From an uncultured Polaribacter sp. (GTDB lineage Bacteria; Bacteroidota; Bacteroidia; Flavobacteriales; Flavobacteriaceae): DNA of 64,000 nucleotides. Shown here one piece after another: positions 1 through 64,000 of this stretch. The stretch's first letter is position 1. Each line of letters starts with the position of its first letter. The stretch lies in assembly GCA_943787375.1 (NCBI GenBank), contig CALSME010000006.1, positions 1-64,000 of the forward strand, written 5' to 3'. The position numbers were made by a program, and so were the translations under genes. The notes under the pieces are model-generated. The model did no database searches and was not told the DNA's origin. It saw only the letters and a list, made by a program, of their open reading frames with translations.

Positions 1-6
1 ACCTTA

Positions 7-39
7 AACCTCATATCTAACGATATGAGGTTTTTTTTT
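7..39 (+). terminator. Rho-independent terminator of an upstream gene
   Basis: An 11-bp inverted repeat (7-17 with 22-32) with a 4-nt loop is followed by an unbroken T run to 39. It would end a plus-strand gene lying left of the window. Confidence 0.8.
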
Positions 40-77
40 AGCCCAATTTAAAATAGTGGGAAGAGCTTGTTTCTTCC

Positions 78-85
78 TATATTTG
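78..85 (+). promoter_or_regulatory. Bacteroidota -7 element for rimO
   Basis: TATATTTG matches the TAnnTTTG -7 consensus and lies 23 bp before the rimO ATG. No clear TTG is seen at the expected -33 spacing, so only the -7 box is supported. Confidence 0.45.
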
Positions 86-108
86 CAAAATTAATAATCT
101 AGATTCCT

Positions 109-1425
109 ATGCGTACAAAAACCATTAAAAAAAATAAAATTAACGTCGTTACTTTAGGGTGCTCTAAGAACATATATGATTCTGAAGTGTTAATGGGACA
201 ATTGAAAGCTAATGGTAAGGATGTTGTACATGAAGATGTAAATGATGAAGGGAATATCGTTGTCATTAATACATGTGGATTTATTGGTAAAGCAAAGGAA
301 GAAAGTATAGATACGATCCTGCATTATGCAAAAAGAAAAGAAGCGGGTGAAATCGATAAAGTTTTCGTTTCTGGTTGCTTGAGTGAGCGATATAAGCCAG
401 ATTTAGAAAAGGAAATCCCGAATGTTGATCAATATTTCGGTACACATGATTTACCAAATTTACTGAAAGTTTTAGAAGCAGATTATAAGCATGAATTAAT
501 AGGTGAACGTTTAACTACAACGCCAAAGCATTATGCATATTTAAAAATCGCTGAAGGTTGTGATCGTCCGTGTTCTTTTTGTGCAATCCCCCTAATGAGA
601 GGCAAGCACAGGTCTACACCCATTGAAGATATCGTTATTGAAGCCACTAAATTAGCCGAAAAAGGAATTAAGGAAGTGATGCTGATTGCTCAAGATCTTA
701 CTTATTATGGTCTTGATATTTATAAAAAACGTGCATTGGCTGATCTACTTGAAGCATTGGTTAAAGTGGATGGTATAGAATGGATTCGAATGCATTATGC
801 ATTTCCAACTGGATTCCCAATGGATGTTCTAGAGGTCATGAAACGCGAACCTAAAGTGTGTAATTATTTGGATATTCCACTACAACATATAAATACTGAA
901 CTTTTAAAATCGATGAAACGTGGAACGACCCATGAGAAGACTACTGCATTAATTCATAAGTTTAGAGAGTTTGTTCCAGAGATGGCGATTAGAACTACCT
1001 TAATTGTTGGGTATCCTGGTGAGACTGAAGCCATGTTTCAAGAACTAAAAGATTGGGTAGAAGAAATGCGCTTTGACCGTTTGGGTGCTTTTGAGTATTC
1101 TCATGAAGAAAATACGGGAGCTTATGTCCTAGAAGATGATGTTCCTGCCGAAGTAAAATTTCAAAGGGTTAATGAAATCATGGAAGTACAGTCTCAAATT
1201 TCTTGGGAGTTGAATCAACAGAAAGTAGGTAAAATTTTTAGATGTTTGTTCGATCGAAAAGATGGGGAATATTTTTATGGTAGAACGGAGTCTGATTCAC
1301 CGGATGTTGATAACGATGTATTGGTAGATGCTAAAGAGCATTACGTTAAAATTGGTGAGTTTATAGATATTAAAATGCACGAAGCGGGTGATTACGATTT
1401 ATATGGAACTCCTGTAAAAGTATAA
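109..1425 (+). CDS. rimO: Ribosomal protein S12 methylthiotransferase RimO
   Basis: A radical-SAM methylthiotransferase that adds a methylthio group to the conserved aspartate of ribosomal protein S12 in the cytoplasm. At 438 aa it has family length. The N-terminal UPF0004 domain carries the three cluster cysteines Cys18 (GCSKN), Cys56 (TCGFI) and Cys90 (SGCLSERY). The radical-SAM motif CxxxCxxC is Cys151/Cys155/Cys158. The C-terminal ~65 residues fit a TRAM domain. The GCSKN motif and missing Lys-rich TRAM favour RimO over the tRNA enzyme MiaB. The start is the first ATG, 23 bp behind a -7 box. The gene is monocistronic, with terminators on both sides. Confidence 0.93.
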   Translation: MRTKTIKKNKINVVTLGCSKNIYDSEVLMGQLKANGKDVVHEDVNDEGNIVVINTCGFIGKAKEESIDTILHYAKRKEAGEIDKVFVSGCLSERYKPDLEKEIPNVDQYFGTHDLPNLLKVLEADYKHELIGERLTTTPKHYAYLKIAEGCDRPCSFCAIPLMRGKHRSTPIEDIVIEATKLAEKGIKEVMLIAQDLTYYGLDIYKKRALADLLEALVKVDGIEWIRMHYAFPTGFPMDVLEVMKREPKVCNYLDIPLQHINTELLKSMKRGTTHEKTTALIHKFREFVPEMAIRTTLIVGYPGETEAMFQELKDWVEEMRFDRLGAFEYSHEENTGAYVLEDDVPAEVKFQRVNEIMEVQSQISWELNQQKVGKIFRCLFDRKDGEYFYGRTESDSPDVDNDVLVDAKEHYVKIGEFIDIKMHEAGDYDLYGTPVKV

Positions 1426-1465
1426 GTAGTCTTACTTTATAAATTACAAAATCACATTACCAATA

Positions 1466-1507
1466 AAAAAAGTAGTAGGAACGGCAACGTTCTTACTGCT
1501 TTTATTT
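1466..1507. terminator. Bidirectional terminator between rimO and the cysteine synthase gene
   Basis: An A run and 13-nt arm (around 1471-1483) pair with 1488-1500 and a following T run across a short loop. A-tract and T-tract flank the stem, so it can serve both convergent genes. Confidence 0.8.
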
Positions 1508-1554
1508 TATTGAAGATCTTACCTTTAAATTGTGTGATCTATAGTTTACTGTTT

Positions 1555-2535
1555 TTAGTCGATATATCCTTTTTCACGCATCCATTCGTCGTTAAACATT
1601 TTTCCAACATATCTACTCCCGTGATCATGAAATAATACAACAACAACATCCTCTTTTGTAAAGTGTTCTTTTAATTGTAAAAGGCCTTTTATTGCAGCTC
1701 CAGCAGAATTCCCTAAAAACATTCCTTCTTCTTTAGAGAGTCGCTGTGTATATACAGCTGCATCTTTATCGGTCACTTTCGTAAATCCGTCAATAACTCC
1801 AAAATTTACATTCTTTGGTAATATGTCTTCACCTATTCCTTCTGTTACGTATGGGTAGATTTCGTTTTCATCAAAGATCCCTGTTTCGTGGTATTTTTTA
1901 AAGACAGATCCATAGGTGTCTACTCCCCAGATTTTTATATTTGGGTTTTTCATTTTTAAGTAACTTCCCACTCCTGAAATGGTTCCTCCGGTTCCAACAC
2001 CTACAACAAAATGGGTTATTTTTCCTGCTGTTTGTTCCCAGATTTCAGGACCTGTACTTAAAAAGTGTGCCTTACAGTTGCTTGGGTTGTCATATTGATT
2101 TACATACCATGAGTTTGGCGTTTCTTCACCTAAACGCTTTGAAACAGAGTAATAAGATCTAGCATCGTCTGGTTCTACATCGGTTGGACATACCACCACT
2201 TCTGCTCCTACAGCTCTTAAAATATCTATCTTTTCTTTAGATTGTTTGTCTGCCATTACAAAAATACATTTGTATCCTTTTACAATTGCTGCCAATGCCA
2301 AGCCCATTCCTGTATTTCCAGAAGTTCCTTCTATAATTGTTCCACCTGGCTGTAAACGACCATCTGCTTCTGCATCTGTTATCATTTGCAATGCCATCCT
2401 ATCTTTTACAGAGTTCCCTGGATTAAATGTTTCATACTTAGAAAGCACCAGACAAGGGAGTTCTTTAGTAAGTACATTCAATTTTATTAATGGCGTATTT
2501 CCAATCGTTTCTAATATGTTTTTAGCGTATTTCAT
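1555..2535 (-). CDS. PLP-dependent cysteine synthase / cystathionine beta-synthase family enzyme
   Basis: A fold-type II PLP enzyme that probably makes cysteine from O-acetylserine and sulfide, or performs a related beta-replacement. The Schiff-base lysine is Lys44 in NPGNSVKDRM. The phosphate and substrate loop is EGTSGNTG (residues 69-76), and a glycine-rich GVGTGGT cofactor loop follows mid-protein. At 326 aa it lacks the CBS regulatory domains of eukaryotic cystathionine beta-synthase. Activity on O-acetylserine versus homocysteine cannot be told from sequence alone, so no symbol is given. The ATG start lies 16 bp downstream of a perfect -7 element. The gene stands alone, without other sulfur genes nearby. 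Confidence 0.85.
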   Translation of the reverse strand: MKYAKNILETIGNTPLIKLNVLTKELPCLVLSKYETFNPGNSVKDRMALQMITDAEADGRLQPGGTIIEGTSGNTGMGLALAAIVKGYKCIFVMADKQSKEKIDILRAVGAEVVVCPTDVEPDDARSYYSVSKRLGEETPNSWYVNQYDNPSNCKAHFLSTGPEIWEQTAGKITHFVVGVGTGGTISGVGSYLKMKNPNIKIWGVDTYGSVFKKYHETGIFDENEIYPYVTEGIGEDILPKNVNFGVIDGFTKVTDKDAAVYTQRLSKEEGMFLGNSAGAAIKGLLQLKEHFTKEDVVVVLFHDHGSRYVGKMFNDEWMREKGYID

Positions 2536-2553
2536 TTCATTTTTTTACAGGAG

Positions 2554-2561
2554 CAAAGATA
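2554..2561 (-). promoter_or_regulatory. -7 element for the cysteine synthase gene
   Basis: On the minus strand this reads TATCTTTG, a perfect TAnnTTTG. It predicts a leader of roughly 13 nt before the ATG. No TTG box is evident upstream. Confidence 0.45.
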
Positions 2562-2665
2562 ATTTTTTTTGGCTATTCCTTCTAAAGTTTGTGCTTTCAT
2601 TACTGTTCTTTTAAAAAAAGCAGGAGAGTTTAAACCTAGCATTTAAACGCTAATTCAAACATCGG

Positions 2666-3901
2666 TTAACCAAATTTAATTGATTTTGCAGGGTTAATTT
2701 TTGTTATGATATACGAAGGAATCAATAGCATTATAAAGCATAAAACCAACGTTCCTATATTTAGGATTAGGATTGTTATAAAATTGATATAAACTGGAAC
2801 TTCACTTACATAATAGGTTGCTGGATCTAGGGTAATAATTCCTGTGTATTTCTGAAATAGTAATATCGTTAAACCAATGATATTTCCCCAAAAAAGTCCT
2901 TTCAAAACTAAATAAGTTGCGTTGTAAAGAAACACTTTTCTTATGGCCCAATTATTACTTCCTAAGGCTTTTAGTATACCGATCATTTGCACACGTTCCA
3001 GAATTAAAACCAATAATGCGGTAATCATATTGATGCTAGCAATGAGGATCATAATTATAATGATAAACGAGACATTGTTGTCAAATAATTGAATCCAATC
3101 AAAGATGTTTGGATAACTTTCTACGATTGTTTTACTATTCAGTTGTGCTCCAATTTGATTGTAAATTTCATTCCCTTTTTCTTCAATGTTGTCAAAACTG
3201 TCTAATATAACTTCAAATCCGCCTACTTGATTATTTGTCCATTTATTTAATCGTTGTACTTCTCGAAGATCACCAATCATTATACTATTGTCAAACTGTG
3301 CAAAACTGGTATTGTAAATTCCGACAATGGTATATTTCCTGTTTGAAGGTATTTTATTGATGTCGTTTTTCGGAAAGGTTGACAAAATGGTGTCATTTAG
3401 TTGCAGTTGCAAACGACTCATTACCGTTTTGGAGAGTAAAATTTCTTTTGTTCGGGGTAAAGTTAAATCAGGAATACGCCCTTCCACCAGATATTCTTTA
3501 AAAAAAGACCAATTATAATCTGTTGAAACGCCTTTAAAAATGATGCCTTCAAAGTCGTTTTCGGTTCGTAAGATTCCTCCTTTTGAGGCAAATACTTGTA
3601 CGTTTTGAATACCAGAAATGGTTTTGAATTTGGGGTAAAAATCTTGGTTTTTATCAATAGGGACCACAGAAACTTCGGAGTTGTTGTTGTCATAATTGAC
3701 AATCTGAACATGTCCTTTGAACCCAGCCATTTTATCGCGAATTTTTGTTTGCAATCCAGCACTTGTTGTGATAGCAATAAGCATAATAATAACCCCCAAT
3801 GCAATTGCAGTGATTGCAATTTTTATTATTGGAGATGAAATACTATTTTTATACTCTTTGCCAGCAATGATGCGTTTGGCGATAAATAACTCGTAATTCA
3901 A
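2666..3901 (-). CDS. FtsX/LolC-E-type ABC transporter permease
   Basis: An inner-membrane permease of the MacB/LolC/LolE class, probably for lipoprotein release or export of an envelope substrate, working with an ATPase not encoded here. One N-terminal helix (IAITAIALGVIIMLIAI) precedes a large periplasmic core. Three C-terminal helices form the FtsX domain, with the usual LVLILERVQMIGILKALG segment. I place the start at a TTG at 3901 (411 aa; NYELFIAKRI follows). The open frame extends 20 codons further, but a perfect -7 box at 3926-3933 lies inside that extension, so the longer form is unlikely. The start is only 4 bp from the divergent NamZ start. Confidence 0.85.
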   Translation of the reverse strand: MNYELFIAKRIIAGKEYKNSISSPIIKIAITAIALGVIIMLIAITTSAGLQTKIRDKMAGFKGHVQIVNYDNNNSEVSVVPIDKNQDFYPKFKTISGIQNVQVFASKGGILRTENDFEGIIFKGVSTDYNWSFFKEYLVEGRIPDLTLPRTKEILLSKTVMSRLQLQLNDTILSTFPKNDINKIPSNRKYTIVGIYNTSFAQFDNSIMIGDLREVQRLNKWTNNQVGGFEVILDSFDNIEEKGNEIYNQIGAQLNSKTIVESYPNIFDWIQLFDNNVSFIIIIMILIASINMITALLVLILERVQMIGILKALGSNNWAIRKVFLYNATYLVLKGLFWGNIIGLTILLFQKYTGIITLDPATYYVSEVPVYINFITILILNIGTLVLCFIMLLIPSYIITKINPAKSIKFG

Positions 3902-3905
3902 ATTG

Positions 3906-5147
3906 ATGCTTCTTTTTAAACCTTTCAAAAGTACATATTTATTCTTGCTTTTAGTCTTCAATTTTCAGCTGATTTCATGTGGGCAAAATTCAAAAGTGGT
4001 TTCAAAGAAAACGGATCAAGAAAATCAAATTATAAAAACAGGTGCTGAGCGTACACAGTTGTATTTGAATTTATTAAAGGGAAAAAACGTTGCTGTTGTT
4101 GGGAATCAAACCTCTGTGATAGCGAAAAATAAAAAGCGAAGCGAGACGAGTGAGGTATCTTCATTTTCGCACTTAGTAGATAGTCTTCTGTCACTCGATA
4201 TTACGATTAAAAAAGTATTTGCTCCCGAACATGGTTTTCGGGGTAAAGCGGATGCTGGCGAAATTGTAAAAAACGGATTTGATACTAAAACAGGACTGTC
4301 TATTGTCTCTTTATATGGAAAAAATAAAAAGCCATCCGCAGCGCAATTATCTGGAATTGATGTTGTTGTTTTTGATATTCAAGATGTGGGTGCGCGTTTT
4401 TACACCTATATTTCTTCATTACATTATGTGATGGAAGCGTGTGCAGAACTTGGTATTCAAGTCATTATTTTAGATAGGCCCAATCCAAACGGACATTATA
4501 TTGATGGACCCGTTTTAGAATTTGTTCACGCCTCTTTTGTTGGAATGCACAAAGTACCAGTTGTGTATGGGATGACGATTGGGGAGTATGGACAAATGAT
4601 TAATGGTGAAAAATGGTTGAAAAATGGAATTCAGTGTAATTTAAAGGTAATTCCGATTGGGAACTATACGCATCGAACGAACTATAGTTTACCAATAAAG
4701 CCTTCTCCTAACTTACCAAATGATAAAAGTATCAATCTCTATCCAAGTTTGTGTTTTTTTGAAGGAACAAATGTTTCTGCTGGTCGTGGAACTGATAAAC
4801 AGTTTCAAATTTATGGGTCTCCTTTTTTAGACCTAAGAGGGTTTTCTTATACACCTCAATCTAATGAAGGTGCAAAATATCCAAAGCATCAAAACAAAAT
4901 TTGTTTTGGTGAAGATTTAAGAACAGTAAAAAATAAGTCTCAATTAGATTTGTCTTATCTAATAAAAGCTTACAAACAGAATACTGATAAAAAGTTCTTT
5001 AATGACTTCTTTACGAAGTTAGCAGGGACGAAAAAACTTCAACAACAAATAGAACAAGGCATGTCTGAGAAAGGGATTAGAAAAACGTGGGAGCGTGATC
5101 TAATTACTTTCAAACGGATAAGAGAACAATATTTAATGTATGAATAA
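3906..5147 (+). CDS. DUF1343 lipoprotein, probable exo-beta-N-acetylmuramidase (NamZ family)
   Basis: DUF1343 proteins include NamZ, which removes MurNAc from the non-reducing end of peptidoglycan fragments. The N-terminus has a hydrophobic stretch ending in LISCGQ, a lipobox that predicts an outer-membrane or periplasmic lipoprotein. Family hallmarks are VVGNQTS, APEHGFRGKADAGE, VVFDIQDVGARFYTY, LDRPNPNG and VVYGMTIGEYG. The length of 413 aa is normal for the family. I start at ATG 3906; a TTG directly before it (3903) is also in frame. The window also encodes AnmK and MurB, so recovered muramic sugars could be reused. The neighbouring permease is divergent and need not be related. Confidence 0.85.
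   Translation: MLLFKPFKSTYLFLLLVFNFQLISCGQNSKVVSKKTDQENQIIKTGAERTQLYLNLLKGKNVAVVGNQTSVIAKNKKRSETSEVSSFSHLVDSLLSLDITIKKVFAPEHGFRGKADAGEIVKNGFDTKTGLSIVSLYGKNKKPSAAQLSGIDVVVFDIQDVGARFYTYISSLHYVMEACAELGIQVIILDRPNPNGHYIDGPVLEFVHASFVGMHKVPVVYGMTIGEYGQMINGEKWLKNGIQCNLKVIPIGNYTHRTNYSLPIKPSPNLPNDKSINLYPSLCFFEGTNVSAGRGTDKQFQIYGSPFLDLRGFSYTPQSNEGAKYPKHQNKICFGEDLRTVKNKSQLDLSYLIKAYKQNTDKKFFNDFFTKLAGTKKLQQQIEQGMSEKGIRKTWERDLITFKRIREQYLMYE
3926..3933 (-). promoter_or_regulatory. -7 element for the ABC permease
   Basis: TACTTTTG on the minus strand is a perfect -7 match about 25 bp before the proposed TTG start. It lies inside the divergent NamZ coding region and decides the permease start. Confidence 0.5.
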
Positions 5148-5269
5148 GCTTTTTTTTGACCATATAGTCACAGAGACATTTGGGTACGTTGGATTATTTT
5201 AGATGTTTGTTTGTTGATAAACTAAAGCGGTTTTTTAAATATCAAGAATGCTTATTGCAAATTTAAAAA

Positions 5270-6106
5270 TTAAACTTTTTCAACACCTGTTGGCTTCCGA
5301 TATCCTTGAAATGGTTGTTTTAATAATTCTATTAAAGAGGAGTTTTTAGCTTCATCTGGAAATGTATCAACTCCATACACAATTTTATCTCGATCCAATT
5401 CGATATAGGTCCCAAAAATACGATCCCAAAGAGAAAAGATGTTTCCATAGTTTGCATCTGTATAAGGCAACTTGTGGTGATGGTGTATTTTGTGCATGTC
5501 GGGTGAAATAATAACATAGCTCAGTAATTTATCTACTTTTCGAGAGATTTTAATATTTGCATGGATAAATTGACTTGTTATCAAAGATAAAGATTGATAA
5601 ATAAATACAATTGCTATTGGGGCTCCTACGATAAAAACGCCAAATAATGTGAAGGTAAAACGGATGATACTTTCCAGTGGATGATGTCTGTTTGAAGTTG
5701 TAATGTCTACTTTATGATCTGAATGATGAACTAAGTGAACCATCCATAATGGTTTTACTTTGTGTTCTGTGAAATGTGCTAAATAGGCACCAAAGAAATC
5801 TAATAATAATACGCCCAAACTGGCATACAACCAAACCGGCATTTCTGGCAACCAATTAATAATTCCAAAATCATTCACTTGAACCCAATCTGCAGTGTTC
5901 AGTAGCAAAAAAGCCAACGTAAAATTGATAAGGATGGTTGTTCCTGTAAAAAATAAGTTGGGCCCTGCATGTTTCCATTTCTTATAATTGAATTGAAAGA
6001 GTGGAATTCCGCTTTCTAAAAGCCAGAAAAATGTAATTCCGCCCACTAAGAATAGACTTCTATGTGAGGATGGTATAGTTTCAAAATATACGAGTAAAGT
6101 ATCCAA
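5270..6106 (-). CDS. Sterol desaturase / fatty acid hydroxylase family membrane protein
   Basis: An integral-membrane di-iron oxygenase of the fatty-acid hydroxylase superfamily. The substrate is unknown, most likely a lipid. The histidine clusters that bind iron are present in order: HFTEH, HLVHHSDH followed by NRHH, and HKIHHHH. There are about four membrane spans between residues 15 and 185. At 278 aa the length is usual for the bacterial subfamily. The start is a TTG at 6106 (MDTLLVYFETIPSSHRS); no ATG exists before the first histidine-rich region, so TTG is the best choice. It appears monocistronic. Confidence 0.85.
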   Translation of the reverse strand: MDTLLVYFETIPSSHRSLFLVGGITFFWLLESGIPLFQFNYKKWKHAGPNLFFTGTTILINFTLAFLLLNTADWVQVNDFGIINWLPEMPVWLYASLGVLLLDFFGAYLAHFTEHKVKPLWMVHLVHHSDHKVDITTSNRHHPLESIIRFTFTLFGVFIVGAPIAIVFIYQSLSLITSQFIHANIKISRKVDKLLSYVIISPDMHKIHHHHKLPYTDANYGNIFSLWDRIFGTYIELDRDKIVYGVDTFPDEAKNSSLIELLKQPFQGYRKPTGVEKV

Positions 6107-6203
6107 GGTGATTTATTTTCCACTAAATTAAGAAAAATATATTAAGGGTGGACTTTTGCTGCTGTCGTGCTACAAACAAATTGCACATGAAAACGAGAAT
6201 AAA

Positions 6204-6728
6204 TTATCTTCGTGTCTTTTTGGTATTGTATTCGTATGGGATTTTTACTTTTAATGCTTCTACGATATTGTAAGCGGCAGGACAAACGGTTGTATTCTCA
6301 ATTGTTAAATCGGTAATTTGAATAAACTTTTTTCGGTTGGTATGTGGGTATTCTGAACAGGCTTTTGGTCTTACATCGTAGATGAAACAAGTATTGTCAG
6401 ATTCGTCAAAAAAGGAGCAGGGTGCTGTTTTTAAGACCATGAAATCGTCAGAATCTCGTTCTAAATATTTACTTTGAAAGTCTGCAACTTTCATTTTTAA
6501 ATGTTTAGAAATACGCGCTGTATCGGAATCTGTAAAAATAGGTGAGGTTGTTTTACAGCAATTACCACAGGTTAGACAGTCTGTTTTTTTAAACTCTTTA
6601 TCATGCAATTCTTGCATTACATAATCTAAATTCTTAGGGGTTCTCTTTCTTAAGTTAACAAAATATTTTTTGTTTTCTTTTCTAGCTTCTTCTGCTAATT
6701 TCGGGAGTTCTTCTAAGCGCTTTTGCAT
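6204..6728 (-). CDS. YkgJ family cysteine-cluster protein
   Basis: A cytoplasmic protein of the YkgJ/UPF0153 family, thought to bind zinc or an iron-sulfur cluster through conserved cysteines; its role is not known. Cysteines occur as DCLTCGNCC, then APCSFFDESDNTCFIYDVRPKACSEYP, then a last one near VCPAA. The start is the ATG at 6728 (MQKRLEELPKLAEEARKENKK, 174 aa). The frame stays open to 6824, but a perfect -7 box at 6800-6807 sits inside that extension, so the longer version would start upstream of its own promoter. It is divergent from argS. Confidence 0.82.
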   Translation of the reverse strand: MQKRLEELPKLAEEARKENKKYFVNLRKRTPKNLDYVMQELHDKEFKKTDCLTCGNCCKTTSPIFTDSDTARISKHLKMKVADFQSKYLERDSDDFMVLKTAPCSFFDESDNTCFIYDVRPKACSEYPHTNRKKFIQITDLTIENTTVCPAAYNIVEALKVKIPYEYNTKKTRR

Positions 6729-6799
6729 GTAAAGTATATTTGAAATCACCGCAATACGGGCGAAATAGTAGCTCGTGTTTTGGAAGTCTGATTGTACCA

Positions 6800-6807
6800 C
6801 AAAAATA
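6800..6807 (-). promoter_or_regulatory. -7 element for the YkgJ-family gene
   Basis: TATTTTTG on the minus strand is a perfect -7 match, about 70 bp upstream of the chosen ATG. It rules against the upstream start at 6824. Confidence 0.5.
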
Positions 6808-6830
6808 CAATTATTCTTGACCAAAAATCA

Positions 6831-6862
6831 TTGAAAAAAACAAATAAAAATGTTTAATTTCG
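6831..6862 (+). promoter_or_regulatory. Probable argS promoter
   Basis: TTG (6831-6833) and TAATTTCG (6855-6862, one mismatch to TAnnTTTG) are separated by 21 bp and stand 21 bp before the argS ATG. Confidence 0.45.
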
Positions 6863-6883
6863 CATTTCAATTATTAGCATTCA

Positions 6884-8659
6884 ATGAATATCCAAAATAC
6901 CATCGAAACCAAAGTAAAGAAAGGTTTTTTAACGCTTTATAATACTGAAATCCCTTCGGTGGAATTTCAAGCAACTCGTAAGGAATTTGAAGGAGATATT
7001 ACTGTCGTTGTTTTTCCGATGTTGCGATATAAAAAAGGAAGCCCTGTTCAGATAGGAGAAGATTTAGGGAAATACCTTGTTGAAAACGTTTCTGAGATTA
7101 CCAATTACAATGTTGTAAAAGGGTTTTTAAACTTAGTGATTGAAGATGCATTTTATATAAACTTCTTCAATGCGATGTATTCGAACAGTACTTTCGGGTT
7201 TAAATCAGCTAATGAAAATGAAGAAGCTGTTTTGGTAGAGTACTCTTCGCCAAATACCAACAAACCTTTGCACTTAGGGCATGTTAGAAATAACCTTTTA
7301 GGCTATTCTATTGCCGAAATTATAAAAGCGTCTGGAAAGAAAGTCTACAAAACTCAAATCATCAATGATCGAGGGATTCATATCTGTAAATCAATGTTGG
7401 CTTGGGAAAAGTTTGGAAATGGTGAAACACCAGCATCAACAGGTTTAAAAGGAGATAAACTGGTTGGTAATTATTATGTGAAGTTCGATCAAGAATATAA
7501 GAAAGAAATTGCGCAACTAATTGCAAAAGGTAAAACGGAGGAAGAGGCTAAAAAACAAGCACCATTGATTCTTGAGGCGCAGCAAATGTTGTTGCAATGG
7601 GAAACTGGAGATGCACATGTTGTTGCTCTTTGGAAAACAATGAATGCTTGGGTGTACAGTGGTTTTGATGTTACTTATAAAAACTTAGGTGTTGATTTTG
7701 ATACTTTGTATTACGAAAGCAATACCTATTTGTTGGGAAAAGATATTATTGAGGAAGGTTTGAAATCTGAAGTTTTCTATCAAAAAGAAGACGGTTCTGT
7801 TTGGTGTGATTTAACGGCTGATGGATTGGATGAAAAATTGGTATTGCGTTCTGACGGTACTGCTGTTTATATGACACAAGATATTGGAACGGCAATACAA
7901 CGAGCAAAAGATTTACCTGATGTTGGTGGTATGGTATACACAGTAGGTAATGAGCAAGATTACCACTTTAAAGTGTTGTTTTTGATTTTAAAAAAATTAG
8001 GATTCACTTGGGCAGAAAGCTTGTTTCATTTAAGTTACGGAATGGTCGATTTGCCTTCCGGAAAAATGAAGTCTCGTGAAGGAACGGTTGTAGATGCAGA
8101 TGATTTAATGGTTGAAATGACAACGACTGCTAAAGAGATTTCTGAAGAACTAGGAAAATTGGATGGGTATTCTGATGCTGAGAAATCGGAATTATACGAA
8201 ACCATTGGTTTGGGTGCTTTGAAATATTTTATTTTAAAAGTGGATCCTAAAAAGCGAATTTTATTCGACCCGAAATCTTCGGTAGATTTTCAAGGAAACA
8301 CGGGGCCTTTTATTCAGTATACCTATGCAAGAATTCAATCGATTATTAGAAAAGCAGATTTTGACTATACAAACCCTGTTACTATTGAATTGCATGATAA
8401 GGAAAAGGAACTTTTAAAACAATTGGAGTTGTTTCCAGAAACAATTCAGCAAGCAGCAGCAAATTATTCGCCTGCGGTGATTGCCAATTATACCTATGAT
8501 TTGGTGAAGGAATTCAATTCTTTTTATCAGAATGTACCTATTTTAGGAGAGGAAGCTCAAGACAAAAAAATATTTAGAGTGCAGTTGTCTAAAAAAGTAG
8601 CGGATACGATAAAACAAGCATTTTCATTACTCGGAATTCAGGTTCCTGAAAGAATGTAA
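6884..8659 (+). CDS. argS: Arginine--tRNA ligase
   Basis: A class I aminoacyl-tRNA synthetase that charges tRNA-Arg in the cytoplasm. It has the N-terminal Arg-tRNA synthetase additional domain (about residues 1-95) and the signature SSPNTNKPLHLGH with the HIGH-type motif at residues 130-133. The KMSKS-type loop is seen as SGKMKSREG. The C-terminal anticodon-binding domain (DALR) ends in VPERM. Length is 591 aa. The ATG start gives MNIQNTIETK, 21 bp after a plausible promoter. It is monocistronic. Confidence 0.95.
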   Translation: MNIQNTIETKVKKGFLTLYNTEIPSVEFQATRKEFEGDITVVVFPMLRYKKGSPVQIGEDLGKYLVENVSEITNYNVVKGFLNLVIEDAFYINFFNAMYSNSTFGFKSANENEEAVLVEYSSPNTNKPLHLGHVRNNLLGYSIAEIIKASGKKVYKTQIINDRGIHICKSMLAWEKFGNGETPASTGLKGDKLVGNYYVKFDQEYKKEIAQLIAKGKTEEEAKKQAPLILEAQQMLLQWETGDAHVVALWKTMNAWVYSGFDVTYKNLGVDFDTLYYESNTYLLGKDIIEEGLKSEVFYQKEDGSVWCDLTADGLDEKLVLRSDGTAVYMTQDIGTAIQRAKDLPDVGGMVYTVGNEQDYHFKVLFLILKKLGFTWAESLFHLSYGMVDLPSGKMKSREGTVVDADDLMVEMTTTAKEISEELGKLDGYSDAEKSELYETIGLGALKYFILKVDPKKRILFDPKSSVDFQGNTGPFIQYTYARIQSIIRKADFDYTNPVTIELHDKEKELLKQLELFPETIQQAAANYSPAVIANYTYDLVKEFNSFYQNVPILGEEAQDKKIFRVQLSKKVADTIKQAFSLLGIQVPERM

Positions 8660-8835
8660 AAGCAATGTGGTTTTTAACCATGTAACCATTATTTAAATAA
8701 AATTTAGTTTTAGTAAATAATAAAAGTTAGTAAATTAGCCCGCGTTAAGGATTGTAGTGGCATCCTTTTTATTTTTTAATAAAAAGATACAACGAAAAGC
8801 CTGTATAAACGCCCAAATAAAATAAATACACAATT

Positions 8836-10224
8836 ATGAAATACGACATCATTATCATCGGAAGTGGACCTGGAGGGTACGTTACCGGAATTAGAGCTTC
8901 TCAATTAGGCTTTAAAGTTGCCATTGTAGAGAAAGAATCTTTGGGCGGGATTTGCTTAAACTGGGGATGTATTCCAACGAAAGCATTATTAAAATCTGCA
9001 CAAGTGTATGATTATCTAAAACATGTTGATGACTACGGTTTAAAAGCGGAAGCAATAGACAAAGATTTTAATGCAGTTATTAAAAGAAGTCGTGGTGTTG
9101 CAGACGGGATGAGCAAAGGAGTTGCTTTTTTAATGAAGAAGAATAAAATCGATATTATTGACGGTTTTGGAAAAATAAAAACGGGTAAAAAAGTAGACGT
9201 TATTGCTGAAAATGGTACCGTAACGGAATATACTGCAGACAATATTATTATTGCTACGGGTGCTCGTTCTCGAGAATTACCAAACTTGCCACAAGATGGT
9301 GTAAAGGTAATTGGTTATCGAAAAGCGATGACCTTACCAAGCCAACCAAAATCGATGATTGTTGTTGGTTCTGGAGCGATTGGTGTTGAGTTTGCACATT
9401 TTTATAACGCAATGGGAACGGATGTTACGATTGTAGAATACATGCCCAATATAGTGCCTGTTGAAGATATTGATATTTCAAAGCAGTTTGAACGTTCCAT
9501 TAAAAAAGCAGGGATTAAAGTAATGACGAATTCATCTGTTGAGGCTGTTGATACTTCTGGTGAAGGAGTGGTTGCAACGGTTAAAACAAAAAAAGGGGAA
9601 GAAACCTTACAAGCGGATGTTTTACTTTCGGCTGTTGGAATTAAATCGAACATCGAAAATATTGGTTTGGAGGATGTCGGTATTATTGTAGACCGAGATA
9701 AAATATTAGTTAATGATTTTTACCAGACAAATATTCCTGGATATTATGCTATTGGTGATGTGGTTCCAGGACAAGCATTGGCGCATGTTGCTTCTGCGGA
9801 AGGAATTACTTGTGTTGAGAAATTAGCAGGATTGCACACAGAACCGATTGATTACGGAAACGTTCCTGGTTGTACTTACGCAACTCCTGAAATTGCTTCT
9901 GTTGGAATGACGGAAGCGAAAGCTAGAGAAGCGGGTTACGACTTAAAAGTAGGGAAATTTCCTTTTTCTGCTTCCGGAAAAGCAACTGCTGCTGGAACCA
10001 CTGAAGGGTTTGTAAAAGTAATTTTTGATGCAAAATATGGCGAATGGTTAGGATGCCACATGATTGGTGCTGGTGTTACAGATATGATAGCGGAAGCTGT
10101 TTTAGGACGTAAATTAGAAACTACTGGACATGAAGTTTTAAAAACAATTCATCCACACCCAACGATGAGTGAAGCGGTGATGGAAGCTGTGGCTGATGCG
10201 TATGATGAAGTAATTCACTTATAA
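8836..10224 (+). CDS. lpdA: Dihydrolipoyl dehydrogenase
   Basis: The E3 flavoprotein of pyruvate and 2-oxoglutarate dehydrogenase complexes (and possibly glycine cleavage); it reoxidises dihydrolipoamide with NAD. The N-terminal FAD Rossmann motif is IIIGSGPGG, and the redox disulfide is Cys40/Cys45 in GGICLNWGCIPTK. A second Rossmann motif, VVGSGAIGVEFA, binds NAD. The C-terminal dimer domain has the catalytic His-Glu pair in HPHPTMSEAVMEA. Length is 462 aa, as expected. A 176-bp gap precedes it, without a perfect promoter. A strong terminator follows. LipA, which makes the lipoyl cofactor, is encoded 5.5 kb further on. Confidence 0.95.
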   Translation: MKYDIIIIGSGPGGYVTGIRASQLGFKVAIVEKESLGGICLNWGCIPTKALLKSAQVYDYLKHVDDYGLKAEAIDKDFNAVIKRSRGVADGMSKGVAFLMKKNKIDIIDGFGKIKTGKKVDVIAENGTVTEYTADNIIIATGARSRELPNLPQDGVKVIGYRKAMTLPSQPKSMIVVGSGAIGVEFAHFYNAMGTDVTIVEYMPNIVPVEDIDISKQFERSIKKAGIKVMTNSSVEAVDTSGEGVVATVKTKKGEETLQADVLLSAVGIKSNIENIGLEDVGIIVDRDKILVNDFYQTNIPGYYAIGDVVPGQALAHVASAEGITCVEKLAGLHTEPIDYGNVPGCTYATPEIASVGMTEAKAREAGYDLKVGKFPFSASGKATAAGTTEGFVKVIFDAKYGEWLGCHMIGAGVTDMIAEAVLGRKLETTGHEVLKTIHPHPTMSEAVMEAVADAYDEVIHL

Positions 10225-10267
10225 ATTACACTATTTCCTACCGATAGGAATCTTAGTATAAAAAATA

Positions 10268-10297
10268 AAAACCGAAGCATTGCGCTTCGGTTTTTTT
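10268..10297. terminator. Terminator between lpdA and rlmF
   Basis: The 8-bp GC-rich stem ACCGAAGC (10271-10278) / GCTTCGGT (10284-10291) is flanked by an A run and a T run, so it can serve both convergent genes. Confidence 0.85.
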
Positions 10298-10323
10298 ATC
10301 TGTGCTCTCAAAAAAATAATTTT

Positions 10324-11196
10324 TTAATACTTCCAGCAGACTATTCGAGTTACTTTATTTCCTTGACGCATTGGAATTACTTTAAATGCAGTTGCACCTA
10401 ATTTCTTTGAAGATTTCTCCATACTTTCTACATTCTCCTTTTTAGACACCAAACTTGTAAACCAGGTACTTTTGTCTTTGTACAAAGAGCTTTCGTATAA
10501 ATAGTTGTGCAAAAAAGCTTTTTCGCCACCTACATACCACAATTCATTGTTGTTTCCAGAGAAATTTCGAACGGCACTATTCCCTAAGTTTTTGTTTTTT
10601 CTTTTGTTAGCGCCTTGTGCTTCTTCGGCCGATTTATAAAAAGGAGGATTACACATGACTGCAGCAAAGGAGTCATCGTCTTCTAAAATACCTTTTAAAA
10701 TCTGATTTTCATCCAATTGTTGGCGTAATTTTATATGTGCATCTAAATCATTATCATCGATTATGTCTTGTGCAGTATCTAAAGAATCTAAGTCGATGTC
10801 TACACCAACAAAATTCCAATTGTGTACTGCAACTCCCAACAAAGGGTAAATACAGGTTGCACCTGTTCCAATATCTAGTATTTTAATAGCTTTTTCTTTT
10901 TCTTCTTCGGTGGAAAGTAAATCTGCTAAATGATGAATGTAGTCTAAACGTCCTGGAATTGGTGGACATAAATTCTTGTCCGGAAAATTCCAAAGAGCTA
11001 TTTTATCAAAGGTAAAAAGTAATGCTTTATTGAGTTCTTTTACGGCAATCGGGTTTGAAAAATCGATGGTAATACTTCCATATTTATTCTCTGCAACAAA
11101 CTCTTTTAAGGCTGGGTTTTTAATGATTAAATCATCAAAATCGTATGCCGTATTAAATTTATTTTTTGGGTGAAGTCCTTTGTCTTTTTGGCTCAT
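10324..11196 (-). CDS. rlmF: 23S rRNA (adenine(1618)-N(6))-methyltransferase RlmF
   Basis: A SAM-dependent methyltransferase that makes m6A1618 in 23S rRNA. The SAM-binding motif I is ILDIGTGATCIYPLLG (about 106-121) and the catalytic N6-methyltransferase motif is NPPF (183-186), followed by YKSAEEAQGANKRK, typical of RlmF. Length is 290 aa. Its ATG overlaps the stop codon of bshC by one base (TAATG), so it is probably translated by coupling from the same mRNA. No functional link between the two is known to me. Confidence 0.92.
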   Translation of the reverse strand: MSQKDKGLHPKNKFNTAYDFDDLIIKNPALKEFVAENKYGSITIDFSNPIAVKELNKALLFTFDKIALWNFPDKNLCPPIPGRLDYIHHLADLLSTEEEKEKAIKILDIGTGATCIYPLLGVAVHNWNFVGVDIDLDSLDTAQDIIDDNDLDAHIKLRQQLDENQILKGILEDDDSFAAVMCNPPFYKSAEEAQGANKRKNKNLGNSAVRNFSGNNNELWYVGGEKAFLHNYLYESSLYKDKSTWFTSLVSKKENVESMEKSSKKLGATAFKVIPMRQGNKVTRIVCWKY

Positions 11197-12788
11197 TATA
11201 GTTCTAGGATTGTAAATTGGTGTGCGAGTGGCTTTAGTACCTTTTTTAAAGTGGCTAAAAAAGGGCTTCCGTAGGCTATATAATAGTCAGAAAAGTTTCG
11301 CTGACGTTCTTCTAAACTTTGGTTGGGGAGAAGTTGTCTTTGTAAATCGGTAATGCGATCTACCAACTCTTTTTGTCTTCTCTTTTCTGCTCGTAACAAT
11401 CTTCTTTGAAGATTTTCCAAGCCTTTAATTTGTTTTTTTTCTTGCGCATTCACAGCTCCTACAAATGAAATATCTGTTTTCTTAGCTACTTCTTTTAGTT
11501 CGGTAAATTGTTTTTGTAGGGATTCAATTTTAAGATTAAAATCAAGATCGATATCAGTATTTTCAAGAACTTTTTTTGATAGCAAATCCTGTTGTTTTAA
11601 AAATAGCTCTTGATGTGAAATTTTTAGGGACGTTAATTTTTTTTGTTGTTTTTCGGAGACAATTTGTACGGAATTCCTCAATAATAATATTGGAAAGGGT
11701 ACGGCTACTTTTTTAAAATAGCTTTTCAGCTCCAGCCAATAGGCAATTTCTCCGCCACCGCCAATATAGCACAGGTTTGGTAAAACGACTTCTTGATAGA
11801 GGGGGCGTACAATCACATTTGGTGAAAAAGCCAATGGGTTTTCATCTACTTCTCTTAAAATTTCTTCTTTAGAAAACGTAATATTGGTATTGTTTATTTT
11901 ATAGATCCCGTTTTCAAAAAGGATGCGTTCCCGCGAATTTTCACTTAAATAAAACAGATTAATCGCTCTAGGATTTACCTGCACTTTATAATTTTTCTCT
12001 AACGCTAAAATCGTCTCAGAAACGGTATGAAATGAGGTTTCATTTTCTAATTCATCTTTTACTATTGGCGATAGTATTTTTTTTAATGCGAGATCATCGC
12101 CATCAAGAATTACCAATCCATAGTCTTTAAACAATTCATTGGCAATAAAACGGGTAGCATCCGCTAAGTTTTTGTGTTTTAAATATCCTTCAGAAAATAA
12201 TTTTTTTAGTTCTTTTGCATTTTTTGTACTCCCTAAATGGGATGAGAATTCTTCAAATACATCGGACAAACCTTCTGTTGAAAGTCGTCCAACAGCTCCT
12301 CCAGATTCTAAATTCCATTGTACTTTTTTTTCTTGAAAATTAAAGTAATTAATTTCTTCAAAGTCATGGTCTTCTGTTGCCATCCAATAAACGGGCACAA
12401 TATTTTTAGTTGGAAATTTTTTTGAAATTTCTTCTGCCAAATTTATGGTAGAAAATATTTTATAGAGGAAATATAGTGGCCCCGTAAATAAGTTTAATTG
12501 GTGCCCAGTAGTTACCGTAAATGTATTTTTCTTTTTGAGTAGCGTAATGTTTTTTTGGGTTGCTTCTGAAAGATTAAAACCTTGGTATTGTTTTTCTAAT
12601 GACTTCGATAGAACGTTTCTAGATTCAAGATTGAACGATTTTTCTTTTTCCTCTAATTGATTTTTAAACCCAACTAAATCGGGGTAATTGTGATAAAAAG
12701 GCTGTATACTTTCTTTCTTTGCTAGATAATCAAGCATTATTTTAGAGAAAAAACCGGTTTTCTCGAAAGGAAGTTGTGCTATTTTCAT
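11196..12788 (-). CDS. bshC: Bacillithiol biosynthesis cysteine-adding enzyme BshC
   Basis: Catalyses the last step of bacillithiol synthesis, adding cysteine to glucosaminyl-malate; this low-molecular-weight thiol is used by many Bacillota and Bacteroidota. Family signatures include VTTGHQLNLFTGPLYFLYK, VPVYWMATEDHDFEEINYF, NVIVRPLYQE and PNLCYIGGGGEIAYW. A coiled-coil stretch lies around residues 395-480 (many Lys, Glu and Gln heptads). Length is 530 aa. The ATG at 12788 begins MKIAQLPFEKTGFFSKI, as the family usually does. BshA and BshB are not in the window. It forms a two-gene unit with rlmF. Confidence 0.92.
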   Translation of the reverse strand: MKIAQLPFEKTGFFSKIMLDYLAKKESIQPFYHNYPDLVGFKNQLEEKEKSFNLESRNVLSKSLEKQYQGFNLSEATQKNITLLKKKNTFTVTTGHQLNLFTGPLYFLYKIFSTINLAEEISKKFPTKNIVPVYWMATEDHDFEEINYFNFQEKKVQWNLESGGAVGRLSTEGLSDVFEEFSSHLGSTKNAKELKKLFSEGYLKHKNLADATRFIANELFKDYGLVILDGDDLALKKILSPIVKDELENETSFHTVSETILALEKNYKVQVNPRAINLFYLSENSRERILFENGIYKINNTNITFSKEEILREVDENPLAFSPNVIVRPLYQEVVLPNLCYIGGGGEIAYWLELKSYFKKVAVPFPILLLRNSVQIVSEKQQKKLTSLKISHQELFLKQQDLLSKKVLENTDIDLDFNLKIESLQKQFTELKEVAKKTDISFVGAVNAQEKKQIKGLENLQRRLLRAEKRRQKELVDRITDLQRQLLPNQSLEERQRNFSDYYIAYGSPFLATLKKVLKPLAHQFTILEL

Positions 12789-12966
12789 ATTGATAATTTG
12801 AGAATCTTTTTAGTAGATATAAAGAGTTTTATTATGTAAACTCTTTAGGCTCTAAATTTTTTATAAAAATACACTATTTTGATGGTTGGACGAAGTGAAT
12901 AATGAATTGAACCATTAATTGTTCGTCAATCTCTCCTTTGTTAAATATCTGAAAAGATATAATGCT

Positions 12967-12974
12967 TACATTTG
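12967..12974 (+). promoter_or_regulatory. -7 element for the M14 peptidase gene
   Basis: TACATTTG is a perfect -7 match 20 bp before the ATG. A TTTG at 12937-12940 lies 26 bp upstream, longer than the usual spacing. Confidence 0.5.
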
Positions 12975-12994
12975 ATAATTAAACACAAATTTAC

Positions 12995-15472
12995 ATGAAA
13001 ATTAAATTACTTTCTGTTCTTGCTTTTTTTATGCTTGGAACTACCTTTTCGCAATCTCTTCAATCGCCTTCTGAGTTTTTAGGTTATGAAATTGGGACTC
13101 GTTTTACCAGACATCACCAAGTTGTTGATTATTTCAAATATGTTAGCAATACTGTTGCTACTGTTAAATTAGAAAAATATGGTGAAACAAACGAATACAG
13201 ACCGCTTTTTGTGAGTTATATTTCTTCCAAAGAGAACATTGCTAATTTAGAGACGATTCGAAAAAACAACCTTTCCCAATCTGGAATTATTAAAGGAAGT
13301 ACGGTGAATACCAAAGCAATTGTTTGGTTGAGCTATAATGTACACGGCAACGAGGCCTCGAGTACAGAAGCGGCAATGCTCACCTTGTATGAATTGATTA
13401 AGAATAAAAAAAAATGGTTAGAAAATACGGTTGTTATTATGGATCCATGTATCAATCCAGACGGACGCGATCGGTATGTGAACTGGTTTAATCAGGTGAA
13501 AAGTACTCCGTATACGATTGATCAAAACGCGAAAGAACATATGGAACCTTGGCCTTCTGGTAGGCCAAACCACTATTTATTTGATTTAAATAGAGATTGG
13601 GCTTGGGCAACTCAAGTAGAATCATCACAGAGGATTGCTATTTATAACAAATGGTTGCCTCATATTCATGTAGATTTTCATGAACAAGGAATTAATAATC
13701 CTTACTATTTTGCTCCTGCTGCAGAACCTTTTCATGAAGTAATTTCTGATTGGCAACGTAATTTTCAAACTCAAATTGGAAAAAATCATGCAAATTATTT
13801 TGACAAAGAAGGATGGTTGTATTTTACCAGAGAGAGTTTCGATTTGCTATACCCAAGTTACGGTGACACCTATCCAACTTATATGGGAGCTATTGGAATG
13901 ACCTATGAGCAAGCGGGACATGGACGTGCCGGATTGGGAATTCAAACCAATGAAGGAGAGGTTTTGACGCTGAAAGATCGAGCGATTCATCATATGACAA
14001 CGGGTTTGTCTACTGTTGAAATTTCTTCAAAGAATGCTATTTTATTAAATTCTGAATTTAAAAAGTTTTTTGATAATTCGGATTTAAAATATAAAAGTTA
14101 TGTGTTGAAAAATGAAAATCAGGATAAATCGAATCGTTTAAAAAAGTTGTTAGACAAACATGAAATCCGTTATCAATCGGCTAAGAAAGGAATCGCAAAA
14201 GGATATCTTTATTCGATTCAGGATCAAGGAAAAATGGATTTGACTTCTTCGGATATCATTATTCATACGGACCAACCGAAAGGCAAAATGGTCAAGGTTT
14301 TGTTTGAGCCGAAAGCAAAATTAGCGGATTCTTTAACCTATGACATCACTGCTTGGTCTTTGCCATATGCGCATGGATTTGATGCTATTGCTTCTAAAAC
14401 AAAATTGCGTTCTTCGATGACTGCTAAAGAAAGTACAATTAATAATTCGATTGTTAGGAGTGCTTACGCATATATTTCTAAGTGGAACAGTCTCGAAGAC
14501 GCCATATTTTTAGGGGCTTTGCTACAAGAAAATATCGTACCTCGATTTAGTGAGAAAGATTTTTCTATTGAAGGGAAATCTTTTGAAAGAGGATCACTGA
14601 TTGTTTTAAGAAATGACAATCGCAATGCTGAATTTGATGCGAAACTAATTGCAATTGCAAACAAGCATCAACGTTCTTTAACGACAGTTACTACTGGTTT
14701 TTCTGACTCAGGTGTAGATTTTGGGTCTTATTCTGTGAAGCCAATTAATCAACAGAAGATAGCTGTGCTCTCGGGGAAAGCTACTTCCTCATTAAGTTTT
14801 GGAGAAGTTTGGCATTTTTTTGAATCACAATTGAACTATCCAATTACTAATATTAATGCTGAAGGTTTTAGCGATGTCACTTTGCAGTCCTATGATGTTA
14901 TTATATTACCAAGCGGCTCGTATCGAGATGTTTTGAATACATCGATGATGACAAAACTAAAAAAATGGATGCGTGACGGAGGGACACTCATTGCTCTTGG
15001 AAATGCGTTAAGCAGTTTTGCTGATAAAGAAGGGTTTTCTTTGAAAGTGAAAAAATCAGAACAAAAAGATGAAGTAGATAATCTAACTCCTTTTGCAGAT
15101 CGAGAACGTAAAAGCGTTGCAGATTTAATCACTGGAAGTATTTTTAAAAGTACGATTGATACAACACACCCTTTAGGATTTGGTTATCAAACATCTTATT
15201 TTTCATTAAAACTAAGTGGCACTTCCTACCAATATTTAGAGAAAGGTGTCAATGTGGGTTATTTCGATCAGAACACAAAAAATGTTTCGGGTTATGCTGG
15301 AAGTGAAGCAATTAAAAACGTCCCAAAATCACTTTTGCTTGGTGAAAAATCTTTTGGTAATGGGAGTGTTGTCTATATGGTAGACAATCCGTTATTTCGA
15401 TCTTTTTGGGAAAACGGAAAGCTTTTTATGGCTAACGCTGTTTTTCTGTTGAATTCTAATACATTGAAATAA
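12995..15472 (+). CDS. Secreted M14 family zinc carboxypeptidase
   Basis: A large exported metallopeptidase that probably degrades peptides in the periplasm or outside the cell. The Sec signal peptide ends near residue 20 (MLGTTFSQS). The M14 zinc ligands are His117 and Glu120 in VHGNEASS, with the third histidine in HVDFHEQG (around 229); the NPDGRDR segment (154-160) is typical of the family. A YEQAG motif probably carries the catalytic glutamate. The last ~230 residues resemble a class-I glutamine-amidotransferase-like domain (VIILPSGSYRDVL, DGGTLIALGNA), seen in long Bacteroidota M14 proteins. Length is 825 aa. It is monocistronic, with its own promoter and terminator. Confidence 0.88.
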   Translation: MKIKLLSVLAFFMLGTTFSQSLQSPSEFLGYEIGTRFTRHHQVVDYFKYVSNTVATVKLEKYGETNEYRPLFVSYISSKENIANLETIRKNNLSQSGIIKGSTVNTKAIVWLSYNVHGNEASSTEAAMLTLYELIKNKKKWLENTVVIMDPCINPDGRDRYVNWFNQVKSTPYTIDQNAKEHMEPWPSGRPNHYLFDLNRDWAWATQVESSQRIAIYNKWLPHIHVDFHEQGINNPYYFAPAAEPFHEVISDWQRNFQTQIGKNHANYFDKEGWLYFTRESFDLLYPSYGDTYPTYMGAIGMTYEQAGHGRAGLGIQTNEGEVLTLKDRAIHHMTTGLSTVEISSKNAILLNSEFKKFFDNSDLKYKSYVLKNENQDKSNRLKKLLDKHEIRYQSAKKGIAKGYLYSIQDQGKMDLTSSDIIIHTDQPKGKMVKVLFEPKAKLADSLTYDITAWSLPYAHGFDAIASKTKLRSSMTAKESTINNSIVRSAYAYISKWNSLEDAIFLGALLQENIVPRFSEKDFSIEGKSFERGSLIVLRNDNRNAEFDAKLIAIANKHQRSLTTVTTGFSDSGVDFGSYSVKPINQQKIAVLSGKATSSLSFGEVWHFFESQLNYPITNINAEGFSDVTLQSYDVIILPSGSYRDVLNTSMMTKLKKWMRDGGTLIALGNALSSFADKEGFSLKVKKSEQKDEVDNLTPFADRERKSVADLITGSIFKSTIDTTHPLGFGYQTSYFSLKLSGTSYQYLEKGVNVGYFDQNTKNVSGYAGSEAIKNVPKSLLLGEKSFGNGSVVYMVDNPLFRSFWENGKLFMANAVFLLNSNTLK

Positions 15473-15496
15473 ATCGATTTTACTTTTATTTACAGA

Positions 15497-15527
15497 TAAA
15501 AAAACCATCTCAAACGAGATGGTTTTT
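15497..15527 (+). terminator. Terminator after the M14 peptidase gene
   Basis: ACCATCTC / GAGATGGT stem with a 4-nt AAAC loop (15512-15515), an A run before it and a T run after it. Confidence 0.85.
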
Positions 15528-15663
15528 TACTCAGATAATTCAAATAATTCAAACAATTTATAACTTAAAGAGGTTTATGAGGTCTCTCAAATTAATTACA
15601 ACAACCTTTGTGCCAAAGTAGATTTTTAGAATAAAAAAAAGAAATATTTTATCAGACTTCTCC

Positions 15664-15699
15664 AAAAAAAACACGCCATTCAAAAGAGTGCCGTGTTTA
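15664..15699 (-). terminator. Terminator of lipA
   Basis: On the minus strand AACACG pairs with CGTGTT around an imperfect inner stem, and a run of T follows. It sits about 35 bp past the lipA stop. Confidence 0.65.
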
Positions 15700-15733
15700 T
15701 ATTGTTAAAATGTTCTCAACTAATTAAAGAGGT

Positions 15734-16603
15734 TTATTTTGCATGTTTATGTGCTTTGTATGATGAGCGAACCAAAGGTCCACTTTCAACATACATAAAG
15801 CCCATTTCTAAACCTAGAGTTTCATACTTCTTAAATTGTTCAGGAGTCACAAACTCTTTTAGGGGCAAGTGCTTTTTGGTAGGTTGTAAATATTGACCTA
15901 TTGTTAATACATCCAATCCAACACCTTGAAGGTCTTTCATAGTTTGGATTACTTCTTCTTCCGTTTCTCCTAAACCAAGCATCAACCCAGTTTTAGTTCG
16001 CATACCGTTTTCTTTTAAATATCTTAAAACTTCTAAGCTCCGATCGTATTTTGCTTGAATTCGAACTTCACGGGTGAGTCTTCTTACGGTTTCCATATTG
16101 TGAGAAACCACTTCAGGATGCACTGCTATAATTCGATCTATTTGTTGGGTATTTCCTTGAAAATCTGGAATTAATGTTTCTAATGTTGTGGTTGGATTTG
16201 CTCTGCGGATTGCATCTACCGTTTCAGCCCAGATAATTGATCCTCCATCTTTTAAATCATCTCTATCTACAGAAGTAATTACGGCATGTTTAATGCTCAT
16301 AATTTTTATGGATCGTGCTACTTTTTCTGGCTCATCCCATTCTACTGTTTCTGGTCTTCCTGTTTTTACACCACAGAATCCACAAGAACGGGTACAAATA
16401 TTTCCAAGAATCATAAAAGTTGCAGTTCCTTCTCCCCAACATTCTCCCATGTTTGGACAGCTTCCACTGGTACAAATAGTATTCAACTTATACTTGTCTA
16501 CCAAACCTCTTAATTCGGTGTATTTCTTACCAACTGGCAATTTTACACGCAACCATTTTGGTTTTTTTTGTCTTTCTTGAAGCATTACTGGTGCTGTCTC
16601 CAT
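15734..16603 (-). CDS. lipA: Lipoyl synthase
   Basis: A radical-SAM enzyme that inserts two sulfurs into protein-bound octanoyl groups to make lipoyl cofactor. The auxiliary cluster cysteines are Cys44, Cys49 and Cys55 ([12 protein letters not shown]) and the radical-SAM cysteines are Cys70, Cys74 and Cys77 (CTRSCGFC). It ends in the usual [11 protein letters not shown] choose the ATG at 16603 (METAPVML, 289 aa). The frame is open to 16678, but a perfect -7 box at 16624-16631 lies inside that extension, so the shorter form is preferred. Lpd, encoded at 8.8-10.2 kb, uses the same cofactor. Confidence 0.94.
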
Positions 16604-16623
16604 TTTCGATTGAATTTGAATTG

Positions 16624-16631
16624 CAAAGATA
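16624..16631 (-). promoter_or_regulatory. -7 element for lipA
   Basis: TATCTTTG on the minus strand, a perfect -7 match 20 bp before the chosen ATG, located just after the stop codon of the Nramp-like gene. Confidence 0.5.
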
Positions 16632-16643
16632 CAAAGGAAAGTT

Positions 16644-17858
16644 TTAAATACTTGATAAAAACCAAATACTGAACCCAACTAAAAAGAGAATTCCAATAAC
16701 GCTCAAAATCTTTACATAAATATCGGGCTGGTGTTCTTTTGGTGTGTGCTTTCCGGTAATTAACGTATAATTTAAAATGGCGTAAAAAGGCGCTGTTAAG
16801 AAAGATAGAATTGTGGCTATTTTTACTAAGAATCCCATATTGTCCATTCCATATTTTAAGATGAAGAATGTTCCTAAAGTTAGAAATATAATCCAAAACC
16901 AATAGTTCAGTTTTGTTTTTTTGGGAAATAATAATTGCGTTGTCTTTTCCATTGCTCTGGGAGATGCATCCAAGGTTGTTAGTGTTGTACTAAACATGGT
17001 TGTAAATGCTGCAATGGCAATAAATAGATAAAAGAATTCACCCAGGTTTTTGGTGTATAAATTAATTAATTGAGATGCAAATTCACCTCCTTTTTCTGAA
17101 AAAGTTTCTCCTGACTGATGCATGACTAATGCGCCTAACATTACAAAGCAAACACCTAAAAAGAGTGTTCCAAGATATCCGATATTAAAGTCGAGAATGG
17201 CTTCTTTTGGTGTCGTTTCTTGGGTTTTGTTTTTTTCGATTGACCAGATAGAATGCCAAACTGCAACATCCAATGGGGCAGGCATCCATCCTAAAAATGC
17301 AATAAGAAACGTGATTTCTATAGTTCCAGAAGGAAGTGTTTGTGTCATGTCAAAAGCTTCCTTTGTACTAAAAGTGGCAACGGTAACCGCAATTATTGTA
17401 CTTACTGTTAGTATGAGAATGATGAACTTCATTAGGTTGTCTAGAAGTTTATAACGTCCAATAACCAATAGGCTGATACTTATTAAAAGGAGTATTGCAG
17501 ACCAAATCACCAAATCACTGGTAATGCCAAAAAGGTTGGATGCCAAACCTGCCGTAACGATGGTTACTGCTGCTTGAATGGTAAACATGGTTGCAAAATT
17601 GAGCAGGTAATAAGCTACTAAAACTCCTTTGCCTAATTTTTGATAGCCCTCTAGTAAGGTTTCTCCTGTAGCTGCAGCATATCGTGGGCCAAATTGAAAA
17701 AAGGGATATTTAAAAAGGTGTACAAGTAGTAAAGCCCATAACAAACCAAAACCAAATTCGGCTCCTGCTTTGGTAGATTGCACCAAATGAGAAACACCAA
17801 TGGCAGCTCCTGCAAATAATAAACCAGGGCCTAAAGTTTGGAGGAATGTTTTTTTCAC
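16644..17858 (-). CDS. Nramp-like (SLC11 fold) transporter without the canonical metal site
   Basis: An inner-membrane protein of about 11 helices that aligns with Nramp divalent-metal transporters: [10 protein letters not shown] at the start of helix 1 and [18 protein letters not shown] in helix 2. The residues that bind metal differ. The DPGN of helix 1 is GVSH here, and the MPH of helix 6 is MPAPLD in [15 protein letters not shown]. Transport of Mn or Fe is therefore uncertain, and the substrate may be something else. I place the start at GTG 17858 ([13 protein letters not shown], 404 aa), one base after the ECF sigma stop. A GTG at 17900 would overlap that gene by 41 bp. The two genes look translationally coupled. 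Confidence 0.8.
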
Positions 17859-17859
17859 G

Positions 17860-18423
17860 TTAAGATTCTTTGATAATGGCTGCGAGTAATTTTTTTGCAC
17901 GTAAAAGCTTCACTTTTACATTGCTTATTGATTCATTTATTTCGGAAGCAATTTCTTTATAACTTAGTTCTTGGAAATAGCGCAATTGAATTACTTCTTG
18001 GTATTTGGGCTTTAAGAGTTTGATATCTCTTAGCAATTTTGCTAAATTTTGTTCTCGAATGATCTTATCCTCTGGTGTAGGATTGTCATCTACGATTAAA
18101 TAAATTTTTTCTTCTTGCTCTTGGGCGTTTTCAATTAGAATTGAACTACTTTTCTTTCGCAATAAATCTATATGAATATTTTTTGAAATCGTAATTAACC
18201 AAGTCTTAAATACATATTTTTCATCAAAGGTATGGATTTTGTCAAAGGCTTTTGAAAACGTTTGTATGGCAATGTCTTCAGCATCATTTTCGCTATTGGT
18301 GCGTTTTAATTGATATTTATAAACGTCTAACCAAAAAGTATCCAATAAATACTTAAAAGCAGTCTGATTTCCTTTTTTTGCTTTTGAAATGCTGCTTTCT
18401 AATTTTATGTTCTTTATTTCCAA
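17860..18423 (-). CDS. ECF-type RNA polymerase sigma factor
   Basis: A sigma-70 family factor of the small ECF type. Region 2 is around residues 22-90 (FKYLLDTFWLDVYKYQLKRT, DAEDIAIQTFSKAFDKI, FKTWLITISKNIHIDLLRKK). Region 4 is at 133-183 (LLRDIKLLKPKYQEVIQLRYFQELSYKEIASEINESISNVKVKLLRAKKLL, a helix-turn-helix). Length is 187 aa. The start is TTG at 18423; no ATG occurs before region 2, and a near-consensus -7 box lies 29 bp upstream. It is coupled to the Nramp-like gene. No anti-sigma gene is adjacent. Confidence 0.88.
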   Translation of the reverse strand: MEIKNIKLESSISKAKKGNQTAFKYLLDTFWLDVYKYQLKRTNSENDAEDIAIQTFSKAFDKIHTFDEKYVFKTWLITISKNIHIDLLRKKSSSILIENAQEQEEKIYLIVDDNPTPEDKIIREQNLAKLLRDIKLLKPKYQEVIQLRYFQELSYKEIASEINESISNVKVKLLRAKKLLAAIIKES

Positions 18424-18451
18424 GGATTGGGTTTTGAAATCGAATTCGTGA

Positions 18452-18459
18452 TAAAGATA
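18452..18459 (-). promoter_or_regulatory. Near-consensus -7 element for the ECF sigma/Nramp-like pair
   Basis: TATCTTTA on the minus strand, one mismatch to TAnnTTTG, 28 bp before the TTG start. Confidence 0.35.
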
Positions 18460-18568
18460 CTAAATTGAAATAATAATTGACCCGTTTCTAGAAAAGGTGG
18501 TGAAAACAATTTCATCTCTTTTTCTTTTAGAAGAAAAGCATTGCGTTGCTTCTTAATAGAAAAGGAAA

Positions 18569-18772
18569 CTAATCGTGTTGAGGTTCGGAGCAGTTTTCAA
18601 ACTTATCGGGTGTTTTACCACAAAAACCACAAGATTCTCCAGTCTTATTTAACATTGGGTTTTGACTGGCACAAGTTCCGGCAAATTCACCGTCTTTTTT
18701 TGCCCAAATTTTAATGGCAATTCCAGCAACTCCAAGCCCTAATAATCCGAATGTAAGTAGTAGTAATTTCAT
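18569..18772 (-). CDS. Small membrane-anchored cysteine-containing protein
   Basis: A 67-aa protein with one N-terminal hydrophobic helix (residues 2-25) followed by a short polar tail that holds four cysteines: GTCASQN, ESCGFCGK and ENCSEPQHD. Short proteins of this kind are common in Flavobacteriia and are usually annotated only as membrane or secreted proteins. The C-x2-C plus flanking cysteines could bind a metal or form disulfides; that is inference. The ATG start has a perfect -7 box 18 bp upstream. It is divergent from the second ECF sigma operon, and the two promoters lie within about 50 bp of each other. Confidence 0.75.
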   Translation of the reverse strand: MKLLLLTFGLLGLGVAGIAIKIWAKKDGEFAGTCASQNPMLNKTGESCGFCGKTPDKFENCSEPQHD

Positions 18773-18789
18773 AGTTTGTAATTCTACTG

Positions 18790-18797
18790 CAAAGATA
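18790..18797 (-). promoter_or_regulatory. -7 element for the 67-aa membrane protein
   Basis: TATCTTTG on the minus strand, a perfect -7 match 18 bp before the ATG. Confidence 0.5.
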
Positions 18798-18818
18798 CGA
18801 AATCTATCGTTTTAACTT

Positions 18819-18846
18819 TTGGTTCCTGCTTTTTTTTGTACTTTCC
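18819..18846 (+). promoter_or_regulatory. Probable promoter of the ECF sigma operon
   Basis: TTG (18819-18821), a 17-bp spacer and TACTTTCC (18839-18846, two mismatches to the -7 consensus). Transcription would start near 18853, which favours the TTG start at 18866 over the one at 18836. Confidence 0.45.
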
Positions 18847-18865
18847 GCTTTTAGAGAACTATCTA

Positions 18866-19444
18866 TTGGGTGAAGAAGAATTTATAAAAAAATTAGTTGA
18901 CGGAAATCAAGCTGCTTTCGGTCGTCTTTTAGATGCTTATCAACAAAAAGTTTTCGGCACCTGTATCTCTTTTATTCCCAATAAAGAAGACGCAGAAGAC
19001 GTGGCCCAAGAAGTTTTTTTAGAAGTATTTAAATCGATTTCAAAATTTAAAGCCGATGCGAAACTTTCCACCTGGATTTATAAAATTACCACCAATAAAT
19101 GTTTAGAATTTATCCGAAAAAAGAAGACTAAAAAACGGTTTGCTTTTATGCAAACTATTTTAAGAGGTGACCTTCCAATAGCCATGACTCCTTATTTTGT
19201 AGAAATTAATCACCCTGGAATTATTTTAGAGAATAAAGAAAAAACAGCGCTGATTTTTAAGGCAATAAACGCTTTGCCAGAAAATCAAAAAGTAATTTTT
19301 ACATTGGCAAAAATCGATGGAAAAAGCTATCAAGAAATTGTTGAAATTACAGGAAAAAGTTTGTCGTCTGTAGAATCTGTTCTCTTTCGAGCAAAGAAAA
19401 GCTTACGAAAAAAGTTAAAGAATTTTTACAAAAACAACCAATAG
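18866..19444 (+). CDS. ECF-type RNA polymerase sigma factor
   Basis: A second small sigma-70 factor. Region 2 includes FGRLLDAYQQKVFGTCISFIPNKEDAEDVAQEVFLEVFKSI and LSTWIYKITTNKCLEFIRKKK. Region 4 includes LPENQKVIFTLAKIDGKSYQEIVEITGKSLSSVESVLFRAKKSLRKKL. I choose the TTG at 18866 (MGEEEFIKKLVDG, 192 aa); a TTG at 18836 in the same frame overlaps the likely -7 box. It heads a run of six plus-strand genes to 22399, the next of which looks like an anti-sigma partner, so it probably controls this envelope operon. Confidence 0.88.
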   Translation: MGEEEFIKKLVDGNQAAFGRLLDAYQQKVFGTCISFIPNKEDAEDVAQEVFLEVFKSISKFKADAKLSTWIYKITTNKCLEFIRKKKTKKRFAFMQTILRGDLPIAMTPYFVEINHPGIILENKEKTALIFKAINALPENQKVIFTLAKIDGKSYQEIVEITGKSLSSVESVLFRAKKSLRKKLKNFYKNNQ

Positions 19445-19505
19445 CGCAAGTTTTTAAAACAAGGTGCATCTAAAGAACTATACAACTTATTGTACACCGA
19501 ATATA

Positions 19506-19811
19506 ATGAACAAAATTAGTAAGAATGAAATTGAACAAACCTTTAAGGTGCTCACTCAGATAGTCCCTGTTAAAGTGAATCCTTTTTTTAAACACAAGGT
19601 ATTACAAGAAATTGCAAAGGAAGCACCCGTAAAACAGCCTCTTTCTTCTTGGTTAAAGCCACAATTTCAATTGGCAATGTTAAGTCTTGTTTTGTGCTTA
19701 AATGTCGGAACTATTTTTTATGCATTCTCCAATTCAAAGGAAACTACAGATCTAAATACATTTGCTAAAGAGTATGCTTTACAAACAAGTACGAATTCAA
19801 TTTTAAATTAG
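19506..19811 (+). CDS. Small single-pass membrane protein, possible anti-sigma factor
   Basis: A 101-aa protein with a polar N-terminal half (residues 1-55, basic), one hydrophobic helix (LAMLSLVLCLNVGTIFYAF, about 63-81) and a short outer tail. The order sigma factor then small one-helix protein, with the N-terminus in the cytoplasm, fits an anti-sigma factor, but no ZAS or FecR motif is visible, so this is inference from context. The start is the ATG at 19506 (MNKISKNEIEQTF); the open frame begins earlier at a GTG, 19464. The stop is 2 bp before the next ATG. Confidence 0.7.
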   Translation: MNKISKNEIEQTFKVLTQIVPVKVNPFFKHKVLQEIAKEAPVKQPLSSWLKPQFQLAMLSLVLCLNVGTIFYAFSNSKETTDLNTFAKEYALQTSTNSILN

Positions 19812-19813
19812 AA

Positions 19814-20323
19814 ATGATGAAATCAAAATTATTGCCAATACCCCTAATTTTACTGATTGTTTTAAATGGCGTGTTAATTTTTATGCTCCTTAAAAGACCG
19901 CATGAGAAGGAGTCACAAAATCGAAATCAAAGAAACTTTTTAACAGCGCAATTACAGTTTTCAATAGCTCAAAAAGAACAATTCAGTGCTCTTGAGCAAC
20001 CACATAAAGAGTATATGACTGTTTTTGACACCCAAATAAAGAAGAGCAAGGACTTTTTATTTCGTTCTTTTTCAGAAAAGAATTTCAATTCAGATTCCAT
20101 TACCACAAGTATTGGAATGATAGTCGCTAAAAAAGAAACTGAGGTGTTTCATTTCTTTCAGAAAGTTCGAAATATTTGTAATGAGGAGCAATTAAAATCG
20201 TTTGACGAAATTATTATGAACGCATTGCACAATGGTAAAAGAAGACCTCCACACGAGAGCGGTATGCAGCGTCCTATGAACCGTAATCATCCGCCAAGAG
20301 AAGGACGAAGACCTCCGAGATAA
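19814..20323 (+). CDS. Spy/CpxP-like periplasmic protein, membrane anchored
   Basis: A 169-aa protein with an N-terminal helix (LLPIPLILLIVLNGVLIFMLL) and a periplasmic helical domain with spacing like Spy/CpxP/heavy-metal-sensor proteins: LTAQLQFSIAQKEQFSALEQPHKEYM, then a later VRNICNEEQLKSFDEII. Members of this fold act as chaperones or metal sensors of the envelope. The tail (residues 140-169) is very rich in Pro, Arg and His (RRPPHESG, HPPREGRRPPR), which could bind metal or polyanions. Two ATG codons stand in tandem at the start. It belongs to the ECF sigma operon. Confidence 0.7.
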   Translation: MMKSKLLPIPLILLIVLNGVLIFMLLKRPHEKESQNRNQRNFLTAQLQFSIAQKEQFSALEQPHKEYMTVFDTQIKKSKDFLFRSFSEKNFNSDSITTSIGMIVAKKETEVFHFFQKVRNICNEEQLKSFDEIIMNALHNGKRRPPHESGMQRPMNRNHPPREGRRPPR

Positions 20324-20379
20324 AATACAGGAATTTGTAATTGTATAAAATAATTATTAATATTTAAAATGAAATAAAA

Positions 20380-21144
20380 ATGAAAAAGAATCAATTTATT
20401 AAACTTATGACTCTAGCGGTTATAGCCTTAGGTGTGTTCTATGGATGTAGTTCAGATACCGAGGAAGAGACTCCAGAGATCATTGAAACATCGTATGATA
20501 CAAGTGTGCTGCTTTCTATGTTTGACAATGTTGCTGCAGTTTCTTATTCGGTAAGCGGTTCAACAGTAACTTTTACAACGACAGATTTACCAAACCATAC
20601 AAGTCCTTATTGGGATGCTTCACATCCATTGTATGAAGTTTACAACGGTACAAACACAAGTTGGAACCAAAACCCAGGTTCTATCGGGGAACAAAACATA
20701 ACTTTTACAATGACTTTGAATCCTGCCGAAGCTTTAAATAAAACAGCAACACCAATGGGACCCATTGGAATTTCCAGAAATGGCGTTGTTTTTTTCAATC
20801 AATATGCAGCGGGCGGAGCTCCACTAACTGGTGAAATTAACTCATTTGATCAATGGTTAGGACACCCAGCAATGACACAGTATCACTACCATGTTGAGCC
20901 TACTTATTTAACAACGACCTATGGTTCCGATGCTTTTTTAGGATTACTTTCAGACGGATTCCCTGTCTATGGACCCCTAGAAAATGGCACAACAATCACC
21001 AATGCAGATTTAGATGATTACCACGGACATACTTCTGCAACTTCAGATTTTCCAGCTGGTATTTACCATTATCATATTACAAATGAAGATCCCTATTTAA
21101 ACGGAAACGGTTTCTTTGGAACTGCAGGATCTATAACAAGATAA
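20380..21144 (+). CDS. YHYH domain lipoprotein
   Basis: A lipoprotein (signal peptide ending VFYGCSS) with the YHYH domain, named for repeated Tyr-His-Tyr-His motifs. Here they are QYHYHVEP and IYHYHIT, plus DDYHGHTS; GVVFFNQYAAGG and DGFPVYGP are also typical. The function of the family is not established. Histidine clusters suggest metal binding, and the SCO and Spy-like neighbours would fit copper, but this is inference. Length is 254 aa, ATG start. It is the fourth gene of the ECF operon. Confidence 0.85.
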   Translation: MKKNQFIKLMTLAVIALGVFYGCSSDTEEETPEIIETSYDTSVLLSMFDNVAAVSYSVSGSTVTFTTTDLPNHTSPYWDASHPLYEVYNGTNTSWNQNPGSIGEQNITFTMTLNPAEALNKTATPMGPIGISRNGVVFFNQYAAGGAPLTGEINSFDQWLGHPAMTQYHYHVEPTYLTTTYGSDAFLGLLSDGFPVYGPLENGTTITNADLDDYHGHTSATSDFPAGIYHYHITNEDPYLNGNGFFGTAGSITR

Positions 21145-21146
21145 GG

Positions 21147-21746
21147 TTGAGAAAAATAATATGCTTTCTAATTAGTACTACAATCTTCATTTCTTGCCAA
21201 TCTAAAAAGCAAGAAGTGGAGGTTTTTGTTTCTAAGAATACCATTGTTATTCCGAATGTAGAAAAAGAGAGGCTTGCTGTTGAATTTGAATTGATAAATG
21301 GTGTTTTGTTTTTTAAAGAAAAGGCCTATTCTGGAATTGTAAACGAGTTTTATTCTGAAGGGAGCATAAAAACGAAATCTGAATATTATCAAGGGAAAAG
21401 ACAAGGTTTCTATTCAGGTTGGTATGTGAACGGAAATAAATGGTTTCAGCGTTTTTATACCAACGGATTAAAATCGAAGATACACCTGGGTTGGTATTTA
21501 AATGGGAATCAAATGTTTGAATACCAATTTAATACAAAAGGGCTGTATCATGGAAGTGTTAAAGATTGGCATGAAAAAGGAATGCTAGCCAAGCATTTTA
21601 ATTTTGTTGATGGGGTAGAAGAAGGGAGTCAAAAAATATGGGATTTCTCTGGTAAAATTACCGCCAATTTTTATACTGTAAATAGCGATAGACATGGTTT
21701 AATTGGGCTTAAGAAATGTGTGAGCGTTGTTCATAAAAACGAGTAG
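21147..21746 (+). CDS. MORN-repeat (YwqK-type) lipoprotein
   Basis: A 199-aa lipoprotein (signal ending IFISCQS) with repeats of the YwqK/MORN-variant type: YYQGKRQGFYSGWYVNGNKW, LKSKIHLGWYLNGNQM, GLYHGSVKDWHEKGML and VEEGSQKIWDFSG. These repeats are often labelled antitoxin, but nothing here supports a toxin-antitoxin function. The start is TTG at 21147 (MRKIICFLISTTIFISC), which preserves the signal peptide; it lies 2 bp after the YHYH gene stop. Confidence 0.78.
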   Translation: MRKIICFLISTTIFISCQSKKQEVEVFVSKNTIVIPNVEKERLAVEFELINGVLFFKEKAYSGIVNEFYSEGSIKTKSEYYQGKRQGFYSGWYVNGNKWFQRFYTNGLKSKIHLGWYLNGNQMFEYQFNTKGLYHGSVKDWHEKGMLAKHFNFVDGVEEGSQKIWDFSGKITANFYTVNSDRHGLIGLKKCVSVVHKNE

Positions 21747-21748
21747 AA

Positions 21749-22399
21749 ATGATTAAAAAAACAGTATTACTAGTGCTATTCTTAACTTGTTTTTCGTGTA
21801 AAAATGAGGTTTCAGTCGATAAATCTAAAACGCTTCCTTTTTATAATTCAGCAACACTTACCCCTGAATGGATTTCAGAAAACGATGTCAATTATTCGAA
21901 AATTCATAAAATAGCTCCGTTTGAATTTACAAATCAAAATGGTCATGAAATAACCAATAAAAATTTTGAAGGTAAAATTTATATTGCTGATTTTTTCTTT
22001 ACAACATGCCCAAGTATTTGTCCGATTCTAGCTAAGAATATGGGTGTTATTCAAGAGTTTTATAAAGAAGATGACACCATTATGTTATTATCACATACGG
22101 TAATGCCTTCTATTGATTCTGTCGAAAAAATTAAAGAATACGCAATAGAAAATAAAGCAATAGATGAAAAATGGCATTTAATCACAGGAGATAGAGCTGA
22201 GATTTACAACATTGCAAGAACCTCTTATTTTGCAGATGAAGATTTTAAAAAGACAAAAGATGAAAGTGAATTTATACACACAGAAAATTTTGTCTTAGTA
22301 GATGGAAAAGGAAGGATTCGAGGTGTTTATAACGGTACTCTAGGTGTCGATATTTTACGACTTAAACGCCATATAAAGATTTTAAAGAAAGAGTTCTAA
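21749..22399 (+). CDS. SCO1/SenC family lipoprotein
   Basis: A thioredoxin-fold SCO protein that usually binds copper and helps assemble the CuA site of cytochrome c oxidase or buffers thiols. The copper-binding motif is Cys87/Cys91 in FTTCPSICP, with the distal His177 in FIHTENF. The N-terminal lipobox is FSCKN. Length is 216 aa. It is last in the ECF sigma operon, 2 bp after the previous stop, and only 6 bp from the convergent murB. Confidence 0.88.
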   Translation: MIKKTVLLVLFLTCFSCKNEVSVDKSKTLPFYNSATLTPEWISENDVNYSKIHKIAPFEFTNQNGHEITNKNFEGKIYIADFFFTTCPSICPILAKNMGVIQEFYKEDDTIMLLSHTVMPSIDSVEKIKEYAIENKAIDEKWHLITGDRAEIYNIARTSYFADEDFKKTKDESEFIHTENFVLVDGKGRIRGVYNGTLGVDILRLKRHIKILKKEF

Positions 22400-22405
22400 G
22401 AATCT

Positions 22406-23416
22406 CTAATCAATCACATTCACTTCAATTTCTAGAGAAATTTCGAATTTTTCAAGTACTGTTTTTTGGATTTTTTCAGCAAGTTGAAAAACTTCATTTC
22501 CGGTTGCATTTCCATAATTTACTAAAACCAGTGCTTGCTTTTCATGCACGCCAGCATCTCCAAAGCGTTTTCCTTTAAAACCTGATTGTTCTACCAACCA
22601 TCCTGCTGGAATCTTGATTTCGGTTTCAGAAATGGAATAGTTCGGGATTTCAGGATTTTCTTTTTGCAATGCTAAAAACTGCGTTTTAGAAATTACAGGG
22701 TTTTTAAAGAAACTGCCACTATTTCCAATTTCTTTTGGATCGGGTAGTTTTGATTTTCTAATGGCAATGACAGCATCAGAAATGTTTTTTAATGTTGGGG
22801 TTTTAATACTGTAAAGAGCCAATTCCTTTTCAATAGCACCATATGAAGTTGTTAATTGATGTTCTTTAGTTGTCAGCTTAAAAGAAACGGAAGTCAAAAT
22901 ATATTTTCCTTTCGCTTCATTTTTAAAAATCGAGTTACGATACCCAAAATTACAAGTTTCGTTAGAAAAAGAAACCAATTTATTCGTTTCAATTTCCAAT
23001 GCATTCACTTTTGTTATGGTGTCTTTTACTTCCACACCATAAGCCCCAATATTCTGAATCGGGCAGGTGCCAACACATCCAGGAATTAGCGATAAGTTTT
23101 CAAGACCGCCATAATTTTCAGCAATACACCAAAGTACAAACTCATGCCAGTTTTCACCAGCATTTACTGTTAGATATACCGAATCGTTTTCTTGGCAATC
23201 TATGGAAATTCCTCTGATGTCTATATGAACAACAAGTGTTTCAATGTCTTTTGTTAAAAGCATATTGCTACCGCCTGAAATCAGAAAAAAGTCTTTTTCT
23301 GTTTTTAGAAGTTGTTGCAACTCGTAAAAAGAAGTAATCGTAATAAAACGTTTGGCGTGTACATCAATGCCAAACGTATTATATGCTTTTAACGATATGT
23401 TCTCTAGAATTGTCAA
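22406..23416 (-). CDS. murB: UDP-N-acetylenolpyruvoylglucosamine reductase
   Basis: The FAD enzyme that reduces enolpyruvyl-UDP-GlcNAc to UDP-MurNAc, the second committed step of peptidoglycan synthesis. The FAD-binding part has LISGGSNMLL and IPGCVGTCPIQNIGAYG. The catalytic serine lies in GNSGSFFKNP. Length is 336 aa, type I. The start is TTG at 23416, directly after the aminotransferase stop codon (TAATTG), so the two are likely co-translated; no ATG lies near the conserved N-terminus LKAYNTFG. Confidence 0.93.
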   Translation of the reverse strand: MTILENISLKAYNTFGIDVHAKRFITITSFYELQQLLKTEKDFFLISGGSNMLLTKDIETLVVHIDIRGISIDCQENDSVYLTVNAGENWHEFVLWCIAENYGGLENLSLIPGCVGTCPIQNIGAYGVEVKDTITKVNALEIETNKLVSFSNETCNFGYRNSIFKNEAKGKYILTSVSFKLTTKEHQLTTSYGAIEKELALYSIKTPTLKNISDAVIAIRKSKLPDPKEIGNSGSFFKNPVISKTQFLALQKENPEIPNYSISETEIKIPAGWLVEQSGFKGKRFGDAGVHEKQALVLVNYGNATGNEVFQLAEKIQKTVLEKFEISLEIEVNVID

Positions 23417-24607
23417 TTAATTTGGGTATTTTTTTAAGGCTTCTTTTAAAATTTCAACGGAACGAATTAAATCTTTCTTATTTAAAACATAGGCAATCCG
23501 AACTTGATTTTTTCCTTCACCAGATGTTGAATAAAATCCGCTTGCAGGCGCAACCATTAACGTTTCTTTATTGTGGTCGAATGCTTCTAACATCCACTGT
23601 GCAAAATGATCAGAATCTTTTACAGGCAATTCTGCAACACAATAAAAAGCGCCTTTTGGGTTTGCTACTTTTACACCGTCAATTTTTTCTAATTCGGCAA
23701 TTAATGTATTCCTTCTTTCTACATATTCCTCAATCACTTCCTCAAAATAACTTTGTGGTGTGTCTAACGCTGCTTCACTTGCAATTAATGCATAGGTGGG
23801 CGGACTAAGTCTTGCTTGTGCAAACTTAATCGCAGTGGCAATAAATTCTTTGTTTTTTGAAACGATACAACCAATTCTTGCGCCACACATGCTATAACGT
23901 TTCGATACCGAATCGATCACAATTGCGTGTGCATCCAAACCTTCTAAAGAAAGGACAGAGGTGTGCTTTAATCCGTCATAGGTAAACTCTCTATAAACTT
24001 CATCGGCAATTAAATACAAATCATGTTTTAAAACAATTTGCTTTAATTTTTCTATTTCTTCTTCTGAATACAAGTATCCTGTTGGATTTCCTGGATTGCA
24101 TATTAAGATTGCTTTTGTTTTTTTTGTAATTAGCTTCTCGAAATCTTCAATTTTTGGCAATGCAAAATTATCTTCAATTTTAGAAATTACTGGCACAACG
24201 GTTACGCCAGAAGCGGTAGAAAATCCGTTGTAATTTGCATAAAAAGGTTCTGGAATTATAATTTCATCTCCTGGATCGGTAATACTACCAATGGTAAACA
24301 GTAAGGCTTCAGACCCTCCTGTGGTGACTACAATATCGTTTGCTGTTACCGGAATGTGATTGTTTACATAATAGTTTGCCAATTTAGCCCTGTAGGTTTC
24401 AGAACCTTCCGAGCGCGCATAAGCCAATGTCTCAAGGGTGTTGTTTTTTACAGCATCTAAAGCAATCTGTGGAGTTTTAATGTCGGGCTGCCCAATATTT
24501 AAATGAAACACATTGATACCTCTTTTTTTAGCATCTTCTGCATAGGGCACCAATTTTCTAATGGGTGACTCTGGCATTTTAATTCCTTTCTGAGATATTG
24601 TAGGCAT
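23417..24607 (-). CDS. Class I/II pyridoxal-phosphate aminotransferase (aspartate aminotransferase type)
   Basis: A fold-type I aminotransferase of the AAT-1b group. The PLP lysine is in SVSKRYSMCGARIG, with VTTGGSEALLF, CNPGNPTGYLYS and DEVYREFTYDG before it and VRIAYV (carboxylate-binding Arg) at the end. The amino donor could be aspartate, aromatic amino acids or another; the sequence alone does not decide. Length is 396 aa, ATG start. The gene is first in a unit with murB, whose start codon touches its stop. Confidence 0.88.
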   Translation of the reverse strand: MPTISQKGIKMPESPIRKLVPYAEDAKKRGINVFHLNIGQPDIKTPQIALDAVKNNTLETLAYARSEGSETYRAKLANYYVNNHIPVTANDIVVTTGGSEALLFTIGSITDPGDEIIIPEPFYANYNGFSTASGVTVVPVISKIEDNFALPKIEDFEKLITKKTKAILICNPGNPTGYLYSEEEIEKLKQIVLKHDLYLIADEVYREFTYDGLKHTSVLSLEGLDAHAIVIDSVSKRYSMCGARIGCIVSKNKEFIATAIKFAQARLSPPTYALIASEAALDTPQSYFEEVIEEYVERRNTLIAELEKIDGVKVANPKGAFYCVAELPVKDSDHFAQWMLEAFDHNKETLMVAPASGFYSTSGEGKNQVRIAYVLNKKDLIRSVEILKEALKKYPN

Positions 24608-24757
24608 AATTTTTGATATTGTATAAGAGATTACAAATTTGCGAAATATTTTTTATATTAAAACTGAAAATTCAGTTTCTTTATTTGTTAAAAAATAAAA
24701 ATATAAAATGGATGTTATTTTCTTATTGTACCTTTCATATTCACTCAAATACAAGCG

Positions 24758-26107
24758 CTGATTAAAAAACTAACGATCATACTGTTTTTAATGTTCAATA
24801 ACACTCATATTGTTTTTGGACAATCAAGATTTCGGTTTCCTATTGAAAATCGTTATTCTCAGAAACTCTCGTTTCAATTAATTAATAACATCATTGTGAT
24901 ACCCGTTGAGGTCAATAATGCGAAGTTGTCTTTTATCTTAGATACAGGGGTTGATAAAACAATTTTATTTAGCCTTTCCGAAAACGATAGCTTGGGGTTG
25001 AAAAATGTAAAAAAAATTTCTTTACATGGATTGGGGAAAGGAAAAGCAATCGATGCATTAATTTCTCAAAAAAATGAATTAAAAGTGGGTGCGCTGAAGA
25101 GCAATAATGAAACCATTTATGTGATTTTGAAAGATCAATTTGAACTCTCAGGAAAAATGGGAACGACCATACATGGTATTATTGGATATAGTTTGTTGAA
25201 AGATGTCATTGCCAAAATCAATTACGAAGCTAAAAAAATAATACTTTACAATCCCAGGGATTTTCAATACAAGAAGTGCAAAAAATGTGAAGAATTGCCC
25301 ATTGCGTTTTATAGGAATAAACCCTATGTTGATGCTGCTGTTCAATTAGATACGATTGGAAATGAAATGACCTCCGTAAAAATGCTAATAGACACTGGCG
25401 GAAGTGATGCGCTTTGGTTGTTTGAGCAATCCCATGAAAAGATTAAGACTCCTCTTCGGCATTACAATGATATTTTAGGGGAAGGTTTGAGCGGAACGAT
25501 CTATGGAAATAGAGCTCGGATTCCAAAAGTTAAAATCGGTAAATTTGAAGTCCTCCAACCCACAGTATCCTTTTTAGATACCGTTTCTACACTACATGCA
25601 AGAAAGTTTGAGACCAGAAATGGGAGTATTGGAAGTAATATTTTGAAGCGGTTTAAAGTCTGGATTGATTATCCAAATAAAAAGTTGATACTTAAAAAAT
25701 GTGCTGCACTCACAGGAGGCTTTGAATACAATATGAGTGGATTGGATATTGTGTACAATGGAGAAGAATTAGTAAAAGAAATGAATCCAGAAAAAGTAAT
25801 TAGCTACTCTGGACAAAATAATAGTCTCGAAAACAATAGCAATACCATTACATTTTCGGCGAGTTACCGTTTTAAGTTCAAGCCCTCCTATCGTATTTCC
25901 AAAGTTTTAAAGAACTCACCTGCTGCGCAAGTTGGAATTTATCCCGATGATATTTTATTGAAAATAAATGGAATTACAGTGCATGATTTATCCATTGGCG
26001 AACTGATCAATAAGTTGCAATCAAAAAATGGTAAAAAGATTAGATTAACGGTCCGTAGAGGTATAGAGATTCTAAAATTTCAATTCAAACTAAAGAAAAG
26101 AGTTTAA
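24758..26107 (+). CDS. Secreted retropepsin-like aspartyl protease with PDZ domain
   Basis: Two aspartyl-protease half sites are visible, FILDTGVDKT and MLIDTGGSDA, each with the D-T-G triad, followed by a C-terminal PDZ domain (VLKNSPAAQVGIYPDDILLKINGITV). The family is common in Bacteroidota and is presumed periplasmic or cell-surface. The first ATG (24791) would leave only half a signal peptide. The frame stays open upstream and reads LIKKLTIILFLMFNNTHIVFGQ, a complete signal peptide, if a CTG at 24758 or the ATT after it is the start. I therefore extend to 24758; this is inference. The last 4 bp overlap the convergent DUF1573 gene. Confidence 0.8.
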   Translation: MIKKLTIILFLMFNNTHIVFGQSRFRFPIENRYSQKLSFQLINNIIVIPVEVNNAKLSFILDTGVDKTILFSLSENDSLGLKNVKKISLHGLGKGKAIDALISQKNELKVGALKSNNETIYVILKDQFELSGKMGTTIHGIIGYSLLKDVIAKINYEAKKIILYNPRDFQYKKCKKCEELPIAFYRNKPYVDAAVQLDTIGNEMTSVKMLIDTGGSDALWLFEQSHEKIKTPLRHYNDILGEGLSGTIYGNRARIPKVKIGKFEVLQPTVSFLDTVSTLHARKFETRNGSIGSNILKRFKVWIDYPNKKLILKKCAALTGGFEYNMSGLDIVYNGEELVKEMNPEKVISYSGQNNSLENNSNTITFSASYRFKFKPSYRISKVLKNSPAAQVGIYPDDILLKINGITVHDLSIGELINKLQSKNGKKIRLTVRRGIEILKFQFKLKKRV

Positions 26108-26508
26108 TTGTCGGACAACATGCTTTTCTCTTTTTCAAAAGAAATTTCGGAAGCAACATACCCTTTTATTCGAATTACTTTTCGAGTTTGTTTTGCGTTC
26201 GAGAAAATAATGATCTGCTTGTTAAATCTTCCAGGTTTATTCGTGTCATAAGACACTTTTATTACTCCCTTTGCTCCAGGCATAATGGGTGCTTCTGGTT
26301 TTTTTGGAACCGTACATCCACAAGTAGATTGTATTCTTTTGATAACGATGGGTGCAGTACCTATGTTTGTAAATGTAAAAATACGTGTGCCGTCTGATTT
26401 TTTTGCAACCTTACCATAGTCAATGGTTTCTTTCTCGAATTGAAATTCTTGAGCATGTATTGAAAATGAAACAAAAAGGAAGGTTAAAAATAGCAGAAAG
26501 CTTTTCAT
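26104..26508 (-). CDS. DUF1573 secreted protein
   Basis: A 134-aa exported protein (signal peptide ending SIHAQ) with one DUF1573 domain, an immunoglobulin-like ASPM/SPD-2/Hydin-type fold common in Bacteroidota. The hallmark is FTFTNIGTAPIVIKRIQSTCGCTVP with the Cys-Gly-Cys. The precise function is unknown. The ATG start is clear. The gene overlaps the protease gene tail by 4 bp, convergently, with no terminator between. Confidence 0.85.
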   Translation of the reverse strand: MKSFLLFLTFLFVSFSIHAQEFQFEKETIDYGKVAKKSDGTRIFTFTNIGTAPIVIKRIQSTCGCTVPKKPEAPIMPGAKGVIKVSYDTNKPGRFNKQIIIFSNAKQTRKVIRIKGYVASEISFEKEKSMLSDN

Positions 26509-26592
26509 AGTATTAGTTTAATTAGTAAAATTATAACAAAAATTTTGTTTTAAAAAATCAATAACTAATTTTCTCCTGAAAGTAGATAATTG

Positions 26593-26600
26593 TATTTTTG
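26593..26600 (+). promoter_or_regulatory. -7 element for valS
   Basis: TATTTTTG is a perfect -7 match 31 bp before the valS ATG. The -33 position has TTC rather than TTG. Confidence 0.5.
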
Positions 26601-26631
26601 CGACCTACTATTTTAAAAATTAACCCAAAGT

Positions 26632-29268
26632 ATGACAATTCCATCTAAATATGATGCCAGCCAGGTAGAAGACAAGTGGTATGAGTACTGGATGCAGCAT
26701 GATTATTTTCATTCTACACCAGACGAAAGAGAACCTTATACCATTGTAATTCCACCACCCAATGTCACTGGAGTTTTACATATGGGGCATATGTTGAACA
26801 ATACCATTCAAGATGTATTAATTAGACGTGCTCGTTTGTTGGGTAAAAATGCGTGTTGGGTTCCGGGAACAGACCATGCATCCATTGCAACCGAAGCAAA
26901 AGTAGTCGCAAGATTAAAAGAACAAGGAATTGATAAAAGCGATTTAACGCGTGAAGAATTCATTGCACATGCTTTTGAGTGGAAGCACCAATATGGGGGA
27001 ATTATATTAGAGCAATTAAAAAAATTAGGCGCTTCCTGTGATTGGGAACGTACCGCATTTACCATGGATCCAGAAATGTCTGAATCTGTCATTAAAGTGT
27101 TTGTTGATTTATACAACAAAGGACTAATCTATCGTGGATACCGAATGGTCAATTGGGATCCAGAAGCAAAAACTACTTTGTCAGATGAAGAAGTAATTCA
27201 TGAAGAACGACAAGGGAATTTATACTATTTAACCTACAAGATCGAAGGTTCTGATGACACCTTAACCATTGCAACCACAAGGCCTGAAACTATTTTTGGT
27301 GATACCGCTATTTGTATCAATCCAGAAGATCCACGTTTTACGCATTTAAAAGGAAAGAAAGCCATTGTTCCCTTAAGTGGACGTGTAATTCCAATTATAG
27401 AAGATACTTATGTAGATATCGAATTTGGTACAGGTTGCTTAAAAGTAACGCCTGCACACGATGAAAATGACAAAGCCTTAGGAGAGAAACATCAATTAGA
27501 AGTTATTGATATTTTTAATGAAGATGCCTCTTTAAATTCTTTCGGACTGCATTATCAAGGAAAAGATCGTTTTGTAGTTCGTGAAGAAATCGCAAAAGAA
27601 TTAACTGAAAAAGGAATTTTGGTGAAAACGGAAATTCATACGAATAAAGTAGGTACCTCTGAGAGAACCAAGGCGGTCATTGAACCCCGTTTGTCAGATC
27701 AATGGTTTTTGAAGATGGATGACTTGGTAAAACCAGCAATAAAAGCGGTTTTAGGAGAAGATTCAGAAATTAATTTATATCCAAAGAAATTCGAAAACAC
27801 CTACCGTCATTGGATGGAGAACATTCGCGATTGGAATATTTCTCGTCAATTATGGTGGGGACAACAAATTCCAGCTTTTTTCTATGGAGATGGAAAAGAA
27901 GATTTTGTAGTAGCAGAAACCAGAGATGCAGCTTTATTATTGGCAATAGAGAAAACACAAAACCCAGCATTGTTGGCTTCCGACTTAAGACAAGATGAAG
28001 ATGCCTTAGATACTTGGTTTTCTTCTTGGTTGTGGCCAATGTCTGTTTTTGACGGAATCCGAAATCCAGAAAATGAAGAAATTAAATACTATTATCCAAC
28101 CAACGATTTAGTTACCGGACCAGATATTTTGTTTTTCTGGGTAGCCAGAATGGTGATTGCTGGATATGAATATAAAGATGCAAAACCATTTCAGAATGTT
28201 TATCTAACAGGATTGGTGCGTGACAAACAACGTCGTAAAATGTCGAAATCTTTAGGGAATTCGCCAGATGCGTTAAAGTTGATTGAACAATACGGTGCCG
28301 ATGGTGTGCGTGTAGGTTTACTCCTTAGTGCTGCTGCCGGAAACGACTTAATGTTTGACGAAGATTTATGTCAGCAAGGAAAACAATTTGCCAATAAAAT
28401 TTGGAATGCCTTCCGATTGATTAAAGGTTGGGAGATAGACGCTAGCATTCCACAACCAGCAACCGCCATTACAGGATTGGCTTGGTACGAAGCAAAGTTT
28501 CAGAAAGCAATTGCAGAAATAGAAGATCATTTCTCTAAATACCGTTTGTCAGATGCTTTAATGGCAATTTACAAACTCATTACCGACGATTTTTCTTCTT
28601 GGTTGTTAGAGATTGTAAAGCCTGCCTATCAGCAGCCAATAGATGCAAAAACATTTGCGGCGATCATTGGAATCTTAGAAAATAACTTGAAAGTATTGCA
28701 CCCGTTCATGCCGTTCTTATCGGAAGAAATTTGGCAATACATTGCTGAAAGAAACCCAGAGGAAGCTTTGATTATTGCAAAGTATCCAGCAGTGAAAGAT
28801 TTTGATGCAAAAATTATTGCTGATTTTGATATTGCAACCCAAGTGGTTTCAGGAATTAGAACCATTCGAAAAGACAAAAACATTCCGTTTCGAGATGCCA
28901 TCGAATTATTTGTGGTTGAAAACGAACAGAATGCAAAAGCGTTTGATGCAGTCATTCAGAAATTAACAAACACGGTAAGCATTGCTTCAGTTTCAGAAAA
29001 AGTAGACGGAGCGTCGTTTAGAGTAAAATCGAACGAATATTTTATTCCGATTGCTATGGACAATATCAATGTCGAAGAAGAACAAGAAAAATTAAACAAA
29101 GAATTAAAAAGAGCCCAAGGTTTTCTTTTCGGAATCCAGAAAAAGCTATCGAATGAACGTTTTGTGAATAATGCGCCAGAAGCGGTATTGGCCATAGAAC
29201 GTAAAAAAGAAGCCGATACCTTGGCAAAAATTGCAACCATCCATAAGAGTTTACAATCATTAAAATAA
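26632..29268 (+). CDS. valS: Valine--tRNA ligase
   Basis: A class I synthetase that charges tRNA-Val and edits Thr and aminobutyrate. The HIGH-type motif is in PPPNVTGVLHMGHML, the KMSKS motif in RRKMSKSLGNSPD and the editing domain includes TTRPETIFGDTAI. A C-terminal coiled-coil arm is seen in the last ~65 residues (EEEQEKLNKELKRAQG). Length is 878 aa. The ATG start fits a family N-terminus (YDASQVEDKWYEYW). A tRNA-Val(UAC) gene also occurs in the window. Confidence 0.96.
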   Translation: MTIPSKYDASQVEDKWYEYWMQHDYFHSTPDEREPYTIVIPPPNVTGVLHMGHMLNNTIQDVLIRRARLLGKNACWVPGTDHASIATEAKVVARLKEQGIDKSDLTREEFIAHAFEWKHQYGGIILEQLKKLGASCDWERTAFTMDPEMSESVIKVFVDLYNKGLIYRGYRMVNWDPEAKTTLSDEEVIHEERQGNLYYLTYKIEGSDDTLTIATTRPETIFGDTAICINPEDPRFTHLKGKKAIVPLSGRVIPIIEDTYVDIEFGTGCLKVTPAHDENDKALGEKHQLEVIDIFNEDASLNSFGLHYQGKDRFVVREEIAKELTEKGILVKTEIHTNKVGTSERTKAVIEPRLSDQWFLKMDDLVKPAIKAVLGEDSEINLYPKKFENTYRHWMENIRDWNISRQLWWGQQIPAFFYGDGKEDFVVAETRDAALLLAIEKTQNPALLASDLRQDEDALDTWFSSWLWPMSVFDGIRNPENEEIKYYYPTNDLVTGPDILFFWVARMVIAGYEYKDAKPFQNVYLTGLVRDKQRRKMSKSLGNSPDALKLIEQYGADGVRVGLLLSAAAGNDLMFDEDLCQQGKQFANKIWNAFRLIKGWEIDASIPQPATAITGLAWYEAKFQKAIAEIEDHFSKYRLSDALMAIYKLITDDFSSWLLEIVKPAYQQPIDAKTFAAIIGILENNLKVLHPFMPFLSEEIWQYIAERNPEEALIIAKYPAVKDFDAKIIADFDIATQVVSGIRTIRKDKNIPFRDAIELFVVENEQNAKAFDAVIQKLTNTVSIASVSEKVDGASFRVKSNEYFIPIAMDNINVEEEQEKLNKELKRAQGFLFGIQKKLSNERFVNNAPEAVLAIERKKEADTLAKIATIHKSLQSLK

Positions 29269-29302
29269 ATCTTAAAATCAAAAACAAACCCCAACTCCCG
29301 AA

Positions 29303-30175
29303 ATGAACAAATTAATTTTACCTATTGCAATTGCTTTGTTGGCACTTTCTTCTTGTGTTTCAAAAAAAGACTATGTTTCTTTAGAACAAAAGTACAATGA
29401 TACTCGAAGCACGCTTCAAAAAACAACCCTTGAAAAAGAAGGTTTGGAAGCAAAATTTGCAAAGATTGAAGGCCGTGTTGCCAACTATTACAAAAAAATT
29501 AACGCTTTAAAAGGGGACAATGTTACGTTGCAAAACGAAAACGATGTGAAGTTAGATATGGTTGGAAATACAGCTGTTATTTCTACCAAAACAAGAGCTT
29601 TGTTGAATGCAACCCTGGCAAAAGTGGACCCTTCCATTCTAGCGGGCGCTAAAACTTTGAAAGATTCTTTGAACCTTGCAGTGGCTTACAATTTGAAAAA
29701 ATCAATAGCCAAATCAGATTTGAAAGGATCGAATGCTATAGATATCAATATCAACCAAACGGTGGTGATGATTTCAATTTCAGACAAGTTGTTGTTCAAT
29801 ACTGCAAGCTTCAAAATTAAAAGAGGCGCTCATGCCTTATTGAAAAAATTGGCAGGGGTTATCAATTCAGAGCCAAGCATGGAAGTGATGATTGAAGGAC
29901 ACACCGATTCAAGAACCATTCGTAACGACGTTGTGCAAGACAACTGGGATCTAAGTGTAAAAAGAGCGACGTCTATTGTACGTATTTTAGAAAGTAAGTA
30001 CAAAGTAGATGGAAGCAGATTGATTGCTGCTGGTAGAGGTGCTACGGTGCCTTTGGTGGAAAATAACTCCTACAAAAACAGAGCGAAAAACAGAAGAACT
30101 CGTATTGTAATTCTTCCCAACTTAGACAAGTTTTTTGCCTTGCTATCTGACAGTCCTACCGAAGTAAAACTTTAG
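29303..30175 (+). CDS. OmpA-family lipoprotein
   Basis: An outer-membrane lipoprotein (signal ending LLALSSCVS) that should bind peptidoglycan through its C-terminal OmpA domain. Residues ~25-75 form a coiled coil (KYNDTRSTLQKTTLEKEGLEAK). The OmpA core has VMIEGHTDS, LSVKRATSIVRIL, LIAAGRGATVP and NRAKNRRTRIVI, with the diaminopimelate-binding Asp and Arg in place. Length is 290 aa. It lies 34 bp after valS and may share its transcript; a strong terminator follows. Confidence 0.9.
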   Translation: MNKLILPIAIALLALSSCVSKKDYVSLEQKYNDTRSTLQKTTLEKEGLEAKFAKIEGRVANYYKKINALKGDNVTLQNENDVKLDMVGNTAVISTKTRALLNATLAKVDPSILAGAKTLKDSLNLAVAYNLKKSIAKSDLKGSNAIDININQTVVMISISDKLLFNTASFKIKRGAHALLKKLAGVINSEPSMEVMIEGHTDSRTIRNDVVQDNWDLSVKRATSIVRILESKYKVDGSRLIAAGRGATVPLVENNSYKNRAKNRRTRIVILPNLDKFFALLSDSPTEVKL

Positions 30176-30207
30176 TACTTTATAAAACCCAATTTTATTA
30201 CGTATTT

Positions 30208-30234
30208 AAAACCGAGCCTTGGTTCGGTTTTTTT
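30208..30234 (+). terminator. Terminator after the OmpA lipoprotein gene
   Basis: ACCGAGCC / GGTTCGGT arms (one G-U pair) flanked by A run and T run. Confidence 0.85.
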
Positions 30235-30386
30235 GTTTCCATTGCTATTTAGTAAATGTAAATTAATTTTTTAATTTATTTTATAGATTGCAGGGGGAAA
30301 CGATATAATCGCAATTGTAGTTATATGGTTTAAAGTTTCTATTGCATAAGGTTTAATTTCAGATGTCAAGACACATTCTGGTTTAA

Positions 30387-31028
30387 TTATCTTTTTAATA
30401 AAACTTCTAAATCAAGATAGCCTGCGAATTTACTCAACCAATAATCAGATAATTTTGATTCTTTGACTTGCGTTTTTCTATTTGGAGCATGAATAAATTT
30501 ATGATCTCCAGAATAAACTCCAACATGAGATATTTGATTTTTTTTAGTTGTAAAATAAATTAAATCTCCTGGTTTAATAAGTGATAAATCAAATTTCAAC
30601 TCACTTCTCCATTTGTTAGACTGAAGTCTTGTTGTTCTTTCAATAAGGATATCATGTGTTTTTTTTAGAACCCATTGAACCAGACCACTGCAATCAAATC
30701 CTTGAGGATTATTTCCTCCCCAGATGTAAGGAATTCCAATATATTTGTAGCTTTCCTTTAATACTTTTTCACGATCAGAAAGCGAAGTAGAATAACGATT
30801 AATCTTTGCTTTTTCAGGGTTTAAATTAATTTTTGTCAGATCAACTTTATCTTTCCATTCAATAAAATCAATTTCATAGAAATCAAAAAGCTGATCCATT
30901 CGTTCTGTAGAAGTATTGAATTGATTGTCTATTGATGTAAATGTAGAATCTTGTGCAAGACAATTAGTATAATCAAAAATGAATAGTAATGATATTAGAG
31001 AAACAGCATATGTATGAAAAAAACGCAT
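30387..31028 (-). CDS. NlpC/P60 (C40) family cell-wall peptidase
   Basis: A secreted cysteine peptidase that probably cuts peptidoglycan stem peptides. The catalytic Cys is in GFDCSGLVQWV, the His in ISHVGVYSG and the polar third residue in KFIHAPN. An N-terminal hydrophobic segment (FFHTYAVSLISLLFIF) acts as signal peptide. Length is 213 aa. Its ATG overlaps the previous stop (TAATG), so it is coupled to the two unknown genes upstream, which are also exported. Confidence 0.87.
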   Translation of the reverse strand: MRFFHTYAVSLISLLFIFDYTNCLAQDSTFTSIDNQFNTSTERMDQLFDFYEIDFIEWKDKVDLTKINLNPEKAKINRYSTSLSDREKVLKESYKYIGIPYIWGGNNPQGFDCSGLVQWVLKKTHDILIERTTRLQSNKWRSELKFDLSLIKPGDLIYFTTKKNQISHVGVYSGDHKFIHAPNRKTQVKESKLSDYWLSKFAGYLDLEVLLKR

Positions 31029-31723
31029 TAAAATTTATCAATTAAATTGTTAAACCCTTTTTTTAAATCAGTTCCTATTTTTTTAAATTTAGCACTTTTC
31101 TTTTGCTTTAATTGGTCTGATTTATTTTCTAAATTACTAACATCTATTGAAAATTGATTCATTAATAATTTATCTTCTTTAGCAAGTTTTACTAATGGTA
31201 ACAAGGAACTAAGATCTTGGAGGATATTTGAATAAAATTTCACCTTTTTCCTAATGAATCTTGAAGACACAGACTCATCCATTCCTTTTAAAAGATTATT
31301 CAGATTTCTCGAATGGAACGTTAATTGTCTTATAAAGTTATTGTATTGAGATTGGTTGTATGTTTTTTTATTAACACTTATTATAGCAATATTGCCACAT
31401 TTTGTGTAATGTGCGTTTACTACTAATGCAATCGCATTAATTCTTGTTTTTGAAGTATTACTTTTCTTACTTTTAAATCCTTTTAGAGAAAAAGAAGACT
31501 TCATACTTGTTGAAGTTTGAACGTATGAAGATATCTTCTGAACAAGTCGTTTTTTTAATCCCAATCTAAATTTATCAGAATAGAACTCTTTTTCGTTTTT
31601 AAATATATTTGTGGCAATATAGTTTAAAGATTCGTTTGTGAGGTTTTTGTCACACTGTGCAGAAGCATATGCGCTAAAAAAAAACGACCCAAGAAATACA
31701 AAGTAAAAAGATATTTTTTTCAA
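31028..31723 (-). CDS. Unknown secreted protein
   Basis: I do not recognise the family. It is a 231-aa protein with a signal peptide (FYFVFLGSFFFSAYASAQC) and a Lys- and Ser-rich, mostly helical body; the last third has heptad-like Leu spacing (VSNLENKSDQLKQKKSAKFKK). Two cysteines are present near the mature N-terminus and mid-protein (HYTKCGNIAII). The start is TTG at 31723, 1 bp after the preceding stop; no nearby ATG gives a signal peptide. It is the middle gene of a three-gene unit ending in a C40 peptidase. Confidence 0.7.
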   Translation of the reverse strand: MKKISFYFVFLGSFFFSAYASAQCDKNLTNESLNYIATNIFKNEKEFYSDKFRLGLKKRLVQKISSYVQTSTSMKSSFSLKGFKSKKSNTSKTRINAIALVVNAHYTKCGNIAIISVNKKTYNQSQYNNFIRQLTFHSRNLNNLLKGMDESVSSRFIRKKVKFYSNILQDLSSLLPLVKLAKEDKLLMNQFSIDVSNLENKSDQLKQKKSAKFKKIGTDLKKGFNNLIDKF

Positions 31724-31724
31724 A

Positions 31725-32201
31725 TTATTTACTCACTTGGTTTAATAATGAAATAATATTATCTGTTTCAATTTTGTAAACTGCTCGGTAAATATAGGTG
31801 CCTCTTTCTTCACTATAAAACAGTTTTGAGTCAACTTCATTCATATAACTACTTACTGCTTTTGAAATTACGACATTCTTAGTTTTTACATCTAAGGAGC
31901 CAATACGATCATTCATTGATCTTGTTCCATCTTTCTTTACAGCCGATTCAACCATACTACTCCCTTTCGTTGTAAATTGAAGTCTTGCTTCTGATAATGC
32001 TATATTCTTAGCTTCCATTTCGTCACCATGCTCCCCCACAACAATTGCATAAAAAACATCATTAGAATCTTTGAATTTTTTTGTTTTAAAGACTTGTTTT
32101 ATTTCTTTCTCCCCAGTTATATCTTTATTCTTTAGTGATCCACACGAATGAACAAAGAATAAAATTGTCAATACAGTTATTCCTTTCAGTAATTTTCTCA
32201 T
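31725..32201 (-). CDS. LPP20-like lipoprotein of unknown role
   Basis: A 158-aa lipoprotein with a signal peptide ending FVHSCGS. The segment AIVVGEHGDEMEAKNIALSEARLQF, an alanine-rich helix after a beta strand, resembles LPP20/FlgT-N-like lipoproteins, in which newly exported proteins carry an A-x3-A helix. That assignment is tentative. Start is ATG, with a perfect -7 box 44 bp upstream. First gene of the unit with the C40 peptidase. Confidence 0.68.
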   Translation of the reverse strand: MRKLLKGITVLTILFFVHSCGSLKNKDITGEKEIKQVFKTKKFKDSNDVFYAIVVGEHGDEMEAKNIALSEARLQFTTKGSSMVESAVKKDGTRSMNDRIGSLDVKTKNVVISKAVSSYMNEVDSKLFYSEERGTYIYRAVYKIETDNIISLLNQVSK

Positions 32202-32244
32202 GATATTCTCAAAATATAGTTATTATTTATTCTCAGTAATTCTT

Positions 32245-32252
32245 CAAATATA
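32245..32252 (-). promoter_or_regulatory. -7 element for the C40 peptidase operon
   Basis: TATATTTG on the minus strand, a perfect -7 match 44 bp before the lipoprotein ATG. Confidence 0.45.
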
Positions 32253-32430
32253 GTTTATTATTTTTATAACAAATATTTTCGCCATGCTATGTGGTGTCAA
32301 TTTGTGGAGGATATGATTGATAGTTCTCTTAAAAATGCCCTTCAAACTTGTAATTTACCGTTAATATCAAAACACCAATATTGTAGATAAATACCAGTAG
32401 TATGAAGTTAAAGGGTTTAAGGGTTGTTTT

Positions 32431-32479
32431 TTGACTGGCAGTCAAGAGGTCGTGGGTTCGAGCCCCATCTTCTCCACAA
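32431..32479 (+). repeat. Orphan 3' half of tRNA-Ala(GGC), direct repeat copy 1
   Basis: These 49 bases match 34942-34990 of the intact tRNA-Ala with one difference (C at 32463, T at 34974). They cover the anticodon stem-loop, T arm, acceptor 3' strand and the bases past the discriminator. The 5' half (acceptor 5' strand and D arm) is absent; unrelated sequence precedes 32431. The orientation is the same as the intact gene. It is probably an integration or duplication scar. Confidence 0.85.
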
Positions 32480-32499
32480 GGGTTAATTCCAATACAATC

Positions 32500-32531
32500 A
32501 AAGAGTTATATTAATTTATGGCTCTTTTTTT
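32500..32531 (+). terminator. Terminator kept behind the tRNA-Ala fragment
   Basis: A 10-bp stem (32500-32509 with 32518-32527, two G-U pairs), an 8-nt loop and a T run. A tRNA 3' half that still has its own terminator suggests a formerly complete tRNA gene or a right-hand attachment site. Confidence 0.65.
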
Positions 32532-32722
32532 ATGCCTAATTTTTAGTAAAAGAGCGCAGTAGGGGGCGCATATTGGGTGTATTTTCTATTTTTCAAATTT
32601 GAAATGTCGGTTTTAATCGAAAAGATATTTCACTATTGGACTTTCTTTAGAATTTGATTAATTGACATACTACGATTGAAATAAATTAGATTTACCGATA
32701 AGTTTAGTTGATAGGAATTAAT

Positions 32723-32730
32723 TATATTTG
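32723..32730 (+). promoter_or_regulatory. -7 element for the DUF1566-type gene
   Basis: TATATTTG, a perfect -7 match 14 bp before the ATG, which predicts a very short leader. Confidence 0.5.
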
Positions 32731-32744
32731 AAAAAAACACACTA

Positions 32745-33398
32745 ATGAAACAAATTTTCACACTTTTAGCGGCGGTATTACTAACTGCAACAACGTATGC
32801 CCAAGTGGGTGTAGGTACAGCAACTCCAGACGCTTCTGCGGCATTAGATATTACCTCTACCACAAAGGGGTTATTAATACCAAGGATGACAGCAGCCCAG
32901 CGTGATGCAATTAGTTCTCCAGCAATTGGATTAATGATATGCCAAACAGATGGTACAGCAGGTTTTTACTATTACAATGGTAGTGGTTGGGCTGAAGTAG
33001 CTGCTACTTCCAAAACCTACTCTGTAAACACTTTTTATGCAGAATTAGGAGGTTACGTTATCCAAATTAGTCCTAATTTCAAACACGGTTTAGTGGTTGC
33101 AATGCAAGACCAAGGAATTTCAACCTGGTATGAAGCTAATGACTTATTGAGCAATCCCTCTAATCACGATGAAGACGGTAAGGAATTTTCAGATTGGCGG
33201 TTACCTACCAAAAGAGAATTAAATCTTATGTATGTTGTTTATAATAATGGAAATGCAGCTTCTTTAAACGCGAATGACTACTGGAGTTCTACGGAGAGCG
33301 GTACCAATGGCGCGTGGGCTCAGATTTTCTACAATGGTAGTCAGGCCAACGGCAGTAAGGACGGCACGACCAGTGTGCGTGCTGTTCGGGCTTTTTAG
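32745..33398 (+). CDS. Secreted DUF1566/C-type-lectin-like protein with DGR-type variable C-terminus
   Basis: A 217-aa exported protein. The signal peptide ends TTYAQ (residue 20). Residues 21-80 ([31 protein letters not shown]) are the usual stalk start of flavobacterial surface proteins. Residues ~95-217 form a DUF1566/Lcl-like fold: [20 protein letters not shown] and a terminal VRAVRAF. The last 40 codons have features of a DGR variable region: positions 185, 186, 189, 192, 194, 196, 199, 201, 203, 204, 206, 207, 209 and 210 all use codons ending in C or T, so each could come from AAC or AAT by changes at A only. G+C is 67 of 117 bases in 33279-33395. No reverse transcriptase is nearby. 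Confidence 0.8.
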
Positions 33399-33451
33399 TT
33401 ATTTAATTATTTATTAATTTAAATAGATTAACACCCATTTTAAAACACTTT

Positions 33452-33485
33452 AAACCCTTACTATTAATTTAGTAGGGGTTTTATA
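33452..33485. terminator. Terminator after the DUF1566-type gene
   Basis: A 12-bp stem (33452-33463 with 33470-33481, one G-T pair) with a 6-nt loop and T-rich tail. It overlaps the stop codon of the convergent recombinase remnant. Confidence 0.65.
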
Positions 33486-33708
33486 TTTTTATTTGACCAT
33501 CTCTAATTAGCTTCTTTACTTTCTTGACTGTACCCTCCGATGTTTTGGATAATAATGCAGTTCTTTTAATGCTCTCCTTTTGTTTAAGATGTTTAAGAAT
33601 GGCTTGAGTTGATGACTTATTAATGAATGTATCTATACTCTCGGAAGTTCCCTTTTGCCTACCAGTATAAAGACCTTTTGCTTTCCTTTCACCTATCCTT
33701 ACTACTAC
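33481..33708 (-). pseudogene. Serine recombinase (resolvase/invertase), C-terminal remnant
   Basis: Translation of this frame gives about 75 residues that read as the end of a serine site-specific recombinase: ERKAKGLYTGRQKGTSES (the E-x-A-K-x2-G-x-x-x-G-R linker after the catalytic domain), then a helix-turn-helix-like segment, TALLSKTSEGTVKKVKKLI. The catalytic N-terminal domain with its serine is missing; the frame meets a stop (33727-33729) just upstream and no ATG fits. It is therefore a 5'-truncated relic. It lies convergent to the DUF1566-type gene in the tRNA-flanked islet. Confidence 0.72.
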
Positions 33709-33763
33709 GCAATGGCGATATTCATTTTACGTTAAATCTGTATTTTCTGAATAGATTTAAACT

Positions 33764-33925
33764 TTATTTTTCATCTCGGAGTTTTTTTACATTGTAGTAA
33801 ATCGCTGCAATAAACGATATTCCAATAATAATGTATTGCGCCCAACGAAAACTACCGTCTTTATCAAAATATTGAATAATTAATGTAATTGTCAAAAGGA
33901 CGTATATGATGATTATTTTGTTCAT
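33764..33925 (-). CDS. Small two-helix membrane protein
   Basis: A 53-aa open frame with ATG at 33925 that starts MNKIIIIYVLLTITLIIQYF, then a charged turn (DKDGSFRW), a second helix (YIIIGISFIAAIYY) and a basic end (NVKKLRDEK). The two hydrophobic helices with a charged loop and positive C-terminus are what a small inner-membrane protein would look like. I do not recognise a family. It lies inside the islet, just downstream of the lipoprotein with the broken frame. Confidence 0.5.
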   Translation of the reverse strand: MNKIIIIYVLLTITLIIQYFDKDGSFRWAQYIIIGISFIAAIYYNVKKLRDEK

Positions 33926-33934
33926 TATATATAT

Positions 33935-34150
33935 TTAATTAATACAATCTTCATAGGCAATAGCAGCATCATCGCAACACTTTACCATCATAGCAGTAGC
34001 CCCAGCATATCCGACTATCGTGGTTATTCCAAAACTTATAAAACCACAAACTGTAACAAGTACTAAAGAGGCAGCGTAATTTTCTCCACAATTTTCAATA
34101 GCGTTATCAAGAGCACTTATACAAGACCTATCAGTAGATTTTTGTATTTC
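33935..34150 (-). other. Out-of-frame Cys-rich continuation of the lipoprotein gene
   Basis: Open in the frame one base off from the lipoprotein frame. It encodes about 70 residues with six cysteines and a hydrophobic middle, ending AAIAYEDCIN. There is no start codon of its own in a sensible place, so it is best read as the original 3' end of the same gene. Confidence 0.5.
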
Positions 34151-34578
34151 TCTTTTTTTTGTTGTTGTTTTCTGATTTCAGTTATTAAAACTTCACTTAC
34201 TTCAGTTTTATCCATTAATTTATCCGCTTTTATTGATGATAAATAACTGTTTAAATTGTTACTGATGTCTTCAGAAACTGTAAGTATTTTATTGATATCT
34301 GTAAAATTATTATTTATTAGAAACTTTTTGAAATTTTCTTTGTTAGTATAAAATTGAGGGAACTCTTTTGATAAGTCAACTGTTGGATGTTTTTGATTTA
34401 AATAAATTTTTTGAAGTTGTTTCGATAAAATAATATGCTTTGTTATTGTTAACTCTAAAGGTACATTATTTTTATTTTCTGTGATAATTAAGTCACCTTG
34501 AGTGCAAGATGTAAATAATACTAACATCGCTAATATTAAAGATAAATAGGGTTTTCTAAAGATGTTTAATAAATTCAT
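34117..34578 (-). CDS. Lipoprotein with frame break at an A8 tract (possible phase-variable or decayed gene)
   Basis: The visible frame encodes 153 aa: a lipoprotein signal (LAMLVLFTSCTQ) and a mostly helical, Lys- and Asn-rich domain. Near the end the coding strand has eight A in a row (34153-34160), and the frame then stops after LLIGLV. With nine A the frame would continue to a stop at 33935, giving about 214 aa. The added tail is quite unlike chance sequence: an amphipathic or membrane segment (LVLVTVCGFISFGITTIVGYAGATAMM) framed by cysteines in DRSCIS, ENCGEN, KCCDD and EDCIN. I do not recognise the family. Slippage, phase variation, a true mutation or a sequencing error are all possible. 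Confidence 0.55.
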   Translation of the reverse strand: MNLLNIFRKPYLSLILAMLVLFTSCTQGDLIITENKNNVPLELTITKHIILSKQLQKIYLNQKHPTVDLSKEFPQFYTNKENFKKFLINNNFTDINKILTVSEDISNNLNSYLSSIKADKLMDKTEVSEVLITEIRKQQQKKEKYKNLLIGLV

Positions 34579-34636
34579 AACGTTTATAATTAAATATTAA
34601 ATTTTTATAAACTTACATCAACTTATTGGATAATTT

Positions 34637-34849
34637 TCATATCAGTAAACAAGTGGGAGCTATAGGGAATAAGTGGGAAGATATAATAAATAAGTGGTTT
34701 TTTATCCTGAATACCGCTTCGTTATAGCCTCTAAACTTAGCGGAACCTGAAACAGGAATAGAGGTCTCAAAAGGGATCACTTTGCGCGACTGATCGTATC
34801 TATGGGCACCATCATTATGAAACCACTTTACCTGATGGGTTTCAATAAC
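34637..34849 (-). pseudogene. Unidentified decayed ORF next to tRNA-Ala
   Basis: An open stretch of about 70 codons without a start codon, reading THQVKWFHNDGAHRYDQ, then SRKVIPFETSIPVSGSAKF, then RGYNEAVFRIK. Its codon choice and base composition in 34710-34850 look richer in G+C than the flanks. A stop codon closes it upstream (towards 34860). I do not recognise the protein; it may be the end of a mobile-element gene cut off next to the tRNA. Confidence 0.35.
34651..34700 (-). repeat. Three direct repeats of CCCACTTRTT
   Basis: On the minus strand the 10-mer occurs as CCCACTTGTT, CCCACTTATT and ACCACTTATT, spaced 20 and 21 bp apart. Two-turn spacing suggests protein-binding sites. They fall inside the 3' end of the decayed ORF. 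Confidence 0.4.
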
Positions 34850-34895
34850 GCTATTTTATGGAGATTTAATTGATATATGGTATTCATTTATTGTC

Positions 34896-34903
34896 TATTT
34901 TAG
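34896..34903 (+). promoter_or_regulatory. Weak -7 element for tRNA-Ala
   Basis: TATTTTAG, two mismatches to TAnnTTTG, 10 bp before the tRNA. Confidence 0.3.
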
Positions 34904-34913
34904 CCAAATAATA

Positions 34914-34987
34914 GGGGATGTAGCTCAGTTGGCTAGAGCGCTTGACTGGCAGTCAAGAGGTCGTGGGTTCGAGTCCCATCTTCTCCA
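34914..34987 (+). tRNA. tRNA-Ala (anticodon GGC)
   Basis: It folds as a standard cloverleaf: acceptor GGGGATG / CTTCTCC with the G3:T70 wobble pair that marks alanine tRNAs (one T-T mismatch), anticodon stem CTTGA/TCAAG with loop CTGGCAG, so anticodon GGC, and T arm GTGGG/CCCAT with loop TTCGAGT. CCA is not encoded (ACAA follows). A 3' half copy lies at 32431-32479. Its own terminator follows. Confidence 0.95.
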
Positions 34988-34990
34988 CAA
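34942..34990 (+). repeat. Direct repeat copy 2 (3' half of intact tRNA-Ala)
   Basis: 48 of 49 bases are identical to 32431-32479. The two copies bracket an islet of about 2.4 kb. Confidence 0.85.
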
Positions 34991-34993
34991 ACA

Positions 34994-35023
34994 AAAAAAC
35001 CACTCAATTGGAGTGGTTTTTTA
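34994..35023. terminator. Terminator between tRNA-Ala and gltD
   Basis: CCACTC (35000-35005) pairs with GAGTGG (35011-35016), extended by A/T runs on both sides, so it works for both convergent units. Confidence 0.85.
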
Positions 35024-35041
35024 TTGATGTGTTGCGTGTTG

Positions 35042-36502
35042 TTAATTCGCAGAAAGTAAATCTCCTTTTCCTTTCGAGGACAAGAACGATTCAGAAGTTA
35101 AATAGGTGTCTATTTCTTTGGCAGCTTCTCTCCCTTCAGAAATGGCCCAAACGATTAAAGATTGTCCTCTTCTCATGTCTCCAGCAGTAAATATATGCGG
35201 TACATTCGTTTGGTATTTTTTTGCTTTGTAATTATTTCTTGTATCGAGTTCTAAGCCAAGTTGTTCGCTCAACGAAGTCTCAGGTCCCGTAAAACCTAAA
35301 GCCAATAAAACCATATCACACGGCCATATTTTTTCAGAATCTGGTTTTTCATTTAAAATAGGACGCTCTCCGGGTTTAAAAGTCCAAGATACTTCCGCGG
35401 TTTTAATAGCGATCAATTCATTTTTCGCATTTTTAATGAATTCTTTGGTGTTAATCAACCAATTACGATCACAACCTTCTTCGTGTGAAGAGCTTGTTTT
35501 CATTTGCAAAGGCCAAAAAGGCCATGGCGTTTTTTCGCTTCTCAATTCTGGTGGTTTTTCCATAATCTCGAAGTTGGTAACCGATTTTGCACCTTGTCTG
35601 TTGGAAGTTCCCACACAGTCAGAACCCGTATCTCCACCACCAATGACAATCACATTTTTATCCTTTGCCGATAAAAGGGTGCCTTCAATTTCTTTATTGA
35701 ACAGTTGCTTGGTTTGTTGTGTTAAGAAATCCATTGCTTGCACTACGCCTTTTGCATCTGCTCCGTCAATAGGCAAAGCTCTTTTTTTAGTAGCGCCACC
35801 ACAAAGCACGATCGCATCAAAATAGTCCAAATTTTTCAAGTCATAATTCCCACCAACATCTACATTGGTTTTAAAAATAATCCCTTCTTTCTCTAGAATA
35901 TGAATCCTTCTGTCGATGATTTCTTTCTCCAGTTTAAAATTCGGAATTCCATATCTTAATAAACCACCTATTTCATCATCTCTTTCAAAAACAGTTACAC
36001 TATGACCCGCTCTATTTAATTGTTGCGCAGCAGCCAAACCTGCAGGTCCAGAGCCAATAACTGCAACCGTCTTTCCAGTTCTGTGTTTTGGTAAGATGGG
36101 TTGAATCCACCCATTTGCAAAGGCTTTTTCTACAATGCTTTTTTCAATATCTTCAATAGCTACAGGGCTGTCTATAATTCCCAAGACACAGGCTTGCTCA
36201 CATGGAGCAGGACACAGTCTTCCTGTAAATTCTGGGAAGTTATTGGTGGCATGTAAAAGATCTGAAGCCTTTTGCCATTCTCCCTTGTGTACCATGTCAT
36301 TAAAATCAGGAATTAAGTTTCCTAATGGACATCCACTGTGGCAAAACGGAATTCCGCAATCCATACAGCGAGATCCTTGTTTTTTCAGCTCTTTTTCTGG
36401 CAAGGGTACAGTAAACTCCTTGTAATTTTCAACACGTGATTTTACAGCTAAATTTGTTTCGTTCTGTCTTTTGAATTCTTTAAATCCTCCTATTTTTCCC
36501 AT
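35042..36502 (-). CDS. gltD: Glutamate synthase [NADPH] small subunit
   Basis: The beta subunit of GOGAT, which passes electrons from NADPH through FAD to the large subunit. N-terminal cysteines for 4Fe-4S clusters are in RCMDCGIPFCHSGCPLGN and RLCPAPCEQACVLG. The FAD Rossmann motif is VAVIGSGPAGLAAAQQL and the NAD(P)H motif is VIVIGGGDTGSDC. The C-terminus has the usual FTAGDMRRGQSLIVWAI. Length is 486 aa. It lies 9 bp after gltB on the same strand and is surely co-transcribed. Confidence 0.95.
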   Translation of the reverse strand: MGKIGGFKEFKRQNETNLAVKSRVENYKEFTVPLPEKELKKQGSRCMDCGIPFCHSGCPLGNLIPDFNDMVHKGEWQKASDLLHATNNFPEFTGRLCPAPCEQACVLGIIDSPVAIEDIEKSIVEKAFANGWIQPILPKHRTGKTVAVIGSGPAGLAAAQQLNRAGHSVTVFERDDEIGGLLRYGIPNFKLEKEIIDRRIHILEKEGIIFKTNVDVGGNYDLKNLDYFDAIVLCGGATKKRALPIDGADAKGVVQAMDFLTQQTKQLFNKEIEGTLLSAKDKNVIVIGGGDTGSDCVGTSNRQGAKSVTNFEIMEKPPELRSEKTPWPFWPLQMKTSSSHEEGCDRNWLINTKEFIKNAKNELIAIKTAEVSWTFKPGERPILNEKPDSEKIWPCDMVLLALGFTGPETSLSEQLGLELDTRNNYKAKKYQTNVPHIFTAGDMRRGQSLIVWAISEGREAAKEIDTYLTSESFLSSKGKGDLLSAN

Positions 36503-36511
36503 GTTTACTAA

Positions 36512-39500
36512 TTAAGCTGTTAATTTTTCTGTGCGTGCCTCTCTTTCAATTCGCTCCAATGCCTTCTTGTAATCTTTTGGAAATACTTTAATGAAGTTCA
36601 ACTTCTCGGTTTCCCAATTTTGAAGTAATTTTTCGGCCAAAGTACTTTCTGTATATTCGTAATGCTGGGTGATGTCTCCTTTCAGTTCCTCAAAGTCTGC
36701 AGCAACTAAAGTATCCAAATCAATCATTTCTAAGTTACACAGATAGTCAGAGAATTCGTTGTTTTTGTTATACACATAGGCAATACCACCACTCATTCCA
36801 GCAGCAAAATTTCGACCTGTTTTCCCTAAAACAACCACTTTTCCTCCGGTCATGTATTCACAACCATGATCTCCAACGCCTTCTACAACGGTTGTAATCC
36901 CCGAATTTCTTACTGCAAAACGTTCTCCTGCAATTCCGTTGATGTACGCTTCTCCTTTAATAGCGCCATAGAAACAAACGTTTCCAACAATCACATTGTC
37001 TTCAGCGACAAAAGTTGCTTCTTTGGGTTTTTTTACAATTATTTTGGCACCTGACAATCCTTTTCCTAAATAGTCATTGGCTTCTCCTTCTAGCTTTAAA
37101 GTAATTCCTTTGGTAGAAAAAGCACCAAAACTTTGTCCAGCAGATCCTTTAAATTTTAAAGACAAAGTATCTTCTGGTAAACCATCTTCGCCATGTATTT
37201 TAGAGATTTCGTTGCTAATAATCGCTCCTAGTGTTCGATCTGTATTTTGAATTGAATAGGATAGGTTGACTATTTTTTTATTGATGATTGCTGATTTGGC
37301 ATCGTTTAGAATCTGCATGTCCAATACATTTTCTAAATTGTGATTTTGTTTTTCTGAATTTGAAAGGGTTGTGGTTGCCTCACTTTCCGGTTGGTGTAAG
37401 ATAGAAGCAATTTCTATTCCTTTTGCTTTGTAATGCTTAACGGCATTCTTTGCATTTATTTTATGGGTTTGCCCTACCATTTCTTTCAAGGTTCTAAAAC
37501 CGAGACTCGCCATGATTTGTCTAAGTTCTTCTGCAACAAAGTACATGAAATTGATCACGTGCTCTGGAGTTCCTTTGAAATTCTTACGAAGCTCAGGGTC
37601 TTGTGTTGCAATTCCAACAGGACAGGTGTTTAAGTGACATGCACGCATCATGATGCACCCTGACGCAACAAGCGGTGCAGTTGCAAATCCAAACTCTTCA
37701 GCACCTAGTAAAGCTGCAATCGCAACATCTCTACCTGTTTTTAATTGACCATCACACTCTAAAGAGACTCTACCTCTTAGGTTGTTCATTACTAATGTTT
37801 GCTGTGCTTCTGCCAACCCTAATTCCCAAGGCAAACCTGCATGTTTTAGCGAGGTAAGGGGAGAGGCTCCAGTTCCACCATCAAAACCAGAAATAAGAAT
37901 GACATCTGCTTTTGCTTTTGCTACACCAGCAGCAATGGTTCCGACTCCTACTTTAGAAACTAATTTTACATTGATTCGTGCTTCACGATTGGCATTTTTT
38001 AAATCGAAAATAAGCTGTGCTAAATCTTCAATCGAATAAATATCGTGATGCGGTGGAGGTGAAATTAACCCTACATATGGTGTTGAATTTCGAACTTCAG
38101 CAATCCAAGGCAATACTTTTTCTCCCGGTAATTGTCCTCCCTCACCTGGTTTTGCACCTTGCGCCATTTTAATTTGAATCTCTTTGGCACTTGTTAAGTA
38201 GTTACTCGTAACTCCAAATCTTCCAGAGGCAACTTGCTTGATGGCACTGTTTTTCCAGTCTCCATTTTTTTCTTTTGAGAAACGGTCTTTATGTTCCCCA
38301 CCTTCACCAGAGTTGCTTTTTCCGCCAATACGGTTCATTGCAACAGCTAAGTTTTCATGGGCTTCTTGACTGATAGATCCATATGACATGGCACCTGTTT
38401 TAAATCGCTTTACGATTTCTGTCCAAGGCTCTACTTCTTCTATAGATATTGGGTCGAGGTTGTTGAATTCAAACAAACCTCTTAAAGTCATTAAGTTTTT
38501 ATTCTGATTGTTGATTTCATCTGCATAAATTTGATAGCTGTCTACATTTTTCTGACGCACAGCTTCTTGCAATTTGGAGACGGTAGTTGGGTTGAACATG
38601 TGCTTCTCGCCATTTCTTCTCCAACGATATTCACCACCAATTTCTAAAGGAAGTGCATCCTCGAAACCTTCTAATTTAAATGCTCTTTGAAATCTTTTTT
38701 GAATGTCTTTGTCTAAAACTACCAATCCAATTCCGCCAATTCTAGTAGGTGTGTTTGGAAAGTATTTTCCAACAAAAGCTTTCTTTAATCCTAAAGCTTC
38801 AAAAATTTGAGAAGCACGATATGAGTGGAGTGTTGAAATTCCAATTTTATTCATAATCTTCAGAATTCCTTTTCCAATTGCCTTGTTGTAGTTTTTAACA
38901 GCTACTTCGGCATCTATTCCTTTGATTACGTTTGTCTTTACTTGGTCACGAATAATTTCGTTTACTAAGTAAGGATTAATTGCACTGGCTCCATAACCAA
39001 ATAGGGTTGCAAAATGATGCGGTTCTCTTGGTTCTGCAGACTCGATTACAATTCCGAACTTCGATCTTTTTTGTTTTTTATTTAAGGAGTGATTTACATA
39101 AGAACACGCCATTAATGCAGGGATCGGAGCGTTGTCTTCGTCTACCCCTCTGTCGGAAAGAATAATGATATTGGCACCTTCAAAAATGGCCATCTCACAG
39201 GCAACTAAGATATCATCCAATGCTTTTTCCAATCCGTTAACACCTTTTGAAATAGGGTATAACATTGGAATAACAGCCGATTTAAAGTCGGGGTGCGCTA
39301 AATTTTTAAGTTTGTCTAAATCGTCATTAGAAATGACTGGGTTTTGAATGCGTAATTTTTTTGCTTGTTCTGGAATGACATCAAAAATGTTGCGATCTCC
39401 ACCAATTGCCAAACTAATATCGGTAATTATTTCTTCACGAATACCATCTAAAGGTGGATTGGTAACTTGTGCAAAGAGTTGTTTGAAATAGTTGTAGAGC

Positions 39501-41020
39501 AGTTGAGGTTTGTCTGAAAGCACGGCCAGTGGCGTATCGATTCCCATAGAACCTAAAGCTTCTTTGGATTGTGTTGCCATTGGATTGATTACCGTTGAAA
39601 TGTCTTCTAAGGTATATCCAAAAACACGCAGACGAGTGTCGTATTTTGTTGCTTCAATTGGACAAGTATTATTTGTATAAGGTACTTCAGAAAGTGGAAG
39701 TGTATGGGTGTTTACCCATTCTTTATAGGGTTTTTGAGAAACAATTTCATTTTTTATTTCTTCATCTTCAATAATTCTACCCGCATTCATGTCTACCAAA
39801 AACATTTTCCCAGGCTCTAAACGACCATGGCTTTTTACGTTTTCGGGTTGTACATCTACCACACCAATTTCTGAGGACATAATAACAAATCCGTCTTTGG
39901 TTACGGTATATCGTGATGGTCTTAGTCCATTTCGGTCTAACAATGCTCCAATGTAATTTCCATCGGTAAAAGGAACGGAGGCTGGGCCATCCCAAGGTTC
40001 CATGATACAAGAGTTGTACTCATAGAATGCTTTTTTGTTTTCCGACATTGTTTGGTGTTTTTCCCATGCTTCTGGAACTAACATCATCATTACTTCTGGT
40101 AAAGATCTTCCCGTCATTAACAACAGTTCCACGACCAAATCCATGGAAGCAGAATCGGACTGTCCTTCACTTACAATTGGAAATATTTTTTTGATGTCTT
40201 CTCCAAACAAATCACTCTTCATGATTTCTTCTCGCGCTTTCATTCGATTGACGTTTCCGCGAAGCGTATTGATTTCTCCGTTGTGGCACATGTATCTAAA
40301 AGGTTGTGCTAAACTCCAAGCTGGAAATGTATTGGTAGAGAAACGTTGGTGTACCAATGCCAATCTTGTTACAACATCCTCTTCTTTTAAATCTTTATAG
40401 TAACGCCCAATATCTTCAGGAATTAAAAGTCCTTTGTAAATAAGTGTTGTCGTTGAAAAACTCGGTAAATAAAAATAATCACTTTGTGATAATTTGGATT
40501 TTGAGATAATATGTTCTACGATTTTTCTTGCAGCAAATAACTTGGCATTGAAAGCTAAATCGGATAATTCTTGATCGTTTTTGTCAACAAAAAGTTGTTT
40601 TATTTTGGGTTCTGATTTTGCAGCAATTTCACCAATGCTAGAAGTATCTACTGGAACATCTCTCCAGCCAATAATACGCAAACCTTGTTTTTTGATTTCG
40701 TCTTCAAAAGCTGCGATACAAAAATTACTTTGATTGGAACTTCTAGGTAAAAAAACCATTCCAACGGCATATTCCTTAGGTGCTGGAAGGTTGAAGTTAC
40801 AGACACGTTTAAAGAAATCATGTGGAATGTCAATTAAAATTCCAGCTCCATCCCCGGTTCTTCCGTCGGAGCTAACTGCGCCTCTATGTTCTAGTTTTAC
40901 AAGAATTTCTAGTGCATTATGAATAATTTTATTTGATTTCTTTCCTTGAAGATTACAGATAAAACCAGCACCACAATTGGCGGTTTCGAATTCTGGTAAG
41001 TAGAGGCCTTGTTGTTTCAT
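36512..41020 (-). CDS. gltB: Glutamate synthase large subunit
   Basis: The alpha subunit of GOGAT: it releases ammonia from glutamine and transfers it through a tunnel to 2-oxoglutarate. The N-terminal class II amidotransferase has its nucleophile at Cys16 (ETANCGAGF), so the first 15 residues are a propeptide to be cleaved. The central and FMN-binding synthase domains carry GGKSNSGEGGEHKDRF and PGEGGQLPG. The 3Fe-4S cysteines are in CIMMRACHLNTCPVG. The C-terminal beta-helix (GXGXG) domain ends the protein. Length is 1502 aa. Together with the Amt and PII genes upstream on the same strand it forms a nitrogen-assimilation block. Confidence 0.96.
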   Translation of the reverse strand: MKQQGLYLPEFETANCGAGFICNLQGKKSNKIIHNALEILVKLEHRGAVSSDGRTGDGAGILIDIPHDFFKRVCNFNLPAPKEYAVGMVFLPRSSNQSNFCIAAFEDEIKKQGLRIIGWRDVPVDTSSIGEIAAKSEPKIKQLFVDKNDQELSDLAFNAKLFAARKIVEHIISKSKLSQSDYFYLPSFSTTTLIYKGLLIPEDIGRYYKDLKEEDVVTRLALVHQRFSTNTFPAWSLAQPFRYMCHNGEINTLRGNVNRMKAREEIMKSDLFGEDIKKIFPIVSEGQSDSASMDLVVELLLMTGRSLPEVMMMLVPEAWEKHQTMSENKKAFYEYNSCIMEPWDGPASVPFTDGNYIGALLDRNGLRPSRYTVTKDGFVIMSSEIGVVDVQPENVKSHGRLEPGKMFLVDMNAGRIIEDEEIKNEIVSQKPYKEWVNTHTLPLSEVPYTNNTCPIEATKYDTRLRVFGYTLEDISTVINPMATQSKEALGSMGIDTPLAVLSDKPQLLYNYFKQLFAQVTNPPLDGIREEIITDISLAIGGDRNIFDVIPEQAKKLRIQNPVISNDDLDKLKNLAHPDFKSAVIPMLYPISKGVNGLEKALDDILVACEMAIFEGANIIILSDRGVDEDNAPIPALMACSYVNHSLNKKQKRSKFGIVIESAEPREPHHFATLFGYGASAINPYLVNEIIRDQVKTNVIKGIDAEVAVKNYNKAIGKGILKIMNKIGISTLHSYRASQIFEALGLKKAFVGKYFPNTPTRIGGIGLVVLDKDIQKRFQRAFKLEGFEDALPLEIGGEYRWRRNGEKHMFNPTTVSKLQEAVRQKNVDSYQIYADEINNQNKNLMTLRGLFEFNNLDPISIEEVEPWTEIVKRFKTGAMSYGSISQEAHENLAVAMNRIGGKSNSGEGGEHKDRFSKEKNGDWKNSAIKQVASGRFGVTSNYLTSAKEIQIKMAQGAKPGEGGQLPGEKVLPWIAEVRNSTPYVGLISPPPHHDIYSIEDLAQLIFDLKNANREARINVKLVSKVGVGTIAAGVAKAKADVILISGFDGGTGASPLTSLKHAGLPWELGLAEAQQTLVMNNLRGRVSLECDGQLKTGRDVAIAALLGAEEFGFATAPLVASGCIMMRACHLNTCPVGIATQDPELRKNFKGTPEHVINFMYFVAEELRQIMASLGFRTLKEMVGQTHKINAKNAVKHYKAKGIEIASILHQPESEATTTLSNSEKQNHNLENVLDMQILNDAKSAIINKKIVNLSYSIQNTDRTLGAIISNEISKIHGEDGLPEDTLSLKFKGSAGQSFGAFSTKGITLKLEGEANDYLGKGLSGAKIIVKKPKEATFVAEDNVIVGNVCFYGAIKGEAYINGIAGERFAVRNSGITTVVEGVGDHGCEYMTGGKVVVLGKTGRNFAAGMSGGIAYVYNKNNEFSDYLCNLEMIDLDTLVAADFEELKGDITQHYEYTESTLAEKLLQNWETEKLNFIKVFPKDYKKALERIEREARTEKLTA

Positions 41021-41038
41021 TTAATTGAATTATTTGTG

Positions 41039-41070
41039 TAAAATTAATGTTTTTATTAAATATAATTCAA
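41039..41070 (-). promoter_or_regulatory. Possible gltBD promoter
   Basis: On the minus strand TTG (41068-41070), 21 bp, then TAATTTTA (41039-41046, one mismatch), 19 bp before the gltB ATG. Confidence 0.35.
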
Positions 41071-41180
41071 TTGTTTGACTATTTTGATTTTGTTTTTATG
41101 ATGAGAATAAAAAATTGATTGGAAAAATGCAATAATCATAAATTGTGCTTTTTATATTATGATATTCATAAAAAGTGCAA

Positions 41181-41213
41181 AAAAAAACCTGCAAAATTAA
41201 TTTTGCAGGTTTG
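41181..41213 (-). terminator. Terminator of the amt gene
   Basis: AACCTGCAAAA / TTTTGCAGGTT perfect 11-bp stem with a TTAA loop; on the minus strand a T run of seven follows. It lies just past the amt stop. Confidence 0.85.
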
Positions 41214-41235
41214 TAGTATTTATTTCAAGAAAATT

Positions 41236-42474
41236 TTAGTGTTCGTTCAATCTAAAGTCTGGATAGGCATCCATTCCGTGTTCATGAGCATCCAATCCTT
41301 CCAATTCTTCTTTCTCACTCACTCGAATACCGATAGTTTTCTTTAAAGTGAAAATAATAATAAAGGAAGTAATGATACAAAAGATAGCATATGCTGAAAT
41401 TCCTAATAATTGACTTAAAAATTGTGATCCACTAGCAAGGTTTCCGAAAATACCAACAGCTAAGGTTCCCCAAATTCCACATACTAGGTGGACTGCTATG
41501 GCTCCAACAGGATCGTCTAATTTTAGTTTATCAATTAAACTTACGGCAAATACAATGAATGCACCAGCAATTCCACCAATTAAAATGGCATCCGTTGGCG
41601 ACATTTGATCTGCACCTGCTGTTATAGCTACCAAACCACCAAGGATTCCGTTTAAAAACATGGTTAAATCTAAGTTTTTGTACATGATGGTAGAAACTAA
41701 TGCAGCAATCACACCTCCTGCAGCCGCAGCTAAACAGGTCGTAACTAGGGTTAATGAAGTTAATCCTGGGTCTGCAGATAATACAGAACCTCCATTGAAT
41801 CCGAACCATCCCAACCAAAGGATTAAAACTCCAGCAGTAGCTAGTGGGATATTATGACCAGGAATTGCTTGTATTTTTCCATTCTTAAATTTACCAATTC
41901 GAGAACCGAGTAAGCATACTGCCACTAAGGCTGCCCATCCTCCTACAGAGTGCACTAAAGTAGACCCTGCAAAATCATAAAAAGGCGTATCTAATTGATC
42001 TAAAAACCCACCTCCCCATTTCCATGATCCGGCGATTGGATATACGAATCCTACATATAGAATTGTAAAAATCATAAAAGGTAAAATTTTCATTCTTTCA
42101 GCAACAGCTCCTGAAACAATCGTTGCTGCGGTAGCTGCAAACATTCCTTGAAATAAGAAATCGGTCCAGAATGTATATCCTTCATTGTAAGCTAAATCTA
42201 AAACTCCGTCCTTTAATGGTGCCGAAATTCCGAAAATAAAATCGCCTAAATAGCCAGAAGCGTTTGCTCCCCAAGTTGGGTACATTAGGTTAAATCCAAC
42301 TAAGGCATATAATAAGAGTCCAACTGTAATGATAAAAATATTCTTGAATAAGATATTGATGGTGTTTTTTTGTCTTGTCAATCCGATTTCTAAAAAAGCA
42401 AATCCTAAATGCATAAAGAAAACGAGTGCTGTACAGAGCATCATCCATACATTATTAATCGTAAGTAATTCCAT
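41236..42474 (-). CDS. amt: Ammonium transporter (Amt family), downstream paralog
   Basis: An 11-helix trimeric ammonium channel of the inner membrane. Family marks are FFMHLGFAFLEIGLTRQKN, DFAGSTLVHSVGGWAALVA and the pore residues in GGLVAITAGADQMSP and HLVCGIWGTLAVGIFG. The C-terminal tail (VSEKEELEGLDAHEHGMDAYPDF) is the conserved regulatory end that PII proteins control. Length is 412 aa. It lies 19 bp after the PII gene, and a second amt lies upstream. The two paralogs differ clearly, so they may differ in affinity or regulation. Confidence 0.93.
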   Translation of the reverse strand: MELLTINNVWMMLCTALVFFMHLGFAFLEIGLTRQKNTINILFKNIFIITVGLLLYALVGFNLMYPTWGANASGYLGDFIFGISAPLKDGVLDLAYNEGYTFWTDFLFQGMFAATAATIVSGAVAERMKILPFMIFTILYVGFVYPIAGSWKWGGGFLDQLDTPFYDFAGSTLVHSVGGWAALVAVCLLGSRIGKFKNGKIQAIPGHNIPLATAGVLILWLGWFGFNGGSVLSADPGLTSLTLVTTCLAAAAGGVIAALVSTIMYKNLDLTMFLNGILGGLVAITAGADQMSPTDAILIGGIAGAFIVFAVSLIDKLKLDDPVGAIAVHLVCGIWGTLAVGIFGNLASGSQFLSQLLGISAYAIFCIITSFIIIFTLKKTIGIRVSEKEELEGLDAHEHGMDAYPDFRLNEH

Positions 42475-42493
42475 AATTAAATTTTGTAAAAGT

Positions 42494-42832
42494 TTAGTTT
42501 AATGTTTCTCCGCCTTTTTCGCCTGTTCTAATTCTGTAAGCTTCCTTGATGTCGCTTACAAAAATTTTCCCATCTCCAACATTTCCTGTCCCAGCAGCAT
42601 CTATGATGGTTTTTATGGTAACGGCTTCAAAGTCGTCATTAACAACTATTGAGATGTATCTTCTTTGGATGTCACTTGTACTATAGCTAACTCCTCTGTA
42701 GACATGTCCTTCTTGTTCGTTACCTAAACCAGTAACATCCCAATAAGAAAAGAAGTTGACTCCCACTTCATGCAGTGCGTCTCGCACGGCGCTGAATTTC
42801 GATTTTCTGATAATCGCTTCGATTTTTTTCAT
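42494..42832 (-). CDS. glnK: PII nitrogen regulatory protein with unusual T-loop
   Basis: A trimeric signal protein that senses 2-oxoglutarate and nucleotides and normally gates Amt channels. It is 112 aa with the PII fold: KKIEAIIRKSKFSAVRDAL at the start and the nucleotide-binding GTGNVGDGKIFV and RIRTGEKG at the end. The T-loop (residues 37-58) is atypical: GNEQEGHVYRGVSYSTSDIQRR replaces the standard segment, with Asn at the usual Arg38 position and the Gln that binds 2-oxoglutarate apparently shifted by one. Being placed between two amt genes, it is named GlnK by context. ATG start. Confidence 0.88.
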   Translation of the reverse strand: MKKIEAIIRKSKFSAVRDALHEVGVNFFSYWDVTGLGNEQEGHVYRGVSYSTSDIQRRYISIVVNDDFEAVTIKTIIDAAGTGNVGDGKIFVSDIKEAYRIRTGEKGGETLN

Positions 42833-43113
42833 GATATTTTAAATTAAATTGTTTTAGAATAAGGTGATTACGGTTTGTAAATTAAACCTTCAATTTTTAG
42901 AGATAATGATTTATTTATGTTAGAATTTAAATATTTATAGGATAGTATTTTTCCTTATTTTCTTTGTAACCTGGTAAAAGTAGTCCATAATCTTAAAATA
43001 ATTTAACAAAAAACAACTTTTGAAAATATTTTTACGATGATTATAAAAAAACGATATTAAAAATTAAAGAACTACAATCCATAGGATTAATTTTGTTATA
43101 TTCATAAAACTAG
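42833..43113. other. AT-rich intergenic region between the PII gene and the second amt
   Basis: About 280 bp of AT-rich sequence that should hold the PII-amt promoter. I see no perfect TAnnTTTG box and no GG-N10-GC sigma-54 box. TTG with TAATCACC 20 bp later, near the PII gene, is only a weak candidate. No coding signal was found. Confidence 0.4.
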
Positions 43114-43149
43114 AATAAACCTGTAAAAATTAAATTTCACAGGTTTATT
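43114..43149 (-). terminator. Possible terminator of the second amt gene
   Basis: An 11-bp perfect inverted repeat (AATAAACCTGT, 43114-43124, with 43139-43149) around a 14-nt loop, 32 bp past the amt stop. The T tail is weak on the minus strand. Confidence 0.5.
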
Positions 43150-43180
43150 AAAAATAATTATTTTTTAATATAAAATTCTT

Positions 43181-44497
43181 TTACTTATCACCTTCAATTT
43201 CTCTTTCTCTTTTTCCCGGATATGCAATAGAACCATGTTCAGAAATATCTAAGCCTTCAATTTCTACATCTTTATTAACACGCAATCCTATTGTAGCCTT
43301 TAGTACTCCTAAAACAACAAAAGATAAAAGAACTGCCCATGCTGCATATGCTACAACTCCGATTGCTTGTGCACCTAATTGAGAAGCATCGCCACCATTG
43401 AATAAACCAATAGCAGTATCTCCATCTACACCCCATAGGCCAATTACTAAAGTACCCCAAGCACCGGCAACACCGTGAACAGAAGCGGCTCCAATAGCAT
43501 CATCAATTTTTAATTTTTTTTCTATAAATTCAATAGAGAATACAACAATAATACCTCCAATTAAACCTGCGAGCACAGCCCCTCCAGCTGTCATGTTTCC
43601 ACATCCAGCAGTTATACTAACCAATCCAGCCAAAGCACCATTTAAAGTTTGTGCTAAGTTTGGTTTTCCGTACCAAATCCAAGTAGTAATTAGTGCACCA
43701 AGTCCACCAGCGGCAGCTGCTAAATTTGTAATCAATACAACATTAGATGCGCCAATTGCATCAGCACCGCCCCATGCTAATTGAGATCCACCATTAAATC
43801 CAAACCAACCTAACCAAAGGATAAATACTCCTAAAGTTGCTAATATTTGGTTATGGCCAGGTATAGGTATAACTTTTCCGTTTACATATTTTCCAATTCT
43901 TGGACCAACCATAAAAGCAGCAACTAGTGCAGCCCATCCTCCTACAGAGTGAACAATTGAAGAACCGGCAAAGTCAATAAATTCAGCAGGCATGATAGTA
44001 AGATCATTTAACCATCCACCGTTCCATTCCCATCCACCAGCTATTGGATAGATCATTGCTGTCATTACGATTGAGAAAATAATATATGTAGAATACTTTG
44101 TTCTTCCTGCAATAGCTCCAGATACTATTGTAGCAGTTGTTGCTGCGAACATTGTCTGGAAGAATAAATCGGCTCCTTCTCCTTGGAATAAACCGCTCCA
44201 GAAAAACCATCCGTTTGAAGTGTCTCCGTACATTAAAGAATATCCTACTAGCCAATATGAAAGGGATCCTACACAAATGTCTAGGATATTTTTCATTGCA
44301 ATATTTACTGCATTTTTAGATCGAGTCATTCCAGCTTCTACCAAAGTAAAACCGGCTTGCATAAAGAAAACTAAGATTCCCGCAATTAGCATCCATAGCA
44401 TTCCCATGTCTCCATTTATTTGCGCAACTTGTGCTGCTAATTCTGCAGTTGTTGCGGCTTTTTCTTGAATTATTGTTATAAATAAGCTCATATTCAT
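43181..44497 (-). CDS. amt: Ammonium transporter (Amt family), upstream paralog
   Basis: A second Amt channel, 438 aa. An N-terminal stretch of about 30 residues before the first core helix could be a cleaved signal or extra helix (LFITIIQEKAATTAELAAQ). Core marks: FFMQAGFTLVEAGMTRSKN, FQTMFAATTATIVSGAIAGR, DFAGSSIVHSVGGWAALVA and ASVHGVAGAWGTLVIGLWG. The tail LRVNKDVEIEGLDISEHGSIAYPG is the regulatory C-terminus. It follows the porin gene on the same strand by about 80 bp, with a hairpin between. ATG at 44497; a second ATG (44491) is possible. Confidence 0.93.
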   Translation of the reverse strand: MNMSLFITIIQEKAATTAELAAQVAQINGDMGMLWMLIAGILVFFMQAGFTLVEAGMTRSKNAVNIAMKNILDICVGSLSYWLVGYSLMYGDTSNGWFFWSGLFQGEGADLFFQTMFAATTATIVSGAIAGRTKYSTYIIFSIVMTAMIYPIAGGWEWNGGWLNDLTIMPAEFIDFAGSSIVHSVGGWAALVAAFMVGPRIGKYVNGKVIPIPGHNQILATLGVFILWLGWFGFNGGSQLAWGGADAIGASNVVLITNLAAAAGGLGALITTWIWYGKPNLAQTLNGALAGLVSITAGCGNMTAGGAVLAGLIGGIIVVFSIEFIEKKLKIDDAIGAASVHGVAGAWGTLVIGLWGVDGDTAIGLFNGGDASQLGAQAIGVVAYAAWAVLLSFVVLGVLKATIGLRVNKDVEIEGLDISEHGSIAYPGKREREIEGDK

Positions 44498-44521
44498 GTA
44501 GTTTTAAAATTCTTTTTAGAT

Positions 44522-44549
44522 AACCTACGAAGTCTGAACTTCATAGGTT
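44522..44549. other. Hairpin between the porin and second amt genes
   Basis: AACCTACGAAGT and ACTTCATAGGTT form a 12-bp arm with one mismatch and a 4-nt loop. A T run follows on the plus strand only. On the transcript of the porin-amt unit it would be an intercistronic hairpin without a T tail, so it may protect or attenuate rather than terminate. Confidence 0.45.
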
Positions 44550-44578
44550 TTTTTCTTTTTTCTTTTTCAGAGAATTTA

Positions 44579-45559
44579 TTAGAAAGAATATACAGCAGCT
44601 ACTGTTAATCCAGTAATGTCTTTTTCTCCAAAGAAGGTAACATCATCCGAGGTGTCGTATCTTATCTCTGTTACTAATTTTAAACTGTCTGTTAGGTTTG
44701 TGTTTCCTGTTAAGGTAAAAGCGGTCTGACTTGCGTCTCCAGCTCCAGAGGTTGTTGTGTAAAATTCTGGTCTTAATCCTAAAGAGAATGTTTCTGAAAG
44801 TGTTTGTTGTAAATACAATGCTATTCCTTGATACCCAGAATCGGCATCACTTGAATTTGCATATGCCGCATTAATTCCTAAGAAAAACGAATCTGTTACA
44901 TCAAACCCTCCAGTATAATCTAAGTACAATACGTCTGTAAAACCAAACCCATCTGCACCATAAGCAAGGTTGAAAAATTGCCCCTTGTATCCTGTTTGAA
45001 ATCCTAATTGATAATCATTTGTATCATTTGCTCCTGCAACAACTCCATGAGGGTTTGTGAATGCCACCATAAAAGAGAGGTCTTCTGAGGCCGCATAATC
45101 TAATTTAAAACCAGTATGAGAAAATGGCCCTGCATTAAATAAGTAGGAAACAGAATAATTAAAGTTTCCTGATGGAGAGATAACTTCATATCCAAAGAAA
45201 GTATTGAATTGTCCGAGTGTAAATTTTAGTTTGTCAGTAGCTTGGTAATAGGCATACAATTGGTTGATGGCCCCTGTATATGCATTGGCAGCATTTGCTC
45301 TTGGTCCAAAAGCAAGATCTGCAACAACGCCTCCTTTTCCTTTTTCATAAGTAAAAACAGTATTTGCCATTCCTAAACCAAATCCGTTGGCTCCAACATC
45401 AGATAAAACTCCAACGCTTCCTAAATCGCTGCTTGATAGATTACTTGAAAAATAAGTATCAACACTACCACTTAGTGTAAAAGTTCCTTTTTCTTCTTTT
45501 TCTTGCGCAATTGTTAAAAAGCTAGTTGCTACAAATAATGTAAAAATAATTTTCTTCAT
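44579..45559 (-). CDS. Outer-membrane beta-barrel porin (OmpL-like)
   Basis: A 326-aa exported protein with a signal peptide ending LTIAQ. It has alternating hydrophobic strands through the whole length and a C-terminal aromatic residue (VAAVYSF), both typical of outer-membrane barrels; it resembles the OmpL-like porin-2 group of Bacteroidota. A perfect -33/-7 promoter stands upstream. Its place directly before an amt gene suggests it lets ammonium or small nitrogen compounds through the outer membrane; this is inference from context. Confidence 0.83.
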   Translation of the reverse strand: MKKIIFTLFVATSFLTIAQEKEEKGTFTLSGSVDTYFSSNLSSSDLGSVGVLSDVGANGFGLGMANTVFTYEKGKGGVVADLAFGPRANAANAYTGAINQLYAYYQATDKLKFTLGQFNTFFGYEVISPSGNFNYSVSYLFNAGPFSHTGFKLDYAASEDLSFMVAFTNPHGVVAGANDTNDYQLGFQTGYKGQFFNLAYGADGFGFTDVLYLDYTGGFDVTDSFFLGINAAYANSSDADSGYQGIALYLQQTLSETFSLGLRPEFYTTTSGAGDASQTAFTLTGNTNLTDSLKLVTEIRYDTSDDVTFFGEKDITGLTVAAVYSF

Positions 45560-45587
45560 AATTCTGTTTTTTTAGTTAGTGATGGGG

Positions 45588-45617
45588 CAAATGTAGAAAT
45601 TAAATACTCAAAAACAA
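45588..45617 (-). promoter_or_regulatory. Perfect promoter of the porin gene
   Basis: On the minus strand TTG (45615-45617), exactly 19 bp, TACATTTG (45588-45595). The -7 box lies about 28 bp before the ATG. Confidence 0.7.
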
Positions 45618-45634
45618 GATTCATATTTTTATAA

Positions 45635-45676
45635 AGGGTATTTTTTTAGACAATACCCTCAAAAAAAAGGGGGGTA
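45635..45676. promoter_or_regulatory. GGGTA inverted repeats in the porin/truA promoter region
   Basis: AGGGTATT (45635-45642) and AATACCCT (45652-45659) form an 8-bp inverted repeat. A further GGGGGGTA follows at 45669-45676. A related GGGTAT/ATACCC pair sits on the truA start (45808-45822). They could be operator half-sites or hairpins. Confidence 0.35.
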
Positions 45677-45798
45677 AAATGATTTTAATGTAATTATTGT
45701 GAAATTAAGTATCAAAAATAATGGGGCTATTAAAAAAATAATTGATTTAATTATGAAACTGATAAAAATGCGTTTAGCGAAAAAAAATATTTTTATTG

Positions 45799-45806
45799 TA
45801 CTTTTG
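45799..45806 (+). promoter_or_regulatory. -7 element for truA (near-leaderless)
   Basis: TACTTTTG, a perfect -7 match that ends only 5 bp before the truA ATG, so transcription would start at or next to the start codon. Confidence 0.55.
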
Positions 45807-45811
45807 TGGGT

Positions 45812-46594
45812 ATGAAATACCCTTTTTCTTATTTAGTTAAAATTCAGTTTTTAGGTTTTCGTTTTCATGGATGGCAAAAGCAACCTGGTATAAAAACAGT
45901 ACACGACATTGTAGATAAAAGCTTGCATTTTGTTTTTGAAAGAGAAGATTATAAGACCCTTGGCATCGGGAGAACAGATGCAAAGGTCTCTGCAAGTACC
46001 TATTATATAAATCTTTTTACACGATTTGAATTTAACCAAGAAACGTTTTTAAAAGAATTTAATAAAAATGCACCCGCAGATTTAAAAGCGGTTTCTTTTA
46101 AAGAATTGCCAGAAGGATTTGATCTGATCAATTCAGAAAAGAGAAAAGAATATCATTATTATTTTTCTTTTGGTGAAAAGAATCACCCATTTGCGGCGCC
46201 ATTTATGACCGGTTTGCAAGAGGATTTAAATCTTGAGCAAATGAAATTGGGAGCAAAATTATTTGAAGGAGAACATTATTTTCATAAATACTGTACAAAG
46301 CCCTCAGCGAAAACTCTTTTTAAAAGAAGGATTGATTCCTGCGAGATTCTAGAAAATGATGTTTTAACGGCCAATTTCTTTCCCGAAAAAAGTTATGTAT
46401 TAAAGGTGCGAGGGAAGGGGTTTTTGCGCTATCAAATTCGATTAATGATGGCAGCCTTATTTGAAGTAGGGAAAGGCAATCTGTCTTTGCAGTTTATCGA
46501 GGCATCTTTAAAAGAAGACAACGATCAAAAATCGTTACGAAATGTTGCGCCGGGTTCGGGATTGCAATTGTATGATGTTGATTTTGTTGTTTAG
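45812..46594 (+). CDS. truA: TruA-family tRNA pseudouridine synthase
   Basis: A pseudouridine synthase of the TruA family, expected to modify positions 38-40 of the tRNA anticodon stem-loop. The catalytic Asp is in LGIGRTDAKVSAS. Other family parts are FLGFRFHGWQKQPG, KRKEYHYYF and GKGFLRYQIRLMMAAL. I choose ATG 45812 (MKYPFSYLVKIQF, 260 aa); a GTG at 45806 in frame overlaps the -7 box. Bacteroidota often hold more than one TruA-like gene, and the slightly divergent C-terminal half leaves room for a different tRNA target. Confidence 0.85.
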   Translation: MKYPFSYLVKIQFLGFRFHGWQKQPGIKTVHDIVDKSLHFVFEREDYKTLGIGRTDAKVSASTYYINLFTRFEFNQETFLKEFNKNAPADLKAVSFKELPEGFDLINSEKRKEYHYYFSFGEKNHPFAAPFMTGLQEDLNLEQMKLGAKLFEGEHYFHKYCTKPSAKTLFKRRIDSCEILENDVLTANFFPEKSYVLKVRGKGFLRYQIRLMMAALFEVGKGNLSLQFIEASLKEDNDQKSLRNVAPGSGLQLYDVDFVV

Positions 46595-46635
46595 ATAGAG
46601 GACAGGTATACTGAAATTATTGCATGCTATAAATC

Positions 46636-46669
46636 AAAAAAAAACCGCCTTTTAAAAGGTGGCTTTTTT
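46636..46669. terminator. Bidirectional terminator between truA and the acyl-CoA dehydrogenase
   Basis: CCGCCTTTT / AAAAGGTGG stem (one G-U pair), an A run before and a T run after; serves both convergent genes. Confidence 0.8.
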
Positions 46670-46692
46670 TAGGGTATATATAATGAGTAAAC

Positions 46693-47835
46693 TTATCCTT
46701 TGAGAACCCCTCTTGAAATCACAATTTTCTGAATTTCTGAAGTTCCTTCATAAATCTGAGTGATTTTTGCATCTCGCATTAAGCGCTCCACATGATAATC
46801 TTTTACAAAACCATTTCCTCCATGAATTTGAACCGCTTCTACAGTGTGTTCCATCGCAACTTTAGAAGCGTATAGTTTTGCCATTGCCGATGACATGTCA
46901 TAGTTGTTGCCTTGGTCTTTGTCCCAAGCAGCTTTCATAACCATCATTCTTGCAGCAGTAATATCGGTGTGCATGTCTGCTAATTTAAAGGCAATTGCTT
47001 GGTGATTGCAAATTTCAGTACCAAAAGCTTTTCGCTCTTTCGAATATTTTAATGCCAATTCATAGGCTCCAGCAGCAATTCCCAATGCTTGTGCAGCAAT
47101 TCCTATTCTACCACCAGAAAGAGTCTTCATTGCAAATTTGAAACCAAATCCATCTTCACCAATTCTATTTTCTTTGGGTACTTTTACATCGTTAAATTGT
47201 AAGGTGTGCGTATCACTTCCTCGAATTCCTAATTTGTCTTCTTTTGGGCCTACGTGAAAACCTGCTGTTCCTTTTTCTACAATAAAAGCATTAATTCCTC
47301 GGTGTCCTTTTTCTCTATCGGTTTGTGCGATTACCAAATAGACATCTGCGCGTCCACCACTGGTAATCCAGTTTTTTGTACCATTTATTACATAGTGATC
47401 TCCCTTGTCCTCAGCAGTTGTTGCTTGTGAAGTTGCATCAGAACCTGCTTCAGGTTCGCTTAGACAAAAAGCGCCAACAAATTCTCCAGTCGCTAATTTT
47501 GTTAAATATTTTTGCTTTTGAGTTTCGTTTCCGTACGATTCTAGCCCGTAGCAAACCAATGAGTTGTTTACCGAAACAATTACTGAAGCAGAGGCGTCTA
47601 TTTTGGAGAGCTCTTCCATGACAATTACGTACGAAGTTGCATCCATACCGCTCCCGCCGTATTTTGGGTCTACCATAATTCCCATAAAGCCAAGTGCGCC
47701 CATTTTTTTGACGAGTTCGTCTGGAAACTCTTGTTTATGGTCTCTTTCTATTACACCAGGTAGTAACTCTGTTTGAGCAAAATCTCTTGCTGCTTCCTGA
47801 ATCATAAGGTGTTCTTCCGTTAAACTGAAGTTCAT
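46693..47835 (-). CDS. Acyl-CoA dehydrogenase
   Basis: An FAD-dependent acyl-CoA dehydrogenase of the short/medium-chain type (380 aa), acting in beta-oxidation or branched-chain amino acid breakdown. Signatures: AFCLSEPEAGSDA, NWITSGGRADV, the FAD-contact RKAFG, and the catalytic Glu in QIYEGTSEIQ, in the position used by butyryl-CoA-type enzymes. The ATG start is 36 bp from a perfect -7 box. It is divergent from anmK and has no fatty-acid genes nearby, so its substrate is open. Confidence 0.92.
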   Translation of the reverse strand: MNFSLTEEHLMIQEAARDFAQTELLPGVIERDHKQEFPDELVKKMGALGFMGIMVDPKYGGSGMDATSYVIVMEELSKIDASASVIVSVNNSLVCYGLESYGNETQKQKYLTKLATGEFVGAFCLSEPEAGSDATSQATTAEDKGDHYVINGTKNWITSGGRADVYLVIAQTDREKGHRGINAFIVEKGTAGFHVGPKEDKLGIRGSDTHTLQFNDVKVPKENRIGEDGFGFKFAMKTLSGGRIGIAAQALGIAAGAYELALKYSKERKAFGTEICNHQAIAFKLADMHTDITAARMMVMKAAWDKDQGNNYDMSSAMAKLYASKVAMEHTVEAVQIHGGNGFVKDYHVERLMRDAKITQIYEGTSEIQKIVISRGVLKG

Positions 47836-47870
47836 GTGCTTTTTTTTATTGAATTCGTAAAATTAGACCA

Positions 47871-47878
47871 CAAATATA
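47871..47878 (-). promoter_or_regulatory. -7 element for the acyl-CoA dehydrogenase gene
   Basis: TATATTTG on the minus strand, a perfect -7 match 36 bp before the ATG. Confidence 0.45.
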
Positions 47879-47925
47879 TCGATTTCGTAACATATTATCG
47901 GTACTCTTTTGTTAATTTTACGAAT

Positions 47926-48993
47926 GTGAATGTAAATTATACTTATAGCATTGGATTGATGTCCGGTACCTCTTTGGATGGATTGGATTTGGTGTATGTG
48001 AAATTTAACGCTAAGCATTATCAAGATTTTGAAATTATACATACAGATACGATTCCATACACTGAAAAATGGAAGGCTATTTTGCAGAAATCGATTCATT
48101 TTTCTACTTCAGAATTAACAACTTTAGATCTTGAGTATGGGCAATTATTAGCCGAAAGAGTTTCTCAGTTTATTGAGAAATATGCGATTTCAAAGATCGA
48201 TTTCATAGCATCTCATGGGCATACCGTTTTGCATCAACCAGAAAAAGGAATTACGCTTCAAATTGGAAATGGCCAAGTACTTGCCAATAAAACAGCACAC
48301 AAAGTTGTCTGTGATTTTAGGTCTCAGGATGTAGTTTTGGGTGGGCAGGGCGCGCCCTTAGTTCCTGTTGGAGATGCGCTTCTTTTTCCTGAATATGATT
48401 ATTGTATTAATCTTGGTGGTTTTTCGAATGTTTCTTACCAGAAGCATGAACAAAGAATTGCATTTGACATTTGTCCTGTAAATATTGTGATGAACTTTTA
48501 TGTATCAAAATTAGGGTTTGATTATGACGAAGATGGACTATTGGCATCCAAAGGGAAAATAAATCACACACTTTTAGAAAAGTTGAACCAATTAGACTAT
48601 TACAAAAAAAAACACCCAAAATCTTTAGGGTTAGAATGGGTACAAAAAGAAATTTTTCCATTGATAGATGAACTGGAAGAAGATGTATCAACCATTTTGA
48701 GAACCTTTGCAGAGCATGTAGCAATTCAGATTTCAAACATTGTTGAAAAGGGGCGTACTATTTTGTTTACAGGAGGAGGTGTTTTTAACTCCTTTTTAAT
48801 GAGTAGAATACGTGCTTTGTCTTCAGGGAAGCTAGTAGCAGTGTCCGAGAAGTTGGTGAACTATAAAGAGGCTCTGGTCTTTTCTTTTTTGGGATTGTTG
48901 AAAATTAAGAATGAAATCAATTGTTTAAAAAGTGTAACTGGAGCGCGTAAAAACCACGCTTCTGGTGTCGTGTATGATTGTAAAATGTTGTAG
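47926..48993 (+). CDS. anmK: Anhydro-N-acetylmuramic acid kinase
   Basis: Hydrolyses the 1,6-anhydro ring of anhydro-MurNAc and phosphorylates it to MurNAc-6-phosphate, a step of peptidoglycan recycling. The N-terminal ATP-binding motif is GLMSGTSLDGLDL, followed by ASHGHTVLHQP, GQGAPLVPVGD, LNLGGFSNVS-type INLGGFSNVS and FTGGGVFNSFLM. I choose a GTG at 47926 (MNVNYTYSIGLMSG, 355 aa); the frame runs 30 codons further upstream, but that part overlaps the promoter zone shared with the divergent gene and matches no family sequence. The NamZ and MurB genes elsewhere in the window act on the same sugars. Confidence 0.9.
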   Translation: MNVNYTYSIGLMSGTSLDGLDLVYVKFNAKHYQDFEIIHTDTIPYTEKWKAILQKSIHFSTSELTTLDLEYGQLLAERVSQFIEKYAISKIDFIASHGHTVLHQPEKGITLQIGNGQVLANKTAHKVVCDFRSQDVVLGGQGAPLVPVGDALLFPEYDYCINLGGFSNVSYQKHEQRIAFDICPVNIVMNFYVSKLGFDYDEDGLLASKGKINHTLLEKLNQLDYYKKKHPKSLGLEWVQKEIFPLIDELEEDVSTILRTFAEHVAIQISNIVEKGRTILFTGGGVFNSFLMSRIRALSSGKLVAVSEKLVNYKEALVFSFLGLLKIKNEINCLKSVTGARKNHASGVVYDCKML

Positions 48994-49029
48994 TTTTACA
49001 AAAATAAAAAAACTCTAAAATAGAAATCC

Positions 49030-49677
49030 ATGAAAAAACTCTTACTAGTCTTTGCTTTATTCATTTCCGGCTTTGGTTTCTCTCAGATTGAGGACAATTG
49101 GGAAGAAAAATCTGAAATATTACCAGGTTATATTATCACAAATGAAGGACAGAAAATTGACGGGTATTTAAAGCGTTTTTTAAAAATAAAAAGTCAGCGA
49201 AAGGTACAGTTTTATGAGACCAAAGAGAGTAAGGCTGTTACCTATAAGGCAAAAGAATTAAAGGCTTATAAAATAGCAGCAGATTATTATGAGTCGCATC
49301 CATATGAGGGTTTAAGAGGTAAAACTAAAGTATTTTTATTACAGACTCTTGTTGGCAAAATTAACTTGTTTGAATACTATATTCGTGTAGAAGAGAATCG
49401 AGGAAAAGAAATGTCGCTATATAAAAAAGGCAACACGGAGGTATCATTAGATTTTAATGGCACTAAAATACAAACGGAAGTTTTAGCTGTTAAAGAGGGT
49501 AATGCGTATTTGAAATTTGTATCCCCAAAACTTTTGTTCAAATTCAAATCTGTGATGAGTAAGTATGTGAGTGATTTTCCAGCCTTGTCAAAGAAAATCA
49601 AAACAAAGCAAAAAGGATATCGAATTTTATCAATCTTAGCCATTGTCAAAGAATATAATGCACATTTTGAGAACTAA
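49030..49677 (+). CDS. Unknown secreted protein
   Basis: I do not recognise the family. It has 215 aa with a signal peptide (LLLVFALFISGFGFSQ). The opening GYIITNEGQKIDGYLKRFLK and then QFYETKESKAVTYKAKELKAYKI resemble a beta-rich unit often seen in flavobacterial exported proteins of unknown role. The body is Lys-rich. ATG start. It is followed after 4 bp by another exported protein, with which it must share a transcript. Confidence 0.68.
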   Translation: MKKLLLVFALFISGFGFSQIEDNWEEKSEILPGYIITNEGQKIDGYLKRFLKIKSQRKVQFYETKESKAVTYKAKELKAYKIAADYYESHPYEGLRGKTKVFLLQTLVGKINLFEYYIRVEENRGKEMSLYKKGNTEVSLDFNGTKIQTEVLAVKEGNAYLKFVSPKLLFKFKSVMSKYVSDFPALSKKIKTKQKGYRILSILAIVKEYNAHFEN

Positions 49678-49681
49678 ATCA

Positions 49682-51181
49682 ATGCTTAAAATTATTGCAA
49701 CCTTCTTTTTCTTGTTCAGTGCTTTTTTCGCGAACGCGCAAACGGCTAGTTTTCAATGGACCGATTGGAAATACAATACGGATGTAGGTTTCCAAGATCC
49801 CATCTTAACCCTGTCTTCAGATGAAGGGTTTACGACGTATAGTGTTGAAGCATTAGGAACTCAAGTTTTTCCACCAAAAATAATCTACATTTCTAAATTT
49901 GATTCAGCGGCAAAATTGAAATCAACAGTAGCCTTAGCGTTGCCAAAAAGGCAAAGAAAAGAAGCTACTTTATTGAAAGTTATTGAGGGAGAAAACAATC
50001 TCTATTTCTTTTCACATATTGCCTTAAAGAAAGACAAAAAAAATGTGTTGTATGTTCAAGTTTATCAAGGTGCTACCGGGGTCGTTTCAGCGCCAAAAGA
50101 ATTGTATGCCCTTCCTATAGCGAAAGTCAAATATGCGGGTTTTTTTAATCCCGTTATTTCTGAGGATAAAAAACAGCTAGCGGTTTTTGTGCATCTTCCG
50201 TATTCAAAAAAAGCGAATGAAAAAATAGCAACAATTGCCTTCGATGCCAATTTAAATAAAACCTCGGAAGCTAGTCATACATTGCGTTTTAAAAGTGAGA
50301 AAGCCTATCGTGAAAAAGTGTATTTGTCAAACGATGGAACCCTCAATATTGTCAAAACCACTGATTTTTTTAAAAAGAATCCAGTAACATCTGTCATTAC
50401 ACTTACCGCAGATGCAGCTGTTGAGGAAACCGTTTCGCGCAAAGATTTTTATGTTTCAGATAGTAGGGTGATTTCTATGAAAGGGAAATACTATTTAGTT
50501 GGTTTTGCAACCAATAACTGGAAGCCAACGGTTGCTATCGGTGGTCGAAAAGATAAGAGTTATTTCATTTATAATATTACTGATAAGATACTAGTAACAA
50601 ATCAACAATGGTCTCCAAAAACTTTAAAGCAGGTTTTAGGAAAAGGCTTTACCGATTTGACGATTAAAGATGTTTTGATTGATGAAGAAAAAATCTATTT
50701 GATAGGAGATTGTAAAAAAAAGACATCGGAAGTTAAAAGTGGTGCGAATTTCGAATACAACTATACCTATTCAAACGGGCCAGGTGTTATTGTGAAGCTA
50801 GAGGTTTCTGGTAAAGTTGATTATGATGTTCTCTTTAAATATGGAGAAACTTATGTAAATGATAAGCAAAAAATAGCTTCTTTCTATCCTTATTTGAAAA
50901 ATGGGAAATTACATATCTTAGTGAACGAAAAAGAATCGGTCATGAAGAAGAAAAAAGTAGTCATTGGCTATGATAAAATAAACGCCAAAGTGATCACTCT
51001 AAATACTTTTGACAGATCAGGGAAGAGAAGTATCACCCCTTTATGGAATAGTAAGGTAGGTGGTGAGCAAAACATAATAGATTTTGCACCCACCTTAACG
51101 GTTAAGAAAAATGCGTCTAGTTTTTACATCTATGCCTATGGCAAAAAGTATTATGACTTTGGTGTATTGAGTATTGACTAG
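49682..51181 (+). CDS. Unknown secreted beta-rich protein
   Basis: A 499-aa exported protein (signal peptide IIATFFFLFSAFFANAQ) with no recognised domain. Repeated strand-turn segments (KTTDFFKKNPVTSVITL, GKYYLVGFATNN, NGKLHILVNEKE) suggest a beta-propeller-like fold; this is an impression only. The start is the ATG at 49682, which begins the signal peptide; the open frame extends upstream into the previous gene. It is the second gene of a pair with the 215-aa secreted protein. Confidence 0.68.
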   Translation: MLKIIATFFFLFSAFFANAQTASFQWTDWKYNTDVGFQDPILTLSSDEGFTTYSVEALGTQVFPPKIIYISKFDSAAKLKSTVALALPKRQRKEATLLKVIEGENNLYFFSHIALKKDKKNVLYVQVYQGATGVVSAPKELYALPIAKVKYAGFFNPVISEDKKQLAVFVHLPYSKKANEKIATIAFDANLNKTSEASHTLRFKSEKAYREKVYLSNDGTLNIVKTTDFFKKNPVTSVITLTADAAVEETVSRKDFYVSDSRVISMKGKYYLVGFATNNWKPTVAIGGRKDKSYFIYNITDKILVTNQQWSPKTLKQVLGKGFTDLTIKDVLIDEEKIYLIGDCKKKTSEVKSGANFEYNYTYSNGPGVIVKLEVSGKVDYDVLFKYGETYVNDKQKIASFYPYLKNGKLHILVNEKESVMKKKKVVIGYDKINAKVITLNTFDRSGKRSITPLWNSKVGGEQNIIDFAPTLTVKKNASSFYIYAYGKKYYDFGVLSID

Positions 51182-51252
51182 TGTGCGCAGAATTTAAAGA
51201 ATGAAAAAGCCGTTTTTAACGATTTGATTGGTGCTTATTTTTATTCATATTA

Positions 51253-51281
51253 TTGTAGTAATGAGAAACTTTATATTTTTA
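51253..51281 (+). promoter_or_regulatory. Possible promoter of the dehydrogenase-nhaD unit
   Basis: TTG (51253-51255), 18 bp, TATTTTTA (51274-51281, one mismatch); it predicts a leader of about 85 nt. Confidence 0.35.
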
Positions 51282-51373
51282 TAATGAATCAACGTTAGCG
51301 TATTTTAAAATAGTTTTTAGGAAATCGAATACTTTAAAATAATGTATGCAGTTGATAATATTAAAATTTAAAA

Positions 51374-52606
51374 ATGAAAGAATTATTAAAAAAATACGAA
51401 AATAAACAACCAGAGATCGTTTTTCATTGGAAAGACGCAGAGACAGAGGCAGAAGGATGGACCGTTATTAACTCGCTTAGAGGAGGTGCTGCAGGTGGCG
51501 GTACACGCATGAGAAAAGGGTTAGATCAGAACGAAGTAATGTCTTTGGCAAAAACAATGGAGGTTAAGTTTACCGTTTCTGGACCCGCAATTGGGGGTGC
51601 AAAATCTGGGATTAATTTCGACCCCAATGACCCAAGAAAAAGAGGTGTCTTAGAGCGCTGGTACAAAGCTGTAACCCCACTTTTAAAACATTATTATGGT
51701 ACGGGAGGAGATTTAAATGTAGATGCAGATAAAGATGTCATTCCAATTACAGAAGATTGTGGCGTTTGGCATCCTCAGGAAGGTATTTTTAATGGACACT
51801 TTAAACCATCAGAAGCGGATAAAATCAATCGAATTGGTCAGCTACGTTTAGGCGTAATTAAAGTAATAGAAGACGTGCAGTTTTCGCCAGATTTAGCAAG
51901 AAAATATACCGTTGCAGATATGCTAACGGGGTATGGAGTTGCTGAAGCAGTGAAACATTATTATGCGATTTACGGTGGTAAAATTGAAGGAAAAAGAGCC
52001 ATTGTTCAAGGCTTTGGAAACGTTGGTTCTGCAGCAGCCTATTACTTAACAAAGTTAGGTGCTAAAGTGGTTGGAATTATCGATAGAGAAGGCGGTGTAA
52101 TTCGTGAAGAAGGATTTTCTATGGAGGAAATGACGGCCTTGTTTTTATCGAAAGATGGAAATCAATTGGTTTCGGAAAATATGATTTCATTTGATGAAAT
52201 AAACAACCAGATATGGAGTTTGCCTGCCGAAATTTTTGTTCCAGCAGCGGCATCAAGGTTGGTTTCACAAGATCAAGTTCAAAAAATGATCGATACTGGT
52301 TTGGAGGTCATTTCCCCGGGAGCGAATGTGCCTTTTGCGGATAAAGAAATTTTCTTTGGACCAATTATGGAACATACCGATAAGCATATCAGTTTGTTGC
52401 CAGATTTTATTTCAAATTGTGGAATTGCAAGAGTATTTGCCTACTTCATGGAGTCTAGAATTGAATTGCCAATGCAAGACAAAGCTATTTTTGATGATAC
52501 GTCAAACATTATTAAAAAAGCATTACAAAGAACATTTAACAAAAGTGCGTCAAAAACAAAAATTTGCTCAACAGCATTTGAGATTGCACTCAAAGAATTA
52601 ATTTAA
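51374..52606 (+). CDS. Glu/Leu/Phe/Val family amino-acid dehydrogenase
   Basis: An NAD(P)-dependent oxidative deaminase. The catalytic lysine loop is SGPAIGGAKSGINF, preceded by GGAAGGGTRMRKG. The Asp of the active site is in TEDCGVWHP-type loop DVIPITEDCG, and the cofactor Rossmann motif is VQGFGNVGSAAAYYL. Length is 410 aa. Whether glutamate, leucine or another amino acid is the substrate cannot be told by eye. ATG start. It leads a set of six plus-strand genes through folC; nhaD begins 10 bp later. Confidence 0.87.
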   Translation: MKELLKKYENKQPEIVFHWKDAETEAEGWTVINSLRGGAAGGGTRMRKGLDQNEVMSLAKTMEVKFTVSGPAIGGAKSGINFDPNDPRKRGVLERWYKAVTPLLKHYYGTGGDLNVDADKDVIPITEDCGVWHPQEGIFNGHFKPSEADKINRIGQLRLGVIKVIEDVQFSPDLARKYTVADMLTGYGVAEAVKHYYAIYGGKIEGKRAIVQGFGNVGSAAAYYLTKLGAKVVGIIDREGGVIREEGFSMEEMTALFLSKDGNQLVSENMISFDEINNQIWSLPAEIFVPAAASRLVSQDQVQKMIDTGLEVISPGANVPFADKEIFFGPIMEHTDKHISLLPDFISNCGIARVFAYFMESRIELPMQDKAIFDDTSNIIKKALQRTFNKSASKTKICSTAFEIALKELI

Positions 52607-52616
52607 ATTTATTTTT

Positions 52617-54011
52617 ATGGAATCAGTAATTATTATTGTATTTATTGTAGGTTATTTAGCAATCACTTTAGAGCACAATTTAAAGTTAGATAAGTTAATT
52701 CCTGCTTTGGTAATGATGGCTGTTTGCTGGGCAATTGTGGCTTTGGGAATTGATGGTTTTTCTGACTGGTTTGATTCGGCAAATCATGGTCTAGTAGAAG
52801 GATTTGCTGATAAAGTTCATGAAGCTAAAATGCACTTGGTAGAAGAAACCTTGTTGCATCATTTAGGGAAAACAGCCGAAATTTTGGTCTTCCTATTGGG
52901 CGCAATGACCATTGTCGAAATCATTGATTATTTTGATGGATTTTCTACCATTAAAGGATTTGTTACCTTTAAAAGGAAAAAGACATTGTTATGGATGTTC
53001 TCAATCTTAGCATTTATTTTATCTGCGATTATAGATAATTTAACAGCTACGATTGTGTTGATTTCAATTTTACAGAAAATTGTTAAAACCAGAGAAGATC
53101 GAATTTGGTTTGCAGGATTAATTATTATTGCAGCAAATGCAGGTGGCGCTTTTTCTCCTATTGGAGATGTAACCACTACGATGCTTTGGATTGGAGACAA
53201 GGTAAGTACTGGAATGTTATTTACGTATTTATTTATCCCATCACTTTTGTGTATGGTGGTGCCTACTTTTATCGCGACATTTTTACCTGCATTTAAAGGA
53301 GATATCAATTTTGATGAAAATGAAGTTGAAAAGCCAAAAAGCCAATACAGTGCTAAAATGTTGTATTTAGGACTCGGGGCAATTTTGTTTGTACCTGTTT
53401 TTAAAACAGTCACTCATTTACCTCCTTATGTTGGAATGATGTTGTCTTTAGGTATTGTGGCAACTTTTGCAGAAATTTATAGTAGAACAAAGTTTTCTTT
53501 AACTGATTTTGATTCAGAAGCATCCGATTTAAATGCACACCATAGCCCAGTTCATGCCTCATTATCTAAAATAGAAATGCCAAGTATTTTATTTTTCTTG
53601 GGTATTTTAATGGCGGTTGCCGCCCTAGAATCCTTGGGGATTTTATTTAATTTTGCAGAAAGCTTAAAGCAAGGAATTCCTTTAATGGGATCTGAATTAG
53701 AGGGAACAAAAGTTTCAGATTTAGTGGTTCTTTTACTTGGGGTTGGTTCTGCTGTAATTGACAATGTGCCATTGGTAGCCGCAAGTTTAGGAATGTTCTC
53801 AGAATCTTTAGACAATCCATTGTGGCATTTTATTGCATTTTCTGCAGGTACAGGTGGGTCGATGTTAATTATCGGTTCAGCGGCAGGAGTCGTTGCAATG
53901 GGAATGGAGAAAATAGATTTCTTCTGGTATTTAAAGAAAATATCTTGGTTGGCACTTATTGGTTTTTTAATTGGATCTGCAGCATTTGTTGTGCTAAGGG
54001 AGTTTATTTAA
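52617..54011 (+). CDS. nhaD: Na+/H+ antiporter NhaD
   Basis: A sodium-proton antiporter of the NhaD family (ion-transporter superfamily), found in many marine bacteria for sodium and pH balance. It has about 12 helices over 464 aa; conserved parts are AIIDNLTATIVLISIL, NAGGAFSPIGDVTTTMLWI and a second inverted-repeat site SAVIDNVPLVAASLGM. Acidic residues in DNLT and DNVP are probable ion ligands. ATG start, 10 bp after the amino-acid dehydrogenase gene. Confidence 0.92.
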   Translation: MESVIIIVFIVGYLAITLEHNLKLDKLIPALVMMAVCWAIVALGIDGFSDWFDSANHGLVEGFADKVHEAKMHLVEETLLHHLGKTAEILVFLLGAMTIVEIIDYFDGFSTIKGFVTFKRKKTLLWMFSILAFILSAIIDNLTATIVLISILQKIVKTREDRIWFAGLIIIAANAGGAFSPIGDVTTTMLWIGDKVSTGMLFTYLFIPSLLCMVVPTFIATFLPAFKGDINFDENEVEKPKSQYSAKMLYLGLGAILFVPVFKTVTHLPPYVGMMLSLGIVATFAEIYSRTKFSLTDFDSEASDLNAHHSPVHASLSKIEMPSILFFLGILMAVAALESLGILFNFAESLKQGIPLMGSELEGTKVSDLVVLLLGVGSAVIDNVPLVAASLGMFSESLDNPLWHFIAFSAGTGGSMLIIGSAAGVVAMGMEKIDFFWYLKKISWLALIGFLIGSAAFVVLREFI

Positions 54012-54132
54012 AAAATAATATACATAAAAAACGAGCATTTTGTATGTTTACAGGATGGTGTTTTTTAAGAAATTGAATGGGCAATTTTAAATAAAAATGC
54101 GCGTTAGTATTATAGAATATAAAAAAAGCTAC

Positions 54133-54822
54133 ATGTTATCATTTTTTCAAGAGAATAAAGAAGTTTTAGAAGGGGCAGTTCTAAACGAAAAAACACTTTC
54201 TATTTATAAATTAATTATGAATGGAGGGCTTGGTGGGCAAATAATCCTAGCCATCCTTTTTGTTTTATTGACCATTGCGTTGTATATTTATTTCGAACGT
54301 TTTTTTGCCATAAAATCAGCTTCTAGAATTGATGAGAATTTTATGAATCAAATAAAAGAGAATGTATCTGAGGGGAAATTAGTAGCTGCAGATGTACTCT
54401 GTAAAAGTAAAAATACGCCAACGGCTCGATTGATAGGAAAAGGAATTTCGAGAATTGGAAAACCTTTAGAAGACATCAATACTGCTATTGAAACTGCAGG
54501 GAAATTAGAGGTGTATCAATTAGAGAAAAATGTAAGTGTATTGGCGACCATTGCTGGAGTTGCTCCAATGATTGGTTTCTTGGGAACGGTGATCGGAATG
54601 ATTGTTGCCATTCATGAAATTGCAAACGCTGGAGGACAAATAGATATAAAAATGCTTTCAGATGGTTTGTATACAGCAATGACAACTACTGTTGGTGGTT
54701 TGATTGTTGGTATTATTGCCTATATTACCTATAATCATTTGGTGGTAAGAACCGACAAAGTCGTTTATCAAATGGAAGCAAAGTCCGTTGAGTTCTTGGA
54801 CTTATTAAATGAACCCGTGTAA
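54133..54822 (+). CDS. exbB: MotA/TolQ/ExbB proton channel protein
   Basis: The inner-membrane stator that uses the proton gradient to drive TonB-type transport (ExbB) or Tol function. Three helices are seen: IILAILFVLLTIALYIYF, then LATIAGVAPMIGFLGTVIGMI and TTTVGGLIVGIIAYITYNHL, with the conserved GTVIGM and T-T-x-x-G motifs. I choose the ATG at 54133 (MLSFFQENKEVL, 229 aa); an ATG at 54097 in frame is also possible. Followed by ExbD and a TonB-like gene. Confidence 0.88.
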   Translation: MLSFFQENKEVLEGAVLNEKTLSIYKLIMNGGLGGQIILAILFVLLTIALYIYFERFFAIKSASRIDENFMNQIKENVSEGKLVAADVLCKSKNTPTARLIGKGISRIGKPLEDINTAIETAGKLEVYQLEKNVSVLATIAGVAPMIGFLGTVIGMIVAIHEIANAGGQIDIKMLSDGLYTAMTTTVGGLIVGIIAYITYNHLVVRTDKVVYQMEAKSVEFLDLLNEPV

Positions 54823-54871
54823 GTTAGTGAAGTAAAGGTTTTGTGCTTTTCAATATCAAATACGATTCTAT

Positions 54872-55270
54872 ATGAATTTAAGAGGAAGAAATAAAGTAGA
54901 TCCAACATTCAATATGTCATCAATGACAGATATTGTCTTTTTATTGTTGATATTTTTTATGCTTACTTCGACATTAGTTACGATCAACGCGATTGATTTA
55001 ATTTTGCCAAGTTCCTCTGGAAAGACTGAGAACAAAGCTCCGATTGCGGTTTCTGTGACTCAAAAGGGAGATTTCTATATCAATAAAACAAAAGTAAGTG
55101 TGCAAGCTCTAGAAAGTGAGCTCTTAAAAATTGTTGGTGTCGATAAGAAAAAAAGTATTGTGATTCGAGGTGCAAAAAAAGTAGCTTATGAAAATGTGGT
55201 AAAAATCATCGACATTGCACAACGAAACAAGCTTAAAATGGTTTTAGCTGTAAAAGTTAATGGAAACTAA
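54872..55270 (+). CDS. exbD: ExbD/TolR biopolymer transport protein
   Basis: A 132-aa single-pass partner of ExbB. The short cytoplasmic start (NLRGRNKVDPTFNMSSM) leads to one helix, TDIVFLLLIFFMLTSTL, whose first Asp is the conserved proton-carrying residue. The periplasmic ExbD/TolR domain follows (VDKKKSIVIRGAKKVAYENV). ATG start. The next gene starts right after its stop. Confidence 0.9.
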   Translation: MNLRGRNKVDPTFNMSSMTDIVFLLLIFFMLTSTLVTINAIDLILPSSSGKTENKAPIAVSVTQKGDFYINKTKVSVQALESELLKIVGVDKKKSIVIRGAKKVAYENVVKIIDIAQRNKLKMVLAVKVNGN

Positions 55271-56098
55271 ATGGCAGTTCTAAATACCAAACACAAGCGA
55301 AAATCTGCGGTAATTACGGTCTTGATACTGTTGTTGTTGCTCTTTATGGTTTTTAATTTTGGGATGCGTTATTTAGATCCACCAGAAGAATATGGCTTGG
55401 CTATTAATTACGGAAATTCAGAAGTAGGAAATGGAACTCCTATTACCAAAACAGCAAAGATTGCCCCTCCAAAAGTAATTCAAAAAGAAAAAATTGTCGA
55501 AGCCATTGAGGAAGTACCAACTGAAAAAGTAGTCGAAAAGGTTTTGACAGATCCTACAGCGAAAGAGGTTTCAGTGATGGAAAATGTTAAGGAGGTCGTT
55601 AAAAAACCTGTAAAAGAAGTTGTAAAGTCTGCACCACCAAAAGAAATCTCGAAACCAAAACCTTCTAAAGAAACGCAGGATGCACTCCAGCGTTTGTTAA
55701 ACGGAAATGCTTCTGACGGGAAGCCAAAAGGAGAAGGAGACGATAAAAGAGAAGGGATAAAAGGAAGTGAAAAAGGCGATCCTGATGCAAACAAATACTA
55801 TGGAAATTTGGGAGATGGATCTGGTGGAAACTATAATTTAGCAGGTAGAAAAGCCTTGTCAAAACCGAAAGAACAGCCCGATTGTGAAGAAGAAGGCATT
55901 GTCGTTGTAAGCATTACCGTCGATAAGACTGGGAAAGTAATACGTGCAGTTGCAGGAGTTAAAGGGACAACGAATACTGCTGCGTGTCTTTTAAAACCGG
56001 CAAAGGAAGCAGCGCTAAGAACCACCTGGAATTCAGATTCCAAGGCGCCCTCTAAACAAACAGGAACTATTATTTATAAGTTTTCTTTGTCCAAATAA
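55271..56098 (+). CDS. TonB-like energy transducer
   Basis: A 275-aa inner-membrane-anchored periplasmic protein: one N-terminal helix (VITVLILLLLLFMVFNFGM), a long Lys-, Pro- and Glu-rich linker (residues 60-170, PPKVIQKEKIVEAIEEVPTE), and a small C-terminal TonB/TolA-like domain (GIVVVSITVDKTGKVI, with paired cysteines PDCEEEG and AACLLKP). With ExbB and ExbD it should power outer-membrane receptors or Tol-type envelope processes. Its stop overlaps the next ATG (TAATG). Confidence 0.83.
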   Translation: MAVLNTKHKRKSAVITVLILLLLLFMVFNFGMRYLDPPEEYGLAINYGNSEVGNGTPITKTAKIAPPKVIQKEKIVEAIEEVPTEKVVEKVLTDPTAKEVSVMENVKEVVKKPVKEVVKSAPPKEISKPKPSKETQDALQRLLNGNASDGKPKGEGDDKREGIKGSEKGDPDANKYYGNLGDGSGGNYNLAGRKALSKPKEQPDCEEEGIVVVSITVDKTGKVIRAVAGVKGTTNTAACLLKPAKEAALRTTWNSDSKAPSKQTGTIIYKFSLSK

Positions 56099-57324
56099 TG
56101 GACTATTTTTGTCCAATGAATTATCCACAAACTTTAAATTGGATGTTTGCGAAATTACCCATGTATCAACGGGAAGGAAAAACAGCATTCAAAAAAGATT
56201 TAATCAATATTTTAGCATTTACCAAAGCGCTCGATTCTCCAGAAAAGAAGTTTAAAACAATCCATGTTGGCGGAACCAACGGAAAGGGTTCTACAAGTCA
56301 TATGATTGCCTCCATTTTACAGGAAGCAGGCTATAAGGTAGGTTTGTATACTTCTCCTCATCTAAAAAATTTTACAGAAAGAATCCGCATTAACGGAAAG
56401 GAAATTCCCAAACAAAAAGTAGTTTCTTTTATCAGTCAGCATCAAGCTTTTTTGGAAAAACAAAAGTTGTCTTTTTTTGAAATGACTGTTGGTCTGGCAT
56501 TCGATTATTTTGCTAATGAAAAGGTAGACATTGCAATTGTAGAAGTTGGCTTGGGAGGAAGGCTCGATTCTACAAATATTATCGTACCAGAAGTTGCTGT
56601 TATCACAAATATCGGATTGGATCACACGCAGTTTTTAGGGGAAACATTACCAGAAATTGCTTTTGAAAAAGCAGGTATTATCAAAAAACAAATTCCAGTT
56701 ATCATCGGTGAAGAGCAAGCCGTGGTAAAAGCGGTATTTCTAGAAAAAGCAAAAGCGGTAAACGCCCCTATTTTCTTTGCTTCGAAATCTGACTTTTTAT
56801 GCAAAACCGATTTGCTTGGAGCTTATCAGAAAAAAAATGCAATTACTGCAGCGGCTGTCTTTCAATATTTAAAAGGATTTACAGTTTCTTCTGAACATAT
56901 TAAAAACGGACTTTTGCAGGTAGTGAAAAACACTTCTTTAAAAGGGCGATGGCAAATTTTGCAAGATAAACCGCTTGCAATATGCGATACGGCCCATAAC
57001 AAAGAAGGTTTGTCTCTGGTGCTAAATCAATTAAAAAAGCAAAACTATCAAAAACTTCATATTGTTTTAGGAATGGTTACAGAAAAATCTTTGGAAGACA
57101 TTCTTCCGTTATTTCCGAAAGAAGCGCACTACTATTTTTGTAAGCCAGCAATCCCAAGAGGGCTTTCTGAGGAGCTTTTGGAAGAAAAGGCGAGAGATTT
57201 TCAATTATTAGGGAAAAAATATACTTCTGTAGAACAAGCCTATTCAAGTGCGTTACTAAATGCGAATCAAGAAGATATCGTTTTTGTTGGAGGGAGTACC
57301 TTTGTTGTCGCAGAAATAATTTAA
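56098..57324 (+). CDS. folC: Folylpolyglutamate synthase / dihydrofolate synthase
   Basis: A Mur-ligase-fold enzyme that adds glutamate to dihydropteroate and folates. The ATP loop is HVGGTNGKGSTSHMIASIL, followed by the folate-binding YTSPHL and RIRINGKEI, then VEVGLGGRLDSTNI and the TNIGLDHTQFLG motif. Length is 408 aa from the first ATG, which overlaps the previous stop. A second ATG at 56116 gives MNYPQTLNWMFAKLPMYQ, which looks more like the usual family start. No terminator was seen before tRNA-Val. Confidence 0.93.
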   Translation: MDYFCPMNYPQTLNWMFAKLPMYQREGKTAFKKDLINILAFTKALDSPEKKFKTIHVGGTNGKGSTSHMIASILQEAGYKVGLYTSPHLKNFTERIRINGKEIPKQKVVSFISQHQAFLEKQKLSFFEMTVGLAFDYFANEKVDIAIVEVGLGGRLDSTNIIVPEVAVITNIGLDHTQFLGETLPEIAFEKAGIIKKQIPVIIGEEQAVVKAVFLEKAKAVNAPIFFASKSDFLCKTDLLGAYQKKNAITAAAVFQYLKGFTVSSEHIKNGLLQVVKNTSLKGRWQILQDKPLAICDTAHNKEGLSLVLNQLKKQNYQKLHIVLGMVTEKSLEDILPLFPKEAHYYFCKPAIPRGLSEELLEEKARDFQLLGKKYTSVEQAYSSALLNANQEDIVFVGGSTFVVAEII

Positions 57325-57343
57325 ATAAAATTTTCTTTTTTGT

Positions 57344-57373
57344 TTGGTATACTTAAAAACAGTGTTATATTTG
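57344..57373 (+). promoter_or_regulatory. Perfect promoter of tRNA-Val
   Basis: TTG (57344-57346), exactly 19 bp, TATATTTG (57366-57373), 10 bp before the tRNA. Confidence 0.75.
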
Positions 57374-57383
57374 CAACCGCTTA

Positions 57384-57458
57384 GGGCAATTAGCTCAGTT
57401 GGTTCAGAGCATCTCGTTTACACCGAGAGGGTCGGGGGTTCGAATCCCTCATTGCCCA
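57384..57458 (+). tRNA. tRNA-Val (anticodon UAC)
   Basis: Cloverleaf with acceptor GGGCAAT / ATTGCCC, anticodon stem TCTCG/CGAGA around loop TTTACAC (anticodon TAC, reads GTA/GTG), and T arm with GTTCGAATC. CCA is not encoded. A perfect promoter and terminator flank it. Confidence 0.95.
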
Positions 57459-57466
57459 CTAAAGTA

Positions 57467-57500
57467 AAAATCCTTCACATTATGTGAGGGATTTTTTTTT
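57467..57500 (+). terminator. Terminator of tRNA-Val
   Basis: AATCCTTCACA / TGTGAGGGATT stem (one G-T pair) with a 3-nt loop, then nine T. Confidence 0.85.
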
Positions 57501-57701
57501 GTAAAATATTTTTTTGGGCTATATTTGGGCTGTATTATTAAAGCTCAATACGTAAATTTGTAGTCAAATTTTGAGTGTAAATAAACGTTCTAATGGCAAA
57601 GTAATTATTTAGGAATCTAGTGCTGAAAATGCAGTGTTTCAATGTTGGTTTTCTAAAAGGCTATCCTAAATTAAAGCTGTGGAGTAATAAATAGAAATCA
57701 G

Positions 57702-57709
57702 TATCTTTG
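57702..57709 (+). promoter_or_regulatory. -7 element at the head of the polysaccharide locus
   Basis: TATCTTTG, a perfect -7 match 46 bp before the first gene's ATG (57756). Confidence 0.5.
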
Positions 57710-57755
57710 CTTGAAAGGATAAGGAGTTTTCTTGTCCAAATTAATAGCAGGTAGC

Positions 57756-58181
57756 ATGAAGAAAAAAGCAATCATTGTTTCAGGGTATTTTAATCCGATT
57801 CATAAAGGACATATCGCGTATTTTAACAATGCAAAAGCACTGTGTGATGTTCTTTTTGTTGTTGTAAATAGTGATCTACAAAGAGGTTTGAAGGGGGCTA
57901 AAGAATTTCAAAATGAAGCAGAACGGCTTTTTATTGTTCAGAATATCAAGACAGTTGATACGGCTATTATTTCGATTGATGAAGACAGAACTGTTTGTAA
58001 ATCGATTCGTTTTTTGTATGAAAAGTTTCAAGAGACCTATGATTTTGGTTTTGCCAATGGTGGCGATCAAAATAACAACTCAATTCCTGAAGTACCTGTG
58101 TGTCAGGAATTGGGAATTCAATTAATAGACGGCCTGGGAGATAAGATTCAATCTTCTTCTTGGTTATTGAATAAAGAATAA
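57756..58181 (+). CDS. HxGH nucleotidyltransferase (cytidylyl/adenylyltransferase-like)
   Basis: A 141-aa single-domain nucleotidyltransferase. The signature is at the N-terminus, IVSGYFNPIHKGHI, with the HxGH motif that binds the nucleotide phosphates; a later SSSWLLN matches the usual C-terminal loop. It resembles enzymes that activate sugar or polyol phosphates with CTP or ATP; the substrate is unknown. I choose the ATG at 57756; the frame opens 8 codons earlier. It shares the fold with the gene at 59309, and both flank a WbpB-like gene. Confidence 0.82.
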   Translation: MKKKAIIVSGYFNPIHKGHIAYFNNAKALCDVLFVVVNSDLQRGLKGAKEFQNEAERLFIVQNIKTVDTAIISIDEDRTVCKSIRFLYEKFQETYDFGFANGGDQNNNSIPEVPVCQELGIQLIDGLGDKIQSSSWLLNKE

Positions 58182-58187
58182 AATAGA

Positions 58188-58271
58188 ATGCTTTACGTTT
58201 ACAAGAAAAAGGATTTGAGTAGTATCAAATTATTTAAAAGTAAAGCAATGCGCTTAGGTGATATAAAATAA
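58188..58271 (+). CDS. Possible 27-aa ORF between sugar genes
   Basis: ATG 6 bp after the preceding stop, reading MLYVYKKKDLSSIKLFKS to a stop at 58271. It is very basic (7 Lys) and has no known match that I can name. It may be a small peptide gene or the remnant of a longer one. Spacing fits the operon on both sides (11 bp to the next ATG). Confidence 0.25.
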   Translation: MLYVYKKKDLSSIKLFKSKAMRLGDIK

Positions 58272-58282
58272 GAATTAAATAC

Positions 58283-59230
58283 ATGAATAGCACGAAAAAT
58301 TTTGCTCTAATTGGCGCGGCAGGCTATATTGCACCTCGACATTTAAAAGCAATACAAGATACCAATAATACATTAATTGCAGCATTGGATAAGTTTGATT
58401 CTGTAGGTATTATGGATCAATATTTTCCGAAGGCAGATTTTTTTACAGAGTTTGAACGTTTTGATCGCCATTTAGAAAAGTTAAAAAGGCATCAAAATAT
58501 TACCTTAGATTATGTGAGTATTTGTTCTCCGAATTATTTACATGATGCACATATTCGAATGGCATTGCGTAGTGGAGCGCACGCTATTTGTGAAAAGCCG
58601 ATTGTATTAAACCCTTGGAATATAGATGCTTTGAGCGCAATTGAAGAGGAGTCTGATGGGAATATTTATACGATTTTGCAATTAAGATTGCATTCTGCGA
58701 TTGTTGCATTAAAGGCCAAAGTAGTATCGGAAGTCAAGAAGGGAAAGTATGATATTGATTTGACATACATCACCTCAAGAGGAAAATGGTATGACAACTC
58801 CTGGAAGGGGGACGAAACGAAGTCTGGTGGAATTGCAACCAACATAGGTGTTCATTTTTATGATATGCTCTCTTGGGTTTTTGGTGAAGTACAGGAAAAT
58901 ACAGTGCATCTCAGAGAAAAACACAAAGCTTCTGGGTATTTAGAATTCGAAAATGCAAGAGTTCGATGGTTTTTGTCAATAGATGAAAATGATCTACCAC
59001 AATCAGTAAAGGAAAAAGGGCAGCGTACCTATCGATCGATTACTATTGACAATCAGGAATTGGAATTTAGTGCCGGTTTTACGGAATTGCATACAAAAAG
59101 TTACCAAGAAATTTTGAAAGGGAATGGTTTTTGTCTAGCGGATGTTCGAAAATCCATAGAAATTGTACATGATATTCGCAATGTGAGCATATCTAAAAAT
59201 GGAGAAAAACACCCCTTTCTTCGAAGTTAA
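58283..59230 (+). CDS. wbpB: WbpB/WlbA-like UDP-GlcNAcA 3-dehydrogenase
   Basis: A Gfo/Idh/MocA oxidoreductase that oxidises C3 of UDP-N-acetylglucosaminuronic acid, toward 2,3-diacetamido-uronic acids found in O-antigen and capsule. The N-terminal cofactor fold is FALIGAAGYIAPRHLKAI, the catalytic EKP motif is in CEKPIVLNPWN, and parts typical of this subgroup are QLRLHSAI, TYITSRGKWY, KSGGIATNIGVHFYDML and TYRSITIDNQELEFSAGF. Length is 315 aa. The acetyl- and aminotransferase partners (WbpD, WbpE) do not lie in the window and may be further downstream. Confidence 0.85.
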   Translation: MNSTKNFALIGAAGYIAPRHLKAIQDTNNTLIAALDKFDSVGIMDQYFPKADFFTEFERFDRHLEKLKRHQNITLDYVSICSPNYLHDAHIRMALRSGAHAICEKPIVLNPWNIDALSAIEEESDGNIYTILQLRLHSAIVALKAKVVSEVKKGKYDIDLTYITSRGKWYDNSWKGDETKSGGIATNIGVHFYDMLSWVFGEVQENTVHLREKHKASGYLEFENARVRWFLSIDENDLPQSVKEKGQRTYRSITIDNQELEFSAGFTELHTKSYQEILKGNGFCLADVRKSIEIVHDIRNVSISKNGEKHPFLRS

Positions 59231-59245
59231 ATTTGTATTTTTACG

Positions 59246-59271
59246 CCCTGGAAATTTGCTATTTCCCAGGG
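59246..59271 (+). other. Strong hairpin without T tail between wbpB and the next gene
   Basis: CCCTGGAAAT pairs with ATTTCCCAGGG with one bulged C. No T run follows, so it is not a standard terminator; it might set the relative transcript level of the two genes. Confidence 0.4.
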
Positions 59272-59308
59272 GTTAAAAGGAGTTGTATTTTAATTCAAAA
59301 AAGAAAAA

Positions 59309-59734
59309 ATGAAAACAGGAATTACTTTTAGTGCTTTTGACTTATTTCACGCAGGGCATGTTAAAATGCTAGAAGAAGCAAAACGTCAGTGTGATTATTT
59401 GATTTGCGCACTTCAAACCGATCCAACTTTAGATCGCCCAGAAAAAAACAAACCCGTACAATCTGTTGTAGAACGATATATTCAATTGAAGGCTTGTGTG
59501 CATGTAGACGAAATTGTTCCCTATGCAACCGAGCAAGACTTAGAAGATGTTTTAAGGTCTTTTAAAATTGACGTTCGTATTATTGGTGATGAATATGCCC
59601 ATAAAAATTTTTCTGGAAGAGCATATTGCGAGGAAAAAGGAATTGATATCTACTTTAATAAAAGAGAACATCGTTTTTCTAGCAGTGGACTGAGAAAAGA
59701 GGTGCAAGAAAAAGAAAATTTAAGGGATAAATAA
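59309..59734 (+). CDS. Glycerol-3-phosphate cytidylyltransferase-like nucleotidyltransferase
   Basis: A 141-aa TagD-type nucleotidyltransferase: GITFSAFDLFHAGHVKMLEEAK carries the HxGH motif, GDEYAHKNFSGR is the middle loop and RFSSSGLRKEV is the C-terminal RTEGxSTT-like loop in variant form. It likely makes a CDP-activated polyol or sugar for a surface polymer. ATG start. It lies between the WbpB-like and WbpP-like genes. Confidence 0.83.
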   Translation: MKTGITFSAFDLFHAGHVKMLEEAKRQCDYLICALQTDPTLDRPEKNKPVQSVVERYIQLKACVHVDEIVPYATEQDLEDVLRSFKIDVRIIGDEYAHKNFSGRAYCEEKGIDIYFNKREHRFSSSGLRKEVQEKENLRDK

Positions 59735-59804
59735 TTAAAAAAAACGATACAACGCTCTTATAAGGATAGAAGGGTTTTTGAATTGTTTGCATAAATAAAA
59801 GAAA

Positions 59805-60779
59805 ATGACAATATCGAATAAGAAGATACTTGTTACTGGTGGAGCGGGTTTTATAGGGTCGAACCTTTGTGAGGCCTTACTTGAAATGAATAATACCGTT
59901 ATCTGTTTAGATAATTTTGCAACTGGAAAAAGAGAGAATCTAAGGCTGCTCTTAAAGCATCCAAATTTTACACTTATTGAAGGAGATATCCGGAATTTAG
60001 CGGATTGTATTCAAGCAACCAAAGGAGTGGACTATGTGTTGCACCAAGCTGCATTGGGTTCTGTGCCTCGATCTATCAAAGACCCAATTACATCAAATGA
60101 TGTGAATGTTACTGGTTTTTTAAATATGTTAGTAGCAGCAAGAGACAATAATGTAAAACGTTTTGTGTTTGCGGCAAGTTCCTCAACCTATGGAGATTCA
60201 GAAGCGTTGCCAAAGGTGGAAGATGTCATTGGGAAACCACTTTCTCCTTATGCTATAACAAAGTATGTCAATGAATTGTATGCAGATATTTTTTCTAAAA
60301 CCTACGGTTTAGAGACCATAGGCTTGCGTTATTTTAATGTATTTGGAAGAAAGCAAGATCCCAATGGAGCCTATGCCGCAGTGATTCCGAAATTCGTAAG
60401 TCAGTTAATGAATTTAGAGTCGCCTGTAATTAATGGGGATGGAAATTATTCTAGAGATTTTACCTATATAGACAATGTTATACAAGCAAATGTTTTAAGC
60501 TTGTTGGCAGATGAGAAAGCGGTGAATACCGTGTATAATGTCGCTTATGGAGATCGTAATACCTTGAACGATTTAATGGGGTATTTAAAAGAATTTCTTT
60601 CGGAATTCAATCCGAAAATAAAAGAAGTTCAAATTGTATATGGACCCAATAGACAGGGAGACATTCCGCATTCACATGCAAGTGTTGAAAAAGCAAAAAA
60701 ATTAATAAACTACAACCCTCAGTTTTCTTTACAAAAAGGATTGAAAGAAGCAGTAAGTTGGTATTGGAAAAATGTATAG
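59805..60779 (+). CDS. wbpP: WbpP-like UDP-N-acetylglucosamine 4-epimerase
   Basis: An extended short-chain dehydrogenase of the WbpP/TviC type that interconverts UDP-GlcNAc/GalNAc or their uronic acids. The NAD motif is VTGGAGFIGSNL, the catalytic triad is Ser in AASSSTYGD with Tyr and Lys in SPYAITKYVNELY, and the subgroup mark is FGRKQDPNGAYAAVIPKF. Length is 324 aa. The next gene begins 3 bp after its stop. Confidence 0.88.
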   Translation: MTISNKKILVTGGAGFIGSNLCEALLEMNNTVICLDNFATGKRENLRLLLKHPNFTLIEGDIRNLADCIQATKGVDYVLHQAALGSVPRSIKDPITSNDVNVTGFLNMLVAARDNNVKRFVFAASSSTYGDSEALPKVEDVIGKPLSPYAITKYVNELYADIFSKTYGLETIGLRYFNVFGRKQDPNGAYAAVIPKFVSQLMNLESPVINGDGNYSRDFTYIDNVIQANVLSLLADEKAVNTVYNVAYGDRNTLNDLMGYLKEFLSEFNPKIKEVQIVYGPNRQGDIPHSHASVEKAKKLINYNPQFSLQKGLKEAVSWYWKNV

Positions 60780-60782
60780 AAA

Positions 60783-62066
60783 ATGAAAAAAGATAAAATC
60801 GCAATTATTGGTCTCGGATATGTTGGCTTGCCTTTAGCAAGGCTTTTTGCAACACAATATCCCGTTGTTGGATTTGATATCAATTCTATTAGAATTAAGG
60901 AGTTGATGTCTGGTGAAGATGCAACGTTAGAAATTGATTCAGAAACCTTAAAAGCTGTTTTAGTATCGGATGTTTCAGATGCGAACGGTTTGTATTGTAC
61001 CAATCAAATAGAGAAAATAAAAGATTGTAATTATTATATTATTACCGTTCCTACCCCAGTAGATAAGAATAACAGACCCATTTTAACACCCCTTATCAAA
61101 GCAAGTGAAACGGTAGGAAGGGTGCTTCAAAAAGGAGATACCGTTATTTATGAATCCACTGTCTATCCAGGTGCTACAGAAGAAGACTGTATTCCTGTAT
61201 TGGAAAAAATATCTGGACTCACCTACAATGTAGATTTTTATGCAGGATACTCTCCGGAAAGAATCAATCCAGGAGACAAAGAGCATACGGTTGAAAAGAT
61301 CTTAAAAGTGACCTCTGGTTCTACGCCAGAAGTTGGAAAAAAGGTAGATGCGTTGTATAAGTCAGTTATTATTGCAGGGACTCATTTAGCTCCCACCATA
61401 AAAGTTGCGGAAGCAGCAAAAGTAATTGAGAATTCTCAAAGAGATATTAACATCGCCTTTGTCAATGAGTTGGCAAAAATATTCAACTTAATGGATATTA
61501 ATACTCATGATGTTTTAGAAGCAGCGGGGACTAAATGGAATTTTTTACCATTCAAACCGGGTTTGGTAGGCGGACATTGTATTGGTGTCGATCCCTATTA
61601 TTTAGCTCAGAAAGCACAAGAATTTGGATACAATCCAGAAATTATTTTAGCTGGAAGACGCATGAATGATAGTATGGGTGATTATGTGTCCTCAGAAGTT
61701 ATCAAATTGATGATTAAAAAAGACATCCGAATTAAGGATGCAAATATTTTAGTTTTGGGAATTACCTTCAAAGAGAATTGTCCTGATGTTCGAAATACAA
61801 AAGCAGTTGATGTTGTTTCTTCTTTGAAAGAATATGGGGTAAACGTTAGCATATATGATCCATGGGCAAATGAAGAGGAAGTATTGCATGAGTATGGTTT
61901 AAAATCAAAGAGATCGTTGCCTAAAGAAGAGTTTGATGCAATTGTATTAACTGTTTCTCATCATGAATTTAAAGAACTAGATTTTTCTTCATTAAGAAAA
62001 GACAATTCCATACTTTATGATGTGAAAAATATTTTGGATGAATCAATCAAGGATAAAACCTTGTAG
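60783..62066 (+). CDS. wbpO: UDP-HexNAc 6-dehydrogenase (WbpO/TviB-like)
   Basis: A nucleotide-sugar dehydrogenase that oxidises C6 of a UDP-N-acetylhexosamine (GalNAc or GlcNAc) in two steps. The NAD motif is IAIIGLGYVGLPLARLF; the catalytic Cys is in VGGHCIGVDPYYLAQKA; FKENCPDVRNTKAVD marks the C-terminal domain. Length is 427 aa. Pairing with WbpP suggests UDP-GalNAcA; pairing with WbpB would need UDP-GlcNAcA, the WbpA reaction, so the symbol is provisional. Confidence 0.85.
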   Translation: MKKDKIAIIGLGYVGLPLARLFATQYPVVGFDINSIRIKELMSGEDATLEIDSETLKAVLVSDVSDANGLYCTNQIEKIKDCNYYIITVPTPVDKNNRPILTPLIKASETVGRVLQKGDTVIYESTVYPGATEEDCIPVLEKISGLTYNVDFYAGYSPERINPGDKEHTVEKILKVTSGSTPEVGKKVDALYKSVIIAGTHLAPTIKVAEAAKVIENSQRDINIAFVNELAKIFNLMDINTHDVLEAAGTKWNFLPFKPGLVGGHCIGVDPYYLAQKAQEFGYNPEIILAGRRMNDSMGDYVSSEVIKLMIKKDIRIKDANILVLGITFKENCPDVRNTKAVDVVSSLKEYGVNVSIYDPWANEEEVLHEYGLKSKRSLPKEEFDAIVLTVSHHEFKELDFSSLRKDNSILYDVKNILDESIKDKTL

Positions 62067-62112
62067 CTTAAATAAAATAAGGCTAAAGTGAATTTTTAAA
62101 GTGTAATTTAAA

Positions 62113-63438
62113 ATGAATATAACTATTATTGGTTCGGGATATGTAGGTTTAGTCTCAGGTACCTGCTTTGCTGAAATGGGGAATAAAGTTACTTGTGTAG
62201 ATGTAAATGCAGAAAAAATAGAAAAACTTAAGAATGGGATTATCCCAATTTTTGAACCTGGTTTAGAGCAAATGGTTTTAAAAAATGTAAAAAATAAGAA
62301 CTTATTTTTTACGACAGAACTAACCGTTGCTTTAAAAAAATCAGAAATTGCTTTTATAGCGGTTGGAACGCCAATGGGTGATGATGGTTCTGCAGATCTA
62401 CAGTATGTTTTGGCTGTGGCAAAATCAATCGGTGAAACGATGCAGCAGCGATTGGTTATTGTTGATAAATCTACTGTTCCTATTGGAACAGCAGATAAAG
62501 TGAAGGCAACGATACAAAAGGAGCTAAATAAAAGAAAGAGTACTTTACAATTTGATGTAGTTTCTAACCCAGAATTTTTAAAAGAAGGAGCTGCTATCGC
62601 TGATTTCATGAAGCCTGATAGAGTTGTTATTGGCTCTGACAACGCTTTTGCTATTGAAAAGATGAAACAATTATACCATCCTTTTTGCATGTCAAGAGAT
62701 CGGTTTATTGCCATGGATGTTCGTTCTGCAGAAATGACCAAGTATGCTGCAAACGCAATGTTAGCAACTAAAATTTCATTTATGAATGAAATTGCAAATA
62801 TTTGTGAAAAAGTAGGAGCAGATGCCAATCAAGTTCGAATTGGAATTGGATCTGATGCGAGAATTGGATATAATTTTATCTATCCCGGAGCAGGTTATGG
62901 AGGTTCTTGTTTTCCGAAAGATGTAAAAGCATTAAAAAAAATAGCAGAAGAGAATGGGTATAATGCCAATTTAATTACTGCGGTAGAAAACGTAAATGAT
63001 GCGCAAAAGTTCGTCATTTCTCAAAAAATAGTAAAACGTTTTGGAGAAGATTTAACAGGGCTTACATTTGGTTTGTGGGGCTTGGCTTTTAAGCCAGGTA
63101 CTGATGATATGAGAGAAGCGCCAGCAATTTATGTAGTCAAAGAATTGGTAAAAAGAGGAGCAAAGATAAACGCCTACGATCCTAAGGCGATGCCTGAAGC
63201 AAAGGCTCATTATTTAAAAGGTTTAAATAATATTTCTTATTTTGAATCTAAATATGAGGTTTTAAAGGACTCAAATGCATTAATTTTATTAACAGAGTGG
63301 AAAGAATTTCGCTCTCCTGATTTTGATGAAATTAAAAATCAGTTAATAACCCCTATACTATTTGATGGTAGAAATCAATATAATGCATTTCATTTAGAAG
63401 AAAAAGGGTTTGAGTATTTTCAAATAGGAAAAAAATAA
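62113..63438 (+). CDS. ugd: UDP-glucose 6-dehydrogenase
   Basis: The NAD-dependent enzyme that makes UDP-glucuronate. The N-terminal motif is ITIIGSGYVGLVSGTCFAEMG, and the catalytic Cys is in YGGSCFPKDVKAL. GLWGLAFKPGTDDMREAPA is the C-terminal hallmark. Length is 441 aa. The 4-epimerase that follows after 2 bp uses its product, so the two form a UDP-galacturonate branch. Confidence 0.93.
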   Translation: MNITIIGSGYVGLVSGTCFAEMGNKVTCVDVNAEKIEKLKNGIIPIFEPGLEQMVLKNVKNKNLFFTTELTVALKKSEIAFIAVGTPMGDDGSADLQYVLAVAKSIGETMQQRLVIVDKSTVPIGTADKVKATIQKELNKRKSTLQFDVVSNPEFLKEGAAIADFMKPDRVVIGSDNAFAIEKMKQLYHPFCMSRDRFIAMDVRSAEMTKYAANAMLATKISFMNEIANICEKVGADANQVRIGIGSDARIGYNFIYPGAGYGGSCFPKDVKALKKIAEENGYNANLITAVENVNDAQKFVISQKIVKRFGEDLTGLTFGLWGLAFKPGTDDMREAPAIYVVKELVKRGAKINAYDPKAMPEAKAHYLKGLNNISYFESKYEVLKDSNALILLTEWKEFRSPDFDEIKNQLITPILFDGRNQYNAFHLEEKGFEYFQIGKK

Positions 63439-63440
63439 TA

Positions 63441-64000
63441 ATGAAAATTTTAGTAACAGGAGCTGCCGGTTTTATTGGATTTCATTTAGTGAAAGTATTA
63501 CTAAATAATGGACATATTGTTGTTGGTTTAGACAATATTAACGATTATTATGATGTTAATTTAAAATATGCAAGGCTAAATGAATTAGGAATAAAAGAAG
63601 AAGATGCTACTGTATTTTTAAACCCATCTAAAAGCGAATTATTTAAAGATTCTTTAGAGTTTGTTCGAATGAATCTTGAAGATAAAAATAATTTATCAAA
63701 ACTATTTAAAGTTCAGAAGTTTGATGTTGTATGTAACCTAGCAGCCCAAGCTGGTGTTAGATACAGTCTCGAAAACCCTGACGCATATATTCAAAGTAAT
63801 ATTGTTGGTTTTGCTAATATTTTAGAATGTTGTAGAGAGTTTGTAATTAAACATTTAGTGTATGCAAGTAGTTCGAGCGTTTACGGAGCAAATAAAGAAA
63901 TACCATTTAAAACTACTGACAATGTTGATCATCCAGTAAGCCTCTATGCTGCGACTAAAAAGAGTAATGAACTAATGGCACATACCTATAGTCATTTATT
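63441..64000 (+). CDS. UDP-glucuronate 4-epimerase (truncated by window edge)
   Basis: The first 186 codons of an extended SDR epimerase; the rest is outside the window. It has VTGAAGFIGFHLVKVLL, VVGLDNINDYYDVNLK, NLAAQAGVRYSLENP, the Ser in YASSSSVYG and the Tyr/Lys in SLYAATKKSNELMAHTY, all features of UDP-glucuronate 4-epimerases. ATG at 63441, 2 bp after the ugd stop. Confidence 0.9.
   Translation, partial: MKILVTGAAGFIGFHLVKVLLNNGHIVVGLDNINDYYDVNLKYARLNELGIKEEDATVFLNPSKSELFKDSLEFVRMNLEDKNNLSKLFKVQKFDVVCNLAAQAGVRYSLENPDAYIQSNIVGFANILECCREFVIKHLVYASSSSVYGANKEIPFKTTDNVDHPVSLYAATKKSNELMAHTYSHL

Follow-up and report, generated by a model that had tools for sequence, protein, structure and literature searches.

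A very probable diversity-generating retroelement target with no adjoining reverse transcriptase gene in an uncultured Polaribacter

Diversity-generating retroelements (DGRs) with DUF1566 targets, targets remote from the retroelement, and targets in genomes without a reverse transcriptase (RT) have all been described in print (PMC4159848, PMC7517822, PMC4891356). DUF1566 is given as the commonest Pfam domain among putative DGR targets (PMC4159848), and C-type-lectin folds have been reported for DUF1566 domains (PMC6642488). Orphan targets in Treponema denticola, as presented in PMC4891356, have A-biased variable repeats (VRs) in strains without RT and template repeat (TR), and these RT-less targets are read there as leftovers. 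The locus described here resembles them in that respect but belongs to a different phylum, and the T. denticola targets are of the FGE-sulfatase type. The remote variable proteins of cyanobacteria, as set out in PMC7517822, are VR paralogues away from the DGR, and all3226 has no nearby RT; these proteins also come from another phylum and are mostly cytosolic. A literature search, with subscription papers largely outside its reach, returned no paper on the Flavobacteriaceae DGR group considered here.

How does our locus compare with these systems? We analyzed 64,000 nt of DNA from an uncultured Polaribacter sp. (positions 1 to 64,000 of contig CALSME010000006.1, hereafter the window). An earlier note, made from the raw sequence, had placed a DGR target gene at 32745..33398 (+ strand), with its RT elsewhere or lost. 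The gene lies where it was placed, and we hold with high confidence that its 3′ end is the VR of a DGR. It encodes 217 aa, with an Lcl_C domain (PF07603, formerly DUF1566) at residues 123-215 (Pfam, E 8.2e-12) and an N-terminal secretion signal that was judged by eye rather than with a prediction tool. By sequence, then, the gene has a C-type-lectin-like domain with the VR at its C-terminus. The protein is probably secreted and adhesin-like, and its likely role would be that of a surface-binding protein with a diversified, ligand-binding face. An AlphaFold2 model of the whole chain had a mean pLDDT of 47.7, too low for the variable residues to be located on it. Among solved structures, the closest match is to the C-terminal domain of Lcl, an adhesin of Legionella (8Q4E, E 5.4e-29). 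A DGR is known in Legionella. The Lcl_C domain of Lcl (PDB 8Q4E/8QK8) is homologous to that of the window target, which is unlike Lcl in that Lcl has a collagen-like stalk; the term “diversity-generating” is absent from the main text of the Lcl report (PMC11162425).

The target gene is upstream of a tRNA-Ala and a gene that we take, from its sequence, to be gltD; the name coaX, used below, is likewise our assignment. No Avd, TR, or RT adjoins the target gene. A 49-nt copy of the 3′ part of tRNA-Ala (32431..32479, +) marks the left edge of a 2.5-kb segment, and the right-hand copy (34942-34990) is the 3′ part of the intact tRNA-Ala (ggc) at 34914..34988 (+). These repeats (32431-34990) enclose a small lipoprotein-like ORF in addition to the target gene. 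The truncated tRNA-Ala copy is upstream of the intact tRNA, an arrangement not produced by simple integration. A terminator-like inverted repeat, seen by eye, lies 3′ of the VR (33455..33478, strand not assigned).

The VR itself covers the last 39 codons (33279..33395, +; residues 179-217), as delimited by comparison with the TRs of four relatives (G064, G375, FRAM18, and Z_MB122). Against the consensus of these four templates, which come from relatives and not from the window's own genome, the VR is changed at 22 of 46 A positions and at 0 of 71 others. Against the G064 template alone, the counts over residues 179-217 are 22/46 A and 1/71 non-A mismatches (Fisher p = 4e-10), the single non-A mismatch being a C in the G064 template that the other three templates lack. 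Beginning the comparison five bases further upstream (122 bases) gives 22/48 A and 2/74 non-A (p = 4.5e-9); the extra non-A difference is in codon 178, which we take to be outside the VR. Thus, the window VR differs from template almost only at template A, as expected of a DGR product, and the lack of non-A drift (0/71) implies recent writing or a young VR. The last 21 nt of the VR (33375..33395, +), GTGCGTGCTGTTCGGGCTTTT, are constant and match the 3′ end of the G064 TR at 21/21 positions; we call this end IMH-like, presuming an analogy with BPP-1.

The codons that the earlier note had singled out fared well in this comparison. All fourteen (residues 185, 186, 189, 192, 194, 196, 199, 201, 203, 204, 206, 207, 209, and 210) have the sequence given and, set against the consensus of the relatives' templates, are altered at A alone, and two more codons, 187 (ACC) and 208 (ACG), are likewise A-derived, making 16 altered codons. 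The template Asn expected at all fourteen is found except at 186 (Asp, GAT) and 192 (Lys, AAA). A G+C-rich VR in an AT-rich gene was confirmed, at 55.6% for 33279-33395 rather than 57%, vs 39.5% in the rest of the gene (34.6% in the window). The framework codons of the VR are constant at third positions; the statement that they end differently from the variable ones was partly right, TTC and CGT also being pyrimidine-ended.

Homologous proteins vary far more at the listed codons than elsewhere, which was the behavior the earlier note had proposed looking for. A search of ~5.8 billion proteins gave 3033 matches, and the best 120 were taken; the alignment holds the window protein (P0001) and 112 of these, 113 proteins in all, leaving out eight (the window's own P0002, and P0047, P0078, P0090, P0094, P0102, P0104, and P0121). 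Among these 113 proteins, from the best 120 of 3033 matches, mean entropy is 2.94 bits at the 19 template-A codons, 0.29 bits at the 20 other VR codons, and 0.41 bits over the 176 body columns. The 14 most variable columns in the same set are all template-A codons, 13 of them on the list of fourteen. Extending to the 19 most variable columns adds a point that runs against the DGR reading: 17 are template-A codons, and the other two, 125 and 178, are not. Eleven gap-free pairs have identical 176-residue bodies, and 137 of their 144 VR differences (residues 177-217) fall in template-A codons, although the pairs are not independent, as two triples supply six of them. Of the 25 closest pairs listed, 6 (body identity 99.4%) have one and the same VR, which also runs against the DGR reading. 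All of these homologues were considered here apart from their genomic context, so they speak to variation in nature and not to activity in this strain.

The window's own genome assembly (10 contigs, 79% complete) has a second VR. DNA matches to the window VR number two, the VR itself and C7:6660-6784. Compared with the consensus template, the second VR (C7:6660-6781) has 22/46 A and 4/71 non-A changes. Over aligned codons, the body of its gene is no more than 69.2% identical to that of the window gene. The second target (6023-6784 of the same contig, 253 aa) is similar to the first in its N-terminus and VR frame and different in the middle. Neither the RVT_1 profile nor the G064 RT found an RT in this 79% complete assembly, and a template search gave nothing above background except the two VRs. 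No Avd was seen in the fetched pieces of this genome, the part that was searched, and the assembly yielded no coaX. With only 79% of the genome represented, loss of the RT and TR is indistinguishable from their being unassembled.

The closest complete counterparts are in relatives. An RT search of 146 genomes of the genus led to a locus in G064 (record CAJWAC010000084.1), an uncultured Polaribacter sp. of the same genus, with two matches to the window VR and a full cassette. The order is a target gene with a VR at its end (the start of the gene is off the contig), Avd, TR, and RT. The Avd (414-773) matches PF22296 bAvd at 60.4 bits (cut-off 40), the AAC-rich TR is at 892-1013, and the RT, which has a YVDD motif, starts with ATG at 1069, stops at 2301, and matches PF00078 RVT_1 at 66 bits (cut-off 29.6). 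In NCBIfam, no model exceeded its cut-off for either protein, the Avd reaching 61.7 of 80 bits for DivGenRetAVD and the RT 95 of 300 bits for its best match, a group II intron RT. The proposal of a DGR target is thereby borne out in relatives, which have an Avd, an xxDD RT, and a template whose A-rich codons are where they were predicted. The core is also intact in G375, with RT, Avd, and TR 89%, 92%, and 97% identical to those of G064. Both cassettes have the TR type and Lcl_C target family of the window, but they hold Avd, TR, and RT beside the target, and in the window the target is alone. The G064 target is 77% identical to the window's over residues 103-217, VR included, and its IMH-like 3′ end is the same; two bases distinguish the VR/TR end of G375 from that of the window. 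G375 has three more VRs on a contig other than that of the core, and relative to their own TR these have A changes at 14/47, 25/47, and 23/47 positions and non-A changes at 0, 5, and 4 of 70. From its sequence, the first of them looks freshly written in trans.

A CCGC-N4-GCGG hairpin follows 18 of the 45 distinct VR/TR-like ends scanned (template ends are among the 45). The scan found none within 90 nt downstream of the window VR. The hairpin appears non-essential in these DGRs, because the freshly written-looking VR of G375, on its separate contig, is also without it.

A similar DGR is found on a contig classed as viral (L116, IMGVR_UViG_2582580686), which was picked up with the 21-base pattern and has the same 21-nt VR end as the window, a template, and a target. 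Its RT and Avd are 57% and 61% identical to those of G064, and its target protein is different. A phage- or plasmid-borne source did not emerge: among the RT matches listed (8 of 103 for phage, 8 of 97 for plasmids), the best are 44% and 35% identical, respectively. A scan of viral contigs for exact short peptides found no close RT relative, and it missed the 57% relative on L116 as well.

VR genes frequently persist in relatives that have no working core. A TR/VR match at E <= 1e-6 is found in 16 of 166 genomes of the genus (8 of the 128 of good quality). The G064 RT has 12 matches at E <= 1e-5 in the 166 genomes, six of them over long stretches: G064 itself (100%) and G172, G066, G178, G156, and G059 (47-54%), with a stop interrupting that of G059. 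Only three of the 16 TR/VR-matching genomes (G064, G172, and G178) have a substantial relative of the G064 RT; two more of the 16, G138 and G161, have RVT_1 matches other than these. In a sample of the family, 9 of 397 genomes have a template match. RVT_1 was tested in 14 genomes, most of them with a template match, giving 5 matches, 4 of which reach the cut-off, and among these 14 only G375 has an intact RT of the G064 type beside the TR.

Several of these loci are visibly broken. In G023 (OX044355.1, 98% complete) there are three VRs, a full-length homologue of the window protein (83% identical), and what is left of an Avd, interrupted by a stop. No RT was found in this genome, which thus gives no sign of active machinery near the window lineage. 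The deletion in G023 begins at Avd codon 53 and extends past the RT. The same junction is present at six loci, in G023, Z_MB122, G311, G502, G140, and G093, with at most 2 substitutions in 31 bases, and these genomes span two genera. In Z_MB122 (CALSOT010000006.1), one target has an Avd matching up to codon 53 and no adjoining TR or RT, and at a second locus, target, Avd, and TR are accompanied by an RT that by eye ends after ~15 codons, for which the search gave no RT match. FRAM18_bin205 (CAJIZG010000003.1) retains target, Avd, and TR, and its RT is cut at ~143 aa. The FRAM18 template (L119 8951-9067) and VR share changed A positions (AAT to TTT), which looks like an alteration of the template itself. 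G311 and G502 have VRs that are near-identical by eye, RVT_1 matched in neither genome, and the target gene of G502 is itself broken. A coaX-like gene adjoins the core or remnant in G064, Z_MB122 locus 1, Winogradskyella AH-135-C11, G140, and G093, with a tRNA-Phe between it and the core in G064; none was found in the sequence retrieved around the core or remnant of G375, G311, G502, and Z_MB122 locus 2.

Further observations concern the surroundings of such loci. A 429-aa ORF that by eye is a tyrosine recombinase appears to have the same sequence in two genera (L075 10527-11816, L150 8443-9732), and its position beside a broken DGR remnant at tRNA-Phe-like ends suggests a mobile island. In Winogradskyella AH-135-C11 (L121 10165-10470), repeat units of ~54 bases, seen by eye, separate the VR from the Avd remnant. 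Five near-identical 119-aa ORFs are arranged in tandem, 391 bases apart, at L148 2080-4003.

Remote and RT-less targets are known; less ordinary is a single deletion junction in genomes of two genera with differing VRs. The six junction loci give 15 pairs, six of which, those among G023, Z_MB122, G502, and G140, can be compared in register (G502 only through three bases missing inside its VR). These six differ at 21-29 of 46 template-A positions and 1-7 of 71 others, with remnants 86-97% identical; for G023 and Z_MB122, the counts are 27/46 and 1/71, with a linked remnant 93% identical. Ungapped counts for the rest are meaningless, because VR lengths differ by at least one codon, and they were dropped (G311 and G093 here; both G311 VRs, Winogradskyella L121, and G023_Ala from the template comparison). 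One junction with differing VRs leaves open continued rewriting in trans; the differences could also come from recombination between the VR and the scar or from old alleles.

What process accounts for the window VR? An AAC-rich template RNA would be reverse-transcribed with random changes at A, the mutated cDNA would replace the VR by mutagenic retrohoming, and the outcome would be new residues on the Lcl_C domain. The window copy, next to tRNA-Ala and with no Avd, TR, or RT alongside, would have been a remote target written in trans. This account draws on the template match, the A-only changes, the second VR, population variation at the same codons, and the cores in relatives. Ordinary positive selection on a binding surface would require no retroelement, and the Lcl_C of Legionella Lcl does bind glycosaminoglycans (PMC11162425). 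However, it offers no place for templates, Avd, and RT in relatives or for framework codons constant at third positions, and the A-only pattern leads us to reject it as having practically no chance of being correct. Recombination or gene conversion between VR genes, following writing elsewhere, could in principle supply the diversity; the targets are mosaics that share N-termini and VRs and differ in the middle, and there are several VR genes per genome. By eye, however, the window VR matches none of the other VRs compared with it, each of which has its own set of A changes, and we regard this origin as improbable.

With a DGR as the preferred source of the VR, points can be made for an activity that is past and for one that may continue. 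The core may have been lost from the lineage, leaving the window VR as an ordinary fixed allele, a reading to which we give a marginally better than even chance. The RT and TR missing from the assembly, the shared Avd-to-RT deletion of G023 and the other five genomes, the cut RTs of FRAM18 and Z_MB122 locus 2, and the scarcity of RT relatives among TR/VR-matching genomes all point this way, but the assembly is incomplete, and a VR free of non-A drift looks recent. That same absence of drift is consistent with an RT core in the unassembled fifth of the genome that still rewrites the window VR in trans, as are the public homologues with identical bodies and different VRs. The missing coaX-like gene, a neighbor of the core or remnant in five fetched loci, is a weak hint in the same direction, weak because four other loci show none there. 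Set against continued activity are the rarity of an intact core this close (RT at least 89% identical in G064 and G375 only) and the missing downstream hairpin, and we judge it somewhat less than an even bet. It is possible, if rather unlikely, that core-less targets behave as satellites, carried by tRNA-linked islands from one marine Flavobacteriaceae genome to another and occasionally rewritten in trans by a co-resident, related DGR.

What are the implications of this locus? A DGR target can be recognized from one raw sequence without its enzyme. In a single bacterial family, the loci described here pair intact cores with several stages of core loss and with targets that persist. It can therefore be tested whether, after loss of the RT, a diversified adhesin is frozen as a chosen variant or is kept as a substrate for the RT of another element.
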